DNA of 64,000 nucleotides, from contig JAEUWC010000020.1 in NCBI GenBank assembly GCA_016786465.1, positions 62,001-126,000 of the forward strand, given 5' to 3'. The stretch is from Bdellovibrionales bacterium (GTDB taxonomy: Bacteria > Bdellovibrionota > UBA1018). Of this stretch, positions 1 to 64,000 are shown in pieces. The notes below the pieces were generated by a model that searched no databases, was not told the origin of the DNA, and worked only from the letters and a program-made list of their open reading frames with translations. A program made the position numbers and the translations under genes. Each line of letters opens with the position of its first letter. The first letter of the stretch is position 1.

Positions 1-933
1 GTGTGGACCCGCACCGGTCACCCGGCTGCGAAGTTCTATCATCGCGAGATCAGAGAGTTTTTTCGAATACAGCTGTTCCAAAAGTTCTATTGAAGGCGGG
101 TCCCCTTGTCCAGAGAAATGATCTAAATCTAACCCTATGTTATTACTTGGTTTTTCATCAAAAAATGTCGCGAAACTGGACCGATAAAAAAGCCCGGCTT
201 TCGGTTGGTTCGGAGCGATCTTTTTTTGGAATTTTTCCAGTCGTGGAAGTGCCTTCTGAACCCATTTCAAACGCGCATGGGTGATGCGAGCGCCCAACTG
301 AATCAGCGGATCCGTGTAACTTTTCAGATAGTTCTGGAAGTCTGCCGACCGAGGTCCGAACTGTTCTTGGTCTTTCAGCAGTGAATTTCGTTGTTCTAAA
401 ACTTTCTGATAGCGCGACAGATCTTCCAAATACGTTTCGTTTTCAGCCGAAAGAACGCGGTCCAGGAACTGGCGGCGCAAAGCCGGTTCTCCGCGAATCA
501 GTTCGTGATCCGAAGGGTTGAAAACGATGGAATGAAATCCCAGTTCGTAGTTTCCAAATCGCTGGCGAAGGAAATGCGACGATGATCGATAACCTTTTCC
601 GTTGATGAATGCCGTTCGAATCACTTTTTCGCTTTCACGAAGAAAAGTGACCTTCAATTCAGATTGGGGCCCAGACAGGGCCGGATCATCGCCTGGCAAG
701 CCTTCTGAAGCGATTCTAAGACGAATTTCACCCTGGGTGTCCTGCCAGTTTAAAAGTTCATCTGACGATGAACCTCGAAAGGACTTCAGCGAAGAAAGGT
801 AACTGATGGCTTCGACCAAGCTGGTCTTGCCCTGACCATTTTTTCCTAAAAAGAAATTCAGCCGGTGACTGGGCTCAAGCGTCGCTTCCTGGATATTCCT
901 AAAGCGACTGACTCGAATGGACCCAACCCGCAT
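1..933 (-). CDS. recF: RecF, DNA repair/replication ATPase (partial, C-terminus off the left edge)
   Basis: RecF is an SMC-like ATPase that helps load RecA at gapped DNA during recombinational repair. Translating the minus strand from the ATG at 933 gives an open frame to base 1, about 311 residues without a stop, so the C-terminus is missing. The N-terminus MRVGSIRVSRFRN is typical of the family, and a Walker A motif (FLGKNGQGKT) follows near residues 29-38. A GGAG ribosome-binding site lies four bases upstream of the start. It is 23 bp after dnaN and reads the same way, the classic dnaA-dnaN-recF order. gyrB would be expected next, outside the window. Confidence 0.95.
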   Translation of the reverse strand, partial: MRVGSIRVSRFRNIQEATLEPSHRLNFFLGKNGQGKTSLVEAISYLSSLKSFRGSSSDELLNWQDTQGEIRLRIASEGLPGDDPALSGPQSELKVTFLRESEKVIRTAFINGKGYRSSSHFLRQRFGNYELGFHSIVFNPSDHELIRGEPALRRQFLDRVLSAENETYLEDLSRYQKVLEQRNSLLKDQEQFGPRSADFQNYLKSYTDPLIQLGARITHARLKWVQKALPRLEKFQKKIAPNQPKAGLFYRSSFATFFDEKPSNNIGLDLDHFSGQGDPPSIELLEQLYSKKLSDLAMIELRSRVTGAGPH

Positions 934-956
934 GATTCTCCAATCAGACTAAAAAA

Positions 957-2063
957 TCAGATGCTCATCGGCATGATCATGTAAGTGTGATTGACCTTGC
1001 CCACTTCCCGAAGAATTCCAGGACGCATTCGATTTGTGAAATTGAACTGAATCTGATCGCCCACCATGACCGACAAGCAATCCAAAAGATAACGAGCATT
1101 GAATCCGATTTCGATCGGATCGCCGCTGTAAGTGATGTCCAATTCTTCGCGAGCTTCGCCCATGTCGGGGTTACTGGAAGTGATCGTCAATTGGCCCGCC
1201 TGAAGCGACAATTTCACGCCACGGCTTTTTTCATGGGCCAATAGGCTGACCCGCTTCAGGGCCGAATTGAATTCTTCACGGGGCAATACGGCGGTCTTAT
1301 CCGCTTCTTTCGGGATGACCTGGCGGTAATCCGGATATTCGCCTTCAATCAGTCGAACAAAAAGGAAAGACTGATCCATCCGAATGAAAATATAACCCCG
1401 TTCAAAAGCCATTCCGATTGAAGTTGAAGCTTCATCCAGAAGTTTTTTGAATTCGTTCAAACCCTTTTTAGGAATAATCAATCCGCGCTTCAAATCAGGA
1501 ATGGTCATGAAAACTTCCTGATCGACCAAGGACAATCGATGTCCATCAGTCGCGGTCATTCTCATGATGTTATTTTCAATGTTTTCAAAATAAACGCCGT
1601 TCAAATTGTAGCGGGTCGGATCGGTCGCTACTGCAAAAGAAGTCTTTTGAATCATTTCTTTCAAAGCTTCTACGCGTGCGTCGTTGTAATTTTTTTCTTC
1701 AAACTGTGGAAGTGCTGGAAATTCATCAGCCGCTAGGCTGACCACGTTAAACTTTGATTTCCCGCAGATGATTTCGGTCCAGTTGTTTTCTTTGCGAGTG
1801 ATTTCAAGATTCTTGGCAGGAAGTTCTTTAACGATGTCTAAAAAGTTTTTTGCTGAAAGGGTCAACTTGCCATCTTGTGAATTTTCAACGGGAAGGGTGA
1901 TGCGAATTCCGACTTCCAAATCTGTGGCTGACAAAGAAAGCTGTCCGTCTTTAACCACACAAAGAATATTGGAAAGAATCGGTACGGTGCTTTTCTTTTC
2001 GACAACCGATTGAGCCTTCTGGAGAGCGGCTAATAACGGATCCCTATGGATGGAAAACTTCAT
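957..2063 (-). CDS. dnaN: DNA polymerase III beta subunit (sliding clamp)
   Basis: The beta clamp is a ring-shaped dimer that tethers the replicative polymerase to DNA. The 368-residue product begins MKFSIHRDPLLAALQ and ends with the conserved clamp terminus YMIMPMSI; its length is normal for the family. The frame stays open 17 codons further upstream, but the ATG at 2063 matches the family start and has an AAGGGGAAG ribosome-binding site just before it. It sits between the origin region and recF and is probably transcribed from within, or from the dnaA side of, the dnaN-dnaA gap. Confidence 0.97.
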   Translation of the reverse strand: MKFSIHRDPLLAALQKAQSVVEKKSTVPILSNILCVVKDGQLSLSATDLEVGIRITLPVENSQDGKLTLSAKNFLDIVKELPAKNLEITRKENNWTEIICGKSKFNVVSLAADEFPALPQFEEKNYNDARVEALKEMIQKTSFAVATDPTRYNLNGVYFENIENNIMRMTATDGHRLSLVDQEVFMTIPDLKRGLIIPKKGLNEFKKLLDEASTSIGMAFERGYIFIRMDQSFLFVRLIEGEYPDYRQVIPKEADKTAVLPREEFNSALKRVSLLAHEKSRGVKLSLQAGQLTITSSNPDMGEAREELDITYSGDPIEIGFNARYLLDCLSVMVGDQIQFNFTNRMRPGILREVGKVNHTYMIMPMSI

Positions 2064-2148
2064 GAACTTCCCCTTCGATTTGAAACCCTTACTAAAACCC
2101 CAAACGAATGGCAAAGGATCGGTTCTAAGAAAAGACTATATATAAATC

Positions 2149-2163
2149 TAGTAGTAGTAGTAG
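2149..2163 (+). repeat. DnaA-trio array (5 x TAG) at the predicted unwinding site
   Basis: Five perfect TAG triplets in a row lie between an AT-rich tract ending at 2148 and, after a 4-base spacer, a DnaA box at 2168-2176 (CGATCCACA on the minus strand). This order of box, short spacer, trios and AT-rich DNA is that of the basal unwinding system described for Bacillus subtilis, where trios direct DnaA onto single-stranded DNA. The match is by pattern only. Confidence 0.8.
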
Positions 2164-2167
2164 AGCC

Positions 2168-2176
2168 TGTGGATCG
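2168..2176 (-). promoter_or_regulatory. DnaA box adjacent to the trios
   Basis: On the minus strand this reads CGATCCACA, which fits NN(A/T)TCCACA. It is the only box of this type on the dnaN side and is correctly placed and oriented to seed DnaA onto the neighbouring trios. Confidence 0.65.
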
Positions 2177-2243
2177 GGGAAAACACACTTAAATAGCTGA
2201 TTTTAAAAATAAAAAAGGGTTGATCCGATGTGATTTGGGTCGG

Positions 2244-2284
2244 GCCCATTTGGGCGATAAGTCGGGGTTTTCGTCCAAATGGGC
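2244..2284. repeat. 14-bp-stem hairpin inside oriC
   Basis: The left arm 2244-2257 (GCCCATTTGGGCGA) and right arm 2271-2284 pair over 14 positions with a single G-T pair and a 13-base loop. Five Ts follow on the plus strand. It resembles an intrinsic terminator reading rightward, but no rightward gene ends here, so a structural or regulatory role at the origin is equally possible. Confidence 0.7.
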
Positions 2285-2393
2285 TTTTTCACATCCAAAA
2301 CCACAAACCGATTTGGGATAAGTTTTCTTAAGTCGGGCTCAAATCCCCGGAAATCAAAGGAAATAAAAGGAAGCGCCCCGCATTTCCCCGAAC

Positions 2394-2479
2394 TTATCCC
2401 CAGTTGTGGATGGATAAGCTGTGGATGGTTTTCTTTGAACACAAGCTTCCACAGATACTTATCCACAGACTGTGAATAA
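2394..2479. promoter_or_regulatory. DnaA-box cluster next to dnaA
   Basis: Boxes fitting NN(A/T)TCCACA lie at 2405-2413 and 2420-2428 (both CCATCCACA, minus strand), 2445-2453 (GCTTCCACA, plus) and 2459-2467 (the consensus TTATCCACA, plus). Near-boxes lie at 2394-2402 (TTATCCCCA, plus) and 2471-2479 (TTATTCACA, minus). The cluster abuts the 3' end of dnaA and points inward from both strands. Confidence 0.85.
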
Positions 2480-2493
2480 GTCCTAAGAACGGA

Positions 2494-4032
2494 TTAAAGT
2501 TGGTTCTGAACCGCTTCGACGGCCTGACGAATGGATTCGTCGGTTTCCAAATCGCCTTCGATCTTCTTGCAAGCGTGAACGATCGTGCTGTGATCCTTGC
2601 CGCCGAAGTAATGGCCGATTTCGTTGAAGCTCAATTTTGAATACTTGCGAATCAGATACATGGCGATCTGTCGCGGCAGCGCGACTTGGCGAGCGCGTGA
2701 TGTGCTTTTGAAATCCTGACTTTTGATTCCGAAATACTTTGCTACGGCCGATTGAATCGCTTCAATCGTGTAAGTCGAACCTTCCGATGGGACTAGGGAC
2801 CGCAGGATTTGCTTGGCCATTTCCAGCGAAATTTCACTGCCCGTCAAAGATGCTTGGAACTGAAGTTTGACTAGGCTGCCTTCTAGTTCACGAATGCTGC
2901 TTTTGACGTAAGTCGCGATGAAAGTCGCAACATCATCCGGAAGATAAATATCGTCGCGTTCGGCCTTGGATTTCAGAATCGCAATGCGGGTTTCGATTTC
3001 TGGTGAATGAATATCTGCAACCATTCCCCATTCAAAACGGGTGCGAATCCGTTCTTCTAAGCCTTCGATTTCTTTCGGAGGACGGTCACTAGTGACCACG
3101 ATTTGTCGGCGCGATGTGTGAAGTGCGTTGAAGGTGTGGAAAAATTCTTCTTCGGTTTGCTTTTTGCCGGCGATGAACTGTACGTCGTCCATCAAAATCA
3201 AATCGTAGCTGTCGCGGTACCGAGTTCTGAACTGTGACATGCGCTTGTGTTGAAGCGATTCGACCAGTTCATTCACAAAGCGTTCGGCCGAAAGATACGC
3301 GATTCGTGCCGACGGGTTTTTTTCCGCAACTTTGTTTCCAATGGCGTGAAGAAGGTGGGTCTTGCCCAAGCCAGGGGGGCTGTAAATGAACAATGGATTA
3401 TAAGGATTGTACTGCGGGCGAAGCGGCTGTTCGGCGACCGCAAGTGCGGAAGCGTGGGCAAACTGGTTACTGGCCCCAACGACGAAAGAATCAAAACAGT
3501 AACGGGCGTCAACCGATGTTGGATTTCCTGGGCTGGCCACGACTTCTGCGGCCAAGATCGAAGGCTGCGCCACCGATGCTGCCTGGGAAGCGGCCGGGGC
3601 ATCCCACGAATCCAGCTTTTCCGCGCCTGCTGCGGCAGAAGAAGAACCGATGTTCTTCGATGTTTGCGCTGAATCGCCGATTTCAAACTGAATTTCGACG
3701 CGTGATCCGGCGACTTGTCCGAAGGCCAATTCTAAAGCGCTTAAAAAGTGATCGCGAACCCAGCTGGCGCTGAAAGAATTGGATGCCAGCAGCGTGACGC
3801 GGATACTTGAAGAAGATTCTGGATGAGCGCTTGGAGTGTGTTCATACCCAATAAGTTCAAGTGGTTGAATCCAGGTGGAAAGTTGCTGTGGAACTAGGCT
3901 CGACTCTAGAATTCGAAGGACGGCCTGCCAGATATCGGAATAGGGAGAAGTGGCAGAGGGAAGTCCTTGTGTTCCATGAAAGGATTTATGTTGGGCAACA
4001 GAAGGACTTACGCTGGTGAAAGATGAATTCAA
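2494..4032 (-). CDS. dnaA: Chromosomal replication initiator DnaA
   Basis: DnaA binds origin boxes and opens the duplex. From the chosen start (512 residues) there is an N-terminal domain I from about residue 33 (DIWQAVLRILE). A Ser/Ala-rich linker follows. The AAA+ domain has Walker A GLGKT at 221-225, Walker B LILMDD at 278-283 and a sensor 1 TSDRPP motif near 314. The DNA-binding signature DHSTIVHACKK lies near 480. The frame is open to a TTG at 4098. The TTG at 4032 is preferred because GGAG sits seven bases upstream and because a good promoter (4070-4098) lies between the two candidates. The Walker A segment reads PPGLGKT, where most DnaA proteins have GGVGLGKT. Confidence 0.95.
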   Translation of the reverse strand: MNSSFTSVSPSVAQHKSFHGTQGLPSATSPYSDIWQAVLRILESSLVPQQLSTWIQPLELIGYEHTPSAHPESSSSIRVTLLASNSFSASWVRDHFLSALELAFGQVAGSRVEIQFEIGDSAQTSKNIGSSSAAAGAEKLDSWDAPAASQAASVAQPSILAAEVVASPGNPTSVDARYCFDSFVVGASNQFAHASALAVAEQPLRPQYNPYNPLFIYSPPGLGKTHLLHAIGNKVAEKNPSARIAYLSAERFVNELVESLQHKRMSQFRTRYRDSYDLILMDDVQFIAGKKQTEEEFFHTFNALHTSRRQIVVTSDRPPKEIEGLEERIRTRFEWGMVADIHSPEIETRIAILKSKAERDDIYLPDDVATFIATYVKSSIRELEGSLVKLQFQASLTGSEISLEMAKQILRSLVPSEGSTYTIEAIQSAVAKYFGIKSQDFKSTSRARQVALPRQIAMYLIRKYSKLSFNEIGHYFGGKDHSTIVHACKKIEGDLETDESIRQAVEAVQNQL

Positions 4033-4069
4033 GGTACGTCTCCAAAACTTCTTAACTGAAAGCTGGGCG

Positions 4070-4098
4070 GGGATAGCATGAGTCTGGATGCTTGACAA
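4070..4098 (-). promoter_or_regulatory. Candidate dnaA promoter
   Basis: Minus strand: TTGTCA (4098-4093), 17-bp spacer, TATCCC (4075-4070) with a TGC extended -10. It lies about 40 bp before the TTG start of dnaA and its -35 overlaps that of the opposite rpmH promoter. Confidence 0.45.
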
Positions 4099-4119
4099 CG
4101 GAACCTACCATCGTTTACT
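4092..4119 (+). promoter_or_regulatory. Candidate rpmH operon promoter
   Basis: A consensus -35 TTGACA (4092-4097), 16-bp spacer and TTTACT (4114-4119). It is 56 bp before the rpmH ATG, and nothing better is seen in the 143-bp divergent region. Confidence 0.55.
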
Positions 4120-4175
4120 GAATTCGGACCGAAACATTTGTAATGCTTGGCAATAAGCCTTAGGTAATACTTTTT

Positions 4176-4325
4176 ATGAAACGCACTTATCAACCCAGCC
4201 GCACCAAGAGACGCCGTCGCCATGGATTTCGTAAGCGGATGAGCACCGCGACCGGCCGTAAGGTTTTGAAAAAGCGCCGGGCCAAAGGACGCAAGCGCCT
4301 GACTGCAAAAGTTGCGGCCAAGTAA
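4176..4325 (+). CDS. rpmH: 50S ribosomal protein L34
   Basis: L34 is a small, very basic protein of the large ribosomal subunit. The 49-codon frame encodes [20 protein letters not shown] and continues to the usual Lys/Arg-rich end (TAKVAAK); the sequence is unmistakable. It opens the rightward operon rpmH-rnpA-yidD-yidC-mnmE next to the origin, as in most bacteria. The ribosome-binding site is poor (a GGTAATACTTTTT context). Its last codons overlap the start of rnpA by 14 bp, suggesting translational coupling. Confidence 0.98.
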
Positions 4326-4710
4326 GTTCCGGCCTGAATCTAGGCTTCATTTTCCCTGGGAATATCGACGTTTTTTCGGTTCCGCCGAAATTCTCCGTCT
4401 TCCTGAAATTCTGATTTTTCGAATACCAAATCAGGCTGGTCATCCGCGTCTTGGAATGACCGTGAAAGCTTCATCCGGAGCTATCGAGCGCAACCGCGTG
4501 AAGCGAATGATTCGGGAATTTTTTCGTAAGCACCAGGAAAGCTTGGGGAGTTTCGATTACAACTTCGTCGTTCCCGGAGCGAAGCGAATTGATTTTCAGT
4601 TCAGAAGAAGGCTAGGTTCGTGCCTATCCGAAAAACTGGCGAAACGGATTGAGACCGAAAGGGTTTTCGAGAATGCGGAAAGCAAAAAAAGCCGAAAGCC
4701 AAGCCCATAG
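4312..4710 (+). CDS. rnpA: Ribonuclease P protein component
   Basis: RnpA is the protein cofactor of the RNase P ribozyme that matures tRNA 5' ends. The 132-residue product carries the family core GHPRLGMTV followed by the RNR signature [14 protein letters not shown] (about 59-72). The N-terminal segment [17 protein letters not shown] aligns with the FPRELRL...F entry of the family. The only start that preserves this segment is the TTG at 4312, inside the last codons of rpmH. No clear ribosome-binding site is visible, so expression probably depends on coupling to rpmH. The 3' end overlaps yidD by 38 bp in another frame. Confidence 0.9.
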
Positions 4711-4942
4711 CCCTTTTAGGCAGGTGGGCGAACTTCTTTTGGATCTGGTTTTTGGAATCTACCGGTTGATCATTTCACCGACCATTCACCTTTTGGCCGG
4801 TGCTCAAAGCGGATGCCGATACCCCGTTTCGTGCAGTCAGTATTCAAAGGAAGCGTTCCGGGCACACGGTTTTTCCAAGGGACTGCTTCTTTCGGCAAAA
4901 CGACTTTCGACCTGTCACCCATGGGGAAAAAATTATGGATAA
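4673..4942 (+). CDS. yidD: YidD, membrane protein insertion efficiency factor
   Basis: YidD is a small membrane-associated protein that assists YidC-dependent insertion. The 89-residue product has an amphipathic or membrane-bound segment (about residues 20-43) and the family core CRYPVSCSQYSKEA (residues 48-61), then an LSTCHPWG motif near 78-85. The three conserved cysteines are present at 48, 54 and 81. A TTG start 24 bp upstream is possible, but ATG 4673 is preferred. It overlaps rnpA at its start and yidC by 8 bp at its end, so all three are likely co-translated. Confidence 0.92.
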   Translation: MRKAKKAESQAHSPFRQVGELLLDLVFGIYRLIISPTIHLLAGAQSGCRYPVSCSQYSKEAFRAHGFSKGLLLSAKRLSTCHPWGKNYG

Positions 4943-6581
4943 GAAGACACTGATCGCGATCACCCTAAGCTTCCTGATTTTCCTGGGCTGGCAAAAGTTA
5001 GTGATTGAACCCAGATACCCAAAACCTGCGCCAGCTGCAGTAGAAGCGCTCAAGGCTGATGCGAAGACCGATCCAAAAGCAGCAGCGAAAGCTGCGCCGA
5101 AGGAAGCTTCCAAAGCAGCGCAAGCCACAGCAGCTTCCCAGGGTTTTATGCCTTTTGGTGAACAGCCCAAGCAAAGCCCAGTCAGCAAGAATGTGGTTCT
5201 AAAGTCGGGTCCGGCCACGGTTTCAAATGAAGAAAAACTGGTGAGCCATTGGAAACTAGAATCCTATCGCAAGACTCGAATGAAGGATTCAGATCCTGTG
5301 GATCTTTCTGTTTTGAACGCCAATTCTTTTGGCGACCCTAAGCTTTCTTCCCAAGGCGAAATTGCTTTTGATGCCAAAGAATACGCGTACCTGAACAAGG
5401 TTTGGGGTCGAGTGACCCAGACTGGACCCAACGACGCGACTTGGACTTACGAAGATGCCAAGGTGAAGCTGGTTCGCACCTGGACGGTCAATCCGCAGAA
5501 TTATTTTATCCAAGGCAAGATCACCGCGGAATTTAAGGCGGATCGTCCCAACTTCCTTTTTGTTTCCTTGGAACAAACAGGCGGAAAAGACGACGAAGAA
5601 GCACAGGATCGAAATCTTTTTTACTGGGGAAAAAGCTTAGAAAAAGTCGCAGCCGCGGAATCGATGGATCTGAAAGACGTCGAAGCACCCGTAAAGTGGA
5701 TTGGCGTGGGAAGCCGCTATTTCATGATGGCGTTGATCCCCGACGCCGGCGCACCTGAAGCCAAGGGTTTGATTCAGCCGCTAGGACCGTGGAAGGCACG
5801 CACCAGCCTGGTTTTTCCAATGACTTCGAACAAGATCGAAGTCCCGATGAAGATTTTCTTTGGACCTAAGGATCTTTCAGTCCTTCGTTCTGTCGACGCG
5901 ACTTTGGATCACACGGTCGATTTTGGATGGTTCACGGTTTTCGCGTACCCGATGTTGGAACTGATGAAGTTTCTGAACGTCTATTTGAAAAATTGGGGAT
6001 TAGCGATCATCGTTCTGACCCTTTTGATCAAAATCGTGACTTATCCTTTGAATTACAAAAGCCTGAAAAGCGCGAAAGAAATGCAAAAGATTCAGCCCGA
6101 AATCAATCGGCTGAAGGAACGTTACGGCGACAACAAGGAAGCCCTGAATCGCGAAATGCTGACCCTGATGAAGACCCATGGGTACAATCCAGCGGCGGGG
6201 TGCCTTCCGATTTTGATTCAAATGCCCGTGTTTTTCGCCCTTTATCGGGTCCTTTATAGTTCGATTGAATTGTATCAGGCGCCGTTTGCGTTTTGGATTC
6301 ACGATCTGTCGGCAAAAGACCCGTACTACGTGACCCCGGTGCTCTTGACCGCCGTGATGTTCGTTCAGCAAAAGCTGACGCCAAGTACTGCAACGGATCC
6401 AATGCAGGCGAAAATGCTTCAGTACATGCCGGTGATTTTCGGCTTCTTCATGATTTCACTTCCCAGCGGTCTGACGCTTTACATGCTGGTCAACGCCTTG
6501 GCCAGTATCGCTCAGCAAGCGATTTTGAATAGGAAGTTTGCCAATGAAGGACCTCGCCCGGCCGTCATCACCGTCAAATAA
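4935..6581 (+). CDS. yidC: Membrane protein insertase YidC
   Basis: YidC inserts and folds inner-membrane proteins, alone or with Sec. The 548-residue product starts MDKKTLIAITLSFLIFLGWQ, the first transmembrane segment, followed by a Lys/Ala-rich linker (about 36-75). The large periplasmic domain ends near residue 325. The conserved five-helix core follows, with KNWGLAIIVLTLLIK and the helical-hairpin segment KEMQKIQPEINRLKERYGD. ATG 4935 was chosen over upstream codons because GGGGA precedes it and the transmembrane start matches the family. It overlaps yidD and mnmE. No jag/khpB gene lies between yidC and mnmE, unlike in many bacteria. Confidence 0.97.
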   Translation: MDKKTLIAITLSFLIFLGWQKLVIEPRYPKPAPAAVEALKADAKTDPKAAAKAAPKEASKAAQATAASQGFMPFGEQPKQSPVSKNVVLKSGPATVSNEEKLVSHWKLESYRKTRMKDSDPVDLSVLNANSFGDPKLSSQGEIAFDAKEYAYLNKVWGRVTQTGPNDATWTYEDAKVKLVRTWTVNPQNYFIQGKITAEFKADRPNFLFVSLEQTGGKDDEEAQDRNLFYWGKSLEKVAAAESMDLKDVEAPVKWIGVGSRYFMMALIPDAGAPEAKGLIQPLGPWKARTSLVFPMTSNKIEVPMKIFFGPKDLSVLRSVDATLDHTVDFGWFTVFAYPMLELMKFLNVYLKNWGLAIIVLTLLIKIVTYPLNYKSLKSAKEMQKIQPEINRLKERYGDNKEALNREMLTLMKTHGYNPAAGCLPILIQMPVFFALYRVLYSSIELYQAPFAFWIHDLSAKDPYYVTPVLLTAVMFVQQKLTPSTATDPMQAKMLQYMPVIFGFFMISLPSGLTLYMLVNALASIAQQAILNRKFANEGPRPAVITVK

Positions 6582-8028
6582 GGCGGGACCGGCGACCTAT
6601 TATTCAGAAGACACGATCGCGGCACTTTCTAGTGCGGTGGGCGGTGCCATTTCGATCGTGCGGCTTTCGGGCAAGGATTCGCTGAAGGTTTTGGGTCAAA
6701 TCGTGGCGAATGGCGATACGGCTGGATTGATCGCAGGGCCCAGAACGGCTAAGCGCCTGCTTTTGAAAAAGGGCCAGCAGAAACTAGACGACGCGGTTGG
6801 GATCTATTTCAAATCACCCGCCAGTTACACCGGTGAAGACGTCATTGAGCTTCACCTTCACGGAAGTGCCTTTGTTGCAAGTCAGGTCCTGGAAGCCCTT
6901 TTTGAAGGCGGTGCGCGGCCGGCGCTTCGCGGTGAATTTAGCTTTCGTGCCGTAAAAAATGGAAAGATGACGGTTTCCCAGGCTCAGGCCGTTTCGGATC
7001 TGATCACTTCGTCGAATTCCGAGGCCGTGTCCCTGGCGCTGGATAAAATGGAAGACACACAGGCCCGATGGATCTTGCAGCTGGCCGAAGATATCCGGCA
7101 GCTGGCAGCGCTTTCTGAAATCGGGATCGACTTTGCGGATCAAGACGTCGACGAAGTCAGCCTTCCGAATTTAAAAAGAAAAGCCGGTGAAATTCTGACT
7201 CGGGTCGAAAAGATCGCGGCGGGTTTTGAAAGGGGAAATCGAATTCAAGAAGGGGTGAAGTGTTCGCTGGTGGGTCTTCCGAATGCCGGAAAATCCAGCC
7301 TATTTAACGCTCTTTTAGGAGAAGACCGAGCCATCGTTTCAGAAATTGCCGGAACCACGCGCGACGTTCTTCGTGAACGTCTGACCTTGCGTGGATCCAA
7401 GGGACAGTCGGTGACTTTCCGATTTTCTGACACTGCGGGCCTGAGAAATTCATCGGATACAGGGGATCGTATTGAAAGAATCGGGATCGAAAGAACGCAG
7501 AAGGCGATCCAGGATTCGGATCTGGTACTTTTTGCGGTGGATCTTTCAGAAAATTCAGAATCAGCGCGTCGGGCAGTTCGTGAACAATGGGACAGAATGG
7601 GTCTAGATTCGGTTACCGGCGCCGGGCGTAAGCCGGTGATTGGAATATTGACCAAGCTCGATCTTTTGGAACCCCAAGCAGTGGCCCAACGTAAGCAAGC
7701 GTGGGAAAAGGAAGGTTTGGCTCAGACCTGGTTTACCGTGTCTTCAACCCGGCTAGAAGGTCTAGAAGAACTGACCACCGCCATTGCCGATTTAGCCACT
7801 CAGTGGGTTCGGCGGGATCTGGGCGAAGTCCTTTTGACCCGCCTGGAACAGAAGCAAGCGATGGATCTTGCAGCCGAAGACTTGAAGCGCGGCATAAATG
7901 CTCCCGAAATCGACCTTTTTGCGTCCGATCTGAAGCAGGCGATCCATCATCTGGCACCCCTGATTGGGTCCACCACGGCGGATGACGTGCTGGACCGCAT
8001 CTTTTCGCAGTTCTGCATTGGAAAGTGA
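6544..8028 (+). CDS. mnmE: tRNA uridine-5-carboxymethylaminomethyl GTPase MnmE
   Basis: MnmE works with MnmG to modify uridine 34 of certain tRNAs, using formyl-tetrahydrofolate and GTP. The 494-residue product has the N-terminal folate-binding domain. Its G domain has the P-loop GLPNAGKS (about 244-251) and DTAG near 296. The C-terminus is FCIGK, whose cysteine is characteristic and catalytic. ATG 6544 has AGGA upstream; a TTG two codons earlier is the alternative. It overlaps the end of yidC by 38 bp. Its partner mnmG is at 16809, and folD (47054), a folate-interconverting enzyme, is also in the window. Confidence 0.96.
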   Translation: MKDLARPSSPSNKAGPATYYSEDTIAALSSAVGGAISIVRLSGKDSLKVLGQIVANGDTAGLIAGPRTAKRLLLKKGQQKLDDAVGIYFKSPASYTGEDVIELHLHGSAFVASQVLEALFEGGARPALRGEFSFRAVKNGKMTVSQAQAVSDLITSSNSEAVSLALDKMEDTQARWILQLAEDIRQLAALSEIGIDFADQDVDEVSLPNLKRKAGEILTRVEKIAAGFERGNRIQEGVKCSLVGLPNAGKSSLFNALLGEDRAIVSEIAGTTRDVLRERLTLRGSKGQSVTFRFSDTAGLRNSSDTGDRIERIGIERTQKAIQDSDLVLFAVDLSENSESARRAVREQWDRMGLDSVTGAGRKPVIGILTKLDLLEPQAVAQRKQAWEKEGLAQTWFTVSSTRLEGLEELTTAIADLATQWVRRDLGEVLLTRLEQKQAMDLAAEDLKRGINAPEIDLFASDLKQAIHHLAPLIGSTTADDVLDRIFSQFCIGK

Positions 8029-8055
8029 CCCCATTTCGATTTAATCCTGACTGAT

Positions 8056-8940
8056 ATGTCAGATCAGGCGTTTTCCTTGGATGAAGTGAAAGTCATTGGT
8101 GTTTTGGGTGCCGGGCAAATGGGCGGAGGAATTGCTCAGACGGCCGCGCAGTCCGGGTTTCACGTGCTGTTGGCCGATGCGTCGCTTGCGCACGCCGAAG
8201 GTGGAAAGGCCAAGATTCAAAAGGGACTTTCGAAGCTGGTAGAAAAAGGGAAGCTAACCCAGGCGCAAGTTTCGGAAATCCTAGAAAAGATTCAACCTGT
8301 CGCGGACCTTTCTGCATTTTCGAAAGCTCAGCTGGTGGTGGAAGCCGTCACCGAAAAAAAGGATCTGAAGTTCAAGCTTTTCAAAGAGCTCAGTGAAAAG
8401 TGCGGTCCGCGAACTTTGCTGGCGACCAATACTTCTTCCATCAGCATCACTGAAATTGCCGCGCAGACGGCACGCCCACACTTGGTTGCTGGAATGCACT
8501 TTATGAATCCAGTGCCGGTCATGAAACTGGTTGAAGGGATTAAAGCCATTCAGACGGACCCGGCTGTTTTTAAAACCATCCGGGGTGTTGCTGAAAAAAT
8601 GGGAAAAACTTTTGTTGAAGCCCGCGACATTCCGGGTTTTGCGGTGAATCGAATCCTGATGCCGATGATTAATGAAGCGGTTCAGGCTTTGTACGAAGGA
8701 ATCGCTTCGGTTGAAGATATCGATACCGCAATGAAACTGGGAACCAACCAACCCATGGGCCCACTGACTTTGGCGGACTTCATCGGGTTGGATACCTGCC
8801 TTTCGATTATGGAAGTCCTTCACGAAGGATTGGGCGATTCAAAGTACCGTCCCTCGCCCCTGCTTCGCCAATACGTTTTGGCGGGCTGGCTAGGTAAGAA
8901 ATCGGGACGCGGCTTTTATAAATACGAGGAAAACCGATGA
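8056..8940 (+). CDS. hbd: 3-hydroxybutyryl-CoA dehydrogenase
   Basis: This enzyme interconverts (S)-3-hydroxybutyryl-CoA and acetoacetyl-CoA with NAD(P). The 294-residue product has the Rossmann motif GAGQMGGGIA at 18-27, the family motif ATNTSSISI near 123, and the catalytic histidine in GMHFMNPVPVM (His148). The size is that of the single-domain, soluble form rather than the FadB fusion. Its stop overlaps the start of the acyl-CoA dehydrogenase by 4 bp (ATGA). With that gene and the mutase it forms an operon for C4 acyl-CoA conversion; the expected enoyl-CoA hydratase is not in the window. Confidence 0.93.
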   Translation: MSDQAFSLDEVKVIGVLGAGQMGGGIAQTAAQSGFHVLLADASLAHAEGGKAKIQKGLSKLVEKGKLTQAQVSEILEKIQPVADLSAFSKAQLVVEAVTEKKDLKFKLFKELSEKCGPRTLLATNTSSISITEIAAQTARPHLVAGMHFMNPVPVMKLVEGIKAIQTDPAVFKTIRGVAEKMGKTFVEARDIPGFAVNRILMPMINEAVQALYEGIASVEDIDTAMKLGTNQPMGPLTLADFIGLDTCLSIMEVLHEGLGDSKYRPSPLLRQYVLAGWLGKKSGRGFYKYEENR

Positions 8941-10091
8941 TCAACCGCTGGCCGGAAACGGACGAATCCAAACAACTTTTGATCGACCAGGTGAAGTCTT
9001 TCGCCCAGAAGGTCATCGCACCCAAGGCTAAGGAACTGGACGAAACCGGACGCTTTCCGACGGAAATCGTCGCGCAGCTTTCTGAAATGGGGCTGATGGG
9101 AATGATGGTGCCCGAAGAATTTGGCGGATCCGGTATGGATACGGTTTCGTACGCCATGGCGATGGAAGAAGTTGCAGCCGCCTGCGCATCGACGGCCGTT
9201 GTGATGTCCGTGAACAATTCCTTGGTTTGTGGCCCGATTTCCTACTTTGGCAATGAAGCCCAGAAAAAGAAGTGGCTGGTCCCTTTGGCCCAAGGAAAGA
9301 AACTGGGCTGCTTTGCGCTTTCAGAACCCGGAGCCGGTTCTGACCCCGGCGGCCTTCGCTGCCACGCTAAAAAAGTGGACGGCGGATATTCCGTTAAAGG
9401 GACCAAGAACTGGATCACAAATGGAAAAGAAGCCGATGTCTGCGTTCTTTTTGCAACCACAGATCCAACGAAAGGCAGCAAAGGCATCAGCGCATTCATC
9501 GTCGACACAAAATCCAAAGGGTTTCAGGTCGCGAAGCTTGAAGACAAGCTGGGCATCAATGCTTCTTCGACGGCGCAATTGTTTTTTGATGATGTCTTTG
9601 TTCCCGCCGATTGCTTGTTGGGGGAAGAAGGTCAAGGCCTGAAGATCGCGCTGCACACTTTGGATGGCGGCCGAATCGGCATCGCCGCCCAAGCACTGGG
9701 TATTGCCAAGTGCGCGCTTGAAGCGTCCAAGAAATTTGCGCAGGAACGTGAACAGTTCGGAGCACCGATCGCAAAGCTTCAGGCCATTCAGTGGCACATC
9801 GCCGATATGGCAACCCGCCTTCATGCAGCACGGCTTTTGACCTGGAACGCGGCACGAAATAAAGACCTTGGATTGAAGTACACCCAAGAAGCAGCGATGG
9901 CGAAGTTGTCGGCATCCGAATCGGCAATGTGGATTGCCACAAAAGCCATTCAGGTTCACGGTGGTTATGGCTACACGAAAGAATACGTGGTCGAACGTAA
10001 CTTTCGCGACGCGAAGATCACTGAAATCTATGAAGGAACGTCTGAAATTCAACGTTTGGTCATTGCCGCACAGGAATTTGCGCAAAGGTAA
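8937..10091 (+). CDS. Short-chain (butyryl-CoA-type) acyl-CoA dehydrogenase
   Basis: This is an FAD-dependent dehydrogenase that introduces the 2,3 double bond in acyl-CoA. The 384-residue product has the standard three-domain layout with the flavin motif FALSEPGAGSDPG near residue 123. The C-terminal IYEGTSEIQRLVI places the catalytic glutamate at residue 366, the position typical of short-chain and butyryl-CoA enzymes. It is co-translated with hbd (ATGA overlap) and followed after 6 bp by the mutase. The proposed role is oxidation of butyryl-CoA to crotonyl-CoA; isobutyryl-CoA or another short acyl-CoA is an alternative substrate. Confidence 0.92.
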   Translation: MINRWPETDESKQLLIDQVKSFAQKVIAPKAKELDETGRFPTEIVAQLSEMGLMGMMVPEEFGGSGMDTVSYAMAMEEVAAACASTAVVMSVNNSLVCGPISYFGNEAQKKKWLVPLAQGKKLGCFALSEPGAGSDPGGLRCHAKKVDGGYSVKGTKNWITNGKEADVCVLFATTDPTKGSKGISAFIVDTKSKGFQVAKLEDKLGINASSTAQLFFDDVFVPADCLLGEEGQGLKIALHTLDGGRIGIAAQALGIAKCALEASKKFAQEREQFGAPIAKLQAIQWHIADMATRLHAARLLTWNAARNKDLGLKYTQEAAMAKLSASESAMWIATKAIQVHGGYGYTKEYVVERNFRDAKITEIYEGTSEIQRLVIAAQEFAQR

Positions 10092-10097
10092 TTCGCT

Positions 10098-11768
10098 ATG
10101 ATGGAAGAAGTAAAAAAAGCACGGCGAGACTGGGAAAAGCGTCTTGAAGAAACGAAGAAGAAGTTTCCCGAAAGAAACGCACGCTTCACAACCTGGAGCG
10201 ACCTGGATGTCCCGCTGCTTTGCACCCCGGATGATCTAGAAAAGGAAGGGTTTGATTACCTGAGGGACCTGGGTCTTCCTGGCGAGTATCCTTATACTCG
10301 AGGTGTTCAGCGTAATTTGTATCGAGGAAAGCTTTGGACCATGCGGCAGTTCGCAGGTTTTTCAAGCGCCAGCGAAACCAACAAGCGCTTCAAGCTTCTA
10401 TTGGCCAACGGCCAAACGGGGCTTTCAACGGCATTCGATATGCCGACTTTGATGGGTTACGACGCAGATTCTCCGCGCGGAAAAGGGGAAGTCGGAAAAT
10501 GCGGTGTTTCTGTTTCTTCGCTTGAAGACATGGAAGACCTGTTTGCGGGGATTCCGCTAGGGGAAGTCACCACATCCATGACCATCAACGGTCCGGCAAT
10601 TGTGGTTTTGGCCATGTATCTAGCGGTGGCTGAAAAACAAGGCGTACCCAAGCATCAGGTCAAGGGCACGCTTCAAAATGATATTCTGAAGGAATACATC
10701 GCTCAAAAGGAATGGCTTTTCCCAATTCCAGCAGCGGTGAAGCTTGTCACTGACACCATCGAATACGGAACCAAGAATTATCCGAATTGGAACACGGTCA
10801 GCATCAGCGGCTATCACATTCGGGAAGCAGGGGCGACGGCGGTTCAGGAACTGGCCTTTACACTGGCTGACGGCTTGGCCTATGTGGATGATTGCTTAAA
10901 GCGCGGAATGAAGATCGACGACTTTGCCCCGCGCCTTTCTTTTTTCTTTGATGTTCACAACGACTTTTTTGAAGAAATCGCGAAGTTTCGTGCCGCACGC
11001 CGAATCTGGGCTCGTTTGATGCGCGAACGCTATCAAGCAAAAGACCCAAAATCTTGGATGCTTCGAACCCACGCACAAACGGCCGGGGTTTCTTTGACCG
11101 CGCAGCAACCTTACAACAACATCGTTCGCGTCGCAGTTCAGGCATTGGCCGGGATTTTGGGCGGTACGAATTCACTGCACACCAACAGCATGGACGAAAC
11201 TCTGGCGCTTCCAACGGACGAATCCGTGATGATTGCGCTTCGTACCCAGCAGATCATCGCCGAAGAAAGCGGTGTCGCAAACGTGGTGGATCCGTTAGGC
11301 GGTTCGTATTTCGTAGAACATCTGACAAATCGGGTTGAACGCGAAGCCTTGGACTATATCCGCAAGATCGATGAAATGGGCGGAATGGTGAAGGCCATTG
11401 AAAACGGGTTTCCACAGGCGGAGATCGCGAACAGCGCGTACCACTTTCAGCGTTTGCTTGAAACAAAGGACAAGGTCATGGTGGGTGTCAACCGTTACCA
11501 GGCCGAAGAAAAGAAGCGCGCGATCGATACTCTTTACATTGATCGTTCGGTGGAAAAGCGTCAGGTTGAAAAGTTGATCGCACTTCGGAAGAAAAGAAAT
11601 GATGCCGAATTTCAAGCATCAATTCGTCGGGTGAAGGAAGCGGCCCAAGCCGGACAGAACCTTTGCGAACCGATCATCGGCGCGGTGAAAAGCTACGCAA
11701 CACTACAGGAAGTCTGTGACACTCTTCGCGGAGTTTACGGAATCTACACTGAATCGGGGAGTTTCTAA
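10098..11768 (+). CDS. Acyl-CoA mutase large subunit, isobutyryl-CoA-mutase-type active site
   Basis: This is the catalytic barrel of an adenosylcobalamin-dependent acyl-CoA mutase (556 residues), without the B12 domain, which is the next gene. Family motifs include LWTMRQFAGF, AFDMPTLMGYD, KGTLQNDILKEY and SGYHIREAGA. Methylmalonyl-CoA mutases bind their carboxylate with Tyr89 and Arg207; isobutyryl-CoA mutases have Phe80 and Gln198. Here the equivalent residues are Phe85 and Gln203, with the same 118-residue separation. That argues for isobutyryl-CoA/n-butyryl-CoA interconversion, and the preceding butyryl-CoA genes support it. It would usually be auto-annotated as methylmalonyl-CoA mutase. 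No MeaB-type chaperone is adjacent. ATG 10098 or 10101 may be used. Confidence 0.88.
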   Translation: MMEEVKKARRDWEKRLEETKKKFPERNARFTTWSDLDVPLLCTPDDLEKEGFDYLRDLGLPGEYPYTRGVQRNLYRGKLWTMRQFAGFSSASETNKRFKLLLANGQTGLSTAFDMPTLMGYDADSPRGKGEVGKCGVSVSSLEDMEDLFAGIPLGEVTTSMTINGPAIVVLAMYLAVAEKQGVPKHQVKGTLQNDILKEYIAQKEWLFPIPAAVKLVTDTIEYGTKNYPNWNTVSISGYHIREAGATAVQELAFTLADGLAYVDDCLKRGMKIDDFAPRLSFFFDVHNDFFEEIAKFRAARRIWARLMRERYQAKDPKSWMLRTHAQTAGVSLTAQQPYNNIVRVAVQALAGILGGTNSLHTNSMDETLALPTDESVMIALRTQQIIAEESGVANVVDPLGGSYFVEHLTNRVEREALDYIRKIDEMGGMVKAIENGFPQAEIANSAYHFQRLLETKDKVMVGVNRYQAEEKKRAIDTLYIDRSVEKRQVEKLIALRKKRNDAEFQASIRRVKEAAQAGQNLCEPIIGAVKSYATLQEVCDTLRGVYGIYTESGSF

Positions 11769-12175
11769 TGTCAGCGGAAAACAGCAAGATCAGGGTATTG
11801 ATCGCCAAGCCAGGACTAGATGGTCACGATCGCGGTGCAAAGGTGATTGCTCGGGCGTTACGCGATGCGGGATTTGAAGTCGTTTACACAGGTCTTCATC
11901 AAACACCCGAAATGGTGATTCATGCGGCAATTGAAGAAGACGTCCATGTCGTGGGTCTAAGTATCCTCTCAGGGGCGCACAACGCGCTGGTTCCTGAAAT
12001 TGTGGAAGGGATCAAGAAGGCCGGAATGGATGATGTTCTTTTTCTGGTGGGAGGAATCATCCCTGACGAAGACTTTGATCTATTAAAGAAGGCCGGAGTT
12101 CAGTGTGTTTTCACCCCCGGCACCAGTCTAACAGAAGTTGTCGATTACGTTCGTCAGAACGCCCCGAGGCGGTGA
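11768..12175 (+). CDS. Cobalamin-binding small subunit of the acyl-CoA mutase
   Basis: A 135-residue stand-alone B12-binding domain. It begins with KIRVLIAKPGLDGHDRGAKV, which contains the DxHxxG cobalt-ligand motif (DGHDRG; the His replaces dimethylbenzimidazole). It continues with GLSILSGAH and ends with the PGTSLTEVVDYV segment usual for this domain. The start codon overlaps the stop of the large-subunit gene by one base, implying stoichiometric expression. Together the two form a split heteromeric mutase, as known for isobutyryl-CoA mutase (IcmA/IcmB) and for many archaeal mutases. Confidence 0.93.
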   Translation: MSAENSKIRVLIAKPGLDGHDRGAKVIARALRDAGFEVVYTGLHQTPEMVIHAAIEEDVHVVGLSILSGAHNALVPEIVEGIKKAGMDDVLFLVGGIIPDEDFDLLKKAGVQCVFTPGTSLTEVVDYVRQNAPRR

Positions 12176-12177
12176 TT

Positions 12178-12777
12178 ATGAAAACTTTATTCAAAGTACT
12201 TGTGGGACTTTTGCTGGTTTTAGTCGTGGGCGGCGTGGCCGGCTACGGGTACATGGGCGGGTTCAATACGATCGAAGTCAGTCATGCGGGATTTCAGCCC
12301 ATGGAAATCATTTTTTCAACGCATCTGGGACCTTATCGAAATCTCAGTTCTTCTTGGGATCAGTTTCGAAAGCAGCACCAAGATTCAGGGCTGGCTGAAT
12401 GCGACGCAGTTGGAATTTACCTGGATCCTCCGGGCACGCCCGAGGAAAAGCTCAGAAGCATTATCGGCTGTCGCGTGGATGGGTTGGCTCCGGAACTGAA
12501 ATCTGCGCTGAAGGCAAAGTTCAAAAGCTTCATGATTCCTCAAAGCCCAGCGTTGATGGCGAAGTTTCCTTATAAGAACCCGATTTCTTTTTTCATTGGA
12601 CCATCCAAGGTTTATCCCGCCATGCGGCCCATGATTGAAACGGAAGCCCAGAAGACGGGTCTTCCTGCGGTGGCGTATGAAATTTATGGAATGGGTAGCC
12701 GGGTGACTGAAATCACTTATGCGCTTCCCCTGGGTGTCGCACGAAGTGTTTTTCAACCACTCGAAGCGGCATTCTAA
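12178..12777 (+). CDS. Membrane-anchored GyrI-like domain protein
   Basis: The 199-residue product has one N-terminal transmembrane helix (about residues 5-27, KVLVGLLLVLVVGGVAGYGY). A GyrI/SOUL-like small-molecule-binding domain follows, recognisable from HLGPYRNLSSSWDQF, then AVGIYLDPPGTPEEKLRSIIG and the terminal YALPLG segment. ATG 12178 was chosen because GAGG precedes it and it starts the hydrophobic helix. It begins 2 bp after the mutase small subunit, so it is in the same transcription unit, but no functional link can be shown. The architecture (membrane anchor plus GyrI-like domain) resembles that of the eukaryotic ER-phagy receptor TEX264. The ligand is unknown. Confidence 0.75.
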   Translation: MKTLFKVLVGLLLVLVVGGVAGYGYMGGFNTIEVSHAGFQPMEIIFSTHLGPYRNLSSSWDQFRKQHQDSGLAECDAVGIYLDPPGTPEEKLRSIIGCRVDGLAPELKSALKAKFKSFMIPQSPALMAKFPYKNPISFFIGPSKVYPAMRPMIETEAQKTGLPAVAYEIYGMGSRVTEITYALPLGVARSVFQPLEAAF

Positions 12778-12798
12778 ACCTAGATTTTGGGACTGCCT

Positions 12799-14307
12799 TT
12801 AAACCCGGGGTTCATTCTTTAGGAACTGAACAAAGTTCCACAGAAGTTCAGGAAGGGCCCGAAGTTTTCGCGACCAACTTCGGCTATAAATTCGGCCCAA
12901 AGCGCGAAACATTCCGTATTGAAACGGCGTGTACGGAAACCACCAAAGGGCTTTGAAAACCATAAAGCCACTGATGGGTGAATTGATGTGTCGGGCGTGG
13001 ACGAATTCTTTCAGTCCTTCCAGTGAATGGGTTCGCCCTAGGCCTGAATCTTTCAAGCCGCCCCACGGGGTTTCCATCAGGCCTGCAGTAAAAAGAACTT
13101 CGTTGACCAAAACCGTCCCAACCTGAATTTTTCGAGCAACTGATTCAGCCATTCTGCGGTCTTGCGAAAAGACGCTTGCGACCAGTCCGTAATTCGTTTC
13201 ATTCGCCTTGGTGATGGCTTCTTGAACCGACCGAAAGGTGGAAATCGCGACCATCGGACCAAAGAATTCTTTCTTAAAGATTTCCGAATCTTCGATCCCG
13301 GGCCCCGAAATCACGGTGGGTTCTAGATACCTACGGTCCGGGCTAAGGTGTCCGCCCATTTCAATTTTGACTCCGGCTTCGCGGGCCTTTGAAAGCTGAT
13401 CTTCGTAATGATTGGCCTGATTGGGCAGGGTGATTCGGCCGATATCGTAAGGACCCGTCTGGGCGCTTCTGGATGATCGAAGGTTTTGAACCTTAGTTTT
13501 CAAAAGTTCTGTGAACGGATCTCGGATGGATTCGTGGACAAAGATGCGTTGGACGGAACCGCAGGCTTGGCCTGCGTTGCAGAATCCTCCCCAAAGGGCC
13601 GCACTGGTTGCGTGATCTAGGTGGGCGTCGGAAAGAACGATCATGGGATTGTTTCCGCCCAGTTCCAGATTCACGGGGGTTAAGGACTTTGCACAAAATT
13701 CGGCAATCTTCTTTCCTGTAGCGACACTGCCTGTGAAGAAGACTTTGTCAGGACGATTCTCAAGAATCGCCTGGCCCATTTTGCCGTCACCTTGAAAGGT
13801 TTGAAGAAGGCCGGCCGGCAAGCTGGTCTGATCAAAAAGATCCTGAATGGCTTGGCCTGTTCTTTGGGTCCATTCGCTGGGCTTGAAGATCACCGCATTT
13901 CCAGCAAAAAGTGCCATCGCGATATCGGCAAAGGCCAGCATGAAGGGATAGTTCCACGGTGAAATCACCGACACGACCCCTAGGGGCCAGTAATTGATTT
14001 TGCTTTTGCGGTACGGAAGAAGCCGCATCGCGATTTTCTTGTCTGAAAGGAAATCAGGTCCGTCGTCAGCGATCATCGGTAAAAGAGTGATGCTGGGAAA
14101 GATGTCGGAACTGTACGCTTCGAATTCAGGTTTTCCGGTTTCTTCGGAGACCAGACGGGCCAGTTCTTCCTGACGATGAATGAGAACTTCTGCGACTTCG
14201 CGTAGGATCTTGGCGCGCGCCTTCAAGGGTCTTTCGGCCCATGCGCTTTGCACCAATCGGGCCTTTTCGAATGCGGAAGCTAAAGTTGTGGGGTCGGAAG
14301 TTTGCAT
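12799..14307 (-). CDS. NAD(P)-dependent aldehyde dehydrogenase with hydrophobic C-terminal tail
   Basis: This oxidises an aldehyde to the carboxylate. The 502-residue product has the proton-abstracting Glu215 in VNLELGGNNP, the catalytic Cys249 in GFCNAGQACGS, the SPWNYP motif near 116 and the late EEFFGP-type motif (KEFFGPMVA). After the usual end of the fold (GLKDSGLGRTHSLEGLKEF) there is an extra C-terminal stretch of about 70 residues rich in aromatics (ALWWFPYTPFQYGMF), which could attach it to the membrane. It is convergent with the GyrI-like gene and divergent from nrdJ with only 33 bp between starts. The substrate is unknown. Confidence 0.9.
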   Translation of the reverse strand: MQTSDPTTLASAFEKARLVQSAWAERPLKARAKILREVAEVLIHRQEELARLVSEETGKPEFEAYSSDIFPSITLLPMIADDGPDFLSDKKIAMRLLPYRKSKINYWPLGVVSVISPWNYPFMLAFADIAMALFAGNAVIFKPSEWTQRTGQAIQDLFDQTSLPAGLLQTFQGDGKMGQAILENRPDKVFFTGSVATGKKIAEFCAKSLTPVNLELGGNNPMIVLSDAHLDHATSAALWGGFCNAGQACGSVQRIFVHESIRDPFTELLKTKVQNLRSSRSAQTGPYDIGRITLPNQANHYEDQLSKAREAGVKIEMGGHLSPDRRYLEPTVISGPGIEDSEIFKKEFFGPMVAISTFRSVQEAITKANETNYGLVASVFSQDRRMAESVARKIQVGTVLVNEVLFTAGLMETPWGGLKDSGLGRTHSLEGLKEFVHARHINSPISGFMVFKALWWFPYTPFQYGMFRALGRIYSRSWSRKLRALPELLWNFVQFLKNEPRV

Positions 14308-14340
14308 CGGTACTGGACTTGATTATGATGGGAATCTGGA

Positions 14341-16029
14341 ATGAAGAAAAGGATCTGGCCTGAACCCACTGAAAATGCGCGCCGCGTTCTGGAAAGTCGT
14401 TATCTTTTAAGGAATGAAAAAGGGGAACTGATCGAAGATATCGATCGGCTTTTCCACCGTGTTGCCAGTGCGGTTGCGTCCTGTGAAAAATCAGACCGAA
14501 AGAAGATTCAGGCCCAGTTCTTTGAATTGATGCGTTCGTTTCGCTTTTTACCCAATAGCCCGACGTTAATGAATGCGGGAAAAAAAGATGGTCAGCTTTC
14601 GGCTTGTTTCGTTCTTCCGGTGGAAGACCAGTTGGGTTCGATCTTTGAAACCCTAAAGGATGCCGCATTGATCCATCAGTCGGGGGGTGGGACGGGTTTC
14701 TCGTTCTCGCGCTTGCGTTCAAAAGGAAGCGCCGTGAATTCAGGTCAGGGCGTCGCCAGCGGGCCGGTCAGTTTTTTGAAGATTTTTGATTCCGCGACGG
14801 AAACCATCAAACAAGGCGGAACGCGGCGCGGGGCAAATATGGGGGTCCTTCGGGTCGATCATCCCGACGTGATGGAATTCGTTGATTCAAAACGCAGCGA
14901 AAAGAGCATCGCGAATTTCAATATTTCCGTCGGCATCACCGACCGCTTCATGCAGGCGGTGGATCAGAATCAGGATTTTGAGCTTCTAGATCCGCGAACC
15001 GACCAGGTTGTAAGTCGGGTTTCTGCCAAGAAAATCTGGGATGAATTGACCTTGTCGGCTTGGGCTTGTGGTGATCCAGGAGTCGTTTTTTTGGATCGGA
15101 TGAATTTTTTCAATCCAACCCCAGAAGAAGGCGAATTCGAAAGCACGAATCCTTGCGGCGAACAGCCGCTTTTGGCGTTTGAATCCTGCAATTTGGGTTC
15201 AATCAACCTAGGTGCCTATGTCGTGGACGGGATCTTTGACGAACATCTTTTTGTTCAAGATGTCCACCTAGCACTTCGCTTTTTAGACAATGTGATTTCG
15301 ATCAATACTTTCCCAGTCGCGGAATCCAGAAAGATTACGGAAAAGAACCGAAAAGTGGGTTTAGGGGTGATGGGATTTGCTGATGCTCTTTTAAGGATGG
15401 GCATTCGGTATGATTCGGCCCAGGCGCGCGGTTTAGGCGAAAGATGGATGGGCCTTTTGGATCGGGAAGCCAAGAAGGCATCGGTAGCGCTAGCCAAAAA
15501 AAGGGGCCCGTTTCCGAATTGGAAGAAAAGCCTTTGGAAGGATCTGGGCTACAAACCCATGCGCAATGCGACGGTTTCCACGGTGGCCCCGACCGGTACG
15601 ATCAGCATGATTGCGGGATGTTCAAGTGGCATCGAACCCATCTTTTCGGCCGTCTTTCGGCGAAATGTTCTGGATGGGCAGAACCTTTTGGATTTTCACC
15701 CACCGCTTCAAGCGCTTCTTCAGGAAAAGGGCATCGCTTTTTCTGGGAATGAAGATGCAGCTAGTATTGATAAAAAGGTTCGCGAAGTTTTCGGTTCCGC
15801 GTGGAACCCGGGCTACGAAGTCAGTGTGGATGGGCATGTACAAATGCAGGCTATCTTTCAGCGTTTTTCGGATAGCGCCGTTTCAAAGACGATCAATTTA
15901 AAGAAGGAAGCGACCGTCGAAGACGTTCGTCGGGCCTATCAAATGGCTTTCAACCAGGGCTGCAAGGGAATTACGGTTTACCGCGATGGTAGCCGCGGAT
16001 CGCAAGTTCTGGTTAATCAAGTGAATTAA
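14341..16029 (+). CDS. nrdJ: Class II (B12-dependent) ribonucleotide reductase, short form
   Basis: This converts ribonucleotides to deoxyribonucleotides using adenosylcobalamin to make the thiyl radical. The radical-site motif NPCGEQ gives Asn270, Cys272 and Glu274; the disulfide-forming pair is Cys89 (LSACFVLPVED) and Cys283 (ESCNLGSINL). APTGTISMIAGCSSGIEP and the terminal KGITVYRDGSRGSQVL match the NrdJ core. At 562 residues it stops where most NrdJ proteins carry a further C-terminal extension with a zinc-ribbon and a CxxC redox pair; none is present here. Re-reduction would therefore need another route. The gene shares B12 dependence with the mutase upstream. The convergent lipoprotein gene overlaps its stop by 4 bp. 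Confidence 0.92.
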   Translation: MKKRIWPEPTENARRVLESRYLLRNEKGELIEDIDRLFHRVASAVASCEKSDRKKIQAQFFELMRSFRFLPNSPTLMNAGKKDGQLSACFVLPVEDQLGSIFETLKDAALIHQSGGGTGFSFSRLRSKGSAVNSGQGVASGPVSFLKIFDSATETIKQGGTRRGANMGVLRVDHPDVMEFVDSKRSEKSIANFNISVGITDRFMQAVDQNQDFELLDPRTDQVVSRVSAKKIWDELTLSAWACGDPGVVFLDRMNFFNPTPEEGEFESTNPCGEQPLLAFESCNLGSINLGAYVVDGIFDEHLFVQDVHLALRFLDNVISINTFPVAESRKITEKNRKVGLGVMGFADALLRMGIRYDSAQARGLGERWMGLLDREAKKASVALAKKRGPFPNWKKSLWKDLGYKPMRNATVSTVAPTGTISMIAGCSSGIEPIFSAVFRRNVLDGQNLLDFHPPLQALLQEKGIAFSGNEDAASIDKKVREVFGSAWNPGYEVSVDGHVQMQAIFQRFSDSAVSKTINLKKEATVEDVRRAYQMAFNQGCKGITVYRDGSRGSQVLVNQVN

Positions 16030-16712
16030 TTGAGCGTGTATAAGCAGACTGAATCGTAAGTCTTGTAGGTGATCCCAGAGCTTGGATCATTCTTGTCCAT
16101 TTCTGTAAATTCTTGTGAAATCCAATTTTTAACTACTTCGACATCCCCCTGTTGGGTCGTTTGGCGTAGGTAGTACTTGGCGTAAGGATCATCTTCACCG
16201 TTATGGCTGGCCGATTCTGTGTACATGATATTGCCTGAGCTATAGACGACTGACTCAGATTTGTAAGAATCACTTCGAGAAAGAGTGCTATCGTCGTCCC
16301 AGGTTTGGATTTCTTCACCCACTGTAGAAATGCGAGTCCTTCCGTTGGGAAGAGGGCTTTCCCGAGTGACTGTAGTCGCAGTGCTCGATGAGCGTCGATT
16401 ACTGATCAGTTTACGTACTTTTGGGTCGAAGCCTCGATAGCTCCAACTCTCGGAACGGGTTTCATACGTTTTTCGAATCCCACCGTCCGCAAGGCGTTCT
16501 TCAGTAACCGTTCCACCGAACTGGCTAATGAACTCTTGCTCAGTGACTTGGGTTGGATTGATGACCAGCATTTTTATTGTTTGTTCGCATTTGCGCTTCT
16601 TTTTGACCGATGAAACGACCTGCTGCGACTGAGTGCCTGCTGTCCCGCCAGAGTTCGTTCCGCACGCAGAAATGAGAAACACCGCACATGGTACCAAAAT
16701 TCGATTTTTCAT
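16026..16712 (-). CDS. Putative lipoprotein of unknown function
   Basis: The 228-residue product starts MKNRILVPCAVFLISACGTN, a short signal peptide with lipobox ISAC, so Cys17 is the predicted lipidated residue. The mature part is hydrophilic, rich in Ser, Thr and charged residues, and has two further cysteines (CEQTIKM near residue 42 and SVCLYTLN at the end) that might form a disulfide. No family was recognised. It is convergent with nrdJ (4-bp overlap at the stops) and divergent from mnmG, so it is probably transcribed alone. Confidence 0.7.
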   Translation of the reverse strand: MKNRILVPCAVFLISACGTNSGGTAGTQSQQVVSSVKKKRKCEQTIKMLVINPTQVTEQEFISQFGGTVTEERLADGGIRKTYETRSESWSYRGFDPKVRKLISNRRSSSTATTVTRESPLPNGRTRISTVGEEIQTWDDDSTLSRSDSYKSESVVYSSGNIMYTESASHNGEDDPYAKYYLRQTTQQGDVEVVKNWISQEFTEMDKNDPSSGITYKTYDSVCLYTLN

Positions 16713-16808
16713 AGGTTGGGCCCATTTAGCGAACAGGGTGGTTTAACTCAAGTGGCAAGAGGGATGGCTGGACGAAGTGTCCCGACTAGCGTATGCCCTT
16801 GACCCTGT

Positions 16809-18743
16809 ATGTCATTTAAGGGTCCCGAAGATTTTGAAGTTCTGGTGATTGGTGGAGGGCACGCCGGTTGTGAAGCGGCCTATTCTTCCGCACGTCTAGG
16901 ACGCAAGACGGCGATGCTGACCTTGAATCCTTCTAGAATCGGATTCATGTCCTGTAACCCCGCCATCGGGGGTTTGGCAAAGGGACAATTAGTTAAAGAA
17001 ATCGATGCCTTAGGCGGAATTATGGGTTTGAATACGGATCGTTCAGCGATCCAGTTCAAGCGCCTGAATTCTAGCAAGGGTCCCGCCGTAAGGTCTTCGC
17101 GAGCTCAATGCGATAAGGCCCTTTACTCCCTGAACATGCAAAGCACGCTTCGCGAACTTCCGGGTCTTTCGATAGTTGAAGCCGAAGCCACAAAAATTTT
17201 GATCGAAGGTCTCCAGGTCGTGGGCGTTGAACTTCGCGATGGTTCGCAGATTCGAGCCCGCGCCGTCGTCATTACATCAGGAACTTTTTTGCAAGCGATC
17301 ATGCACACAGGACTTTCGCAGCAAGAAGGTGGGCGCCTAGGGGATGTGGCTGCCAAGGGTTTAAGCGGAAGTCTTCGTGAACTTGGATTTCGGCTTTCGC
17401 GCTTGAAGACGGGGACTCCGCCGCGGCTTCATCGAAATTCTTTGGATTATTCCAAGATGGCCGAACAGTTTGGCGATGCCGTACCTTCACGCTTCAGTTT
17501 CTACGATAAAAGCGCCGTTTTTCCGTATCTTCCGCAAGTGGCCTGCCACATCACTTACACCAATGAAAAAACGCACGAATGGATTGAAAAGAATTTTGAT
17601 CGTTCGCCCATGTTCACGGGAATCATTCAAGGTGTTGGACCACGGTACTGTCCGTCGATTGAAGACAAGGTGAAGCGTTTTCGCGAAAGGGATCGCCACC
17701 AGATTTTTGTCGAACCCGAAGGATTGACCACGGATGAAATGTACATCAATGGGATTTCAACCAGCCTTCCTGCAGACGTGCAGGAACAGTTTGTCCGCAC
17801 GATTGTTGGACTTGAAAACGCCCAGTTCATTAAGTTTGGTTACGCGGTGGAATACGATGCTGTCGATGCACGGCAACTTCGCGCGACTTTGGAATCGAAA
17901 GACTGGAAGGGTCTTTTTTGTGCCGGACAGATCAACGGGACGTCGGGTTACGAAGAAGCAGGGGCCCAAGGTTTGATTGCTGGAATCAATGCCGCACTGT
18001 CCGTTAGGGATAGTGGTGAGTTTATTCTTTCTAGAATAGATGGCTACATAGGCGTTTTAATTGATGATTTGATCCTAAAAGGGGCGGATGAACCCTACCG
18101 GATGTTTACTTCTAGGGCAGAATACCGGCTTTTGCTTCGAGAAGACAATGCCGACCTAAGACTTTCGCCCCGTGCGATTGAATTGGGAATCTTGGATTCG
18201 GAACAAGCTGAAATTTTTTATCGCAAGCAAGAAGCCATTCAATCGGGACGTGAACAGATCCGGAATCGGTTTTTCTATCCAACGGAAAAAACCAATCGCG
18301 TACTGGCCGAAGCTGGAAGCGCTGAAATTCGAGACAAGATTTCTGCGGAAGTTTTGTTGAAACGTCCTGAAATGGATCTTTCGAAAGTACAGGAATTAAG
18401 CCGTAAGGTCGCTGAAGGAGAAGAAGATCCCCGACCTGTTTTGGATTTGAGTGGCGTTTCAACAGACGCCATTGAGCAGATCGAGATCCAAGTGAAGTAT
18501 GAAGGTTACATTCAAAGGGATCTTGAACTTTTGGAAGGCTTACGAAAGAGCGAGGAAGTCCTGATCCCTTCAAATTTGGATTTTTCTTTGATCCCAGGGC
18601 TGTCCGCCGAAATTCAAGGACGGCTTCGGGTTGCAAGGCCTGAAACTTTGGGGCAAGCGAGCCGATTGCCCGGCGTAACACCAGCTGCGATGGCCAATTT
18701 GATGATTTTCATGAAAATGAATGACCGGCAGGTTGCCCAGTGA
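16809..18743 (+). CDS. mnmG: tRNA uridine-5-carboxymethylaminomethyl modification enzyme MnmG
   Basis: MnmG (GidA) is the FAD- and NADH-dependent partner of MnmE in wobble-uridine modification. The 644-residue product begins with the dinucleotide motif VLVIGGGHAGCEAA (about 12-25). It carries SCNPAIGGLAKGQLVKEIDALGG, the family signature GTFLQAIMHTG and the GYEEAGAQG segment. The C-terminal LSLIPGLSAEIQGRLRVARPETLGQASRLPGVTPA-type helical domain is complete. No ribosome-binding site precedes ATG 16809; the codon sits in the loop of a GACCC/GGGTC inverted repeat (16801-16824). Its stop overlaps the GTG of rsmG. Confidence 0.97.
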   Translation: MSFKGPEDFEVLVIGGGHAGCEAAYSSARLGRKTAMLTLNPSRIGFMSCNPAIGGLAKGQLVKEIDALGGIMGLNTDRSAIQFKRLNSSKGPAVRSSRAQCDKALYSLNMQSTLRELPGLSIVEAEATKILIEGLQVVGVELRDGSQIRARAVVITSGTFLQAIMHTGLSQQEGGRLGDVAAKGLSGSLRELGFRLSRLKTGTPPRLHRNSLDYSKMAEQFGDAVPSRFSFYDKSAVFPYLPQVACHITYTNEKTHEWIEKNFDRSPMFTGIIQGVGPRYCPSIEDKVKRFRERDRHQIFVEPEGLTTDEMYINGISTSLPADVQEQFVRTIVGLENAQFIKFGYAVEYDAVDARQLRATLESKDWKGLFCAGQINGTSGYEEAGAQGLIAGINAALSVRDSGEFILSRIDGYIGVLIDDLILKGADEPYRMFTSRAEYRLLLREDNADLRLSPRAIELGILDSEQAEIFYRKQEAIQSGREQIRNRFFYPTEKTNRVLAEAGSAEIRDKISAEVLLKRPEMDLSKVQELSRKVAEGEEDPRPVLDLSGVSTDAIEQIEIQVKYEGYIQRDLELLEGLRKSEEVLIPSNLDFSLIPGLSAEIQGRLRVARPETLGQASRLPGVTPAAMANLMIFMKMNDRQVAQ

Positions 18744-19414
18744 CTTCGATTGACGGTTCTGTTGATGAACTTTCAACCCTTTTAAAAGGGTCTAGGGCTT
18801 TGGACCTTTCCCCCAATCAAGTGGCCCGCGTTTTGGACTTTTACCGGGTCCTTCTTGCCGGGAATGCTCGGCAAAATTTGACCCGTCTTACGACCCCGAT
18901 GCAGTTTTTCGAAGGACACCTGCTGGATGTGGTTGAATTGCATGCGTCTGGGACACTTCAGTTTCCTGCTGCTGACTGGGGCAGTGGTTGCGGGGTTCCT
19001 GGGCTGCTTTATAGCGCCGTTTATGGCGGGGATTGGGTTTTGGTCGAAAGCGAAAAGGCTAAGGCGGCATTTCTTGCCGAAGCGGTCGAAGAATTGGGTC
19101 TTTCGAGCAGTACCCGGGTTTATGTAGGGCGGGGCGAGGACTTTTTAAAGAAAGAGCGCGCCGGATCTTTAGTGGCCAGGGCAGTGGGTCCGGTTGAAAG
19201 ATTCTGGGGTTGGGCGGAAAAAAGTTCCACGTGGAACAATTTAGTTCTTTTGAAAGCCAAGTCCTGGGATCAAGAATGGGACGAATTTAAGCGGAAACAA
19301 AAGAAGTCGACCTGGCAGATTCAAAAAACACACGCGTATGAAGTCGGCCCCGAAAAGATTCAACGCAAGATTGTTTCAATTGTTCCACGTGGAACAAATT
19401 CGTCAAAACAGTGA
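18740..19414 (+). CDS. rsmG: 16S rRNA (guanine-527-N7) methyltransferase RsmG
   Basis: RsmG (GidB) methylates G527 of 16S rRNA with S-adenosylmethionine. The 224-residue product has the N-terminal helical part (LLAGNARQNLTRLTTPMQFFEGHLLD, close to the usual NLTAI...HLLDSL signature). The AdoMet-binding loop is DWGSGCGVPGLL, where the family normally has DVGSGAGFPG, and it keeps ARAVG near 170. It is a fairly divergent member. GTG 18740 overlaps the mnmG stop (GTGA). Two parS centromere sites are embedded in its 3' half, which constrains the codons for SSTWNN and VPRGTN. Confidence 0.9.
   Translation: MTSIDGSVDELSTLLKGSRALDLSPNQVARVLDFYRVLLAGNARQNLTRLTTPMQFFEGHLLDVVELHASGTLQFPAADWGSGCGVPGLLYSAVYGGDWVLVESEKAKAAFLAEAVEELGLSSSTRVYVGRGEDFLKKERAGSLVARAVGPVERFWGWAEKSSTWNNLVLLKAKSWDQEWDEFKRKQKKSTWQIQKTHAYEVGPEKIQRKIVSIVPRGTNSSKQ
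19223..19238. promoter_or_regulatory. parS site 1
   Basis: The core GTTCCACGTGGAAC (19224-19237) is a perfect 14-bp palindrome. The 16-mer differs from the Pseudomonas-type parS TGTTCCACGTGGAACA only at its first base. ParB would load here; it lies inside rsmG, about 0.5 kb before parA. Confidence 0.9.
19381..19396. promoter_or_regulatory. parS site 2 (perfect)
   Basis: TGTTCCACGTGGAACA is a perfect 16-bp palindrome, extending to 18 bp with flanking bases (19380-19397), and identical to the Pseudomonas-type parS. It lies in the last codons of rsmG, about 17 kb from oriC. Confidence 0.95.
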
Positions 19415-19736
19415 CAGACCGATTTGGTCAAAAAATACTCAGATTCAAATTTTTCAAAAAATTTTGGATATTCCCCTTGCGCGGATTTGAGTGTCCACCT
19501 ACCCTAATTTTGTAGGGCGGAAGTTTTCTGAGTGTTCACGAATAATCCGACCCAGACTAAGTTTTAATCAGCTGGCTTCAGTTGAATACCCACCACAATC
19601 ACTGAATGCGCCGGGAGGCTCCCCGAAGGATCTTGAAAAGGGGCCTCCCAAAGCTGCTAAAAAGTCCGAATTTTCGATTGCGTTGTCCGGCATTTCAAGA
19701 CAACCAAGGGCGACTCAAAACGAATCGGGGGGTTCC
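19415..19736 (+). promoter_or_regulatory. parA leader region with a stem-loop
   Basis: These 322 bp separate rsmG from the preferred ATG of parA. The first 80 bp are AT-rich (FTS-like runs of A and T near 19440-19475) and may hold the parAB promoter, although no convincing -35/-10 pair was found. The parA frame is open back to a GTG at 19491, so part of the region could be an N-terminal extension. A bulged stem-loop lies at 19613-19649: GGGAGGC pairs with GCCTCCC, then CCC with GGG after a one-base bulge. No T-run follows, so it is not an ordinary terminator. Confidence 0.45.
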
Positions 19737-20585
19737 ATGGGAAAAGTCATCGCAATTGCCAACCAAAAAGGTGGAGTCGGTAAGACCACCACAGCGGTGA
19801 ACCTAGCTGCATCTTTGGCAGTCGCCGAAAAGCGAGTCCTTTTGATTGATTTTGATCCCCAAGGAAACGCGTCTTCCGCGCTTGGAATTGATCGCAACCA
19901 GATTAATTCAACAAACTCTGTTTATTATGCCCTATTGGGTGAAACCCCTCTTTCTCAAGTGATTCGTCCGACCGAGATGGATTGCCTTTTTGTTGCTCCA
20001 ACGACGCCGGATTTAGCGGGCGCCGAGATTGAACTGGTCAGCACTTTTTCGCGTGAATCCAAATTGAAGACCGCGATTGCCGAAGTGAAATCCCAATACG
20101 ATTACATTCTGATCGACTGCCCTCCGTCACTGGGCCTTTTGACCATTAACGCATTAACTGCGGCGGACAGCTATTTGGTCCCCATGCAGTGTGAATATTT
20201 TGCGTTAGAAGGTGTCAGCGATCTGATGAAGACCGTTTCGTTGATTCGTCAAAGTGTGAATCCACAGCTTCAAGACGAAGGGATCGTTTTGACGATGTTT
20301 GATGGAAGAAATAACCTGGCTAATGAAGTCGTTAAGGAAGTTCGCAGCCACTTTGGTTCGCTAGCATTTGAAACCATTGTTCCGCGTAACGTTCGGCTCA
20401 GTGAATGTTCCAGCTTTGGAAAGCCGGTTCTTTTGTACGACATCGATTCAAAGGGTTGTTTGTCCTATTTGAATCTTGCGAAAGAATTTCTAGCCCGCAA
20501 TCAACCCGTTGAACAAAAGCCGGTTCCACCCGCGCTTCGGGTACAGGCGCCACAGGCGGCGGGTCAAACGGGTCAGGCAGTTTAG
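19737..20585 (+). CDS. parA: Chromosome-partitioning ATPase ParA (Soj)
   Basis: ParA is a dimerising ATPase that binds DNA non-specifically and moves ParB-parS complexes apart. The 282-residue product begins MGKVIAIANQKGGVGKTTT, the deviant Walker A motif with the signature lysine. LIDFDPQGN follows near residue 40 and the Walker B-like ILIDCPPSLG near 122. ATG 19737 matches the usual ParA start; an extension of 82 low-complexity residues to GTG 19491 is possible but unsupported. The C-terminus has a Pro/Gln-rich tail. The gene lies between the parS sites and parB and is transcribed with parB and the bactofilin. Confidence 0.96.
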   Translation: MGKVIAIANQKGGVGKTTTAVNLAASLAVAEKRVLLIDFDPQGNASSALGIDRNQINSTNSVYYALLGETPLSQVIRPTEMDCLFVAPTTPDLAGAEIELVSTFSRESKLKTAIAEVKSQYDYILIDCPPSLGLLTINALTAADSYLVPMQCEYFALEGVSDLMKTVSLIRQSVNPQLQDEGIVLTMFDGRNNLANEVVKEVRSHFGSLAFETIVPRNVRLSECSSFGKPVLLYDIDSKGCLSYLNLAKEFLARNQPVEQKPVPPALRVQAPQAAGQTGQAV

Positions 20586-20613
20586 TTTTCAGGTTTTTCA
20601 GGAGTATTGATTT

Positions 20614-21624
20614 ATGGCAGGCAAAACGGTTCTAGGTCGCGGTTTAGGTTCTCTTTTCCCACCCATTCAACCCGCACAAACTTCGGGAACGACGGGGACG
20701 GGTGCAACCCAAGCAGGCATCCCGACGCCGACTTTGAATGCTCCGATTTACCAACAGCAGAGCACGGATAGCAGCCGTGATCGGCACCCCGGAATCAGCC
20801 TTGCTTCGATCCAAGAAATCATTGCAAACCCCTATCAGCCACGACGTGACTTTGATGAATCAGCCTTAGAAGAATTAGCGGCATCGATCAAAGCCAGTGG
20901 AATTATTCAACCGCTTGTCGTTCGTAAATCCAGCCAAGGCTACGAATTGATCGCGGGCGAACGCCGCCTTCGCGCAGCCAAAAAAGCGGGATTGACCCAA
21001 GTTCCGATCGTGATTCGAAAATCAACGGACCGGGAATCGTTAGAAATTGCGCTGGTCGAAAACATTCAGCGCCAGGACCTAAATTGCATCGACGAAGCTT
21101 TGGCCTACCAACAGTTGATGGAAGACTTTGCCCTTACCCAGGAAGAAGTCGCCACGCGCGTGGGTAAAGAACGGGCCACGGTCGCCAACTGCCTTCGCCT
21201 TTTAAAGCTTCCGTCGGAAATCGTCGCTGAACTGAAGGGCGGAAACCTTTCGTTTGGGCATGGCAAAGCGATCTTAAGCTTAGAAGACCAGGCCGCACGA
21301 ATCGCCCTAAAAAATGAAATCCTTGCTAACAAGCTCAGCGTTCGATCAGCAGAATCCCGAGCCCAGGAGATCAAGAACGGTGGGAAAGCGGCGACCCAAG
21401 AATCCCAAGGGAATAAAGCAGCTCCGGCCGAACCGAAGAAATCCACACCTTTGACGCAGCGTTTGGACAACCTGTCTCGCGAATTGTCCCGAACCTGGTC
21501 GGCCAAGGTTGAAATTTCTGGATCCGATCAAAAGGGGAAGATTTCGATCCACTATTCAAATCGACAGGAACTTGATCGAATCCTATCCGCCATGCAGAAT
21601 GAAAAGACATGGCAGACCAGCTGA
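20614..21624 (+). CDS. parB: Chromosome-partitioning CTPase ParB (Spo0J)
   Basis: ParB loads at parS, clamps DNA in a CTP-dependent manner and spreads. The 336-residue product opens with the ParA-interacting motif GRGLGSLFP (8-16). A low-complexity linker follows, then the CTP-binding domain with IANPYQPRRDF, the AGERRLRAA motif (GERR at 115-118) and ENIQRQDLN near 149. The helix-turn-helix region TQEEVATRVGKERATVANCLRLL lies in the middle, and the C-terminal dimerisation domain ends the protein. The two parS palindromes in rsmG are its presumed targets. It overlaps the bactofilin gene by 16 bp. Confidence 0.97.
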   Translation: MAGKTVLGRGLGSLFPPIQPAQTSGTTGTGATQAGIPTPTLNAPIYQQQSTDSSRDRHPGISLASIQEIIANPYQPRRDFDESALEELAASIKASGIIQPLVVRKSSQGYELIAGERRLRAAKKAGLTQVPIVIRKSTDRESLEIALVENIQRQDLNCIDEALAYQQLMEDFALTQEEVATRVGKERATVANCLRLLKLPSEIVAELKGGNLSFGHGKAILSLEDQAARIALKNEILANKLSVRSAESRAQEIKNGGKAATQESQGNKAAPAEPKKSTPLTQRLDNLSRELSRTWSAKVEISGSDQKGKISIHYSNRQELDRILSAMQNEKTWQTS

Positions 21625-22001
21625 ACTTAAAATCACCGATCACCCACTTCGCAGTTACCGGGGTCCTAGACCGCGGCTGTGAGTTTGAAGGGAAGCTTTC
21701 CTTTCAAGGAACCGTTAGAATCAGCGGAATGTTTCGTGGAGACATCTTCACGCCCGACACCCTGATCATCGGCGAAGGAGCCCGAATCCAGGCCAATGTC
21801 GAAGCCGGAACAGTGATTATCAGCGGCGAATTCAGCGGCAGTGTTCGTGCCCGTCACCGCGTAGAAATCCACCAACCCGCCATTTTCAAAGGCGATATCT
21901 TGACTCCTTCACTTCGGGTCGAAGAGGGAGTCATTTTCGAAGGAAGTTCGAAGATGGTCACCCAACCCGCAGCCCCTGGAAAATCTTCCATCGCGAACTA
22001 A
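21609..22001 (+). CDS. Bactofilin
   Basis: Bactofilins are small beta-helical cytoskeletal proteins that polymerise without nucleotides. The 130-residue product has the characteristic right-handed beta-helix repeats (RGCEFEGKLSFQGTVRISG, then IFTPDTLIIGEGARIQANVEAG and VIISGEFSG), short polar termini, and the usual size. The start overlaps the parB stop region by 16 bp, so it is translationally coupled to parB. Linkage of bactofilin with ParABS is known in Myxococcus, where bactofilin filaments position the segregation machinery; a similar role here is an inference from gene coupling. Confidence 0.93.
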   Translation: MADQLNLKSPITHFAVTGVLDRGCEFEGKLSFQGTVRISGMFRGDIFTPDTLIIGEGARIQANVEAGTVIISGEFSGSVRARHRVEIHQPAIFKGDILTPSLRVEEGVIFEGSSKMVTQPAAPGKSSIAN

Positions 22002-22008
22002 TGCGTCC

Positions 22009-22037
22009 TTGACCGGCCGTTTAAGCGCATGTTACCC
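22009..22037 (+). promoter_or_regulatory. Candidate promoter of the ATP synthase operon
   Basis: TTGACC (22009-22014), 17-bp spacer, TTACCC (22032-22037), in the only gap (69 bp) between the bactofilin and the atp genes. The -10 match is weak. Confidence 0.3.
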
Positions 22038-22070
22038 CGCTGATGTTCCAAACATTTAGGGAGATTCCGC

Positions 22071-22511
22071 GTGGACGCCATCCTCAACCAGCTTGGCATT
22101 AACAGCTCGATCTACGTTCAGTTCGTCGTATTCATTGTGTTTTTTCTTTTGGCATCCCAGCTTTTTTTCAAGCCGATGCTGAAGCTTTTTGAATACCGGA
22201 ATCGTCGCACCGTTCAGGACCGCGAAGCTGCCGAAAAACTGATGGCTGAAGCCAATCTTAAGTTCGAAGAATATCGCCAGCGCCTGAACCATGAACGCCT
22301 TCAAGCGCGTAAACAGCTGGACTCGCTTTTGCTTGAAGTGAAAAAAGAAGAAGCTGCGATTTTGAACGCGGCCCGCACTGAAGCAAAAAAAATCACGCAA
22401 GATGCGCTGGAATCAGCGCAACAACAAAAAGATAAAATCACGCAATCGCTTAAGGCAGAAGTCGACCAAATTGCCAAAGCGATCAGCGAAAAATTACTGA
22501 GCCACAAGTAG
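22071..22511 (+). CDS. atpF': ATP synthase F0 subunit b' (first b-type subunit)
   Basis: This is part of the peripheral stalk that holds F1 against rotation. The 146-residue product has one N-terminal transmembrane helix (IYVQFVVFIVFFLLASQLFF, about 14-33) and then a long charged coiled coil to the end. Two adjacent b-type genes, as here, indicate a b/b' heterodimeric stalk of the sort found in cyanobacteria, alphaproteobacteria and deltaproteobacteria. GTG 22071 has an AGGGAGA ribosome-binding site. It is the first gene of the cluster; genes for subunits a and c are not upstream. Confidence 0.9.
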   Translation: MDAILNQLGINSSIYVQFVVFIVFFLLASQLFFKPMLKLFEYRNRRTVQDREAAEKLMAEANLKFEEYRQRLNHERLQARKQLDSLLLEVKKEEAAILNAARTEAKKITQDALESAQQQKDKITQSLKAEVDQIAKAISEKLLSHK

Positions 22512-22517
22512 AAAAAA

Positions 22518-23015
22518 ATGGATCATTCAGCAGCAGCATCAATTTCGACGTTATTCTGGCCCGCGGTCAACCTGTCCATCCTGGTGGGCACTATTTTTTA
22601 TACGACTCGCGAACAAAGAAAATCGTTCGTCAAGGACCGCCACTTCAAACTTCGTGATGAAGTTGAAAATGTTTCGCGCCAGCTTAAAGAAGCGCAAGTC
22701 AAGTACAATGAATTTTCGGCCAAAATGAAAGCGATCGAAGCGGAAGTTGAAGCCATCCGCGACCAAGCGCAAGGCGATGCTGAATTCATGAAGGCCAAGG
22801 TCCTTTCTGAAGCGAAGCGTTTAGCGACCGCAATTGTTTCCGACGCAAAGACCTCAACCGATGGACTGTTTCAGGATCTTCGCAGTGATCTGCGAACCGA
22901 TATGGCGAACTGGGTAATCGATCGCGCCGAAGGAATTCTTCGTGATCGTCTGACAGCGGATGATCGCGCCAAGATTCGTAGCGAATTTTCACAGCAACTG
23001 GGAGCGTCTCGATGA
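22518..23015 (+). CDS. atpF: ATP synthase F0 subunit b
   Basis: This is the second peripheral-stalk subunit, 165 residues. It has a short transmembrane segment (FWPAVNLSILVGTIFYTT, about 12-29) followed by a charged helix with many Lys, Glu and Ala, ending near the delta-binding tail (RAKIRSEFSQQLGASR). It follows b' by 6 bp and overlaps the delta gene by 4 bp (ATGA). The two b-type proteins are clearly different in sequence, as expected for a heterodimer rather than a recent duplication. Confidence 0.9.
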   Translation: MDHSAAASISTLFWPAVNLSILVGTIFYTTREQRKSFVKDRHFKLRDEVENVSRQLKEAQVKYNEFSAKMKAIEAEVEAIRDQAQGDAEFMKAKVLSEAKRLATAIVSDAKTSTDGLFQDLRSDLRTDMANWVIDRAEGILRDRLTADDRAKIRSEFSQQLGASR

Positions 23016-23572
23016 GCGTCGCACAGTCTTACGCAAAAGCCCTTTATGAAGCTTCACGTGATCAGGGCGTGAAGGCAGAAACCATCGAAGCGGCTGTTTA
23101 TACGGTTGCTTCGGCAATCGAAGGTTCAAAGCAACTTCGTGATGTTCTTTATTCACCGTCCACATCGGGATCTGACCGTTCAAAAGTTCTGGTGGCGCTT
23201 GCCGAAAAAGCGGTCACCGGAAAAGAAGGAAAACTGGTGGGACAGTTTTTAACGCTGTTGATGAAGAAAAGACGCTTAACCGTTCTTTCGGATATCGCAG
23301 GCGCTTTCAAGAAAGCGCGCGTTGAAGCTGAAGGCGGTGTTTTGGGAGTCGTCGCTTCTGCCGACGCCCTTAAGCAAGATGATCTAGAAAGCTTGGCCCG
23401 TGCGTTTACCGGCAAGCTTGGCAAAAAAGTCGTTTTTGAGACGAAGATCGATGCCGAACTTTTGGCCGGAATGAAGGTCACTGTGGGTGGCGTCACTTAC
23501 GACGGAACTTTGAAGAATCAATTATCCAGACTTCGAACCAACCTGATTCACGGTGGTTCGACCAGTCACTAA
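23012..23572 (+). CDS. atpH: ATP synthase F1 subunit delta
   Basis: Delta sits on top of F1 and joins it to the b subunits. The 186-residue product has the helical N-terminal domain (SVAQSYAKALYEASRDQG, a typical beginning) and the C-terminal part with VVASADAL and the conserved GGVTYDGTLKNQLSRLRTNL-type ending, which corresponds to the usual DGSVRGRLERL signature. Start ATG 23012 overlaps the stop of atpF. It lies 21 bp before atpA. Confidence 0.92.
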   Translation: MSVAQSYAKALYEASRDQGVKAETIEAAVYTVASAIEGSKQLRDVLYSPSTSGSDRSKVLVALAEKAVTGKEGKLVGQFLTLLMKKRRLTVLSDIAGAFKKARVEAEGGVLGVVASADALKQDDLESLARAFTGKLGKKVVFETKIDAELLAGMKVTVGGVTYDGTLKNQLSRLRTNLIHGGSTSH

Positions 23573-23593
23573 TAGAAGGCGATCGAGGAAAAT

Positions 23594-25102
23594 ATGCAAA
23601 TCAAGCCAGAAGAAATCACACAAATTCTAAAGACCCAGCTTTCGGACTTCGACAAAAAAATCGATGTTTCTGAATCCGGTTCAGTGGTCGCAGTCGGTGA
23701 CGGCGTCGCTAAAATCTACGGCCTGGAAAAAGCAATGGCCGGCGAGCTGGTTGAATTCGCAGGTGGCGTGAACGGGATGGTTCTGAACCTTGAAGAAGAA
23801 AGCGTCGGCGTCGCTATTTTGGGTGACGAAACCGAAATTAAAGAAGGAACTTCAGTTAAGCGCACTGGAAAAATCGTTCAGGTGCCCGTAGGCGAACAAC
23901 TTCTAGGCCGCGTGGTCAATGCCTTGGGACAAGCCATCGACGGAAAAGGCGAAATTTCTTCTAAAACTTTCCGTAAAGTTGAAATCAAAGCACCCGGCAT
24001 CGTTGAAAGACAGTCGGTTAAAGAGCCGCTTCAAACCGGCATTAAGGCCATCGACGGAATGATTCCAATCGGACGCGGTCAGCGCGAATTGATCATCGGT
24101 GACCGCCAAACCGGTAAAACCGCGATCGCAATCGACACGATCATCAATCAAAAGGGACGTGGCGTTTATTGTATCTACGTTGCTATCGGCCAAAAGCAAT
24201 CCACGGTTGCCCAGGTGGTGGACAAACTTCGCCAAGCCGGCGCATTGGATCACACGATCGTTGTTGCGGCGAACGCTTCAGACCAGGCGCCACTTCAGTT
24301 CTTGGCAGCCTACACGGGCGTCACGATGGGCGAATGGTTCCGCGACAACGGCAAACATGCCTTGATCGTGTACGACGACTTGACCAAGCAAGCGCAAGCG
24401 TATCGTCAATTGTCGCTTCTGCTTCGCCGCCCTCCAGGCCGTGAAGCGTACCCCGGCGACGTTTTCTATCTGCACTCGCGTTTGCTTGAACGTGCAGCAA
24501 AGTTGTCTGAAAAATTGGGTGGCGGTTCATTGACCGCCCTGCCGATTATTGAAACCCAGGCGGGTGACGTTTCGGCGTATATTCCTACTAACGTGATTTC
24601 GATCACCGACGGGCAGATTTTCTTGGAAACAGACTTGTTCTATTCCGGTATCCGCCCTGCGGTGAACGTCGGTATTTCCGTTTCGCGCGTCGGTGGATCG
24701 GCACAGATCAAAGCCATGCGCCAAGTCGCAGGTACCCTGCGTCTGGAACTGGCACAGTTCCGCGAAAAAGCGGCATTCGCCCAGTTTGGTTCGGACTTGG
24801 ATCCAGCAACCCAAAAGCAGTTGGCGCGCGGACAGCGTTTGACCGAGCTTCTGAAGCAAGGGCAGTACGCACCCATGCCGGTTGAAAAGCAAATCGTGGC
24901 CATCTTTGCCGGTACGCACGGATATTTGGACAAGCTTCCGATCGACAAGGTCAAAGCTTACGAAACCCAGCTTTTTGAATTCATCGAAAAGAAACATTCG
25001 GCAGTCTTCGAAGAAATCGTGAAGACCGGAAAATTGGATGACGGAACCAAAGAAAAATTGGTTTCGGCACTGAAGGAATTTGAAGGTGTTTTCGCGGTCT
25101 AA
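23594..25102 (+). CDS. atpA: ATP synthase F1 subunit alpha
   Basis: This is the non-catalytic nucleotide-binding subunit of the alpha3-beta3 ring. The 502-residue product has the Walker A motif GDRQTGKT at 169-176, exactly where it lies in E. coli AtpA. The family motif [17 protein letters not shown] follows, and the C-terminal helical domain is complete. The length is normal. A GAGGAAA ribosome-binding site precedes ATG 23594. The order delta-alpha-gamma-beta-epsilon is the standard one. Confidence 0.98.
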
Positions 25103-25117
25103 TCCGCTTAGGAATCT

Positions 25118-26047
25118 ATGCCAAGCATCAAGGACCTTAAAAAACGAATTGGGACTGTGAAAAACACCCAACAAACCACGCGAGCCATGAAGATGGTTTC
25201 GGCGGCGAAACTGCGCCGTGCTCAAGAAGCCGTCCTGAGCACCCGTCCCTACGCCCGCCAAATGCAAAGCATGATTCAAGCACTGCTGGCTTCGTTTAAG
25301 GACGATCAAGCGGGATTTGATTCGGATTTGTTCGGAAAATTGGACGATACGATGGCCATCGACGGCGAAAGCCTGACGGTTGCCAAGTCGGTCTTGGTGG
25401 TTGTGGTGACTTCTGATCGCGGACTTTGCGGCGGATTTAACGGAAACGTGATCAAAGCAGCCCAGAAATGGCTTTTGACCCGCGGAAGTCAGTACCGCCA
25501 CGTGACTTTTTCTTTCGTGGGTCGCCGCGGATACGATTTCTTCAAAACCAAAGGGATCGATATCGATCAGTGGTTCACCGACTACGGTGGTAAAGTCACC
25601 TTCCAAAAGGCGAAAGGCCTAGCGGACGACTTAGTGAAGGATTTCCGCGCTGGAAAGTACGACGAAATCAAAATCATCTACAACGAATTCAAAAACGCAG
25701 CCAGCCAGATCACCCAAGTGGAAGACTTCCTTCCTTTGAAACGAAAACTGGTTATGGATCATGCCGGACACGCATCTCAAGAAGTCGCGGATTTCTTGGT
25801 GAAACCCGATCCAGCCACTTTGTTCCAGGACCTGGTTGCGAAAAGCGTTCCCATGCAAACTTTTCGAATCCTGTTGGAATCCCAAGCCGGTGAACACGGT
25901 GCACGGATGTCGGCGATGGAAAACGCGACCAAAAACGCAGGCGAAATGATCAAGAAGCTGACGTTGCAGTACAACAAGCAGCGCCAAGCAGCGATCACGA
26001 AAGAACTTTTGGAAATCATCTCGGGCAGCGAAGCCCAAAAAGGTTAA
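25118..26047 (+). CDS. atpG: ATP synthase F1 subunit gamma
   Basis: Gamma is the central rotor shaft of F1. The 309-residue product has the conserved N-terminal helix (MPSIKDLKKRIGTVKNTQQT, then TRAMKMVSAAKLRRAQ). The DRGLCGGFNGNV motif follows near residue 103, and the C-terminal helix is SAMENATKNAGEMIKKLTLQYNKQRQAAITKELLEI. It is slightly longer than the E. coli protein because of extra residues near 60-85 (DDQAGFDSDLFGKLDD). It sits 15 bp after atpA and 16 bp before atpD. Confidence 0.97.
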   Translation: MPSIKDLKKRIGTVKNTQQTTRAMKMVSAAKLRRAQEAVLSTRPYARQMQSMIQALLASFKDDQAGFDSDLFGKLDDTMAIDGESLTVAKSVLVVVVTSDRGLCGGFNGNVIKAAQKWLLTRGSQYRHVTFSFVGRRGYDFFKTKGIDIDQWFTDYGGKVTFQKAKGLADDLVKDFRAGKYDEIKIIYNEFKNAASQITQVEDFLPLKRKLVMDHAGHASQEVADFLVKPDPATLFQDLVAKSVPMQTFRILLESQAGEHGARMSAMENATKNAGEMIKKLTLQYNKQRQAAITKELLEIISGSEAQKG

Positions 26048-26054
26048 AGGTTAG

Positions 26055-27488
<1,434 letters not shown>

Positions 27489-27497
27489 GGCGGGCCT

Positions 27498-27905
27498 ATG
27501 GCTGATATTTTAAAGGTCACGATCATTACTCCGGAAAGAAAACTGGTGGACGGGCTTCCCGTAACCGCAGTGACTTTGCCAACGGCCGAAGGTGAAATCG
27601 AAGTTCTTCCGGGCCACGCCGCCCTAATGGGACGCCTGGATCCAGGTTATTTTCGGTACACCACGTCGACCGGAAAAGAAGAAGTCGGATTCATTTCGAC
27701 CGGCTTCTTTGAAGTCCACGGGGAAACCCTGAAGGTATTGGCCGAGAACCTAGAGCTGAAGGATGAAATCAATGTTTCGCGTGCCAAGCAGGCACAGCTG
27801 AAGGCTGAAGCGGCATTGAGCGCGGCGGACTTGGATCCTGCACACTTTAATAAGTATCAGTTGAAGCTTCAGCGAGCCATCATCCGTCAACATATTGGCA
27901 GCTAA
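27498..27905 (+). CDS. atpC: ATP synthase F1 subunit epsilon
   Basis: Epsilon links gamma to the c-ring and can inhibit ATP hydrolysis. The 135-residue product has the N-terminal beta-sandwich (ILKVTIITPERKLVDG, then LPTAEGEIEVLPGHAALMGRL, the family signature) and a C-terminal helical hairpin with Ala-rich helices. It is the last gene of the atp cluster, 9 bp after atpD. The 86 bp that follow show no clear terminator. Confidence 0.95.
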   Translation: MADILKVTIITPERKLVDGLPVTAVTLPTAEGEIEVLPGHAALMGRLDPGYFRYTTSTGKEEVGFISTGFFEVHGETLKVLAENLELKDEINVSRAKQAQLKAEAALSAADLDPAHFNKYQLKLQRAIIRQHIGS

Positions 27906-27991
27906 AGAGTAGTCATAGAACTTTCGAAACAAGCCAGTAGTTTCTTGCATTCTGTGGCCAGAGGTCTAACCTATTTTCCAGACCCGGTTCT

Positions 27992-30358
27992 ATGGATAGC
28001 AGCTGGATATCGGCCACAGGCCAAGGCACTTTTTCGGTGCCTACGAATGGATTCGGAAAATCAAAACCGCTACGCGATTTTATCGGCGTAGTCGTCGGAT
28101 CTTCTTTCGCCGCAGTGGCGGCATCAGCGCTGATTTCTTCGACAGTTTTTAAGACACAGTCGGCGGAGACTGTGCAGGATTTCAACAGTTTTCACGAACA
28201 GAACCACGCAAAAGCTAGGCAGAATTTTCGTTCATTTTTGACGGCAAATTGGGCCATTCAAAGCGATCAGTCGGTTTTGGAAGCAGAAGAAATGGAACTT
28301 TTGGCGTCGGGCCTTGGACGAATGGGAACGCTCACCGAAAAAAGTTTTTCGATTCCCGAAGCGCCTAAAAAATCTGTGCCGAAAATCTTAAGTCGGGTCG
28401 CAAGAAAGGTTCCGCCTGTCCAAAGTTCAGTCGCACCGGTGAAAACCATTTTGACAGATGAAGCTACGGATCAAGATCGTGGCTTTATGGTTTCTGTTCT
28501 TCAGGGTCTTCGTTCGCGTTCCCGACTTGCGATCTTGAATCACGCAAGTCAGAAAAGGGTACTGGCCGAAGTCGCGCCGGTTCATTCGGATCAAATCGTG
28601 ACTAGCCAAGCATCGGTCACTGACTATCCACTGAAAGCCGTTGAAACTGTGGCAGTTCTGCCAGTGATGTCCGAAGAAGAGCACACTGTAGCCGCCCTTC
28701 AGCCCGCGGTTCAAGAAGTGAAAACGCAAGACCTAGAACCCTTGACCGCTGCTGACGAAAGTTGGATCGCGCAGGCCCTAACCGAAGCACCCAAGCGTGC
28801 AGAGGAAGCAAAACTGGCCATGGAAGCACCCGTTAGGTCATCATTAAGTGCTCAGATTTTTGAAGGAACTGAAAGGCAGGTCGACTTCCACCCGGCTGAA
28901 GCTTCGCGCACTGATGTTACTGACCCAATTCCGACTTCAGATTTCAAAGACCCGACACTCCCCAGTGAACCCGCGACAAGTGCCGTCATCGAGATTGCTG
29001 AGTCCCACCTGATACGCGCCTCGTTAAGGTCCAAGGCCGCATACAGCCAAGGGGTGAATACTCAGAAACAGGTCACAAGGTCAGCTAGAACGCCCGCACG
29101 GGTCGTAGCTCCGACCCCGCCAGTGAATACTCAGGTTGCTTCGGCAAAGCAAAGGCCCCAGCCGTCAGCGAATACTCAGATGTTCCGTCCAGCGGCTTCA
29201 GAAAATGCCTTGATCCATTCTGCGGCGGGTCCTGTTCGAACGGTCGGCGAAGAATCACCCTATACTGCAAGTCATGGTGTGATGCTGGAAGGGTACGAAG
29301 CGCTTGAACCTTCGCGGACTTTGTTTGGTTTGAAGTCTGAAATTTTAAGTTCGGAAGGTTCGGCAGATCGCCTACGTCCTGAAGCTTGGATTGAAGTTTC
29401 CAAGAAAGGTTATGTGCCGCTGGTGACTCAGGTCGGAAACGACTCACGTTACCCTTTGCTTTCGGATGGAGCTCTTGAAGTACTGCAACTGAAAGCGGGA
29501 ATGAAGCAATCTGAACGCGCGGGCATCGTGATGGGTCAGGTAGCGGTGGATACGGAAATCAAACTCAGCGGCCGCGCGGATCCTGTCTTCTTTGTCGACA
29601 GCGAAGGACAGTCCCCACTTGTAAAAACTTTTGTCATTTTGAACGCGGAACCCGGGATGCAGTTCGTAAGAATCATCCAGAAAAAGACACGAAAAAGCCT
29701 GGGAATTGGACTGCCGGTACTTGCCGGTAAAGTCAGTCGGCTGGATGCCCGTACTGTAAAGTCTGCCCGAATTCGTGGAAGGATTCTGGGCGCGGATGTG
29801 AATTCTGCCCAAAAGTTAAACGGCGTTCACTTGAAAGTCGTTGGCCAAACTGAACAGAAAGTGAACGGTACATTTGATCTGGCCGACGTTTCATACGTGC
29901 CAGGATTCCCGGTCTACATCGAACTTGAAGCGAAAGACGGATTCACACATCGGTATTCTGTGGATCCTTCCAAGGAACTGCGGAACGACTTCTTTCTGTT
30001 TGGAGCAAATCGTGTTCAGGAATGGGTTGGCCAGCTTGAAGGCGGCGTTCACCCCACCAGCGGCCTAGTGGTTGCTGCTTTTACGGTCATGATCCCTAAC
30101 CTAGAATCCAAACGAGGCACCTTTAAGGTGGAACCCGTGATCGCCGACCAAGGACTAGACCCTGAAAGCTACGTTCTGGGTGCCGGAGAAAAGCTACTGG
30201 TTGCGACCCCGCTTTCACCGGAAAACACCATTGGTATTGGCGCGCAGGTCCCTGAAGGTCTGAACCAGGTTCGGATTGAAGATCGCTTGGGCAAAGTGAA
30301 ATGGAATCGTTGGATTCCTAGTTCACCCGGTGTGATTTCTGTTTCTGGGGATTACTAA
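27992..30358 (+). CDS. Large single-pass membrane protein of unknown function
   Basis: The 788-residue product was not assigned to a known family. It has one transmembrane helix (about 30-50, FIGVVVGSSFAAVAASALISS) preceded by a positively charged stretch, so the bulk is probably periplasmic. Residues 70-420 are a long, low-complexity, Pro/Ala/Ser/Glu-rich region with three short VNTQ/ANTQ repeats near 354-398. From about 435 it looks folded and beta-rich; SARIRGRILGADV with NGTFDLADVSYVPG (about 588-635) resembles a carboxypeptidase-regulatory or Ig-like fold. The ribosome-binding site is weak. Its stop overlaps the convergent lytic transglycosylase gene by 41 bp. A cell-envelope role is only a guess. 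Confidence 0.65.
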   Translation: MDSSWISATGQGTFSVPTNGFGKSKPLRDFIGVVVGSSFAAVAASALISSTVFKTQSAETVQDFNSFHEQNHAKARQNFRSFLTANWAIQSDQSVLEAEEMELLASGLGRMGTLTEKSFSIPEAPKKSVPKILSRVARKVPPVQSSVAPVKTILTDEATDQDRGFMVSVLQGLRSRSRLAILNHASQKRVLAEVAPVHSDQIVTSQASVTDYPLKAVETVAVLPVMSEEEHTVAALQPAVQEVKTQDLEPLTAADESWIAQALTEAPKRAEEAKLAMEAPVRSSLSAQIFEGTERQVDFHPAEASRTDVTDPIPTSDFKDPTLPSEPATSAVIEIAESHLIRASLRSKAAYSQGVNTQKQVTRSARTPARVVAPTPPVNTQVASAKQRPQPSANTQMFRPAASENALIHSAAGPVRTVGEESPYTASHGVMLEGYEALEPSRTLFGLKSEILSSEGSADRLRPEAWIEVSKKGYVPLVTQVGNDSRYPLLSDGALEVLQLKAGMKQSERAGIVMGQVAVDTEIKLSGRADPVFFVDSEGQSPLVKTFVILNAEPGMQFVRIIQKKTRKSLGIGLPVLAGKVSRLDARTVKSARIRGRILGADVNSAQKLNGVHLKVVGQTEQKVNGTFDLADVSYVPGFPVYIELEAKDGFTHRYSVDPSKELRNDFFLFGANRVQEWVGQLEGGVHPTSGLVVAAFTVMIPNLESKRGTFKVEPVIADQGLDPESYVLGAGEKLLVATPLSPENTIGIGAQVPEGLNQVRIEDRLGKVKWNRWIPSSPGVISVSGDY

Positions 30359-31709
30359 GCAAACTAAGTCGCGGGCGATCCGCATTCAAGTAACGACGAA
30401 GGCTTTTTCTAAGCAGGTCTTCATCTGTGCTTTCAACGGGCAGCACGACCCAAAATCCCGCGGGCAAAAGTTGTTTTGTGTTCAGGATGTCGGGGTTGAA
30501 CTTCATGAATTCATTAATTGAAAGCCCACTTTTCTTGGCAAAGAACAAAGCGCTTTGACGGGCTGGTACAACCGAGAAAATCACCGACTTTGTGGACGGA
30601 ACAGGGGTATTTCCAAAAAAGATGTCTTGATAGGCGACTACGTGGGAAAGCGCTAAGAATTCAGCGTAATAGTTCTGGCTGGCCCATCCCATCGAAGAAT
30701 CTTTGTTACAGAAATCGAATTCGGACCAAAGGCGATCACTCTTCCAACCTTCACGCTTTGCTTTCCAGATTCCACGAAGGCCGTGATGATAGCTGGTGAC
30801 GGTTAAAGGCCAACTTCCCAAACGTTTGTGATTTCGGGCCAAAAGTTTAGCAGCTGCAACGGCCGATTTCAGGGGTGATTTTCGTTCATCGATTCCGCGC
30901 CGTGGATCAACAGTCATGAATTCGCGACCAGAAGCTTCTAAAAACTGCCATGCGCCGACAGCGCCCAAGCGAGAAACGGCTTCAGGGTTAAAAGAACTTT
31001 CAACCAAACTGATTCGGGTCAGTTCAACGGGTAAGTCAAATTCGCGAAAGACTTCTTCCATCTTGCGAAGGTACTGGTTGGACAAGGTTAATCCGCGAGC
31101 CACGCTATCACGAAGCCCGCGTTGAACACGGACCCGTTCCCAAGACTGGGCCAGAGAATGTGAATGGGTTGAAAGCGAAAGCGCCGACAAAACACGTCTT
31201 TCTAGCGCGGTTTTTGCGATGGGTTTCTGGCCCGCGGGAACAGTGTCAGCCCATTTTTTCAAAATCTGGCGAACTTGGTTTAGGCGCGTCTGCAGTGCGG
31301 CCTGAATCACTCGTTCACGCTTCCCAACAGGAACGCCTTTCATCACCAGTTCGCGGTGATCCAAAACATCGTAAATCACTTCGGGGTGATGGCTGTCGTA
31401 AATCACTGTTTCTTGGGACGTCCACTGGGAATAGACGCGAGCCCAAAAACGCGACACGTGGATCAGGGGCCGCGGTACCTTGAACGCCTGGTCGACACGG
31501 TTGTCGGGATCGGTGAGAACTTCCTGGACCCGGTTCTTAGCCACTGAAGTTTCAAAGACTGTCGTGGGAGCAGCCACTTGATCGTTAAAAACAGTGCTCC
31601 AATCGGGCTGGCGGTGTGGTTTCCAGGGCGCAACAGGTTCAACGGCCGCGAAAGCGGCCGACCCCAAAATCAAGTTGGCTAAGGCGAAAAGTGAACCGAA
31701 TTTCATCAT
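30318..31709 (-). CDS. Periplasmic lytic transglycosylase (MltD-like)
   Basis: This is predicted to cleave peptidoglycan between MurNAc and GlcNAc. From ATG 31709 (463 residues) there is a signal peptide (MMKFGSLFALANLILGSAAFA). A long helical N-terminal region follows, then a soluble lytic transglycosylase domain with SLVESSFNPEAVSRLGAVGAWQF, where the glutamate (Glu237) is the expected acid catalyst. GIDERKSPLKSAVAAAKLL and TVTSYHHGLRG follow. The C-terminal SVVPARQSALFFAKKSGLSINEFMKFNP looks like one degenerate LysM peptidoglycan-binding repeat. The start lacks a nearby ribosome-binding site; a GGGGGGAG lies about 22 bases upstream across a palindrome (31718-31730). Confidence 0.88.
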   Translation of the reverse strand: MMKFGSLFALANLILGSAAFAAVEPVAPWKPHRQPDWSTVFNDQVAAPTTVFETSVAKNRVQEVLTDPDNRVDQAFKVPRPLIHVSRFWARVYSQWTSQETVIYDSHHPEVIYDVLDHRELVMKGVPVGKRERVIQAALQTRLNQVRQILKKWADTVPAGQKPIAKTALERRVLSALSLSTHSHSLAQSWERVRVQRGLRDSVARGLTLSNQYLRKMEEVFREFDLPVELTRISLVESSFNPEAVSRLGAVGAWQFLEASGREFMTVDPRRGIDERKSPLKSAVAAAKLLARNHKRLGSWPLTVTSYHHGLRGIWKAKREGWKSDRLWSEFDFCNKDSSMGWASQNYYAEFLALSHVVAYQDIFFGNTPVPSTKSVIFSVVPARQSALFFAKKSGLSINEFMKFNPDILNTKQLLPAGFWVVLPVESTDEDLLRKSLRRYLNADRPRLSLLSNPQKQKSHRVN

Positions 31710-31717
31710 TAATATTA

Positions 31718-31730
31718 AACACTTAGTGTT
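31718..31730. repeat. 13-bp palindrome in the lytic transglycosylase leader
   Basis: AACACT-T-AGTGTT is a perfect inverted repeat 8 bases before the start codon on the minus strand, between a GGGGGGAG sequence and the ATG. It could be an operator, or an mRNA hairpin that brings the GGAG to about 9 bases from the start. Confidence 0.5.
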
Positions 31731-31878
31731 ACTCCCCCCAACGCAGCCCAATTGGGGGAAAAGAGCTTGTGCTCCCGCCGTCCATAAGCAGAAGGCGTGC
31801 CACGGATGGCGGACTTAAAACGCTCTGGGGAGGTCTTTTTCATCGAAATTCAAAGAAAACTGGCTAAGCTTTTTTCAA

Positions 31879-32118
31879 ATGAACGAAAAATCTTCACCCG
31901 AATCCTTCGAAGTCGCGCTTGAGAAGCTCCAACTGACGGTCAAGAAACTCGAGGCGGGTGAATTGAGTTTGGAAGAATCGCTTTCTGCTTTCGAAGAAGG
32001 CGTACGCCTGACCAAACAGTGTCAGGAGCAATTAGCTGTCGCTGAAAAGCGAGTCGAAGTCTTGATGAGCGCAAATGCTCATTCGGTTGAAACCAAACCG
32101 TTTGACCCCAAGAAATAA
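31879..32118 (+). CDS. xseB: Exodeoxyribonuclease VII small subunit
   Basis: XseB is the small coiled-coil subunit of exonuclease VII, which degrades single-stranded DNA. The 79-residue product has the family core SFEVALEKLQLTVKKLEAGE followed by LSLEESLSAFEEGVRLTKQCQEQL, the normal length being about 70-80. The large subunit gene xseA is not in the window. Its stop overlaps the start of tlyA by one base, a linkage seen in many bacteria. Confidence 0.93.
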   Translation: MNEKSSPESFEVALEKLQLTVKKLEAGELSLEESLSAFEEGVRLTKQCQEQLAVAEKRVEVLMSANAHSVETKPFDPKK

Positions 32119-32858
32119 TGGCTGAGAAGGAGCGATTGGATCTTCTCTTGGTGTCGCGGGGCTTGGCCCCGAGCCGCCAGCGCGCCCAGGCGCTGATTCT
32201 TTCCGGAAATGTATTGGTGAATGATCAACCGATCACCAAGGCCGGAGAAAATGTTTCGGTTCATTCCGTGATCCGAATTCGTGAAATGGATCACCCCTTC
32301 GTTTCTCGCGGAGGAGTCAAGCTTGAGAAAGCCATCCAAGACTTCAAGATCCCAATTCAATATCGAGTGGGCCTGGATATTGGCGCCTCCACAGGAGGGT
32401 TCACACAAGTTCTGCTGAACCATGGTGCCAAAAAAGTCTTTGCGATTGATGTAGGACACAACCAAATGGACTGGATGATTCGACAGGACCCCCGGGTGGT
32501 TGTGATGGAAAAGACCAACGCCAGATCTTTGACGTTTGAACAAATCGGGGAAAAGGTTGGCGTCATTGTTGTGGATGTTTCGTTCATTTCTTTGGAAAAG
32601 ATATTCCCTGCGGCAAAGCAGTTCGCCACTGAAGAAACGGACTGGATCACATTGATCAAGCCCCAATTTGAAGTCGGTCGCGAAAAGGTTGGAAAGGGTG
32701 GAATCGTTCAATCCGAAGCCGATCAAAATGACGCGGTCGAAAGAATTAGAAGATTTGGCGAATCTCTTGGCTTGGCCCGAATGGCGTTGATAGAATCACC
32801 TATCAAGGGAACACAAGGAAACCGGGAATTCTTAGCACATTGGAAACTCGTAAACTGA
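32118..32858 (+). CDS. tlyA: TlyA-family rRNA 2'-O-methyltransferase
   Basis: TlyA proteins methylate ribosomal RNA; older annotations call them hemolysins. The 246-residue product has an N-terminal S4 RNA-binding domain (RLDLLLVSRGLAPSRQRAQA and the linker motif VSRGGVKLEKA). It is followed by an FtsJ-like methyltransferase domain with the AdoMet motif GLDIGASTGGFTQVLL (about 86-101), then DVSFISL and IKPQFEVGREKVGKGG. It is complete. It overlaps xseB by one base and the lipoprotein gene by 19 bp. Confidence 0.94.
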   Translation: MAEKERLDLLLVSRGLAPSRQRAQALILSGNVLVNDQPITKAGENVSVHSVIRIREMDHPFVSRGGVKLEKAIQDFKIPIQYRVGLDIGASTGGFTQVLLNHGAKKVFAIDVGHNQMDWMIRQDPRVVVMEKTNARSLTFEQIGEKVGVIVVDVSFISLEKIFPAAKQFATEETDWITLIKPQFEVGREKVGKGGIVQSEADQNDAVERIRRFGESLGLARMALIESPIKGTQGNREFLAHWKLVN

Positions 32859-33823
32859 TCCGCATCATCGCCTTAGTCGCAAGCATTCTGGTCACGGGTT
32901 GCGCGTCTTCGGCTAAGAAAAATCAGAATCCGATAATCGAAGAAAGTGTAGGCACTTCTTTGGTGGTCACGCAGGAACAACAAGGTCCTGCAGCACCGGC
33001 GTCCACGATAAAGCCAGTCGTTCTAGTGCTTTCACCAGGAGCGGCGCGCGCGTTTGCACAAGCCGGAGTCATTCGTGCCCTGACCGACGCAAAGATTCGT
33101 ATCGGAGCTGTATTGGGAACCGAAGTGGGTGCACTGATTGGTGCAACCTATTCGATTCAGCCTCAAATGAACGCCTTTGAATGGCAGCTTCAAAAAATCC
33201 GCGAGACGGAATTCATCCAGGCTTCTCGTTTCCTGGGCATTGGCCAAGAGTACCCCATGGAAGCTGTTGCGCTTTCGAAACAGCTAGATCAAATTTTCGG
33301 AAACAAAAGCTTCAAAGACTTGAAGATACCCTTGATTCTTTCGGTTGAAGAAAAGGGGGCGCAGAATTTTGCGTTGATCAAGCAGGGGTCTTTGACCAAG
33401 GCCCTTCGGGCCAGCATCGCCATTGAAGGACTTTTAAAGGAAGTTCAGTTTGAGAACCGTGAAGTTCGAGCATCGATGCGCTCAAAGCCCTACCTGGTTC
33501 AAGAAGCCCGAGCGCTTGGAATTGGCCCAGTTATTCTAGTGGATTCGCTGGCCTATTCGTCGGACCGGATTCAGAAAACTCAATCCGATGATTTAGATGC
33601 AGATCTAGAAGATATCGAAAAAAGAATTTCTCAAAACTACGAAGAAGCGCGCGACCATCATCGTTCCGAACGAGAACAGGCAGACTTAGTGATCACTCCC
33701 GATGTACGATCAATTGGCTTGCTGGATTTCAAAAGAAAGAACGAAGCGATCTATTCAGGAAAACAAAGCGTAACTGCGCTGCTTCCAAAAATTCGTGAAC
33801 TGACCGGACAGGCGAAACCATGA
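32840..33823 (+). CDS. Patatin-fold lipoprotein lacking the catalytic serine
   Basis: The 327-residue product begins with a lipoprotein signal (RIIALVASILVTGCAS, Cys21). The fold is that of RssA-like patatin phospholipases: a glycine-rich beginning (LSPGAARAFAQAGVIRAL, 64-81), then VLGTEVGALIGATYS. In active enzymes the second motif is GxSxG with a nucleophilic Ser; here it is GTEVG with Glu95. The later DGG/DGA aspartate motif is also not recognisable (ENREVRAS). It is therefore probably a non-catalytic relative. TTG 32840 lies inside tlyA; there is no strong ribosome-binding site. It overlaps the downstream penicillin-binding protein gene by 4 bp. Confidence 0.8.
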   Translation: METRKLIRIIALVASILVTGCASSAKKNQNPIIEESVGTSLVVTQEQQGPAAPASTIKPVVLVLSPGAARAFAQAGVIRALTDAKIRIGAVLGTEVGALIGATYSIQPQMNAFEWQLQKIRETEFIQASRFLGIGQEYPMEAVALSKQLDQIFGNKSFKDLKIPLILSVEEKGAQNFALIKQGSLTKALRASIAIEGLLKEVQFENREVRASMRSKPYLVQEARALGIGPVILVDSLAYSSDRIQKTQSDDLDADLEDIEKRISQNYEEARDHHRSEREQADLVITPDVRSIGLLDFKRKNEAIYSGKQSVTALLPKIRELTGQAKP

Positions 33824-36516
33824 GCTCGATCTTCAACCCGCAGATTCTAAATCCGCAGCCCGCCCCGGAACCCAAGACATCGGGCTGGTACTTTCGAAAA
33901 CTTTTCATTCTAGCCATCATCGGGACCCTGATCGCGACGGTCTTGGGCGGCTCGGTGTTGTGGTACTTTTCGCGCGGTTTGCCCGCCATTATCACAGCGG
34001 CAGACTATCGCCCGCTCGGAGTGACCCGTGTTCTTGGCGGCGGGGGTCGGGAAGACCAACTTTTGGCCGAATTCTACAAAGAACGTCGGTATGTGGTTCC
34101 TTACGAAAAAATTCCAGAAACTGTCGTTCATGCGTTCATTTCGGCCGAAGATGACAGCTTCTTTGAACACCAAGGGATCAACTTGGTCGCAATCATTCGC
34201 GCAAGCATCGCGAACTTCCGCGCAGGGCATGTGGTTCAGGGCGGCAGTACGATCACTCAGCAAGTTGCTAAATCACTTTTGCTGACCAGCGAGGCCACTC
34301 AGCGAACTTTTTCACGAAAAATTAAGGAAGTGATCCTTTCAAATCGGATTGAAAGGAACCTTTCGAAACAGCAGATTCTTTATCTTTACCTAAACCAGAT
34401 TTACTTGGGCCACGGTGCGTACGGTGTCCAAGCTGCGACAAAAGCCTATTTTCGAAAAGACGTATCCGAAATCACATTGGCTGAAGCAGCCATGCTTGCG
34501 GGGATGCCCCAAGCCCCGGGCAAGTACAGTCCCCACTTGAATCCAAAGAAAGCGAAAGAAAGACAGTTGTACGTCCTTCGTCGCATGTACGAAAACAAGT
34601 TCATCACCAAAGAACAGATGATTCAGGCCGAATCCATGGCGTTGAAAGTCTATAAGGACGAAGACCTGAACCAGCGATTTGCACCCTACCTAGTCGAGCA
34701 TATTCGACGGTACTTGGCCGATAAGTACGGCGAAGAAATGCTTTATGAACAAGCGATGACGGTGACGGTCCCAGCGACCCGCGCGCTTTCAAAGGCGGCG
34801 CGAACCAGCCTTCAAGATGGTCTGCGTGCTGTCGACAAGCGAATCGGATATCGGGGCGCTCAGAAGCATTTGAAGACCACCGCAGAAATGGAAGATTTTC
34901 TGCGTGAACAGCGCCTGGCGCTGATTCAAAAGAAGTTCGGCTACACCCTGTTCCTTCCAGACGGACGAACGGACCCCATTGAAGTGATTCGGGAAGCCGG
35001 GCTTCGTGACGAAAGTCAAGTCCTTGATGTGGGCGCAGTCTATCCGGCTTTGGTGATGAAACCCGACGACAAGGCGAAATCAACGACGGTTTACCTTGGA
35101 GTGATTAAGGCTGAACTTCCTTTGGATAAGATGTCTTGGGCTAAGCCTGTCCGGGAAGAAGGATCAACATACCCGGTTTGGAGTGCGATCCAACCGTCGA
35201 AAGTTTTCCAAAAAGGGGATGTGATTCAGGTCAAAATTCTTGAAGCCAATGACAAGCGGGTTTTGGTCGCTTTGGAGCAAGAGCCGATCGTTCAAGGCGC
35301 GGTTTTTTCGCTGGAAAGCCAAACGGGCTACGTCCTTGCGATGGAAGGCGGATATGACTTTGAAAAATCAGAATTCAATCGGGCCTTCCAAGCACTTCGA
35401 CAGCCTGGATCTTCATTCAAACCATTCATTTACGGAGCCGGCCTTGAAAAAGGCTACACCCCGGCAACGGTCATTGTGGATTCGCCCATTGTTTTGGATG
35501 ACGGCGATAACGGAACCTGGAAGCCCAAGAACTTTGAAACCAAATTCTATGGCGATACGACTTACCGCCAGGCACTGATCAAATCCCGAAATATTCCCAC
35601 GATCAAAATCGTACAAGATATTCGGGTTTCGTTTCTTCACGAATACTCGAAACGAATTGGGCTAAACGGTCAGTTTCCTCAGGATTTGTCGATTTCTTTG
35701 GGAAGCGGAAGCGTTTCACTGGTCGAATTGACCAAGTCTTACGCACTTTTTCCACGACTAGGTCGAAAAGTGGATCCGGTCTTTTTCATGGAAATTCGTG
35801 ATCGGGACGGGAAACTACTAGAAAAGAAGGACCCCCACTGGGGCTGGATTGGCGATCAACGCCAATCGGGAATTCTGGCATCGGTGGCGACAGCGTCGCC
35901 TTCTCCCAAACCTTCCACGGGCGCTAGCCCCGCAGTTAGCGGATTGCCCTTGGCGGAAGCTTCACCCATGGCATCGACTGCGCCAGCCGCCAGAATCAAT
36001 CTTCCCAGTTTTCCAACCGCCGAAGACCCAGATCAGGTGATTGATCCAAGGGTCGCGTATGTGATGACGCATTTGATGAAGGAAGTCGTCAACTACGGAA
36101 CCGGTCAGGAAGCCAAACAGCTTCAGCGTCCCGCGGCCGGAAAGACAGGAACGACCAACGACTATATCGACGCCTGGTTCATGGGATTTACGCCTCACGT
36201 CGTCACGGGAACCTGGGTCGGCTACGACAGTCAAAAAACAATCGGACCATCCGAAACCGGAGCACGCGCAGCGCTACCGATTTGGCTGGGATTTATGAAG
36301 GAAGCGATTAAACCTTACCCAGATACGGATTTCGCGATTCCTAACGGGGTGGTCTACGCCACGATCGATCCCACTAACGGAAAATTGGCGTCCTCTGCGT
36401 CGTCGTCCGCAATTAAGGAAGCTTTTATCGAGGGCACCGAGCCTACGGAAGTCTCGACAGGGGCGGCAACGCGAGGAGAATCTCACTCAGACTTCCTTAA
36501 AGAAGATAGCGAATAG
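33820..36516 (+). CDS. mrcA: Class A penicillin-binding protein (PBP1A type)
   Basis: This is a bifunctional enzyme that polymerises and cross-links peptidoglycan. The 898-residue product has a cytoplasmic Pro-rich tail, a transmembrane helix (about 27-49), and the glycosyltransferase domain with AEDDSFFEHQG (catalytic Glu110) and GGSTITQQVAKSLLL. An OB-like insertion lies around 360-490. The transpeptidase domain has the SxxK motif at Ser531-Lys534 (PGSSFKP), the KSRN motif and KTGTT (Lys775). An extra Ser/Pro/Ala-rich loop occupies about 688-725 between the SRN and KTGT motifs. ATGA overlap with the patatin-fold lipoprotein suggests the two are made together. Confidence 0.95.
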   Translation: MSSIFNPQILNPQPAPEPKTSGWYFRKLFILAIIGTLIATVLGGSVLWYFSRGLPAIITAADYRPLGVTRVLGGGGREDQLLAEFYKERRYVVPYEKIPETVVHAFISAEDDSFFEHQGINLVAIIRASIANFRAGHVVQGGSTITQQVAKSLLLTSEATQRTFSRKIKEVILSNRIERNLSKQQILYLYLNQIYLGHGAYGVQAATKAYFRKDVSEITLAEAAMLAGMPQAPGKYSPHLNPKKAKERQLYVLRRMYENKFITKEQMIQAESMALKVYKDEDLNQRFAPYLVEHIRRYLADKYGEEMLYEQAMTVTVPATRALSKAARTSLQDGLRAVDKRIGYRGAQKHLKTTAEMEDFLREQRLALIQKKFGYTLFLPDGRTDPIEVIREAGLRDESQVLDVGAVYPALVMKPDDKAKSTTVYLGVIKAELPLDKMSWAKPVREEGSTYPVWSAIQPSKVFQKGDVIQVKILEANDKRVLVALEQEPIVQGAVFSLESQTGYVLAMEGGYDFEKSEFNRAFQALRQPGSSFKPFIYGAGLEKGYTPATVIVDSPIVLDDGDNGTWKPKNFETKFYGDTTYRQALIKSRNIPTIKIVQDIRVSFLHEYSKRIGLNGQFPQDLSISLGSGSVSLVELTKSYALFPRLGRKVDPVFFMEIRDRDGKLLEKKDPHWGWIGDQRQSGILASVATASPSPKPSTGASPAVSGLPLAEASPMASTAPAARINLPSFPTAEDPDQVIDPRVAYVMTHLMKEVVNYGTGQEAKQLQRPAAGKTGTTNDYIDAWFMGFTPHVVTGTWVGYDSQKTIGPSETGARAALPIWLGFMKEAIKPYPDTDFAIPNGVVYATIDPTNGKLASSASSSAIKEAFIEGTEPTEVSTGAATRGESHSDFLKEDSE

Positions 36517-36545
36517 TGCCGATCCTCTTTTAGGGGGTCCAAGGA

Positions 36546-37400
36546 TTGACCAGCGCTATTCGCCTTCGAAGTTCACTGACGATCTCGTTTGGCTTGCACG
36601 CGTTCTTTCTACTAGCGTGGGCTTACGTCGCAACGCAAGCACTGACACGCCCGACGCCGTCCGAAACGGTCTATGTTGAATTAGAAGATTCAAAGTCCAA
36701 GCGTAATCGCATTGTCCAATCACAGCTGGTGAAGCCGTCGGATGAAGCGAAGAAGGACGCCTTTCTAGGAAAGCAGAATCAGATCGTCGACCGTCAAACG
36801 GTTTCAAAGACTAAGCAGATTCAAGGCGAAGCCGCAGGTCGTGCCACGCAGAAAGCGCAAGCGAAGGCACCCGAAAAGGCGGAAAAGCGAAGCGAGAAAT
36901 TCAGCGGAAAATTGAGCCAATTGGGTGTGCCAATGCTTCAGCCGAAGGTAGCCAATCGGGCTCCTGCTGATGTGGGTCGTTTTCAGAATCCGGAATTTGG
37001 CGGCGGACAAGCCCCGTCCGACTATGTGGACGGATTAAAAGAATCAGAATCGACGATGCTGAACACGCGAGAGTACGTCTTCTTTGGATACTTTCACAGA
37101 ATCCGGGAACGCCTTGATCTAGCCTGGACTGCGACACTTCGTGAAAAATTTGAAAAACTTTACCGCGCCGGTCGCAGCATTGCGTCTGAAAAAGAACACA
37201 CGACACGATTAATGGTTTTTCTTAATGAACTGGGTGAAATCAAGAAAGTTCAGGTCGTCGAAGAATCCGGAACCAGGGACCTAGACGACGCGGCAGTTCG
37301 CGCCTTCAATCAGGCAGGACCATTTCCAAATCCGCCGAAGGGGCTGATCGAACCCGATGGGTTGGTTCGAATCAAGTGGGATTTTGTCTTAAGAACCTGA
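36546..37400 (+). CDS. TonB/TolA-like energy-transducing protein
   Basis: The 284-residue product has an N-terminal transmembrane helix (ISFGLHAFFLLAWAYVATQAL, about 13-33) with the histidine typical of the TonB anchor. A Lys/Ala/Glu-rich periplasmic spacer (about 65-135) follows. The C-terminal TonB-type domain (LMVFLNELGEIKKVQVVEESG, then LDDAAVRAFNQAGPFPNPP) is complete. No exbB or exbD is adjacent. It follows the penicillin-binding protein by 29 bp with an AGGGGG ribosome-binding site before TTG 36546. It could serve outer-membrane energy transduction or a Tol-like envelope function linked to cell-wall synthesis. Confidence 0.82.
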   Translation: MTSAIRLRSSLTISFGLHAFFLLAWAYVATQALTRPTPSETVYVELEDSKSKRNRIVQSQLVKPSDEAKKDAFLGKQNQIVDRQTVSKTKQIQGEAAGRATQKAQAKAPEKAEKRSEKFSGKLSQLGVPMLQPKVANRAPADVGRFQNPEFGGGQAPSDYVDGLKESESTMLNTREYVFFGYFHRIRERLDLAWTATLREKFEKLYRAGRSIASEKEHTTRLMVFLNELGEIKKVQVVEESGTRDLDDAAVRAFNQAGPFPNPPKGLIEPDGLVRIKWDFVLRT

Positions 37401-37466
37401 AGGTCGGGACAGCTAAAAAGTTCGAACATGGCAAAGAACGACTACCCAAAGATGACTGAATTAATT

Positions 37467-38900
37467 CTACAGATCGGAACCCCTAACCACAGACAGGCGG
37501 ATTCTTAGCTTTTCGTAGTCAATTCTGGCTTCAAGTGCTTTCAAAACACTGTCGTTCGCAGCCTGTTCGCGCAGGTTCACAATCAAAAGCGAACTCAGTC
37601 CATCTTGAAAACGCTTTCTTTCTGCGTTGGCCAAGCGTTCCGAAAGTTCCTGATCCTTAGCCATAGCCTTGGCCTTTTGATGTGCAGCCAAAAGTGCTGA
37701 AAAGGTGGTCTGAACTTCCTGAGCTACTTGGTCCTGAAGAAAGCGGCGATTCTGTTTCAATTGGTCCAGGCGAGCTTGTTGCGCTAGAAAATTACCGCGT
37801 GCTTCCCGGTTCTGGATTGGAAAACTTAGTCCTACCGAACCGCGCACTTCAGTTTCTCCTGCTTTTGGAACTCCCCGATCCGCGGCGTACTCAAACTGGA
37901 CATCCAGTCGTGGAAGCCGTTGAACACTGGCTAGCGAAGCTTCGCGTTCAAGGCCTTCTTGTTGTTCCGACAAGGATCGCAGATCGCCCCGTTGAGCCTG
38001 AGCGTCCTTGATCCAAACATCCAGATCCTTGGGGGCCTGCGGAGGCGTGGAGATCGGTAAAACTTCTGAAAGGGGTCGTCCGGGAACCACCGAGTTTCCA
38101 TTTTCGTCCCGTAAGTAAAGTGAAAGTTCCAAAGCCGCACGCTGATAGTTTCGTTCAGCTTCAATCAGCTGCGAAAGTCGTTGGGTGATCATCCTTTCGG
38201 CTTCTACTTCTTCGATCTTTGCAGCACTTCCCGCATGGACCCGGCGCTCGACTTGTTTCATTCTTTCTTCCGCAAGGCGGTACAAGCGAATCACGGCGTT
38301 AAGCTGTAGCGACGAGCCAACCCAATCCCAATAGCGTTCAGACGCGATTCGCTTCAAATCCAAAGTCCTGAATCGAAAATCACCCTCGGCTGCGCGAGAT
38401 CCGGCTTCTGCGACATCCTTTCGGGTTCGTCCTGGATCGGTTAGAAAATCCCGCAGCAACGGTAATTTGAATCCCGTTCGGTATTCTCCCTCTGTGCCCG
38501 TTAATGATTTTCCTTCATAGGGTCGGAATTCTCCCTGTCCTCGGCGCCAGCCTGCGTAAACTTCAAGCGGTGTACCCCAGAACTGCTGAGTCAACTGGGC
38601 GTCCCATGTGCGTTGGTTGTAGCTTTCGGAAAGGCCGCCGAACTGGGATTGAAGCCGCAGGTCAAAAACGCCGCGAGCGGAAACTTCACGCCCTTGCGCA
38701 GTTTCTAGTTGGGCCTTTGCCGCCAAAGTCAGTGGCATCCGCTTTTCAACGCTGGCTAGGACTTCAGAAAGTTGAAGCGCTTCCCCAGGCGTTGATTCCC
38801 AAGGCAATGGTGCAGGTCCCGATCGTTGAATCGGATTCGCAAATGCTACCGGGAGAATCAGGCTTCCCACAGTGATGAATGAAATCACCCGCAGAATCAT
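37467..38900 (-). CDS. TolC-family outer membrane channel
   Basis: This forms the outer-membrane exit duct of tripartite efflux or secretion systems. The 477-residue product has a signal peptide (MILRVISFITVGSLILPVAFA) and the long heptad-like helices of the OEP family in two internal halves, for example AGSAAKIEEVEAERMITQRL and LDQLKQNRRFLQDQVAQEV. ATG 38900 was chosen because GGAAAG precedes it and it starts the signal peptide. It begins 1 bp after the stop of the HlyD-type gene. It is the last gene of the arsR-TMD-hlyD-tolC operon. Confidence 0.88.
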   Translation of the reverse strand: MILRVISFITVGSLILPVAFANPIQRSGPAPLPWESTPGEALQLSEVLASVEKRMPLTLAAKAQLETAQGREVSARGVFDLRLQSQFGGLSESYNQRTWDAQLTQQFWGTPLEVYAGWRRGQGEFRPYEGKSLTGTEGEYRTGFKLPLLRDFLTDPGRTRKDVAEAGSRAAEGDFRFRTLDLKRIASERYWDWVGSSLQLNAVIRLYRLAEERMKQVERRVHAGSAAKIEEVEAERMITQRLSQLIEAERNYQRAALELSLYLRDENGNSVVPGRPLSEVLPISTPPQAPKDLDVWIKDAQAQRGDLRSLSEQQEGLEREASLASVQRLPRLDVQFEYAADRGVPKAGETEVRGSVGLSFPIQNREARGNFLAQQARLDQLKQNRRFLQDQVAQEVQTTFSALLAAHQKAKAMAKDQELSERLANAERKRFQDGLSSLLIVNLREQAANDSVLKALEARIDYEKLRIRLSVVRGSDL

Positions 38901-38901
38901 C

Positions 38902-39957
38902 TTACTTTCCGTTCTTTTTCGGTTCCTTGTCCGAAAGTTTCGGAGGATTCCCAACCGAAGGGGGAAATCCGTTCAACTGACGCCAGACTTCAAAGCCCAA
39001 CGAGACGCGGCTCAGTTGAATCCAGCCAATGGTTCGAATTCCTTGGCGAAGGTGCCTTCCTTCCGGCCATGGGGAACCTTCTTTCGGTCCGACCACGACT
39101 CGGAACTTTCCGGTGCTGGCATCAGACGGGTCGATGAAACTGACGATTCCAGGAAAAGTCCCGACGGCAACCGAAGGCCAACCCGAAAACTGAATGGCAG
39201 GCCAGCCTTCGAACTGCAGTCGAACTTCGCTGCCTTCACGAACCAGTGCCACATCGTTTCCGTTGATCCAAAGTTCGACGGCGCGGGAAGCCGTTTCCGG
39301 AACCAGTAAAGCTAACATCTGCCCAGACTTGACGACGCGACCACCTTGGCCTGCGACAACACGAAGAATCGTGCCGTTGACGGGGGCGGTAATCTTCTGG
39401 GTCATCTGGCGCGAAATTCGAACTTCTAAACGCGCCAATTCTGCACCAGCATTGGCAGCGTCGACGATGTAACGAGTGTATTCCACTTGCGCCTGTTCGA
39501 ATTCCCGTTTGGAACTTAGCCCTTCTTGGAAAAGTTTTCGCTGACGGTCCAAATTCAGTTTGGTGGTTTCCGCTGCCGATTCTGAAGCCTTCAAACGCTG
39601 ATAAAGCGCCTTTCTTTCGACTTCAAGGCGATCGATGATCGCAGGGTCGTTGTCCGAAAGTTCGACGATGGGGTCTCCGGCTTTGACAAAGCTGCCTTCA
39701 CGAACGAACCACTGCTTGACGATACCGTCGACGGTGGCATTGATTTCCTGCTCGCGTTCGTTGGGGTCGTACGCAATGACTCGACCGACTCCGGGGGCGG
39801 TTTGTTGCCAAGGAAGAACCGCCAGGGCAAAGGCAAAAACGCCCCAACCGATCCAGATTCGGCGACCCAGGCGCTTTTCATAAGCTCGAGTTCGGTCAAA
39901 TTCGATCGCCCGTGAATGAACGGATTCAAGGTGCTGAAAAGTGTCATGGGGAATCAT
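38902..39957 (-). CDS. HlyD-family periplasmic adaptor
   Basis: This adaptor bridges an inner-membrane transporter and the TolC channel. The 351-residue product has one N-terminal transmembrane helix (RIWIGWGVFAFALAVLPW, about 35-52) and the lipoyl/biotinyl halves NATVDGIVKQWFVREGSFVKAGDPI and ITAPVNGTILRVVAGQGGRVVKSGQ. An alpha-hairpin lies between them and beta-barrel segments follow. ATG 39957 has AAAGGAAG upstream. Its start overlaps the stop of the membrane-domain gene by 4 bp and tolC follows immediately, so the three are surely co-expressed. Confidence 0.92.
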   Translation of the reverse strand: MIPHDTFQHLESVHSRAIEFDRTRAYEKRLGRRIWIGWGVFAFALAVLPWQQTAPGVGRVIAYDPNEREQEINATVDGIVKQWFVREGSFVKAGDPIVELSDNDPAIIDRLEVERKALYQRLKASESAAETTKLNLDRQRKLFQEGLSSKREFEQAQVEYTRYIVDAANAGAELARLEVRISRQMTQKITAPVNGTILRVVAGQGGRVVKSGQMLALLVPETASRAVELWINGNDVALVREGSEVRLQFEGWPAIQFSGWPSVAVGTFPGIVSFIDPSDASTGKFRVVVGPKEGSPWPEGRHLRQGIRTIGWIQLSRVSLGFEVWRQLNGFPPSVGNPPKLSDKEPKKNGK

Positions 39958-40904
39958 GATGAAACTTCCTTTGGGACTACGATCTTTGAAACTTTGATCA
40001 ACGCGGCGACCAGATCGTAGAAAGACTCGATGTGTTTGTTGAGCTTCTCGATCGAAGCAAAAGCGGCTGAAAAGACTAGTTCGGCGGCGACCAGCTGACC
40101 CAGGCTCATTTGCTCGTTGATTACGAAATAGGAACCCAATCCCAGCAAAACGCACATGGAAACAATATGAAGCCCAGAAAGACCGATCATCTGCGCGACA
40201 ATTAATCGAAAGTGACGAAGACGAATTTCGACATAGTTCAAAGCGCGCTGATCCGCCGACTTTGTGATTTCTGGATCACTCGGCTTCACAGTACGAATGA
40301 AGTCCGCGATTCCATGTTTGACCGACGATTCATTGATCGCAGTGGACATCAGTGGCTCTGAAGGCAAGCGAAGAATGGCCAAAAGGGAAAGGACAATGAC
40401 CAAATCAAACGCCAAGAAAAACGGGTGGTAAAAGGCCAAAAGCAATAGAGCAAAGAAAAGCTGTACGATGACTCCGAAACCCTCCATCAAAAGTGTCGAG
40501 ATCGCTTTTTGGATTACAAAGGTGTCGTAATAAATGTGGCTAGCTTGAGGGCTTGAAAGCCTTGCCTGGACTTGAGACGCAGCAAGGACAACGCGACTGT
40601 GAAAGCGACGCTGCATCTTTTCGACCAGAATTCTTTGCAAGATTCGAAGAAAGGCGGCGGCAGTCAGGCCCAATCCAATGAAAAGAACGATCGTCAAGAT
40701 TTGCGTGGTCAGTGCCGTTTCCAAAATTCTGTTCAAAAGGACCTGAACACCCAAGGGAACTACAAGGTTCGCAAGGCCGTAGGACAAGGAAATGGGAAGC
40801 AGAATTTTAAAATGAGTCAGCTCGCCCCGAAAAAAGGACCAAATCCAGGTCAAGGCATCTGCAATTCGATATGAATTTGAATTCTCATGAGCCAAGGGAC
40901 TCAC
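39954..40904 (-). CDS. ABC-exporter-type membrane domain without an ATPase domain
   Basis: The 316-residue product looks like the membrane half of a type I ABC exporter. It has several hydrophobic helices (ISLSYGLANLVVPLGVQVLL, LTIVLFIGLGLTAAAFL, VIVQLFFALLLLAFYHPFFL, LIGLSGLHIVSMCVLLGLGS) and the characteristic pattern QRRFHSRVVLAASQVQARLS before TM3. It ends at ALIKVSKIVVPKEVSS, which corresponds to the linker where the nucleotide-binding domain normally begins. No Walker A, signature or Walker B motif follows, and the next gene overlaps by 4 bp. GTG 40904 lies directly against GGAA; TTG 40895 has better spacing. How it is energised is unknown. Confidence 0.82.
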   Translation of the reverse strand: MSPLAHENSNSYRIADALTWIWSFFRGELTHFKILLPISLSYGLANLVVPLGVQVLLNRILETALTTQILTIVLFIGLGLTAAAFLRILQRILVEKMQRRFHSRVVLAASQVQARLSSPQASHIYYDTFVIQKAISTLLMEGFGVIVQLFFALLLLAFYHPFFLAFDLVIVLSLLAILRLPSEPLMSTAINESSVKHGIADFIRTVKPSDPEITKSADQRALNYVEIRLRHFRLIVAQMIGLSGLHIVSMCVLLGLGSYFVINEQMSLGQLVAAELVFSAAFASIEKLNKHIESFYDLVAALIKVSKIVVPKEVSS

Positions 40905-41253
40905 TTCCTTTCCAGGCCTTTCTGGCGTAAGCCAGCGCGACTTTTAAACTCTTTGCGTCGCGATCATCTTCGTCAAAGAATCGAAGTGTTTCCAAAAGCC
41001 ACCGTGCAACCCAAACCTTGGTCAAGGAATAGACCACATGCTTTCCTTCGCGCGAACCTTCGACCAATCCCAATTGCTTCAGGTGTCCCAAGTGTTGAGA
41101 AATGGTCGACTGAGGAAGCGAAAGGAGGTCGGACAGTCCGCGTACGTCCCGCTTTTCGATCGCAAGTTCTTCGATCATCCGAATTCTATGAGGGTGAGCG
41201 AGCACCCCGAGGAAGTGGGCAATCTTTTTGGCAACGATCAGACGGCCGGGCAT
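40885..41253 (-). CDS. ArsR-family repressor of the export operon
   Basis: The 122-residue winged-helix regulator has the ArsR pattern LGVLAHPHRIRMIEEL, then LSDLLSLPQSTISQHLGHLKQLGLVEGSREGKHVVYSL (recognition helix about 46-60). It contains no cysteine at all, so it cannot be a thiol-metal or persulfide sensor of the usual kind; His13, His20 and His22 are the only obvious metal-capable residues. A GGAG ribosome-binding site precedes ATG 41253. It is the first gene of the operon and the promoter in front of it contains a perfect palindrome, so autoregulation is likely. It overlaps the membrane-domain gene by up to 20 bp. Confidence 0.9.
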   Translation of the reverse strand: MPGRLIVAKKIAHFLGVLAHPHRIRMIEELAIEKRDVRGLSDLLSLPQSTISQHLGHLKQLGLVEGSREGKHVVYSLTKVWVARWLLETLRFFDEDDRDAKSLKVALAYARKAWKGSESLGS

Positions 41254-41269
41254 TTTTTGGTCTCCAAAA

Positions 41270-41316
41270 ATTCAAATATTTAAAATATATCATATTCAAA
41301 TATTTGAATGTGTAAA
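41270..41316 (-). promoter_or_regulatory. Promoter and operator of the arsR-exporter operon
   Basis: Reading leftward: TTTACA (41316-41311), 16-bp spacer, TATGAT (41294-41289). The spacer is almost exactly filled by the perfect 16-bp palindrome ATTCAAATATTTGAAT (41294-41309). A second copy, ATTCAAATATTTAAAA (41270-41285), matches at 14 of 16 positions and lies just downstream of the -10. Repressor bound to the palindrome would block polymerase. Confidence 0.8.
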
Positions 41317-41368
41317 GAGAGAAAAAAGCCTAATGAATGTGGACGTATACGAATTGGAATCCAGGGAT

Positions 41369-41731
41369 TTAGGCTTTTGGTTTGATTCGATCTAGGCCTT
41401 CTTGAAGAAGGTAGGACTTCCAAAGGTGGTCCAGGCGGCGAAATGTGGTGATCACTTGGTCTGCTGCAACCCGGGACGAAATGTCCGACTGCTTTGAAAG
41501 CGTCGCAACCGCACCCAGGATCGCCGCAAATGCTGGGCTGGACATGATCTCGGCCATTTCTTTCGAAAAATCATGATCATGACTTTGATGCGACGAGACC
41601 AAGGCCGTGTTGAAGATTCGAGTCAGCTCTTCCGTGGTGGGTTGAGAGGACTGCGTCGTGGATGAGGTGGTTGTTGGGCTTTGGGTCATGTCAATGCGTT
41701 GAGGTCGGACTATTAAACCCAAAGATTCCAT
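41369..41731 (-). CDS. Small hypothetical protein
   Basis: A 120-codon frame, or 106 residues if translation starts at the second ATG (41689). The beginning is Ser/Thr/Gln-rich (MTQSPTTTSSTTQSSQPTT); the remainder looks helical (STALVSSHQSHDHDF-like polar part, then SPAFAAILGAVATLSKQ and VAADQVITTFRRLDHLWKSYLLQEG). No family, signal peptide or membrane segment was recognised, and neither start has a clear ribosome-binding site. It is divergent from gcvP and upstream of the ArsR operon on the same strand. It may be real because the region is otherwise empty and the helical part looks like protein. Confidence 0.5.
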   Translation of the reverse strand: MESLGLIVRPQRIDMTQSPTTTSSTTQSSQPTTEELTRIFNTALVSSHQSHDHDFSKEMAEIMSSPAFAAILGAVATLSKQSDISSRVAADQVITTFRRLDHLWKSYLLQEGLDRIKPKA

Positions 41732-41814
41732 TCAGACAAGGGGCGTTCTGAGAATTTCCGGTCAAGCTAAAAACGGAGCTGAAAAAAAAACTTCTCTCGA
41801 TCTATAGTGTTTCC

Positions 41815-44703
<2,889 letters not shown>

Positions 44704-44731
44704 GTCATTTGCGCTTGGCCGTCTGAAGAAT

Positions 44732-45118
44732 CTAGCCTAGCGAAGCGACAAATGCCTGGTAGTCCTTGGCGGACATCAAGCTGCTTAGGCTAGATGGATC
44801 CGTTAGTTCCATTTTCACTAGCCAAGCCGAACCATAAGGATCTTGGTTGACCTTCGAAGGTTCATTGGCCAGATCACCATTCACCGCGGTCACGCGCCCC
44901 GCGACGGGTGAATAAAGGTCAGAAACGGCCTTGATGCTTTCGACGACACCAAAAACTTCACCGACTTTCAGTTCGCGACCGACTTTAGGTAGGTCAACGA
45001 AGACGACATCGCCCAGCGAACTTTGCGCGTGATCCGAAACGCCCACCGTTACTTGGTTTCCTTCTACTTTCGCCCATTCGTGATCTTTGGTGTATTTCAA
45101 GTCGCCTGGAAAGTTCAT
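44732..45118 (-). CDS. gcvH: Glycine cleavage system H protein
   Basis: GcvH carries the aminomethyl intermediate on a lipoyl arm between GcvP, GcvT and lipoamide dehydrogenase. The 128-residue product has the family beginning (LKYTKDHEWAKVEGNQVTVG) and the lipoylated lysine in VVESIKAVSDLYSP (Lys63). The ATG at 45118 has GGAGAAATC before it; the frame is open 27 codons further but those residues do not match the family. It follows gcvT by 22 bp. Confidence 0.97.
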   Translation of the reverse strand: MNFPGDLKYTKDHEWAKVEGNQVTVGVSDHAQSSLGDVVFVDLPKVGRELKVGEVFGVVESIKAVSDLYSPVAGRVTAVNGDLANEPSKVNQDPYGSAWLVKMELTDPSSLSSLMSAKDYQAFVASLG

Positions 45119-45140
45119 GATTTCTCCTGATTCAGTCTTT

Positions 45141-46277
45141 TTAGTACGGTCGTTTGTAAAAAGGTGTTGCGATGACTTCCGCTGCGACCGCGGTGCCACG
45201 GATGTCGATCGAAATTTTTGTTCCCACTTTCGCGTGCGAAGATTTCACGTATCCCAGCGCGATGGGCTTCTTTAACGAAGGCGATTGCGTGCCGCTGGTC
45301 AAAATGCCCAATTCCGTCGATCCGTCTTCGCTCATGACTTTGTAACCTTGGCGTGGAATCCCGCGGCCCCTGACTTCGATGCCGACCAGCTTTCGTTCCG
45401 GCCCGGCCTGTTGGATGGGTGCGATCGCGTTGCGACCGACAAAATCCCCTTTGGCCAGCTTCACGACCCATCCCAGTCCCGCTTCGATTGGATTCGTTTC
45501 GGAAGTCAGATCATTTCCGTACAAGGGGTAGCGGACTTCAAGTCGAAGGGTATCGCGCGCACCTAGCCCACAAGGCTTGAGCCCTTCTGGGGCACCCACT
45601 TCTAAAAGCGTGCGCCAAAGCCAAGGCCCCTGATCCCAGGGAAGGTAAATTTCAAAACCATCTTCGCCGGTGTACCCGGTCCGCGCGATCAGGACTTTCG
45701 AATCATTTCCCTTCAACTTTGTTTCCAGAAAAAAGAAAGGTTTCAGGCTTCCCAAATCTTCAGTGCAGATTTTCTGCAAAATCGCCTGAGCCTTTCGACC
45801 TTGCAGGGCCAACTGGCTGTATTTCGAACTTTCGTTGGTCAAAGTGACTTTGCGTGAACCCGCTGCGCGTGAAGGACCCACGCCCGAAAGAAAGCGTTTC
45901 AGCTGGTCCTGGCACCAATTGAAATCTTTTTCGGTGTTCGCAGCATTGACGACCACCAAGAACGATTCCTCTGATTTTTTGTAAACAATCAGGTCATCAA
46001 CGATTCCGCCGTCAGGCTGGCAAAGCAGATTGTACTGAGCTTGGCCCAGTTTGATTGCCGCGATGTCATTGGTCAGGATGTAATTCAGAAAGTCCAAGGC
46101 TTGGGGGCCATCGACGTGAAATTCGCCCATGTGGCTGACATCAAAAAGACCGGCATTTTCACGGCAATTCAGATGTTCATCCATCAAACCGGAATACTGA
46201 ACCGGAAGGTCCCAGCCGCCGAAATCAATCATTCGGCCGCCGGATTTCTTATGTTCTTCAAAAAGCGCAGTTTTCAT
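45141..46277 (-). CDS. gcvT: Glycine cleavage system T protein (aminomethyltransferase)
   Basis: GcvT transfers the methylene group from the H-protein to tetrahydrofolate and releases ammonia. The 378-residue product has the typical start (MKTALFEEHKKSGGRMIDFGGWDLPVQY), the folate-site segment GLFDVSHMGEF, the middle motif RTGYTGEDGFEIYLP and the C-terminal EAGLGWVVKLAKGDFVGR. Length and motifs are normal. It is third in the folD-OMP-gcvT-gcvH operon; FolD handles the methylene-tetrahydrofolate that GcvT makes. Confidence 0.97.
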   Translation of the reverse strand: MKTALFEEHKKSGGRMIDFGGWDLPVQYSGLMDEHLNCRENAGLFDVSHMGEFHVDGPQALDFLNYILTNDIAAIKLGQAQYNLLCQPDGGIVDDLIVYKKSEESFLVVVNAANTEKDFNWCQDQLKRFLSGVGPSRAAGSRKVTLTNESSKYSQLALQGRKAQAILQKICTEDLGSLKPFFFLETKLKGNDSKVLIARTGYTGEDGFEIYLPWDQGPWLWRTLLEVGAPEGLKPCGLGARDTLRLEVRYPLYGNDLTSETNPIEAGLGWVVKLAKGDFVGRNAIAPIQQAGPERKLVGIEVRGRGIPRQGYKVMSEDGSTELGILTSGTQSPSLKKPIALGYVKSSHAKVGTKISIDIRGTAVAAEVIATPFYKRPY

Positions 46278-46289
46278 CTTGGGGATACC

Positions 46290-47057
46290 TTAAAAACGAA
46301 ACATCAGACCGGCATAGATCTGTGCCAGTTGGTTGTAATAGAACTGAAAGTGAACAGTCCTGCCGACGGCGTAACCCAGGGCGAACGAAGCCCCGTTGGC
46401 AATGACTGAAGCCCCGCCGTTACTGACGTCCATTCCGTAACCCACGGCCATTTGAAAATCCTGGACCGTAATTCCAAGAGCAGGCTTCACGCTGGTTCCG
46501 TTAAACGTCGAATCAGCAGCGGCATCAAATACCAGCTTTGCGTTGGCATTCATTTCATACGAAAGACCGGCTCCGTAAGCGTCGACTCCACCGGTTAAAC
46601 CATAAGCCACGGCGCCAACCCGAAAGGGCCCGTGTGAATTAATCATCAGTCCCAGATCTAGACCGGCACGATTTGGGCCCGCATCCATTCCGTAGGATCC
46701 GGCTAAACCAATTGCCGTTTTGATGGACGTGATTTCTCCGGCAAGACCAAAATTCATTCCGCCTTTGGAACCCTGCGCACCACTGTTCGAATATCCAACG
46801 CCAGCACCCACGCGACCGTTACCGGTTAAAAATGTGCCACCGTAGCCCATCGGATTGAAACTAGTTGAAGGCGATTGAACTGCGACCAGAAATTTCGGCG
46901 CTTCGTTATTCACCAAACCCGCAGGGTTTTCACCGATCGAAGTATTGACCGAAGGTGACGAAACACCTGCGCCCACGGAAAGAAGGTTTGCGTTTTCCGA
47001 AGCCCAAGCGGACGAAGAACCGGCCAAGGCGACGATTGCAAAAAGTTTGATTTTCAT
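46290..47057 (-). CDS. Predicted outer-membrane beta-barrel protein
   Basis: The 255-residue product has a signal peptide (MKIKLFAIVALAGSSSAWA). The mature sequence is rich in Gly, Ala, Asn and alternating hydrophobic strands (for example GAGVGYSNSGAQGSKGGMNFGLAGE) and ends in aromatic Phe (YAGLMFRF), the usual signal for the Bam complex. The segment SIGENPAGL near residue 41 is reminiscent of the FadL/OmpP1-like beginning with its conserved NPA. It overlaps folD by 4 bp and lies 12 bp before gcvT, so it is part of a one-carbon metabolism operon, an unexpected place. The substrate is unknown. Confidence 0.75.
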   Translation of the reverse strand: MKIKLFAIVALAGSSSAWASENANLLSVGAGVSSPSVNTSIGENPAGLVNNEAPKFLVAVQSPSTSFNPMGYGGTFLTGNGRVGAGVGYSNSGAQGSKGGMNFGLAGEITSIKTAIGLAGSYGMDAGPNRAGLDLGLMINSHGPFRVGAVAYGLTGGVDAYGAGLSYEMNANAKLVFDAAADSTFNGTSVKPALGITVQDFQMAVGYGMDVSNGGASVIANGASFALGYAVGRTVHFQFYYNQLAQIYAGLMFRF

Positions 47058-47914
47058 TTCATTGATTTTACGGCCCGTTTTTCAGCAGACCAAACGGTAT
47101 TTTGCATCAAAACCGCGATGGTCATCGGACCAACGCCGCCCGGGACGGGTGTGATGGCCTGAGCAATGTCTTTCACTTCGTCAAAAAGAACGTCTCCGAC
47201 CACTTTTCCCTGCGCGTTGCGATGAATTCCGACATCAACGACGACAGCACCTTTCTTGATGTAGTCCTGGCCGACTAGACCCATTCGTCCTACTGCGACA
47301 AAAAGGAAGTCACAGCTTGCGGCGATCTTTTTTAAATCCGGTGACTTGCTGTGGCATTGGAATACGGTCGCGTCTCGCTGCAAAAGAAGCGAACCCAAGG
47401 GTTTTCCAACGATTGAACTTCGGCCGATCACACAGGCCGTCTTTCCGGAAACGGAAAGGCCATAATGGTCTAGAATTTCCATCACCCCGTGAGGTGTGCA
47501 CGGGCGAAAACAGGGAAGTCCCAGGACCAATCGCCCCGCATTTTCGGGGTGAAAGGCGTCGACGTCTTTTGAAGGGTCAACCCAGTAAACGACTTCTTCT
47601 TCAATAAAGGACTTTGGCAGTGGTCGTTGAATCAAGATGCCGTCGACGGTTGGATCTTCATTTAAGCGGTCCACCAATTTTTTGACTTCTTGTGGAGTAA
47701 CCGAGGCTGGAAGGTGATGGGATTCGTGAAGCATTCCCAACTTCACCGCAGCTTCACCTTTTTTAGACGTGTAGATCTGACTGGCCGGATCGTTTCCGAC
47801 CAGAATCACTGAAAGCTTCGGGGCCCGGCCCAGCTTCTTTGTCACTTCTTTGACTCGTAGGAAAACTTCATGATTCAGTTTTTCGACGACGGGTTTCGCG
47901 GAAAGAAGAAGCAT
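47054..47914 (-). CDS. folD: Methylene-THF dehydrogenase/methenyl-THF cyclohydrolase FolD
   Basis: FolD interconverts methylene-, methenyl- and formyl-tetrahydrofolate. The 286-residue product has the family motifs VGNDPASQIYTSKKGEAA (with the catalytic lysine of the YxxxK element), DGILIQRPLP, CTPHGVMEIL, the NADP loop VIGRSSIVGKPLGSLLL and the terminal TPVPGGVGPMTIAVLMQNT. It is complete. It is the first gene of the leftward folD-OMP-gcvT-gcvH operon and diverges from the flagellar operon across 190 bp. Confidence 0.97.
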   Translation of the reverse strand: MLLLSAKPVVEKLNHEVFLRVKEVTKKLGRAPKLSVILVGNDPASQIYTSKKGEAAVKLGMLHESHHLPASVTPQEVKKLVDRLNEDPTVDGILIQRPLPKSFIEEEVVYWVDPSKDVDAFHPENAGRLVLGLPCFRPCTPHGVMEILDHYGLSVSGKTACVIGRSSIVGKPLGSLLLQRDATVFQCHSKSPDLKKIAASCDFLFVAVGRMGLVGQDYIKKGAVVVDVGIHRNAQGKVVGDVLFDEVKDIAQAITPVPGGVGPMTIAVLMQNTVWSAEKRAVKSMK

Positions 47915-48043
47915 GTCGGGATTCTAGAACGGACTTGCCTGTCTCGGTAAGAATTTCCTCGCAAAGCGGAAGTTTTTGCCCAAGCGGGCAAGTTTTTCTT
48001 TGAAGCAACGGCGAAATCCCTAGGAAAAACCGTCTGATCGGCA

Positions 48044-48059
48044 CGGCATACCGATTGCT
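48044..48059 (+). promoter_or_regulatory. Sigma-54-type promoter of the flgF operon
   Basis: CGGCAT-N5-TTGCT, with GG at 48045-48046 and GC at 48057-48058 separated by exactly 10 bases, close to the consensus TGGCAC-N5-TTGCW. The inferred start near 48070 is about 35 bases before flgF. Confidence 0.65.
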
Positions 48060-48104
48060 AAATACCTACCGTAGGTCAAGGACGACTTACGGGGGATACA
48101 ATCG

Positions 48105-48983
48105 GTGCCATTAGGCATATGGACAGCTGCATCAGGTGCAGCCGCGCAATCGCAGCAAGTGGATATCGTCGCAAACAACCTTGCGAACGCCGACACGCTC
48201 GGCTTCAAAAAGGATGTACAGACCTTCCGCGAATACATGGCCACGCTGGAACGCGACCATGAAGCCGCCGATATCAAGCGTGGTCCGATCAAGGACCAGG
48301 ACTTCTATCCATTGGATGGAAGGGATTCTTCTTACGTTATTATCGATGGAACCCACACGAACTTTAAGCAAGGCAATTTACGTGTCACGAATTCGAACTT
48401 GGACCTGGCGTTGGAAGGACCTGGATTTATCGAAGTCAGTACGCCATCAGGAATTCGCTACACGCGCCAAGGAAGTTTGAAGCTGGCAATGGATGGCCGC
48501 TTGGTCACGACGGATGGACACCCTGTTTTGGCCGCACAGCCTTTGGGCTTAAACGGTCCAGCAGCGCAAGGGGGACTTCCAGGGGGAATTCAAGGCGCCG
48601 TTGCGGCGCCGGCAGGCGTGGACGATGCTTCACGTTTCATCAGTCTAAAGGATCGCGGAAACCAGATTTCGATCAATCCACGTGGTGAAATTTACGCGGG
48701 CGATGAAAAGATCGCGCAAATCAGTGTTCGCGAAGTGATGGATTCCCGAAAACTTCAGAAGCGCGGAGCCAATCTGTACGAAAGCCGCGATCCGAACAAT
48801 TTTCTTCCGACGGCGAATCGGACACAAGTCAGGCAAGGAATGCTTGAGACTTCAAACGTGAATCCCGTCGAAGAAATGACCAATTTGATCAAGGCCAACC
48901 GGTTGTTTGAACACGACCTGAAGGCTTTGAAGACGTATGGCGATTTGATGCAAAGAGAAGTGAACGATATCGGCAAGTTGTAG
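48105..48983 (+). CDS. flgF: Flagellar proximal rod protein FlgF
   Basis: FlgF forms part of the periplasmic rod of the flagellar basal body. The 292-residue product has the rod/hook N-terminal motif (AAAQSQQVDIVANNLANADTLGFKKD) and the C-terminal coiled-coil half (QGMLETSNVNPVEEMTNLIKANRLFEHDLK). It is longer than the enterobacterial protein because of a Gly/Ala/Pro-rich insertion near 145-170. GTG 48105 has a GGGGGA ribosome-binding site. It opens the operon flgF-flgG-flgA-flgH-flgI. Confidence 0.93.
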   Translation: MPLGIWTAASGAAAQSQQVDIVANNLANADTLGFKKDVQTFREYMATLERDHEAADIKRGPIKDQDFYPLDGRDSSYVIIDGTHTNFKQGNLRVTNSNLDLALEGPGFIEVSTPSGIRYTRQGSLKLAMDGRLVTTDGHPVLAAQPLGLNGPAAQGGLPGGIQGAVAAPAGVDDASRFISLKDRGNQISINPRGEIYAGDEKIAQISVREVMDSRKLQKRGANLYESRDPNNFLPTANRTQVRQGMLETSNVNPVEEMTNLIKANRLFEHDLKALKTYGDLMQREVNDIGKL

Positions 48984-49050
48984 TGTGTGTAAAAAAAAAC
49001 GGACCGGCCCAGCAGGAATGCGCTAGGCCCGATACGAAGAGGAATCAAGG

Positions 49051-49833
49051 ATGATTCGAGCCTTATCAACGTCTGCCACGGGCCTGGAGGCCCAGCAGGC
49101 GAACATCGAGCGAATTTCGCAAGACCTGGCCAACGTGAACACCGACGGCTACAAGCGTTCGCGAAATGAATTCCAAGATCTGATGTACGAGACGATTAAG
49201 GAAGCCGGCGGATCGCTGGGTTCGGGGTCTCAGACTCCGGTGGGAATTCAAACCGGTCTGGGTGTCAAGGTCGGCGCCAGTCACAAAATTTTTGAGCAGG
49301 GGCCTGCTAAGGCGACTTATCACCCCTACGATCTGATGATCGAAGGCAAAGGATTTTTTCCAATCCAAATGCCCAACGGCGAAATCAGTTACACGCGAAA
49401 CGGAACCTTTCACTTGGATTCCACGGGTCGGGTCGTTTTGACCAACGGTGGCCAACTGATTCCGCAAATCCAGATTCCGCCGAATGCCTTGAACGTCACA
49501 GTCACGGGCAATGGTGAAGTCAAAGCACAGCTTCCTCAGAACCAAGAAACGGTTTTGGGTCAGATTCAATTGATTACTTTCCAGAACGAACAGGGGCTGA
49601 CCGCATTGGGTGACGGTATGTACCGTCCGACGGCGGCAAGCGGCGCCCCCCTTCAAGGAATTCCGGGCGAAAATTCGATGGGTTCGCTTCAGCAGGGATT
49701 TGTTGAAGGTTCCAACGTCAACGTCGCGAATTCGATGGTCGACATGATCACGACTCAGCGCGGGTATGAAATGAACACGAAAGTCATGGGGGTTGCGGAC
49801 CAAATGCTTGGCGCAACGGCAAACATCAAATGA
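49051..49833 (+). CDS. flgG: Flagellar distal rod protein FlgG
   Basis: FlgG is the distal rod and sets the drive-shaft length through the periplasm. The 260-residue product has SATGLEAQQANIERISQDLANVNTDGYKRSR at the start, the IEGKGFFPIQMPNGEISYTRNG segment, and the conserved end (GFVEGSNVNVANSMVDMITTQRGYEMNTKV). The length equals that of the E. coli protein. An AGAGGA ribosome-binding site precedes ATG 49051. The 67-bp gap before it contains an imperfect inverted repeat (GGCCCAGC...GCTAGGCC). It overlaps flgA by 4 bp. Confidence 0.96.
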   Translation: MIRALSTSATGLEAQQANIERISQDLANVNTDGYKRSRNEFQDLMYETIKEAGGSLGSGSQTPVGIQTGLGVKVGASHKIFEQGPAKATYHPYDLMIEGKGFFPIQMPNGEISYTRNGTFHLDSTGRVVLTNGGQLIPQIQIPPNALNVTVTGNGEVKAQLPQNQETVLGQIQLITFQNEQGLTALGDGMYRPTAASGAPLQGIPGENSMGSLQQGFVEGSNVNVANSMVDMITTQRGYEMNTKVMGVADQMLGATANIK

Positions 49834-50531
49834 TTCAAATCCGAAAAAACTTTGAACCCTTCTACCTGACTTTGATTGTCGCCGTATTGGCTGCGTTGGG
49901 TTCCGGCGCAAGCGCATCGGGAAGTTCGATGGACGAAGTGAAGAAGGCCCTAGAAACCATTCATCCCGAAGCCAAGATCATCTTGGGCGAAGATCGCGAA
50001 AAAATTCGTGGAGAGACCCTAGGCAGCGTGCGTCGCGTGAAATTTTTGAATGAAATTCGCCCAGGCCGCGTTCGTTACACCATTGAAGATTCAACCGGGA
50101 ACGAAGCCGAATACGAAGCAGGCTATAAAGCCATGATTTCAGCCTGGATCGCGGTTCGTAGAATTCTTCCCGCAAAAAAGATCGTAGAAACCGATTTTCG
50201 AAAAGGTGAAATCGACGTCGCGCAAGGGATCAATCGCGAACTGAAAGGTTTAGCCATCAGCCCAGACACGCGGCTTGAATCATTAGAATCACGGCAAACC
50301 ATCATGGAAGGTTCCTTCCTGATTTCAAGCGCAGTCCAGCGAGTTGCAGATCTAAAGAAGGGCGATCCTGTGAAAATCAAAATGATCGCCGGAGACTTGA
50401 TTCTTCAAACGTCAGGACAAGCGACCGAGCCCGCCTATTTGAACGAAACTGCGAAAGTGATCACCAGCAAAGGAAAAAAGGACCTGGTGGGCACCCTTCG
50501 TAAGAACGGAGAAGTCGAGGTGCGGCTATGA
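49830..50531 (+). CDS. flgA: Flagellar P-ring chaperone FlgA
   Basis: FlgA is a periplasmic chaperone for FlgI assembly into the P ring. The 233-residue product has a signal-like N-terminus (FYLTLIVAVLAALGSGASASG). The C-terminal SAF-type domain is recognisable from VETDFRKGEIDVAQG and the region SAVQRVADLKKGDPVKIKMIAGDLILQTSGQA, which corresponds to the usual RPVKRGQ and V...SG.A segments. It starts within the end of flgG (ATGA) and overlaps flgH by 4 bp. Confidence 0.88.
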   Translation: MIQIRKNFEPFYLTLIVAVLAALGSGASASGSSMDEVKKALETIHPEAKIILGEDREKIRGETLGSVRRVKFLNEIRPGRVRYTIEDSTGNEAEYEAGYKAMISAWIAVRRILPAKKIVETDFRKGEIDVAQGINRELKGLAISPDTRLESLESRQTIMEGSFLISSAVQRVADLKKGDPVKIKMIAGDLILQTSGQATEPAYLNETAKVITSKGKKDLVGTLRKNGEVEVRL

Positions 50532-51472
50532 AGAAGCTGACTTTCCTTTTTATTCCTTTTCTTTTCGTCCTTTCAGGCTGTGCCGAAATGATGGGGAATC
50601 TTAGACCCGAATACGATGATTCAGATCCCTATGCGCGTTCGAATGGACCCACAGTGGGTGGCCGCTGGAGCGAGCGTCAGATGCTGGATGACCGAGGTGG
50701 GTATCCAGAAGACCGTTACGGGGCAGTTGGGCATTCAGAACGCAATCCCGCCAGCATTCCGCTTCGCGGAGATGACGGTTATTCGAATGAAGAAGTCGAT
50801 CCGGAAACCGGCGTTCCGATCTATTCAGCCCAGGCGAACGTGGAACCACCGATGCGTCGGTTTTACAAAAACGGAGCGCGAGCGACTCGTTCGGATTTCG
50901 TGGATGATTCCAGTAATGACGGTTCGCTTTGGGCCAGCGACGGTCAGACCAACTATTACTTCACCAAGAACAAAGTTCGCGGTGTGGGCGACATCCTTTC
51001 GGTTACGATCGAAAAAGAATTTCATCGCGACATCATGACCGAACTGACCCGCACGCTAAGTCAGCGTGAACGCGATATGGAACTTGAACTAGCCCAAGAA
51101 CGTATCAAGAACGGGAACGTCGGGGCGGACAAGGTCGGATCCAGCGCCGCGTCGCCCGAACGGGCGCCTGCCGCGGCTAATGGCGAAAAAGAAAAGAAAG
51201 ACACCGAAGAAAAGTCGGCACGTACTGCGACTTGGGCTGATGTGGATGTTTCAAAATCCACACAGCTAAAAGAAGGCGACACGGTGATGAGCGAAATCGT
51301 CGAACGCTATCCCAACGGAAACTATAAAATCCGCGGAACTAAGCGAATTCCCTATCGCAATGGCTTTAGAAGCCTAGCGGTCAGTGCGATCGTGAAGGGT
51401 TCGGACTTGGGCGACGAAGACACGGTTCCGTCTGGAAAACTTTACGAATACCGACTTGAGGTCACGCGATGA
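50528..51472 (+). CDS. flgH: Flagellar L-ring lipoprotein FlgH
   Basis: FlgH forms the outer-membrane L ring. The 314-residue product starts with a lipoprotein signal (LTFLFIPFLFVLSGCAE, Cys18). The family domain begins around residue 125 (SLWASDGQTNYYFTKNKVRGVGDILSV) and ends with ERYPNGNYKIRGTKRI and the LYEYRLEVTR terminus. It is about 80 residues longer than enterobacterial FlgH, with an Asp/Arg-rich N-terminal spacer (about 25-110) and a central Lys/Glu/Ala-rich insertion (about 180-235). It overlaps flgA and flgI by 4 bp each. Confidence 0.93.
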   Translation: MKKLTFLFIPFLFVLSGCAEMMGNLRPEYDDSDPYARSNGPTVGGRWSERQMLDDRGGYPEDRYGAVGHSERNPASIPLRGDDGYSNEEVDPETGVPIYSAQANVEPPMRRFYKNGARATRSDFVDDSSNDGSLWASDGQTNYYFTKNKVRGVGDILSVTIEKEFHRDIMTELTRTLSQRERDMELELAQERIKNGNVGADKVGSSAASPERAPAAANGEKEKKDTEEKSARTATWADVDVSKSTQLKEGDTVMSEIVERYPNGNYKIRGTKRIPYRNGFRSLAVSAIVKGSDLGDEDTVPSGKLYEYRLEVTR

Positions 51473-52482
51473 AGAAACTGATTTTGCTTGTTTCATTGAT
51501 GTTTTCGCAGATGTTTTTTGGGGCCGCGCAGGCGGCGCGCTTAAAGGACGTCGCAAGCGTCAAAGGGGTTCGTGAAAACATCCTAATTGGCTACGGAATC
51601 GTGGTCGGGTTGAAAGGAACCGGGGATTCCAGTGTCGACGTGACCGGGCAGTCACTTTCCCGTCTGTTTGGAAAACTGGGATTGGATATTCAGAACAACG
51701 CGGCGGTAAAATCCAAGAATGCCGCGGCGGTCATCGTCACCGCGAAGCTGCCGCCGTTTGCGCGAATCGGAAATCGAATCGACATCACGGTCAGTTCTAT
51801 TGGTGATGCTGGAAGCCTAGAAGGCGGGGTCCTTTTGGTCACGCCGCTTCGGGCAGGCGATCAGAATGTCTATGCGGTCGCGCAGGGTCCGGTCACAATC
51901 GGATCAATTGCAGATGGCACGACGAAAAATTTCCCGACGGTCGGTCGGGTGGTAGCGGGGGCGACAATCGAAAAGGATGTGGATACGGGTTTTTCGGCAA
52001 AGAAGAACTTCCGTTTCGCACTTCACAATCCGGACTTCACCACGGCAGCGCGAATCGCAGCATTGGTGAATGCGGAACTAGGTGGCAAGTACGCAAGCGC
52101 CAGGGACAGCGGAACGATCGATGTGGTGGTTCCGTTTAATTACGAAGGTAATTCGGTCGAACTTTTGGCCGCATTGGAAAACATCCAAGTCAATGTCGAC
52201 AACCGGGCACGCGTCGTGTTGAACGAACGGACGGGTACAGTCGTGATGGGCGATAAAATCGGGATTTCTCCGGTAGCGATAGCGCACGGCGAACTGGCGA
52301 TTGAAGTCAAAGAAAGCAAGAACGCAAAACCCAATCGTGTAGCCGAATTCAAGTCCACCGCGAATGTTTCGGATTTGGTCAAAGCGCTGAATGCGCTGGG
52401 GGTTCAACCCAAAGACCTGACCGCGATTTTTCAAACGTTAAAAGAAGTCGGCGCACTACAAGCTGAATTGGAGATCATGTGA
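51469..52482 (+). CDS. flgI: Flagellar P-ring protein FlgI
   Basis: FlgI forms the periplasmic P ring around the rod. The 337-residue product has a signal peptide (ILLVSLMFSQMFFGAAQA), then the family motif VRENILIGYGIVVGLKGTGDS and the RIGNRIDITVSSIGDAGSLEGGVLLVTPL stretch. It ends with the canonical LVKALNALGVQPKDLTAIFQTLKEVGALQAELEIM. It is slightly shorter than the E. coli protein but complete at both ends. ATGA overlap with flgH; the stop overlaps the GTG of the next small gene. Confidence 0.96.
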   Translation: MKKLILLVSLMFSQMFFGAAQAARLKDVASVKGVRENILIGYGIVVGLKGTGDSSVDVTGQSLSRLFGKLGLDIQNNAAVKSKNAAAVIVTAKLPPFARIGNRIDITVSSIGDAGSLEGGVLLVTPLRAGDQNVYAVAQGPVTIGSIADGTTKNFPTVGRVVAGATIEKDVDTGFSAKKNFRFALHNPDFTTAARIAALVNAELGGKYASARDSGTIDVVVPFNYEGNSVELLAALENIQVNVDNRARVVLNERTGTVVMGDKIGISPVAIAHGELAIEVKESKNAKPNRVAEFKSTANVSDLVKALNALGVQPKDLTAIFQTLKEVGALQAELEIM

Positions 52483-52766
52483 GCAGCAACAGCGAAAAAA
52501 TCTTTTGGATGGACTTTGTGTTGAACGATCGGCTTGGGCCGATCTTGTCAGAAGTTGAGCGAACCCTGGAGAAGGCGAATGTCATGGATGATGCCAGTGC
52601 TCGGAAGAGCGATTCTGTGATTCGTACCTATATCCAGGAAACGGAACAGGGAAACGAGCCTGCTAGGATGGTGGGTGATTCCTTTTCCACGGAATCGATG
52701 GACCGCAAGGACGCGGAATCGCATTTCTCTCGGGGTTCGCTCGATCAGAGGGGTGCAACGGACTGA
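52479..52766 (+). CDS. Small hypothetical protein in the flagellar operon
   Basis: The 95-residue polar product was not assigned to a family. It has a possible helical N-terminal part (EKIFWMDFVLNDRLGPILSEVERTL) and a disordered-looking acidic C-terminus; there is no signal peptide or membrane segment. Its GTG overlaps the flgI stop by 4 bp and its stop overlaps the flgJ start, so it is embedded in the coupled rod/ring cluster and is very likely translated. A role as a cytoplasmic accessory or chaperone for the flagellum is an inference from location only. Confidence 0.6.
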   Translation: MSSNSEKIFWMDFVLNDRLGPILSEVERTLEKANVMDDASARKSDSVIRTYIQETEQGNEPARMVGDSFSTESMDRKDAESHFSRGSLDQRGATD

Positions 52767-53221
52767 TGAAGCCCGTAGCACCCCTCACCCCCTCAGTCGT
52801 GAATCGACAAACCATGCAGTGGGGTGACAGTGCGTTGACGGCGCCGACGACACCGGCCCGTCGAGTCGAGAAAGTGGACCGTGCGAAGGCCGACCCTCAG
52901 AACGTGAAGGCTGCCGAAGGCATGGAAGCGATGTTCTTGGACTATTTGATGCAGGTGATGCGGCAAACGGTTCCAAAGAACGACATGGACCTGGAATCAC
53001 CAGCGACAGGAATCTATCGCTCGATGCAGGATTCCGAAATTGCCCAGATCGCTGCGCGCAACGGTGGGATTGGCCTAGCTGATCAAATCATTGCCTATCT
53101 TGAATCCCAACGTTACACTTTACCTAAGGGCGCCAAGCCCCAAGCACCCGAAACAAGAAAGCTTTCGGGTCACGAGCCAGTGAGTACAGGAGGTACCCAT
53201 GAAGGTCAGTCAGTCGAATAG
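52766..53221 (+). CDS. flgJ: FlgJ-like rod-binding (rod cap) protein, without hydrolase domain
   Basis: The 151-residue product corresponds to the N-terminal rod-binding half of FlgJ (KAAEGMEAMFLDYLMQVMRQTVPKND, then GIYRSMQDSEIAQIAARNGGIGLADQIIAYL). The C-terminal peptidoglycan-hydrolase domain of the gamma-proteobacterial protein is absent, as in many other phyla, so a separate hydrolase must open the wall for the rod. It overlaps the small hypothetical gene at its start and flgM by 23 bp at its end. Confidence 0.88.
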   Translation: MKPVAPLTPSVVNRQTMQWGDSALTAPTTPARRVEKVDRAKADPQNVKAAEGMEAMFLDYLMQVMRQTVPKNDMDLESPATGIYRSMQDSEIAQIAARNGGIGLADQIIAYLESQRYTLPKGAKPQAPETRKLSGHEPVSTGGTHEGQSVE

Positions 53222-53528
53222 TAGTCCGATTCAGAATTCTCAGGCGACTGAGAGCAAGAAGACTGAAAAATCCGCGCAAACTTCGAAGAGTTCGAGCACG
53301 CAATCGACGGGGAAGTATGAATCTGTTCCGTCAAACGGCAGCACGCGTGCGGAAATTTCTTCGAAAGCGAAAGAATTCGCGAAAGCCAAGTCTGTAGCGG
53401 ATGCCGCGCCAGATGTTCGCGAAGATCGTGTTGCTGATCTGAAGAAAAGAATTAATTCAGGTCAGTACAAGATCGATGCAGACGCAATTGCGGATCGCAT
53501 GTTCGAAGAACATTCACGACTGGGATAA
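53199..53528 (+). CDS. flgM: Anti-sigma-28 factor FlgM
   Basis: FlgM holds the flagellar sigma factor FliA inactive until it is exported through the finished hook. The 109-residue product has a long Ser/Thr/Gln-rich disordered N-terminal half and the family C-terminal motif (REDRVADLKKRINSGQYKIDADAIADRMFEE). A perfect AGGAGG lies just before ATG 53199, inside the end of flgJ. It precedes flgN and the hook-junction genes, the usual place. Confidence 0.9.
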   Translation: MKVSQSNSSPIQNSQATESKKTEKSAQTSKSSSTQSTGKYESVPSNGSTRAEISSKAKEFAKAKSVADAAPDVREDRVADLKKRINSGQYKIDADAIADRMFEEHSRLG

Positions 53529-53574
53529 GTCGCGAAGCGAATCTTGCACCTAGGGCAATCAAGGAGGAGAGCCC

Positions 53575-54108
53575 ATGAGTGATCAAAAAACCCAGCTAAA
53601 AGCCTTACTCGCAGAACTGCACCAAGCGCTTCACGCGCTTGTGGGAAGCTATCGCCAGCTTCTTGAAATCGTTCGCGTGGAAAGGACAGCTCTCCTCGAT
53701 GCGGACCTGACCGCGGTTCAGGGCGCGACTCATGCGAAAGAAGCGCAGATCGAAATCATCCGCCAAGCCGAACTGAAGCGCGTTCAGTTGGTTCAAGAAC
53801 TGGCGATGGTCTGGCGCTTTGCCATCAAAGACCTGACTTTGAATAAGATTATTTTGGAAGCGCAGGCGGTCGACGCCGCGCTGTCAGAAACTCTTCGTAC
53901 GGATCTGACGACGCTGACTTTGCTGATGGAAAGAACGGCGGAACAGAACACCAAGAACAAAGAAATTTGCATCCGCTCGCTGAAGCACATCGGTGAAATG
54001 AAGAAGAATGTGCTGGGTGAAGCAGAACCTAAGAACGAAACCTACTCCAAGAAGGCGCAGAAAGTGAACAGCACAGGCGGTGGCCGCCTGATTTCAGGGG
54101 AGGCATAA
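53575..54108 (+). CDS. flgN: FlgN-family chaperone for FlgK and FlgL
   Basis: FlgN is a cytoplasmic, all-helical export chaperone for the hook-associated proteins. The 177-residue product is almost entirely helical and matches the FlgN pattern (LLAELHQALHALVGSYRQLLEIVRVERTALLDADL, then KEAQIEIIRQAELKRVQLVQEL) and ends in a basic, disordered tail. GGAGGAG precedes ATG 53575. Its substrates flgK and flgL follow directly. Confidence 0.85.
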   Translation: MSDQKTQLKALLAELHQALHALVGSYRQLLEIVRVERTALLDADLTAVQGATHAKEAQIEIIRQAELKRVQLVQELAMVWRFAIKDLTLNKIILEAQAVDAALSETLRTDLTTLTLLMERTAEQNTKNKEICIRSLKHIGEMKKNVLGEAEPKNETYSKKAQKVNSTGGGRLISGEA

Positions 54109-54117
54109 GTCTAGGTT

Positions 54118-55542
54118 ATGGGCATGCCGAATATCATGCAGACCGGTAAGTCCGGCCTGATGACCTCGAAAGCGGCCATCGGGACGACCGGTCACAACAT
54201 TTCGAATGCCAATACGGAAGGCTTTTCACGCCAGCGCGTGGACCAAGCCACAACGACGCCACACCCACGTGCCGGCGAAAAGCGCGTGATCGGAACCGGT
54301 ACAAAGATCGATCGAGTTCGCCGAATCAACGACGAATACCTAGAAAAACAGATTCGCAGCAGCCATCGTCTTTTGAACCACTTCGAAGAAAAAGACATGA
54401 TGCTGAAGCAGGTTGAAGACATCTTCAACGAAATGAACGGCGATGGCTTGAATCGCCTGATGTCTCGATATTTCAATGAATTTCGTAAGCTAGCCAACGA
54501 ACCCGATAACGAAGCGGTTCGCCAATCCGTTCGTGAAGCTACCCAGTCGATGGTGAATGATTTTCACCGGATTCGAAACGAAGTCGTTTCGACTTCGCGT
54601 CACATCGATTCCCGTCTTGAGGGCTACATTTCTGAACTGAACAATTACGCGGATCAGATGCGGACGTTGAATCGCCGAATTCGTGAAGTGGAATTAGGCA
54701 ACGGATCGCCTAACGATCTTTACGATCGGCGCGATGAAATTTTGAAAAAGATTTCGTCTTACTTGGATATCACCACCCATAAAGACAATCACGGTAACGT
54801 GAACATCGACATTCAAGGGGTTGGGCCGCTGGTGACCGGTGACGCTTTTGAACAGTTTTCGACCGAAAGAAGCCCGATGGACGACCAGGGCAAGATGGAT
54901 GGCTCGGTCGATATCAGAACTTCGGGATCGGTTCGGGGCATCGTTACTCACAACATTAAAGGCGGAAAACTGGGGGCCCTTTTGGAAGTTCGCGACCAAG
55001 CGATCACCCAGGTTCTTAACCGCATGGACGAACTAGCGTACAACATCGCGGAATCCACGAATGCGATTCACGAACAGGGATTCACGCGTGACGGGGTTCA
55101 GGGCGTGAAGTTTTTCAAGCAGCTGGACGGAAAGAACCGCGCGGCCGAACTTTTGGAACTTTCGGATGAAGTGAAATACAATTCGAACGCGATCGCGACG
55201 GCCGCGGCTCCGGATGCTCCGGGCGATAATCGAATTGCGCTTTTGGTTTCAGGACTTCAACACCACCGCATCATGAATGACGGCAAGGTGACCGCGGACG
55301 ATTTCTATAATTCGATCGTCAGTGACGTCGGTGTTTCTTCATCCAGAAACCGGGAAAACCTGGGTCAACAGAAAGAAATTCAAACGCAGCTTGGAAAGAT
55401 GCGCGATTCGATTTCGGGGGTCAGTCTGGACGAAGAAACCACGAATTTGATGCAGTACCAGCACATTTACGGTGCTTCGGCGAAAGTGATTCAAGTTGCC
55501 GATGAAATGCTGAAAACGGTCTTGGAATTAAAGAGGAACTAA
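54118..55542 (+). CDS. flgK: Hook-associated protein 1, FlgK
   Basis: FlgK is the first hook-filament junction protein. The 474-residue product has the N-terminal motif KSGLMTSKAAIGTTGHNISNANTEGFSRQRVD and the C-terminal NLGQQKEIQTQLGKMRDSISGVSLDEETTNLMQYQHIYGASAKVIQVADEML segment, both diagnostic. It is somewhat shorter than the enterobacterial protein in the variable middle. It starts 9 bp after flgN. ATG at 54118, 54124 or 54133 are all possible; the first was kept. Confidence 0.95.
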   Translation: MGMPNIMQTGKSGLMTSKAAIGTTGHNISNANTEGFSRQRVDQATTTPHPRAGEKRVIGTGTKIDRVRRINDEYLEKQIRSSHRLLNHFEEKDMMLKQVEDIFNEMNGDGLNRLMSRYFNEFRKLANEPDNEAVRQSVREATQSMVNDFHRIRNEVVSTSRHIDSRLEGYISELNNYADQMRTLNRRIREVELGNGSPNDLYDRRDEILKKISSYLDITTHKDNHGNVNIDIQGVGPLVTGDAFEQFSTERSPMDDQGKMDGSVDIRTSGSVRGIVTHNIKGGKLGALLEVRDQAITQVLNRMDELAYNIAESTNAIHEQGFTRDGVQGVKFFKQLDGKNRAAELLELSDEVKYNSNAIATAAAPDAPGDNRIALLVSGLQHHRIMNDGKVTADDFYNSIVSDVGVSSSRNRENLGQQKEIQTQLGKMRDSISGVSLDEETTNLMQYQHIYGASAKVIQVADEMLKTVLELKRN

Positions 55543-55561
55543 GCCTAGCGGCGAATAGGTT

Positions 55562-56536
55562 ATGAGAATTACGGAACGAAACAATTTTGAAACGGTCCGA
55601 GACAGCATCTCCAGAAGCCGGGGACGCATGGACGGTCTTCAACATCAGGCGGCTACGCTGAAGCGGATCAACGCGCCGTCGGATGACCCGATTGGATCGT
55701 CCAAGATTCTGGAAATTCGCACCGACAAAGTGAACAACGATCAGTTTCAGATGAACGCAAAGCTTGCGGAATCTTTTCTGATGAACACCGACCACACCTT
55801 GGGTGAATTGGCCGATATCGTGGTTCGCGCAAAAGAAATCGCCTTGGGGCAGTCCAGCGGCGCTAGTTCAAATGACGAAACCCGAGTTGCAGTAGCTGAA
55901 GAAATTACTCAACTATACAAACAATCGGTCGCCGCGGCGAACAGACGGATCGGCGATCGATACCTGTTTGGAGGCTATAAAACCCACCAGCCGCCCATTT
56001 TGCCAGATGGTCAGTACCGTGGGGACAACGGCGAAATGATGGTCGAGATCGCCCGTGACGTCTTTATTTCTAGCAACGTTCCGGGGTCGGTCGCCTTCAA
56101 TACTCAGCCCACCGCAGTGGCTTCACCGAACCCAGAACTGACCGATCAACAGCGCCGCGGACCCGCGGGATCCATGGACGAAGGGGGTCCCCGTCCAGAA
56201 AACATCAATCTTTTCGACGAACTTCAAGCGCTTCGGGTCAGCTTACTGGCGGGCGATATCAGTGGTGTTCGAGATACCCTCGAACGCTTTGATGCTCTTC
56301 ACGGAACCCTGATTTCAAATCGCGCAAAGGTGGGATCCAGGTTGATGGGCATTCAATCCACCGCAAGTTCGCTCGAACGGCACAATCTGACCAATGCTCA
56401 GCTGAACTCTGCGCTAGAAGACGCGGACATGTCCCGTGTGGTCAGCGATCTGGCGAAGGAAGAAACGGTCTTCAAAAGTTCTCTGGCTAGTGCCCAGAAA
56501 CTGATCCAGCCTACGTTGCTTGATTTCATTAGATAA
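55562..56536 (+). CDS. flgL: Hook-associated protein 3, FlgL
   Basis: FlgL is the second junction protein and is related to flagellin. The 324-residue product has flagellin-like N- and C-terminal helices (DSISRSRGRMDGLQHQAATLKRINAPSDDPIGSSKI at the start; LERHNLTNAQLNSALEDADMSRVVSDLAKEETVFKSSLASAQKLIQPTLLDFI at the end). It follows flgK by 19 bp. The 113 bp to csrA hold no gene. Confidence 0.94.
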   Translation: MRITERNNFETVRDSISRSRGRMDGLQHQAATLKRINAPSDDPIGSSKILEIRTDKVNNDQFQMNAKLAESFLMNTDHTLGELADIVVRAKEIALGQSSGASSNDETRVAVAEEITQLYKQSVAAANRRIGDRYLFGGYKTHQPPILPDGQYRGDNGEMMVEIARDVFISSNVPGSVAFNTQPTAVASPNPELTDQQRRGPAGSMDEGGPRPENINLFDELQALRVSLLAGDISGVRDTLERFDALHGTLISNRAKVGSRLMGIQSTASSLERHNLTNAQLNSALEDADMSRVVSDLAKEETVFKSSLASAQKLIQPTLLDFIR

Positions 56537-56649
56537 AAGTCTAAAGAGAATGGTTGAAAGGTACGTAGCGTTATACTAAGAGTGGCCTGTTCCGTTTTTC
56601 ATTACACGCAGGACGCGCCGAACGTGTCACAGGGATGGGTGGATTCAGT

Positions 56650-56874
56650 ATGTTAGTTCTGACCCGAAAACTTGGGGAAAGTATCGCAATCGACGATCAC
56701 ATCAAGATCGTTGTGGTTCAAATCAAAGGCAAGCAGGTTCGCCTGGGCATACAGGCTCCGAAGGAAACCAAGATTCATCGCGAAGAAGTCTATTCTGCGA
56801 TTCAAGATTCAAACAAAGAAGCTGTCAAAACCGCACCAGCGATTTCGCAGGTTTCAAAAGCCCTGAAGGGTTAG
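56650..56874 (+). CDS. csrA: Carbon storage regulator CsrA
   Basis: CsrA is a small dimeric RNA-binding protein that represses translation at GGA-containing leaders; flagellin is the classic target near flagellar loci. The 74-residue product starts MLVLTRKLGESIAIDD and has the RNA-contact arginine in IHREEVY. The C-terminal tail is longer than in E. coli. ATG 56650 was chosen over the upstream in-frame codon at 56635 because it gives the invariant start. The partner and antagonist fliW is next. Confidence 0.96.
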   Translation: MLVLTRKLGESIAIDDHIKIVVVQIKGKQVRLGIQAPKETKIHREEVYSAIQDSNKEAVKTAPAISQVSKALKG

Positions 56875-56945
56875 TTCTGGGCTAAGGGGTTGCAATTCCC
56901 GCCTATTTGCGATTCAGTAAGGTTCAGGTCTGGAGGACTTTAGCC

Positions 56946-57509
56946 GTGATCGTAAAAACAGGACGTTTTGGTGATCTATCTATTCACGAATCAGAAATCG
57001 TAAAAATTCCGACGGGGATTTTTGGTTTTCCTGAATTCACCGAATTTTGCTTGGTCGATCCAGGCGATGAAACTTTGATCCTGTGGCTTCAGTCCACACA
57101 GAACCCTTCCATTTCGTTTCCGATTCTAGAACCTAAAATTTTCAAGGGCGATTACATCGTTCGCCTATCCGCTGCGGAACTTCGCGAACTGAAGTTGGAA
57201 AACATCAACCAGTCTGCCGTGTTTTCCATTCTGACAATCCCCGAAGATGTCGCGCAAATGACTGCAAATATCAAAGCACCGCTGGTGATCAATCTGAAAG
57301 AACAGATTGCCCGCCAGGTGGTCCTTCAGGAAAACGAATACAGCATCAAGCATTTGATGTTCAAAGAACTGAAGACTCACTTAGTGACCATTGCATCCAG
57401 CCGTCGAACGGAAACTGTGGCTCAAGCAATGGGCCACCCAGGCGGATCGATTCCAGTATCGATCAAAAGCCTGCCGCCGTCTGCTTCGGTTCGAAGCCTT
57501 CAGTCGTAA
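56946..57509 (+). CDS. fliW: Flagellar assembly factor FliW (CsrA antagonist)
   Basis: FliW binds CsrA non-competitively and frees flagellin mRNA; flagellin in turn titrates FliW. The 187-residue product has the family motif VKIPTGIFGFPEFTEFCLVDP and the FPILEPKIFKGDYIVRL segment. GTG 56946 is preferred over a TTG-type codon at 56907 because a strong GGAGG lies 9 bases upstream and the product then begins at the fold. It is about 40 residues longer at the C-terminus than Bacillus FliW. Adjacent to csrA, as usual outside the gamma-proteobacteria. Confidence 0.93.
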   Translation: MIVKTGRFGDLSIHESEIVKIPTGIFGFPEFTEFCLVDPGDETLILWLQSTQNPSISFPILEPKIFKGDYIVRLSAAELRELKLENINQSAVFSILTIPEDVAQMTANIKAPLVINLKEQIARQVVLQENEYSIKHLMFKELKTHLVTIASSRRTETVAQAMGHPGGSIPVSIKSLPPSASVRSLQS

Positions 57510-57561
57510 GCTCAAATAAAAGCTATATTGCACCGCGTCAAAATCTCTGATAAGGATCCCC

Positions 57562-59004
57562 ATGTGTTGGGCAGTTCTCAAGGGGATTTTTGTGGCAAAA
57601 AACACCAAGTCTTTGAAGTTACAGGCCTTTTCTTTGATGTTAGCGACTTTTGCTGCATCTTGCGGAAAGGAAGAAAAGCCCAATTGTACCGCTGAATTTC
57701 AGGCGGATCTCCAGAAGCTTACGACACTTTCGAAAACCCTAACTTCGACGGCGGCGGCAGATGCCTTTTTGAACAAGGTGAACGACTTTGAATCCAAGTG
57801 GTCCGGGGAAGAATGTCTCGGAGCGCGCGAGCGAGGCGGCGCAAAATCCGAATTGAAGGGTTCGGACGAGGCGAGTCGACTGAAAGACACCGCCAAACGC
57901 GCGAAATCGGCCTTTTCCGTTCCAACTTCGGGCCCGCAAATATTGACTCCGACTGCTACGCCTTCACCAACTGCTACGCCCTCACCAACTGCTACGCCCT
58001 CACCAACTGCTACGCCTTCACCGACTGCTACGCCTTCACCGACTGCTACGCCTTCACCGACTGCTACGCCTACGCAGGGTCCTGGGTCATTAATCGTGAC
58101 CCTGTACGAAGCAAGTGACTATTGCACAGTTGCATCGTCATCCAGTCCTGCGACCCTGATTCTGAATCCAGGCACGGATTCCCTAAGCCAATGCAGGGCC
58201 CAAGTCGGGCATTTGGCGTCAAAGTCCATTTGGTCAGTCCAGATTAACGGCCGTTGCGTTGACATTAGTGACACCGACGCCGTCAGTGCCTGCACAGGCG
58301 TCGACTTGCCCGTAGTTGCCGGGCGGCCGCACGTCCAATTTTACGATTCCAGCGATTATTGTTCCGGAAAAGTTTCCGAGGCCCGAATGTTCAACCTTTC
58401 AGAACCTCTGCACGTCCAGTGCATGGGGTGGGCTACAAATCCAAAGTCGACGACTTGGTCTTACAAGGTGGATGGACGTTGCACAGATGTCGCCGACACG
58501 GACTTTCTTTCAGCGTGTGTCACAATGAATTTACCGATTCAAAAGAAGTCGAACGAAAGAGAAATTCTAGTCTTTGGTTCGTCCGACTACTGCACGGGTA
58601 CTGTTCACAAAGCGGGGGCTCTCAACGACGGGGATGACCTGTTTACACAATGTTCAAACTTGAAAACCGTCAATTCTGGAAGCGCCCAGGCGTGGGCCTA
58701 TCGCTTGAATGGAGCATGTGTAGACGTTGCAGATACGGACTTTATGTCAGCTTGCCTTTCGATCAACACACCTGTGACGGGCTTAACCCAAGTTCAGTTT
58801 TTCCCCGGATCGGATTATTGCAGCGGAGCCGTCTCGTATGCTGGATATCTGCCCAAGGGAAGATCGCCCACGCTGGCAGAATGCAGATCGCTTCGCCTAA
58901 ATCCACTTGCGCCGTCCAGTAGTTCGGTTTGGTCCGTCAAGGTCGACGGGGCGTGCAGGGATGTCGCAGATTCCGCATTCGAACAAGTCTGCATAGGACT
59001 TTAA
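57562..59004 (+). CDS. Lipoprotein with a TPSPTA repeat stalk and four Cys-rich tandem repeats
   Basis: No known family was recognised. The 480-residue product has a lipoprotein signal (LKLQAFSLMLATFAASCGKEE, Cys34) and a polar helical segment (about 45-115). A stalk follows, of seven six-residue TPSPTA-type units (about 129-171, encoded by an 18-bp tandem repeat). Four homologous repeats of about 66-72 residues come next. Each has the order SDYC, then Q/E-C, then W..(K/N)-G-x-C-x-D-(I/V)-(A/S)-D and a final C. The cysteines are 188/211/232/244, 267/287/307/319, 344/364/386/398 and 420/441/465/477. The C3-C4 spacing is always 12. This suggests disulfide-bonded extracytoplasmic modules held off the membrane. 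Starts at ATG 57562 and GTG 57592 both have good ribosome-binding sites. It follows fliW by 52 bp. Confidence 0.8.
   Translation: MCWAVLKGIFVAKNTKSLKLQAFSLMLATFAASCGKEEKPNCTAEFQADLQKLTTLSKTLTSTAAADAFLNKVNDFESKWSGEECLGARERGGAKSELKGSDEASRLKDTAKRAKSAFSVPTSGPQILTPTATPSPTATPSPTATPSPTATPSPTATPSPTATPSPTATPTQGPGSLIVTLYEASDYCTVASSSSPATLILNPGTDSLSQCRAQVGHLASKSIWSVQINGRCVDISDTDAVSACTGVDLPVVAGRPHVQFYDSSDYCSGKVSEARMFNLSEPLHVQCMGWATNPKSTTWSYKVDGRCTDVADTDFLSACVTMNLPIQKKSNEREILVFGSSDYCTGTVHKAGALNDGDDLFTQCSNLKTVNSGSAQAWAYRLNGACVDVADTDFMSACLSINTPVTGLTQVQFFPGSDYCSGAVSYAGYLPKGRSPTLAECRSLRLNPLAPSSSSVWSVKVDGACRDVADSAFEQVCIGL
57949..58074 (+). repeat. 18-bp tandem repeat, seven units
   Basis: Seven back-to-back units related to CCGACTGCTACGCCTTCA, differing mainly at G/A (base 3) and T/C (base 15). 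Each encodes six residues of the TPSPTA-type stalk. Being an in-frame minisatellite it can change stalk length without a frameshift. Confidence 0.97.
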
Positions 59005-59007
59005 AGG

Positions 59008-59718
59008 TCACAAAGACTGGGTCTGAGACCTTTGCGCCATTTCCAAATAAGCGGTGGCCTCGCGCTGGCCCGGCTGGATGGCCAGCACGGATTCCCAAAC
59101 CGAAATCGCATCGATCAGGTTTTGCTGAGAATAGTACAAAAGGCCAAGCTGCAAAGACGCCTGCAAATAAGAAGGCTGCTCTTTGCGAAGGATCTGAAGT
59201 TCTTGGATCGCACGGGTCAGGAAACCCTTTTTAGCAAAAGCCTTGGCGCGACGAATTCGAATTTCAAGCGCCGTCGGGTCTAAATGTATGGCCTTCGTAT
59301 ATTCTTCAATCGCTGCGTCGTACCGGCGGTAACGAAAATATAAGTCGGCCACTTCCAAGTGCTTGATGGCAAATTTTCTATCGATTTCGACGTCTTTATC
59401 AAAAGACTTGCGCAGCACCGATTGATTGGCTTGATCAAAGATTTTTTTTGCTTCGTCGTAATTTCCAATATCGTTCATCAATACGGAAAGGCAGATCGCT
59501 GCGTCGGTGTGTTTGGGATCTAAATCCAAGGCACTGCGAAGGTGGGAAACCGCTTCAGGGATCTTGTTCTGAAAATAAGCGGAAACGCCTGCCCAATAGT
59601 GGGTTCCTGCGTTCTTAGGGTTTTTTTGAAGCTGATCCCGAATCCATTGGTCGGCGGCTTGATAATGACGGGTCGAAAGAAGATCCTGGATCGAGCTAGA
59701 TTCCGTCATCTGGATCAT
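59008..59718 (-). CDS. Tetratricopeptide-repeat protein coupled to bamD
   Basis: The 236-residue product consists of about five TPR helices-turn-helices, clearest at GTHYWAGVSAYFQNKIPEAVSHLRSALDLDPKH, then LEVADLYFRYRRYDAAIEEYTKAIHLDPT and LQLGLLYYSQQNLIDAISVWESVLAIQPG. There is no signal peptide, so it is probably cytoplasmic or peripheral. Its start overlaps the bamD stop by 4 bp. TPR proteins are protein-binding scaffolds; a link to outer-membrane assembly is suggested only by the coupling. It is convergent with the Cys-repeat lipoprotein gene. Confidence 0.82.
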   Translation of the reverse strand: MIQMTESSSIQDLLSTRHYQAADQWIRDQLQKNPKNAGTHYWAGVSAYFQNKIPEAVSHLRSALDLDPKHTDAAICLSVLMNDIGNYDEAKKIFDQANQSVLRKSFDKDVEIDRKFAIKHLEVADLYFRYRRYDAAIEEYTKAIHLDPTALEIRIRRAKAFAKKGFLTRAIQELQILRKEQPSYLQASLQLGLLYYSQQNLIDAISVWESVLAIQPGQREATAYLEMAQRSQTQSL

Positions 59719-60473
59719 TGACCTGGCCCCATGATTCCAGGAGGACGTCCCGGCGCGTTCGATCCGCCCTTGAGATTCTTGATTCTTTCTGAATCTTCGG
59801 GGCGAAATCCCTTACCTTGAGCAATCAGCTGAGTCACTTCTGACAATTTCTTCTTCGCTTCTTCGAAGGAAGTCGTGTCTGGAAACTGGTTCACGATTTT
59901 CTCGTACCGGGTTTTTGCCGACGAATAGTATTCACGGCGAAAATAGAAATACGCGACGTACATTTCCTTCTGCGCCAATAAATTTCGGATTTCCAAAACG
60001 TATTTTTTAGCGTCTGCCGCTTCAGCGTTTTTCGGAAAGCGCGCCAAGAACGCTTCGAAGGCTTCAATTGATCGATGACCCGAAACCATGTCCCGAGCGA
60101 CCGTCGAAGGAAGATCCTTGTAATACGAAACCCCTTGTCGAAACATCGCGTAGGCTACCTTTTCGTGCTTGGGATGAAGGTCTTTAAAAGATTCGTAAGA
60201 AATCGCGGCTTCGTTGAAGGATTCCTGAAGAAAATAAATATCGGCGATTCGAAGGGACGCTTCAACGGCGTGTTTGGAATACGGAAAACGATTCTTCAGG
60301 CTTCGCATTTTTTCCAAAGCGACCAAATAGTGTTCGGCCTGAACATCCGATTCGGCATCTGCGTAAAGTTGCGCGGGATCGTTTTCGTCAATCGGTGCAC
60401 CCGAGCACGAAACGAAGGCGATGGAAGCGGCCACGAAAGCCAGACGCTTCAAGGTTCCAGAAATCCGGATCAT
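59715..60473 (-). CDS. bamD: Outer-membrane assembly lipoprotein BamD
   Basis: BamD is the essential lipoprotein of the BAM complex that folds beta-barrel proteins into the outer membrane. The 252-residue product has a lipoprotein signal (RLAFVAASIAFVSCSGA, Cys23) and the TPR-like BamD body (LYADAESDVQAEHYLVALEKMRSLKNRFPYSKHAVEASLRIAD), then YYKDLPSTVARD and LLAQKEMYVAYFYFRREYYSSAKTRYEKIVNQFPDT. It ends in a Gly/Pro-rich tail. It lies 23 bp after the BatE-like gene. Confidence 0.92.
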   Translation of the reverse strand: MIRISGTLKRLAFVAASIAFVSCSGAPIDENDPAQLYADAESDVQAEHYLVALEKMRSLKNRFPYSKHAVEASLRIADIYFLQESFNEAAISYESFKDLHPKHEKVAYAMFRQGVSYYKDLPSTVARDMVSGHRSIEAFEAFLARFPKNAEAADAKKYVLEIRNLLAQKEMYVAYFYFRREYYSSAKTRYEKIVNQFPDTTSFEEAKKKLSEVTQLIAQGKGFRPEDSERIKNLKGGSNAPGRPPGIMGPGQ

Positions 60474-60496
60474 ACTTCTGACTTAGACGATTGGAC

Positions 60497-61210
60497 CTAC
60501 AAGAGCAACAGGGACGAGGCCGGAACCCACGCTAAATCTCGGCCCTGGAAGCGGATCTGCAGCCACGAATCCGAAGGGCCACCGGGGCCCGTGTCCGACA
60601 TTCCGGTCATTCGAATTTTGGTCCCCGGCGGGAGCCTGGAAATTTCCAAAAACCGTTCGGCAGGTCCGCTGCGAAGAGTCACGGTTTCGCGGATGAAAGC
60701 CACGGGATGGCGAGTTCCCCAGAAATTCAGGCTTAAGACCGATAGGTACGCAGCGCCCCAAAACAGGCCCCAGGAAACCATCTGCAGCCGAATCCATGCC
60801 TTGAAGTTCCACTGAACTTTAGCCGCCCAGCGCAACAAAAGGAGCAAGATCCCAAAGAATCCCCAGCCCAAGAAGGCTTCAAGTCCATCTAACGGAAAGC
60901 GATCCACCCACGCTTCTAGGGGATCGGATACGGGGTCGACTCCGACTTCTCCGATCAATGCCCCTAACTTTTCACGCGCCTGCTGGCTTGCGGCTAGGAT
61001 TTTTGAATCAAAGGGGTTTCGCGCCCGCGCTTTTTCGAAAAAAGCGTACGACAAACCGGGCTTGTCCACGCGCGAATACAATGCGCCCAGGTCGAAAAAA
61101 TAGTCCGCCGAGTTTCTTGGATTCTTCAAAAGAAGCTGAAGCGCCGCGTCCCATTTCTGCTCGCTTAGGTGCTTCGAAAATTCCTGTGAAAGGGCCGCAT
61201 CCATCGCCAT
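60497..61210 (-). CDS. BatE-like TPR/SH3 membrane protein
   Basis: The 237-residue product has N-terminal TPR-like helices (about 8-85, YFFDLGALYSRVDKPGLSYAFFEKARARNPFD). Two transmembrane helices follow (about 111-128 LEAFLGWGFFGILLLLLRW and 142-161 LQMVSWGLFWGAAYLSVLSL). The C-terminal bacterial SH3-type domain ends FQGRDLAWVPASSLLLL. This TPR-TM-TM-SH3 order resembles BatE of the Bacteroides aerotolerance operon, but batA-D are not nearby. It probably shares an operon with bamD. An inverted repeat spans its start codon. Confidence 0.68.
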   Translation of the reverse strand: MAMDAALSQEFSKHLSEQKWDAALQLLLKNPRNSADYFFDLGALYSRVDKPGLSYAFFEKARARNPFDSKILAASQQAREKLGALIGEVGVDPVSDPLEAWVDRFPLDGLEAFLGWGFFGILLLLLRWAAKVQWNFKAWIRLQMVSWGLFWGAAYLSVLSLNFWGTRHPVAFIRETVTLRSGPAERFLEISRLPPGTKIRMTGMSDTGPGGPSDSWLQIRFQGRDLAWVPASSLLLL

Positions 61211-61254
61211 TTCGAAAGGTTGCTCTGGGGCCGCGTTTCTTGCAACAGAAATGG
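61207..61254. repeat. Two-part inverted repeat in the divergent BatE-like/aminotransferase region
   Basis: CCATTTC (61207-61213) pairs with GAAATGG (61248-61254) and, inside it, GTTGC (61219-61223) pairs with GCAAC (61242-61246). It overlaps the start of the leftward gene and ends 23 bp before the rightward start. It could be a shared operator or an mRNA leader structure. Confidence 0.4.
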
Positions 61255-61277
61255 GCGGGTGCTATCGTCTAAAACCT

Positions 61278-62684
61278 ATGGAATCCGCGAACATCGCCGA
61301 AAATTCGACAGGGCTTCGCGGCTTACGCGCAGGAGACCTTCTGGCTTCATCGCGATTTCAGGCGGCCAAAAAAGAACTATTAGCCGCCATTGGTGACTTT
61401 CAAAAAAAAGTTTCAAGCGTTCAGCCTGCTTCGACAGAAGCTTCAGTACAAGCTCGTTACAAAGAAGTCTTGGATCGATTTCAAACCCAACGTGGCAGAG
61501 AACTTTATTTTCCGTATTTGACCACGGGACTTGGGAATGGCCCGTTCGTAGAACTTTACGACGGAAGCGTGAAGTTCGACATGATTTCTGGAATCGGATT
61601 TAATCTTTTCGGTCACGCGCATCCCGCTTTGATGGAAGAAACTTTGGATGGTCTTTCTTCGGACATCATGCAGGGAAATTTGCAGCCAGGAATCGAAGCC
61701 ACGCGCTTGATGGATCTTTTGACCCAGCAGGCGTCCAAAAAGTCAGGGCTTAAGACGGGATGGTTTTCCACCTGCGGCACGATGGCCAACGAAGTCGCCT
61801 TAAAGATCATTCGTCAAAAGCATTTCCCGGCGTCGAAAATTTTCGCTTTCAAAGATTGCTTTGCGGGTCGAAGCACGGCGATGCAGGAAATCACGGACAA
61901 TCCCAAGTACCGCGAAGGCCAGCCTATTTTCGGCGAAGTTCATTACCTAAGTTTCTATTCGAAAGAATTGGGCGTGAAGGGGTCATTGGATCGGGTCACC
62001 GCGGAAATGAATTCGGTTTGCGAACGGTATCCCGGAAAAATGGCCGCCGTGATGATTGAACTGGTTCAGGGTGAAGGGGGATTCAATTTTGCTCCACGCG
62101 AATGGTACGTGGGGCTTTTTGAAAACGCCAAGAAGCACGGTCTAGCGATTTGGGCCGACGAAATTCAAACCTTTGCCCGTACCGGAGAACTTTTCGCATT
62201 CGAGAAGTTTGACCTTGGAAATTACATCGACGTTGCGACTGTCGCCAAAGCGCTTCAAGCCAGTGCAGTGCTTTTTCGTCCCGAATACAACCCGCGCGCC
62301 GGGCTTATCGCGGGAACCTTTACGGGAAGCATCACGGCACTTCGATCGGGCCGTCGCGTTTTGGAAATGCTGACCCAGGACGGTTATCTTGGAGAAAACG
62401 GAAAGATTCAGAAGCTTTCGCGTGTCTTTGAATCCAAGCTGCGATCACTTCAGGAAAGAAAAAAGATTTCCGAAGTTCGCGTGATTGGATCGATGATTGC
62501 GTTTCAACCGGGGCAAGGGACCATGGATCAGGTTAAGGCCTTGCTATTTAAACTGTATGAACGCGGGGTGGTCGCTTTTTACTGCGGCCATGATCCGTAT
62601 CTGGTTCGGATGCTTCCTCCGTTTGGAGTCATGACCGAAGACCAGGTTCATCAAGTCTGCTCAATCGTGGAAGAGTGCCTATGA
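61278..62684 (+). CDS. Class III PLP-dependent aminotransferase
   Basis: This is a fold-type I omega-aminotransferase of the acetylornithine/4-aminobutyrate group. The 468-residue product has the phosphate-binding FSTCGTMANEVALKIIR near 165, the cofactor-contacting aspartate in IWADEIQTFARTGE, the Schiff-base lysine in DVATVAKALQ (Lys324) and FTGSITALRSGRRVLE after it. The region after the lysine (ASAVLFRPEYNPRAGLIAG) departs from the usual GGGLPIGA. It starts at ATG 61278; upstream codons add residues outside the fold. Its stop overlaps the start of the M20-family gene, so the two should act together. Substrate unknown. Confidence 0.88.
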   Translation: MESANIAENSTGLRGLRAGDLLASSRFQAAKKELLAAIGDFQKKVSSVQPASTEASVQARYKEVLDRFQTQRGRELYFPYLTTGLGNGPFVELYDGSVKFDMISGIGFNLFGHAHPALMEETLDGLSSDIMQGNLQPGIEATRLMDLLTQQASKKSGLKTGWFSTCGTMANEVALKIIRQKHFPASKIFAFKDCFAGRSTAMQEITDNPKYREGQPIFGEVHYLSFYSKELGVKGSLDRVTAEMNSVCERYPGKMAAVMIELVQGEGGFNFAPREWYVGLFENAKKHGLAIWADEIQTFARTGELFAFEKFDLGNYIDVATVAKALQASAVLFRPEYNPRAGLIAGTFTGSITALRSGRRVLEMLTQDGYLGENGKIQKLSRVFESKLRSLQERKKISEVRVIGSMIAFQPGQGTMDQVKALLFKLYERGVVAFYCGHDPYLVRMLPPFGVMTEDQVHQVCSIVEECL

Positions 62685-64000
62685 AACACCTGTTAGAAGA
62701 CGCCAAAAGGTTAGTTCGCCTGAATTCAACCGCGAAGCACGGCAACGAAGAATTAGCCAATTTAATTCATGGAATGCTTCAAGATCGTGGAATCAAAAGT
62801 CAGCTTCAGCTGGTCACGCATTCGCTGGAAGATGTTTCAAAGCGGCAATTCAACGTCATCGGCGTTTTGGGCGATCCACTGGTGGATCGGAAAATCCGCA
62901 AGGGCCTTTTGCTGCTTAGCCACCTGGACACATTTCCGGCCGGCCTTTCAGAAAACTGGACCGAAACCGGGGGCGATCCTTTTGCTTTGACCGTGAAAGA
63001 CGGAAAAGTCTTTGGTCTTGGAACCGCTAGCGCGAAACTGGATTTTCTTTGCAAACTTCGCGTGATGGAAAAGTTTCGCGAAAAGAAGCTGAAAATGCCG
63101 ATTTACTTGGTGGGTACTTGCGGTCGCGAAGTGGGGATGCTGGGATCCCGCTACTTGATCAAGTCCTTAAGTCTGAACCCCAAGTATGTGATCGTCGGAG
63201 AACCGACGGATAACCGAATCATTCACGCCCACAAGTCACAGCTGATCTATCGGGTCAGTATCGGCTTCCACCAAGTGGAACGCGATTCAAAAGGTTTCAA
63301 TCGCCGCATTGACCTGCATTCTTTTGGGCGATCCGTTTGTGGAAGTTCACCCGAAAAGGGTGTCAATGCGATCGATCAGATGTTGGATTTCCTGGGCCGT
63401 GGAATTCAAAATGGGTTTGAATTTCGATTCACGACAGTCGAAGGCGGAGAATCTCCTTCACAGGTGCCTGATCGGGCGTTGGGCGAGTTTTACATGACCA
63501 CCCAACAGTTTGAAAATTTCAAACGCTTCTTCCGTGAATCCATTCGAATGGCAGGGAAAGAAAAAGCTTTTCGAGTCGAACTGGGCGGGCTTGGCGATTC
63601 GGGAATTCGATTCATTCCCGATTCCGTCTTTCGTGCAGTACTTGAAGTGCAAAGTTTCTTCAAAAAGACAGCGGAAGTCCTGGCGACGCGACACGACCCT
63701 AGTTTTGATCCCGGAATCAGCACCGTGAACTTAAGCCGAATCGAACCCTTTACTTCAGCGATTCAAATGACTTTCGATGTTCGGCTTTTGCCTGCGCAGG
63801 TTCAGTCCGAAGTACTTGCCCAAATCGAAGCAGGCGTTCAACAGATTGCTTCAAAGTATCCGTCGTTGAACATTCGCGGTACCTTGGACAAAAAAGTTTC
63901 GTCGCTCAGTCTTCCGTCTGAAAGTCAGTGGGTTCAAATCTGCCAAGAATCGTTGAAGGGTGCTGAAATTCCGCCGGTTATGAGCAAAAAATCAACGGCT
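62681..64000 (+). CDS. M20-family deacylase/peptidase homologue with altered active site (partial)
   Basis: The frame is open to the right edge (440 residues, C-terminus missing). It matches the ArgE/DapE/carboxypeptidase G2 family: the metal motif LLLLSHLDTFPAG (His81, Asp83), TCGREVGMLGSRY, and VGEPTD (Glu174), plus the dimerisation insert. Two expected residues are different. The metal-bridging Asp of the GxGxxDxK motif is Ser117 (FGLGTASAKLD). The general-base Glu of the EE pair is Arg149, although the following metal-ligand Glu150 is kept. It may be inactive or have changed chemistry. ATGA overlap with the aminotransferase gene implies joint function, possibly on an N-acylated amino compound. 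Confidence 0.85.
   Translation, partial: MKHLLEDAKRLVRLNSTAKHGNEELANLIHGMLQDRGIKSQLQLVTHSLEDVSKRQFNVIGVLGDPLVDRKIRKGLLLLSHLDTFPAGLSENWTETGGDPFALTVKDGKVFGLGTASAKLDFLCKLRVMEKFREKKLKMPIYLVGTCGREVGMLGSRYLIKSLSLNPKYVIVGEPTDNRIIHAHKSQLIYRVSIGFHQVERDSKGFNRRIDLHSFGRSVCGSSPEKGVNAIDQMLDFLGRGIQNGFEFRFTTVEGGESPSQVPDRALGEFYMTTQQFENFKRFFRESIRMAGKEKAFRVELGGLGDSGIRFIPDSVFRAVLEVQSFFKKTAEVLATRHDPSFDPGISTVNLSRIEPFTSAIQMTFDVRLLPAQVQSEVLAQIEAGVQQIASKYPSLNIRGTLDKKVSSLSLPSESQWVQICQESLKGAEIPPVMSKKSTA

Follow-up and report, generated by a model that had tools for sequence, protein, structure and literature searches.

The gene at 57562-59004 of the window (the whole 64,000-nucleotide stretch of DNA analysed) encodes an exported lipoprotein carrying four tandem copies of a four-cysteine module on a proline-rich stalk. 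The module is named in none of the libraries searched, yet recurs across many families of the phylum with near-perfect cysteine conservation. We read the protein, tentatively and at somewhat less than an even chance, as an envelope lipoprotein whose stalked array of cysteine-clamped, crystallin-derived modules acts as a binding or coat head. Its features are:

57562..59004, plus strand: whole lipoprotein gene, from an ATG at 57562 (alternative GTG at 57592); 480 amino acids, stop included
57592..57663, plus strand: signal peptide (residues 11-34) with lipobox AAS-C, read by eye; Cys34 at 57661-57663, Gly at +2
57664..57921, plus strand: N-terminal cysteine-bearing segment (residues 35-120), NC..EF...FE.KW..EEC
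57952..58071, plus strand: Thr/Pro/Ser/Ala stalk (TPSPTA), an 18-nt tandem repeat of 6.7 copies
58087..58323, plus strand: module 1; Cys 188, 211, 232, 244
58324..58554, plus strand: module 2; Cys 267, 287, 307, 319; modelled singly by AlphaFold at pLDDT 89
58555..58782, plus strand: module 3; Cys 344, 364, 386, 398
58783..59001, plus strand: module 4; Cys 420, 441, 465, 477

The initial annotation described a lipoprotein on a repeat stalk, and both parts were found: a signal peptide, a lipobox (FAAS-C, residues 30-34, by eye) and its cysteine lie upstream of the TPSPTA repeat. The GTG start at 57592 is as plausible as the ATG and gives a more typical signal peptide. The N-terminal segment ahead of the stalk is probably helical, judged by eye. 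Each of the four tandem modules opens with SDYC, as the annotation had it (residues 185, 264, 341 and 417); the spacing is 79, 77 and 76 residues rather than the length of about 70 given there. The annotated core, W..(K/N)GxCxD(I/V)(A/S)D, is likewise present, with [ND] in place of K/N before GxC (in order of modules: WSVQINGRCVDISD, WSYKVDGRCTDVAD, WAYRLNGACVDVAD and WSVKVDGACRDVAD). Module 1 is 32-34% identical to modules 2-4. All eight modules of this lipoprotein and a paralogue match the module profile at E values of 1e-24 to 6e-34, the same eight having built the profile, and independent genomes match it at E values down to 4e-23. With this inter-module identity and these profile matches, the four-module repeat is not due to chance.

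Exactly four cysteines are present in 61 of 62 modules of the family, a disulfide-type conservation that agrees with the original proposal. The last two cysteines had been assigned an invariant 12-residue gap; the spacing in the window protein is fixed, with 11 residues intervening (12 as a difference in index), and across the family C3 and C4 are 11 residues apart in 58 modules and 12 in three. The sole exception to the four-cysteine rule is the middle module of a three-module lipoprotein in genome G032 (L026), where C2 and C4 are lost and C1 and C3 are kept. The joint loss in this one module, on which the pairing is based, implies the predicted disulfides C1-C3 and C2-C4. The genome of the window has three DsbA-family matches. 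The most constant residues of the module are Cys, Trp, Gly and Asp, which look structural.

The starting profile (A1) was made from the eight modules of the genome itself and, with rebuilt profiles (A2 and A4), was searched against 369 genomes of the phylum. With A1, four-module proteins came to light in G043 and G035, two further genera of the same family, and the three-module protein in G032; A2 and A4 recovered the module in 22 and then 25 of the 369 Bdellovibrionota genomes, and a profile weighted to distant members in 28 of 359, the last few marginal. There are one to four copies per protein, located C-terminally in the intact proteins examined. Most of these proteins, typically ~270-520 amino acids long, begin with a signal peptide or lipobox and a variable N-domain, which a Pro-rich linker joins to the modules. 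The typical array has three modules of ~60 residues, as in G190, G193, G196 and G197, four single-contig genomes of a genus that is by inference probably Bdellovibrio. These Bdellovibrio-like relatives and two four-module proteins (L024 and L025) have ordinary signal peptides and no lipobox, so that, judged by sequence, lipid anchoring does not characterise the family as a whole.

Among four four-module proteins, modules at the same position are 39-43% alike, compared with 31-36% for different positions, and position labels cluster on the module tree (0 of 200 shuffles as low), with position-specific clades not resolving individually. The four-module array is thus probably older than the genera carrying it. 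Copies also multiply within genomes, since G232 has a two-module protein (L071:5068-5637, with a Cys-rich N-terminal hairpin) beside a three-module protein. The G032 lipoprotein (L026:2117-3565) has a very long, partly masked PPGQPY repeat stalk. Two further lipoproteins, L138 and L119 (in G246 and G250), carry a single distant module at the C-terminus, and the N-terminal part of L138 has a weak lipocalin-like match (PF13648, E 0.018). A four-blade ring of hemopexin type was also weighed and then rejected, since relatives have one, two or three modules. No module was found in phages, plasmids or viral contigs, the phage and plasmid queries being one three-module protein. Over the collections searched (phylum genomes, phage, plasmid and viral collections and one narrow contig scan), the family has so far been seen only in Bdellovibrionota-type genomes. 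Its model should be useful for annotating exported proteins in this poorly characterised phylum.

The annotation also called the module unrecognised, and this holds for Pfam, NCBIfam and the PDB: a profile search with the module found no known domain family above threshold, scans of main-family proteins against Pfam, NCBIfam and PHROGs gave only low-complexity stalk or stray matches, and a PDB sequence search gave only chance matches to antibody light chains. A DUF4430 hint (1e-3) was rejected, as it had no significant stretch and was absent in relatives. AlphaFold modelled module 2 from 49 family rows with a mean pLDDT of 89.2, and the four-module region, from only four rows, with a pLDDT of 88.7 and a pTM of 0.78. 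Each module is predicted to form four strands and two helices, in the order strand, SDYC turn, strand, short helix (C2), strand (WSVKV), strand (C3) and helix (C4). The repeat is thus predicted to fold with confidence, and all four copies share the predicted secondary structure, compared as strand/helix pattern only. Foldseek found nothing at E below 0.6 in the PDB for the single module or the array, and no match among viral structures.

The pattern V.[FY]..SDsCSG ... C..l ... [VI]W[SG][VI]xVnG.C parallels the Greek-key signature of the beta/gamma-crystallins, a likeness noted before the tests reported here. We compared the module with that superfamily (PF00030, Crystall; PF08964, Crystall_3; M-crystallin, 2k1w; Myxococcus protein S, 1prr/1nps); the reference sequences of M-crystallin and protein S are identical to the PDB, gamma-D is a full-length match and the others were taken from PDB alignments. 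Module and crystallin appear to share, in this order, a strand, a folded [FY]...C.G turn, a second strand, C/D..L, an [IV]xS[IV]xV strand and a G.x.[C/W] strand, and the crystallin-like SSINV and TSIKV are kept in distant relatives of the module. In the alignment, C1 occupies the position of the crystallin turn aromatic and C3 that of the following Trp. The module differs in having four conserved cysteines, sub-threshold scores, no Foldseek match and no Ca2+ motif ([ND][ND]xx[ST]S occurs as one stray match in 62 modules, off the expected site). It also corresponds to one motif and part of the next (~60-75 residues), as against two motifs (~85 residues) in crystallins, and the AlphaFold models do not form a two-Greek-key, eight-stranded beta sandwich.

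In Pfam scans PF00030 matched no main-family module, and the window protein gave no crystallin-profile match, falling short of the superfamily cut-offs (25 bits for PF00030, 27.3 bits for PF08964). Among distant relatives, the best Pfam match of the single-copy protein L105 (TYTFFEGANCQGRTYTFAKGTDCKRLAGSTVSSINVNGKC...) is PF00030 (E 0.0072, 16.9 bits), and the only Pfam match of the L138 module is PF08964 (E 0.034, 14.8 bits); both are below cut-off and, as L105 and L138 are from the same genus, not fully independent. With HMMER, L138 matched a crystallin motif model weakly (4.2 bits). Of single modules, 86% scored above 0 bits against the crystallin model, compared with 27% of shuffled and 21% of reversed decoys. 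We then aligned the short-module alignment, as query, to eleven crystallin motifs with hhalign. The score was 17.1, rising to 20.8 with distant relatives included (P 4.5e-4); 150 column shuffles reached maxima of 14.9 to 16.5 (0 of 150 as high), and reversed alignments ~7. With L138 added, P was 1.9e-4 and the probability 48%, in the register 4-44 to 2-40. Vertebrate crystallin motifs aligned to microbial ones, as a positive control, gave a probability of 98%, whereas the modules reached 48% at best. Of the Greek-key signature [FYW]x6G ... S[SIV]xV, the literal [FYW]x6G is found in only 15 of 62 modules; hhalign aligns the register expected beforehand. Together these comparisons provide moderate, not decisive, evidence for a crystallin ancestry of the module.

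The likeness of V.[FY]...C.G and [IV]xSIxV could instead be convergence, the module being an independent small disulfide-rich fold of the phylum (beta-beta-alpha-beta-beta-alpha). This is possible, if on the doubtful side. In its favour, the confident models match nothing in Foldseek, a helix is predicted where crystallins have strand c and another, the capping helix, where they have b' and d', and every crystallin score is below cut-off. However, convergence does not readily account for crystallin families being the best Pfam match of two relatives, for module scores exceeding those of decoys, or for an hhalign alignment in the register expected beforehand that no shuffle equalled. A more specific proposal, which we regard as somewhat unlikely, is that the family is a new one in which a single Greek-key motif became stand-alone through two disulfides, replacing the partner motif and the Ca2+ sites, and was amplified into recognition heads of three or four modules, with anchors and Pro-rich stalks that can be exchanged. 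Should the relation to crystallins be borne out, half of the classical two-motif fold would have become an autonomous domain through disulfides, which bears on the origin of the beta/gamma-crystallins, a question in protein evolution.

In the favoured reading of a stalked, crystallin-derived head, the protein would reach the envelope by export and carry its lipid on Cys34, with the cysteine-bearing N-terminal segment and the Pro/Thr stalk keeping the four domains off the membrane. Each domain would comprise strand a, the folded SDxC turn, strand b, the short C2 helix, a W[SGA][VI]xV strand, an NGxC hairpin strand and a capping C4 helix, and would most likely have arisen from a single Greek-key motif of the beta/gamma-crystallins that is now clamped by cysteines, the C1-C3 and C2-C4 disulfides substituting for a full second motif and the Ca2+ sites. 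The array would probably be a protease-resistant binding or coat head, presumably displayed on the outside of the envelope, that touches a polymer or another cell. Judged by its architecture, in which a Pro-rich spacer separates the anchor (or signal) from a rigid disulfide-clamped array, the protein is most economically read as a likely binding or coat head of the envelope.

Gene neighbours differ among genera, and function was therefore judged from architecture. In the window, flgK, flgL, csrA (56635-56874) and fliW (together 54118-57509) lie directly upstream on the same strand, with 52 nt between fliW and the lipoprotein gene and no terminator found in this gap, so the gene could be co-transcribed with the flagellar cluster. 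Among the relatives examined there is no conserved operon and the flagellar neighbourhood was not seen; the four-module paralogue of the same genome (L002) is flanked by argR/arginine genes and an FtsZ-like gene, and other relatives have other neighbours. The position closely behind flgK-flgL-csrA-fliW, together with the occurrence of Pro-rich linkers in periplasm-spanning proteins, would suit a lipid-anchored periplasmic protein, with a stalk spanning the periplasm and modules that bind peptidoglycan or an envelope partner, rather than a surface adhesin. We consider this unlikely, given the absence of a known wall-binding motif or family match and of the flagellar neighbourhood in the relatives examined.

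The phylum is known for predators, and the initial annotation guessed at a surface adhesin for predation. The anchor-stalk-head architecture and the single-contig relatives of the clade that is, by inference, probably Bdellovibrio are in keeping with this guess, but the context does not support it and we judge it improbable: the distribution is patchy, most phylum genomes lacking the module, several relatives have no lipobox, neighbourhoods differ among genera and there are no partner genes. The mosaic adhesive trimer (MAT) fibres of Bdellovibrio are modular surface recognition proteins of the same phylum, a role that the module proteins may share; the fibres are trimers of ~1,000 residues with S74, TNF-like, C-type lectin or beta-sandwich tips, some with disulphides and some without PDB homologues, and four-cysteine tandem modules are not among the tips described in the available part of that account, which have other folds (PMC10769870).

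The modules could also be protease inhibitors that shield the envelope from proteolysis, whether by enzymes of the cell or by foreign ones, a reading that we judge improbable. The Streptomyces metalloproteinase inhibitor (SMPI, family I36) and plant MiAMP1 are secreted, disulfide-bonded domains with a crystallin fold, and the modules resemble them in being small, secreted and, as predicted, disulfide-stabilised and crystallin-type; small, disulfide-clamped repeated domains and a crystallin-like signal would fit inhibitors. However, SMPI and MiAMP1 are single domains rather than stalked tandem arrays on lipoproteins and have no sequence match to the modules. No inhibitor family was matched in Pfam/NCBIfam-type scans, and the modules show no obvious exposed reactive loop that is conserved, their most constant residues appearing structural.

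The N-terminal cysteine-bearing segment recurs in two more lipoproteins encoded by this genome. L002, on contig 15, is 38% identical to the window protein and has the lipobox AISG-C. L003:1009-2079 (minus strand, contig 17) is a 356-residue lipoprotein without four-Cys modules, in which the segment is followed by a Gly-Thr repeat stalk of ~60 residues and a C-terminal part made of two further degenerate copies of the segment. The recurrence of residues 35-120 in L002 and in the module-less L003 suggests that one anchor segment has been combined with different stalks and heads. A phylum-wide search with L003 gave mostly Gly-Thr low-complexity matches.
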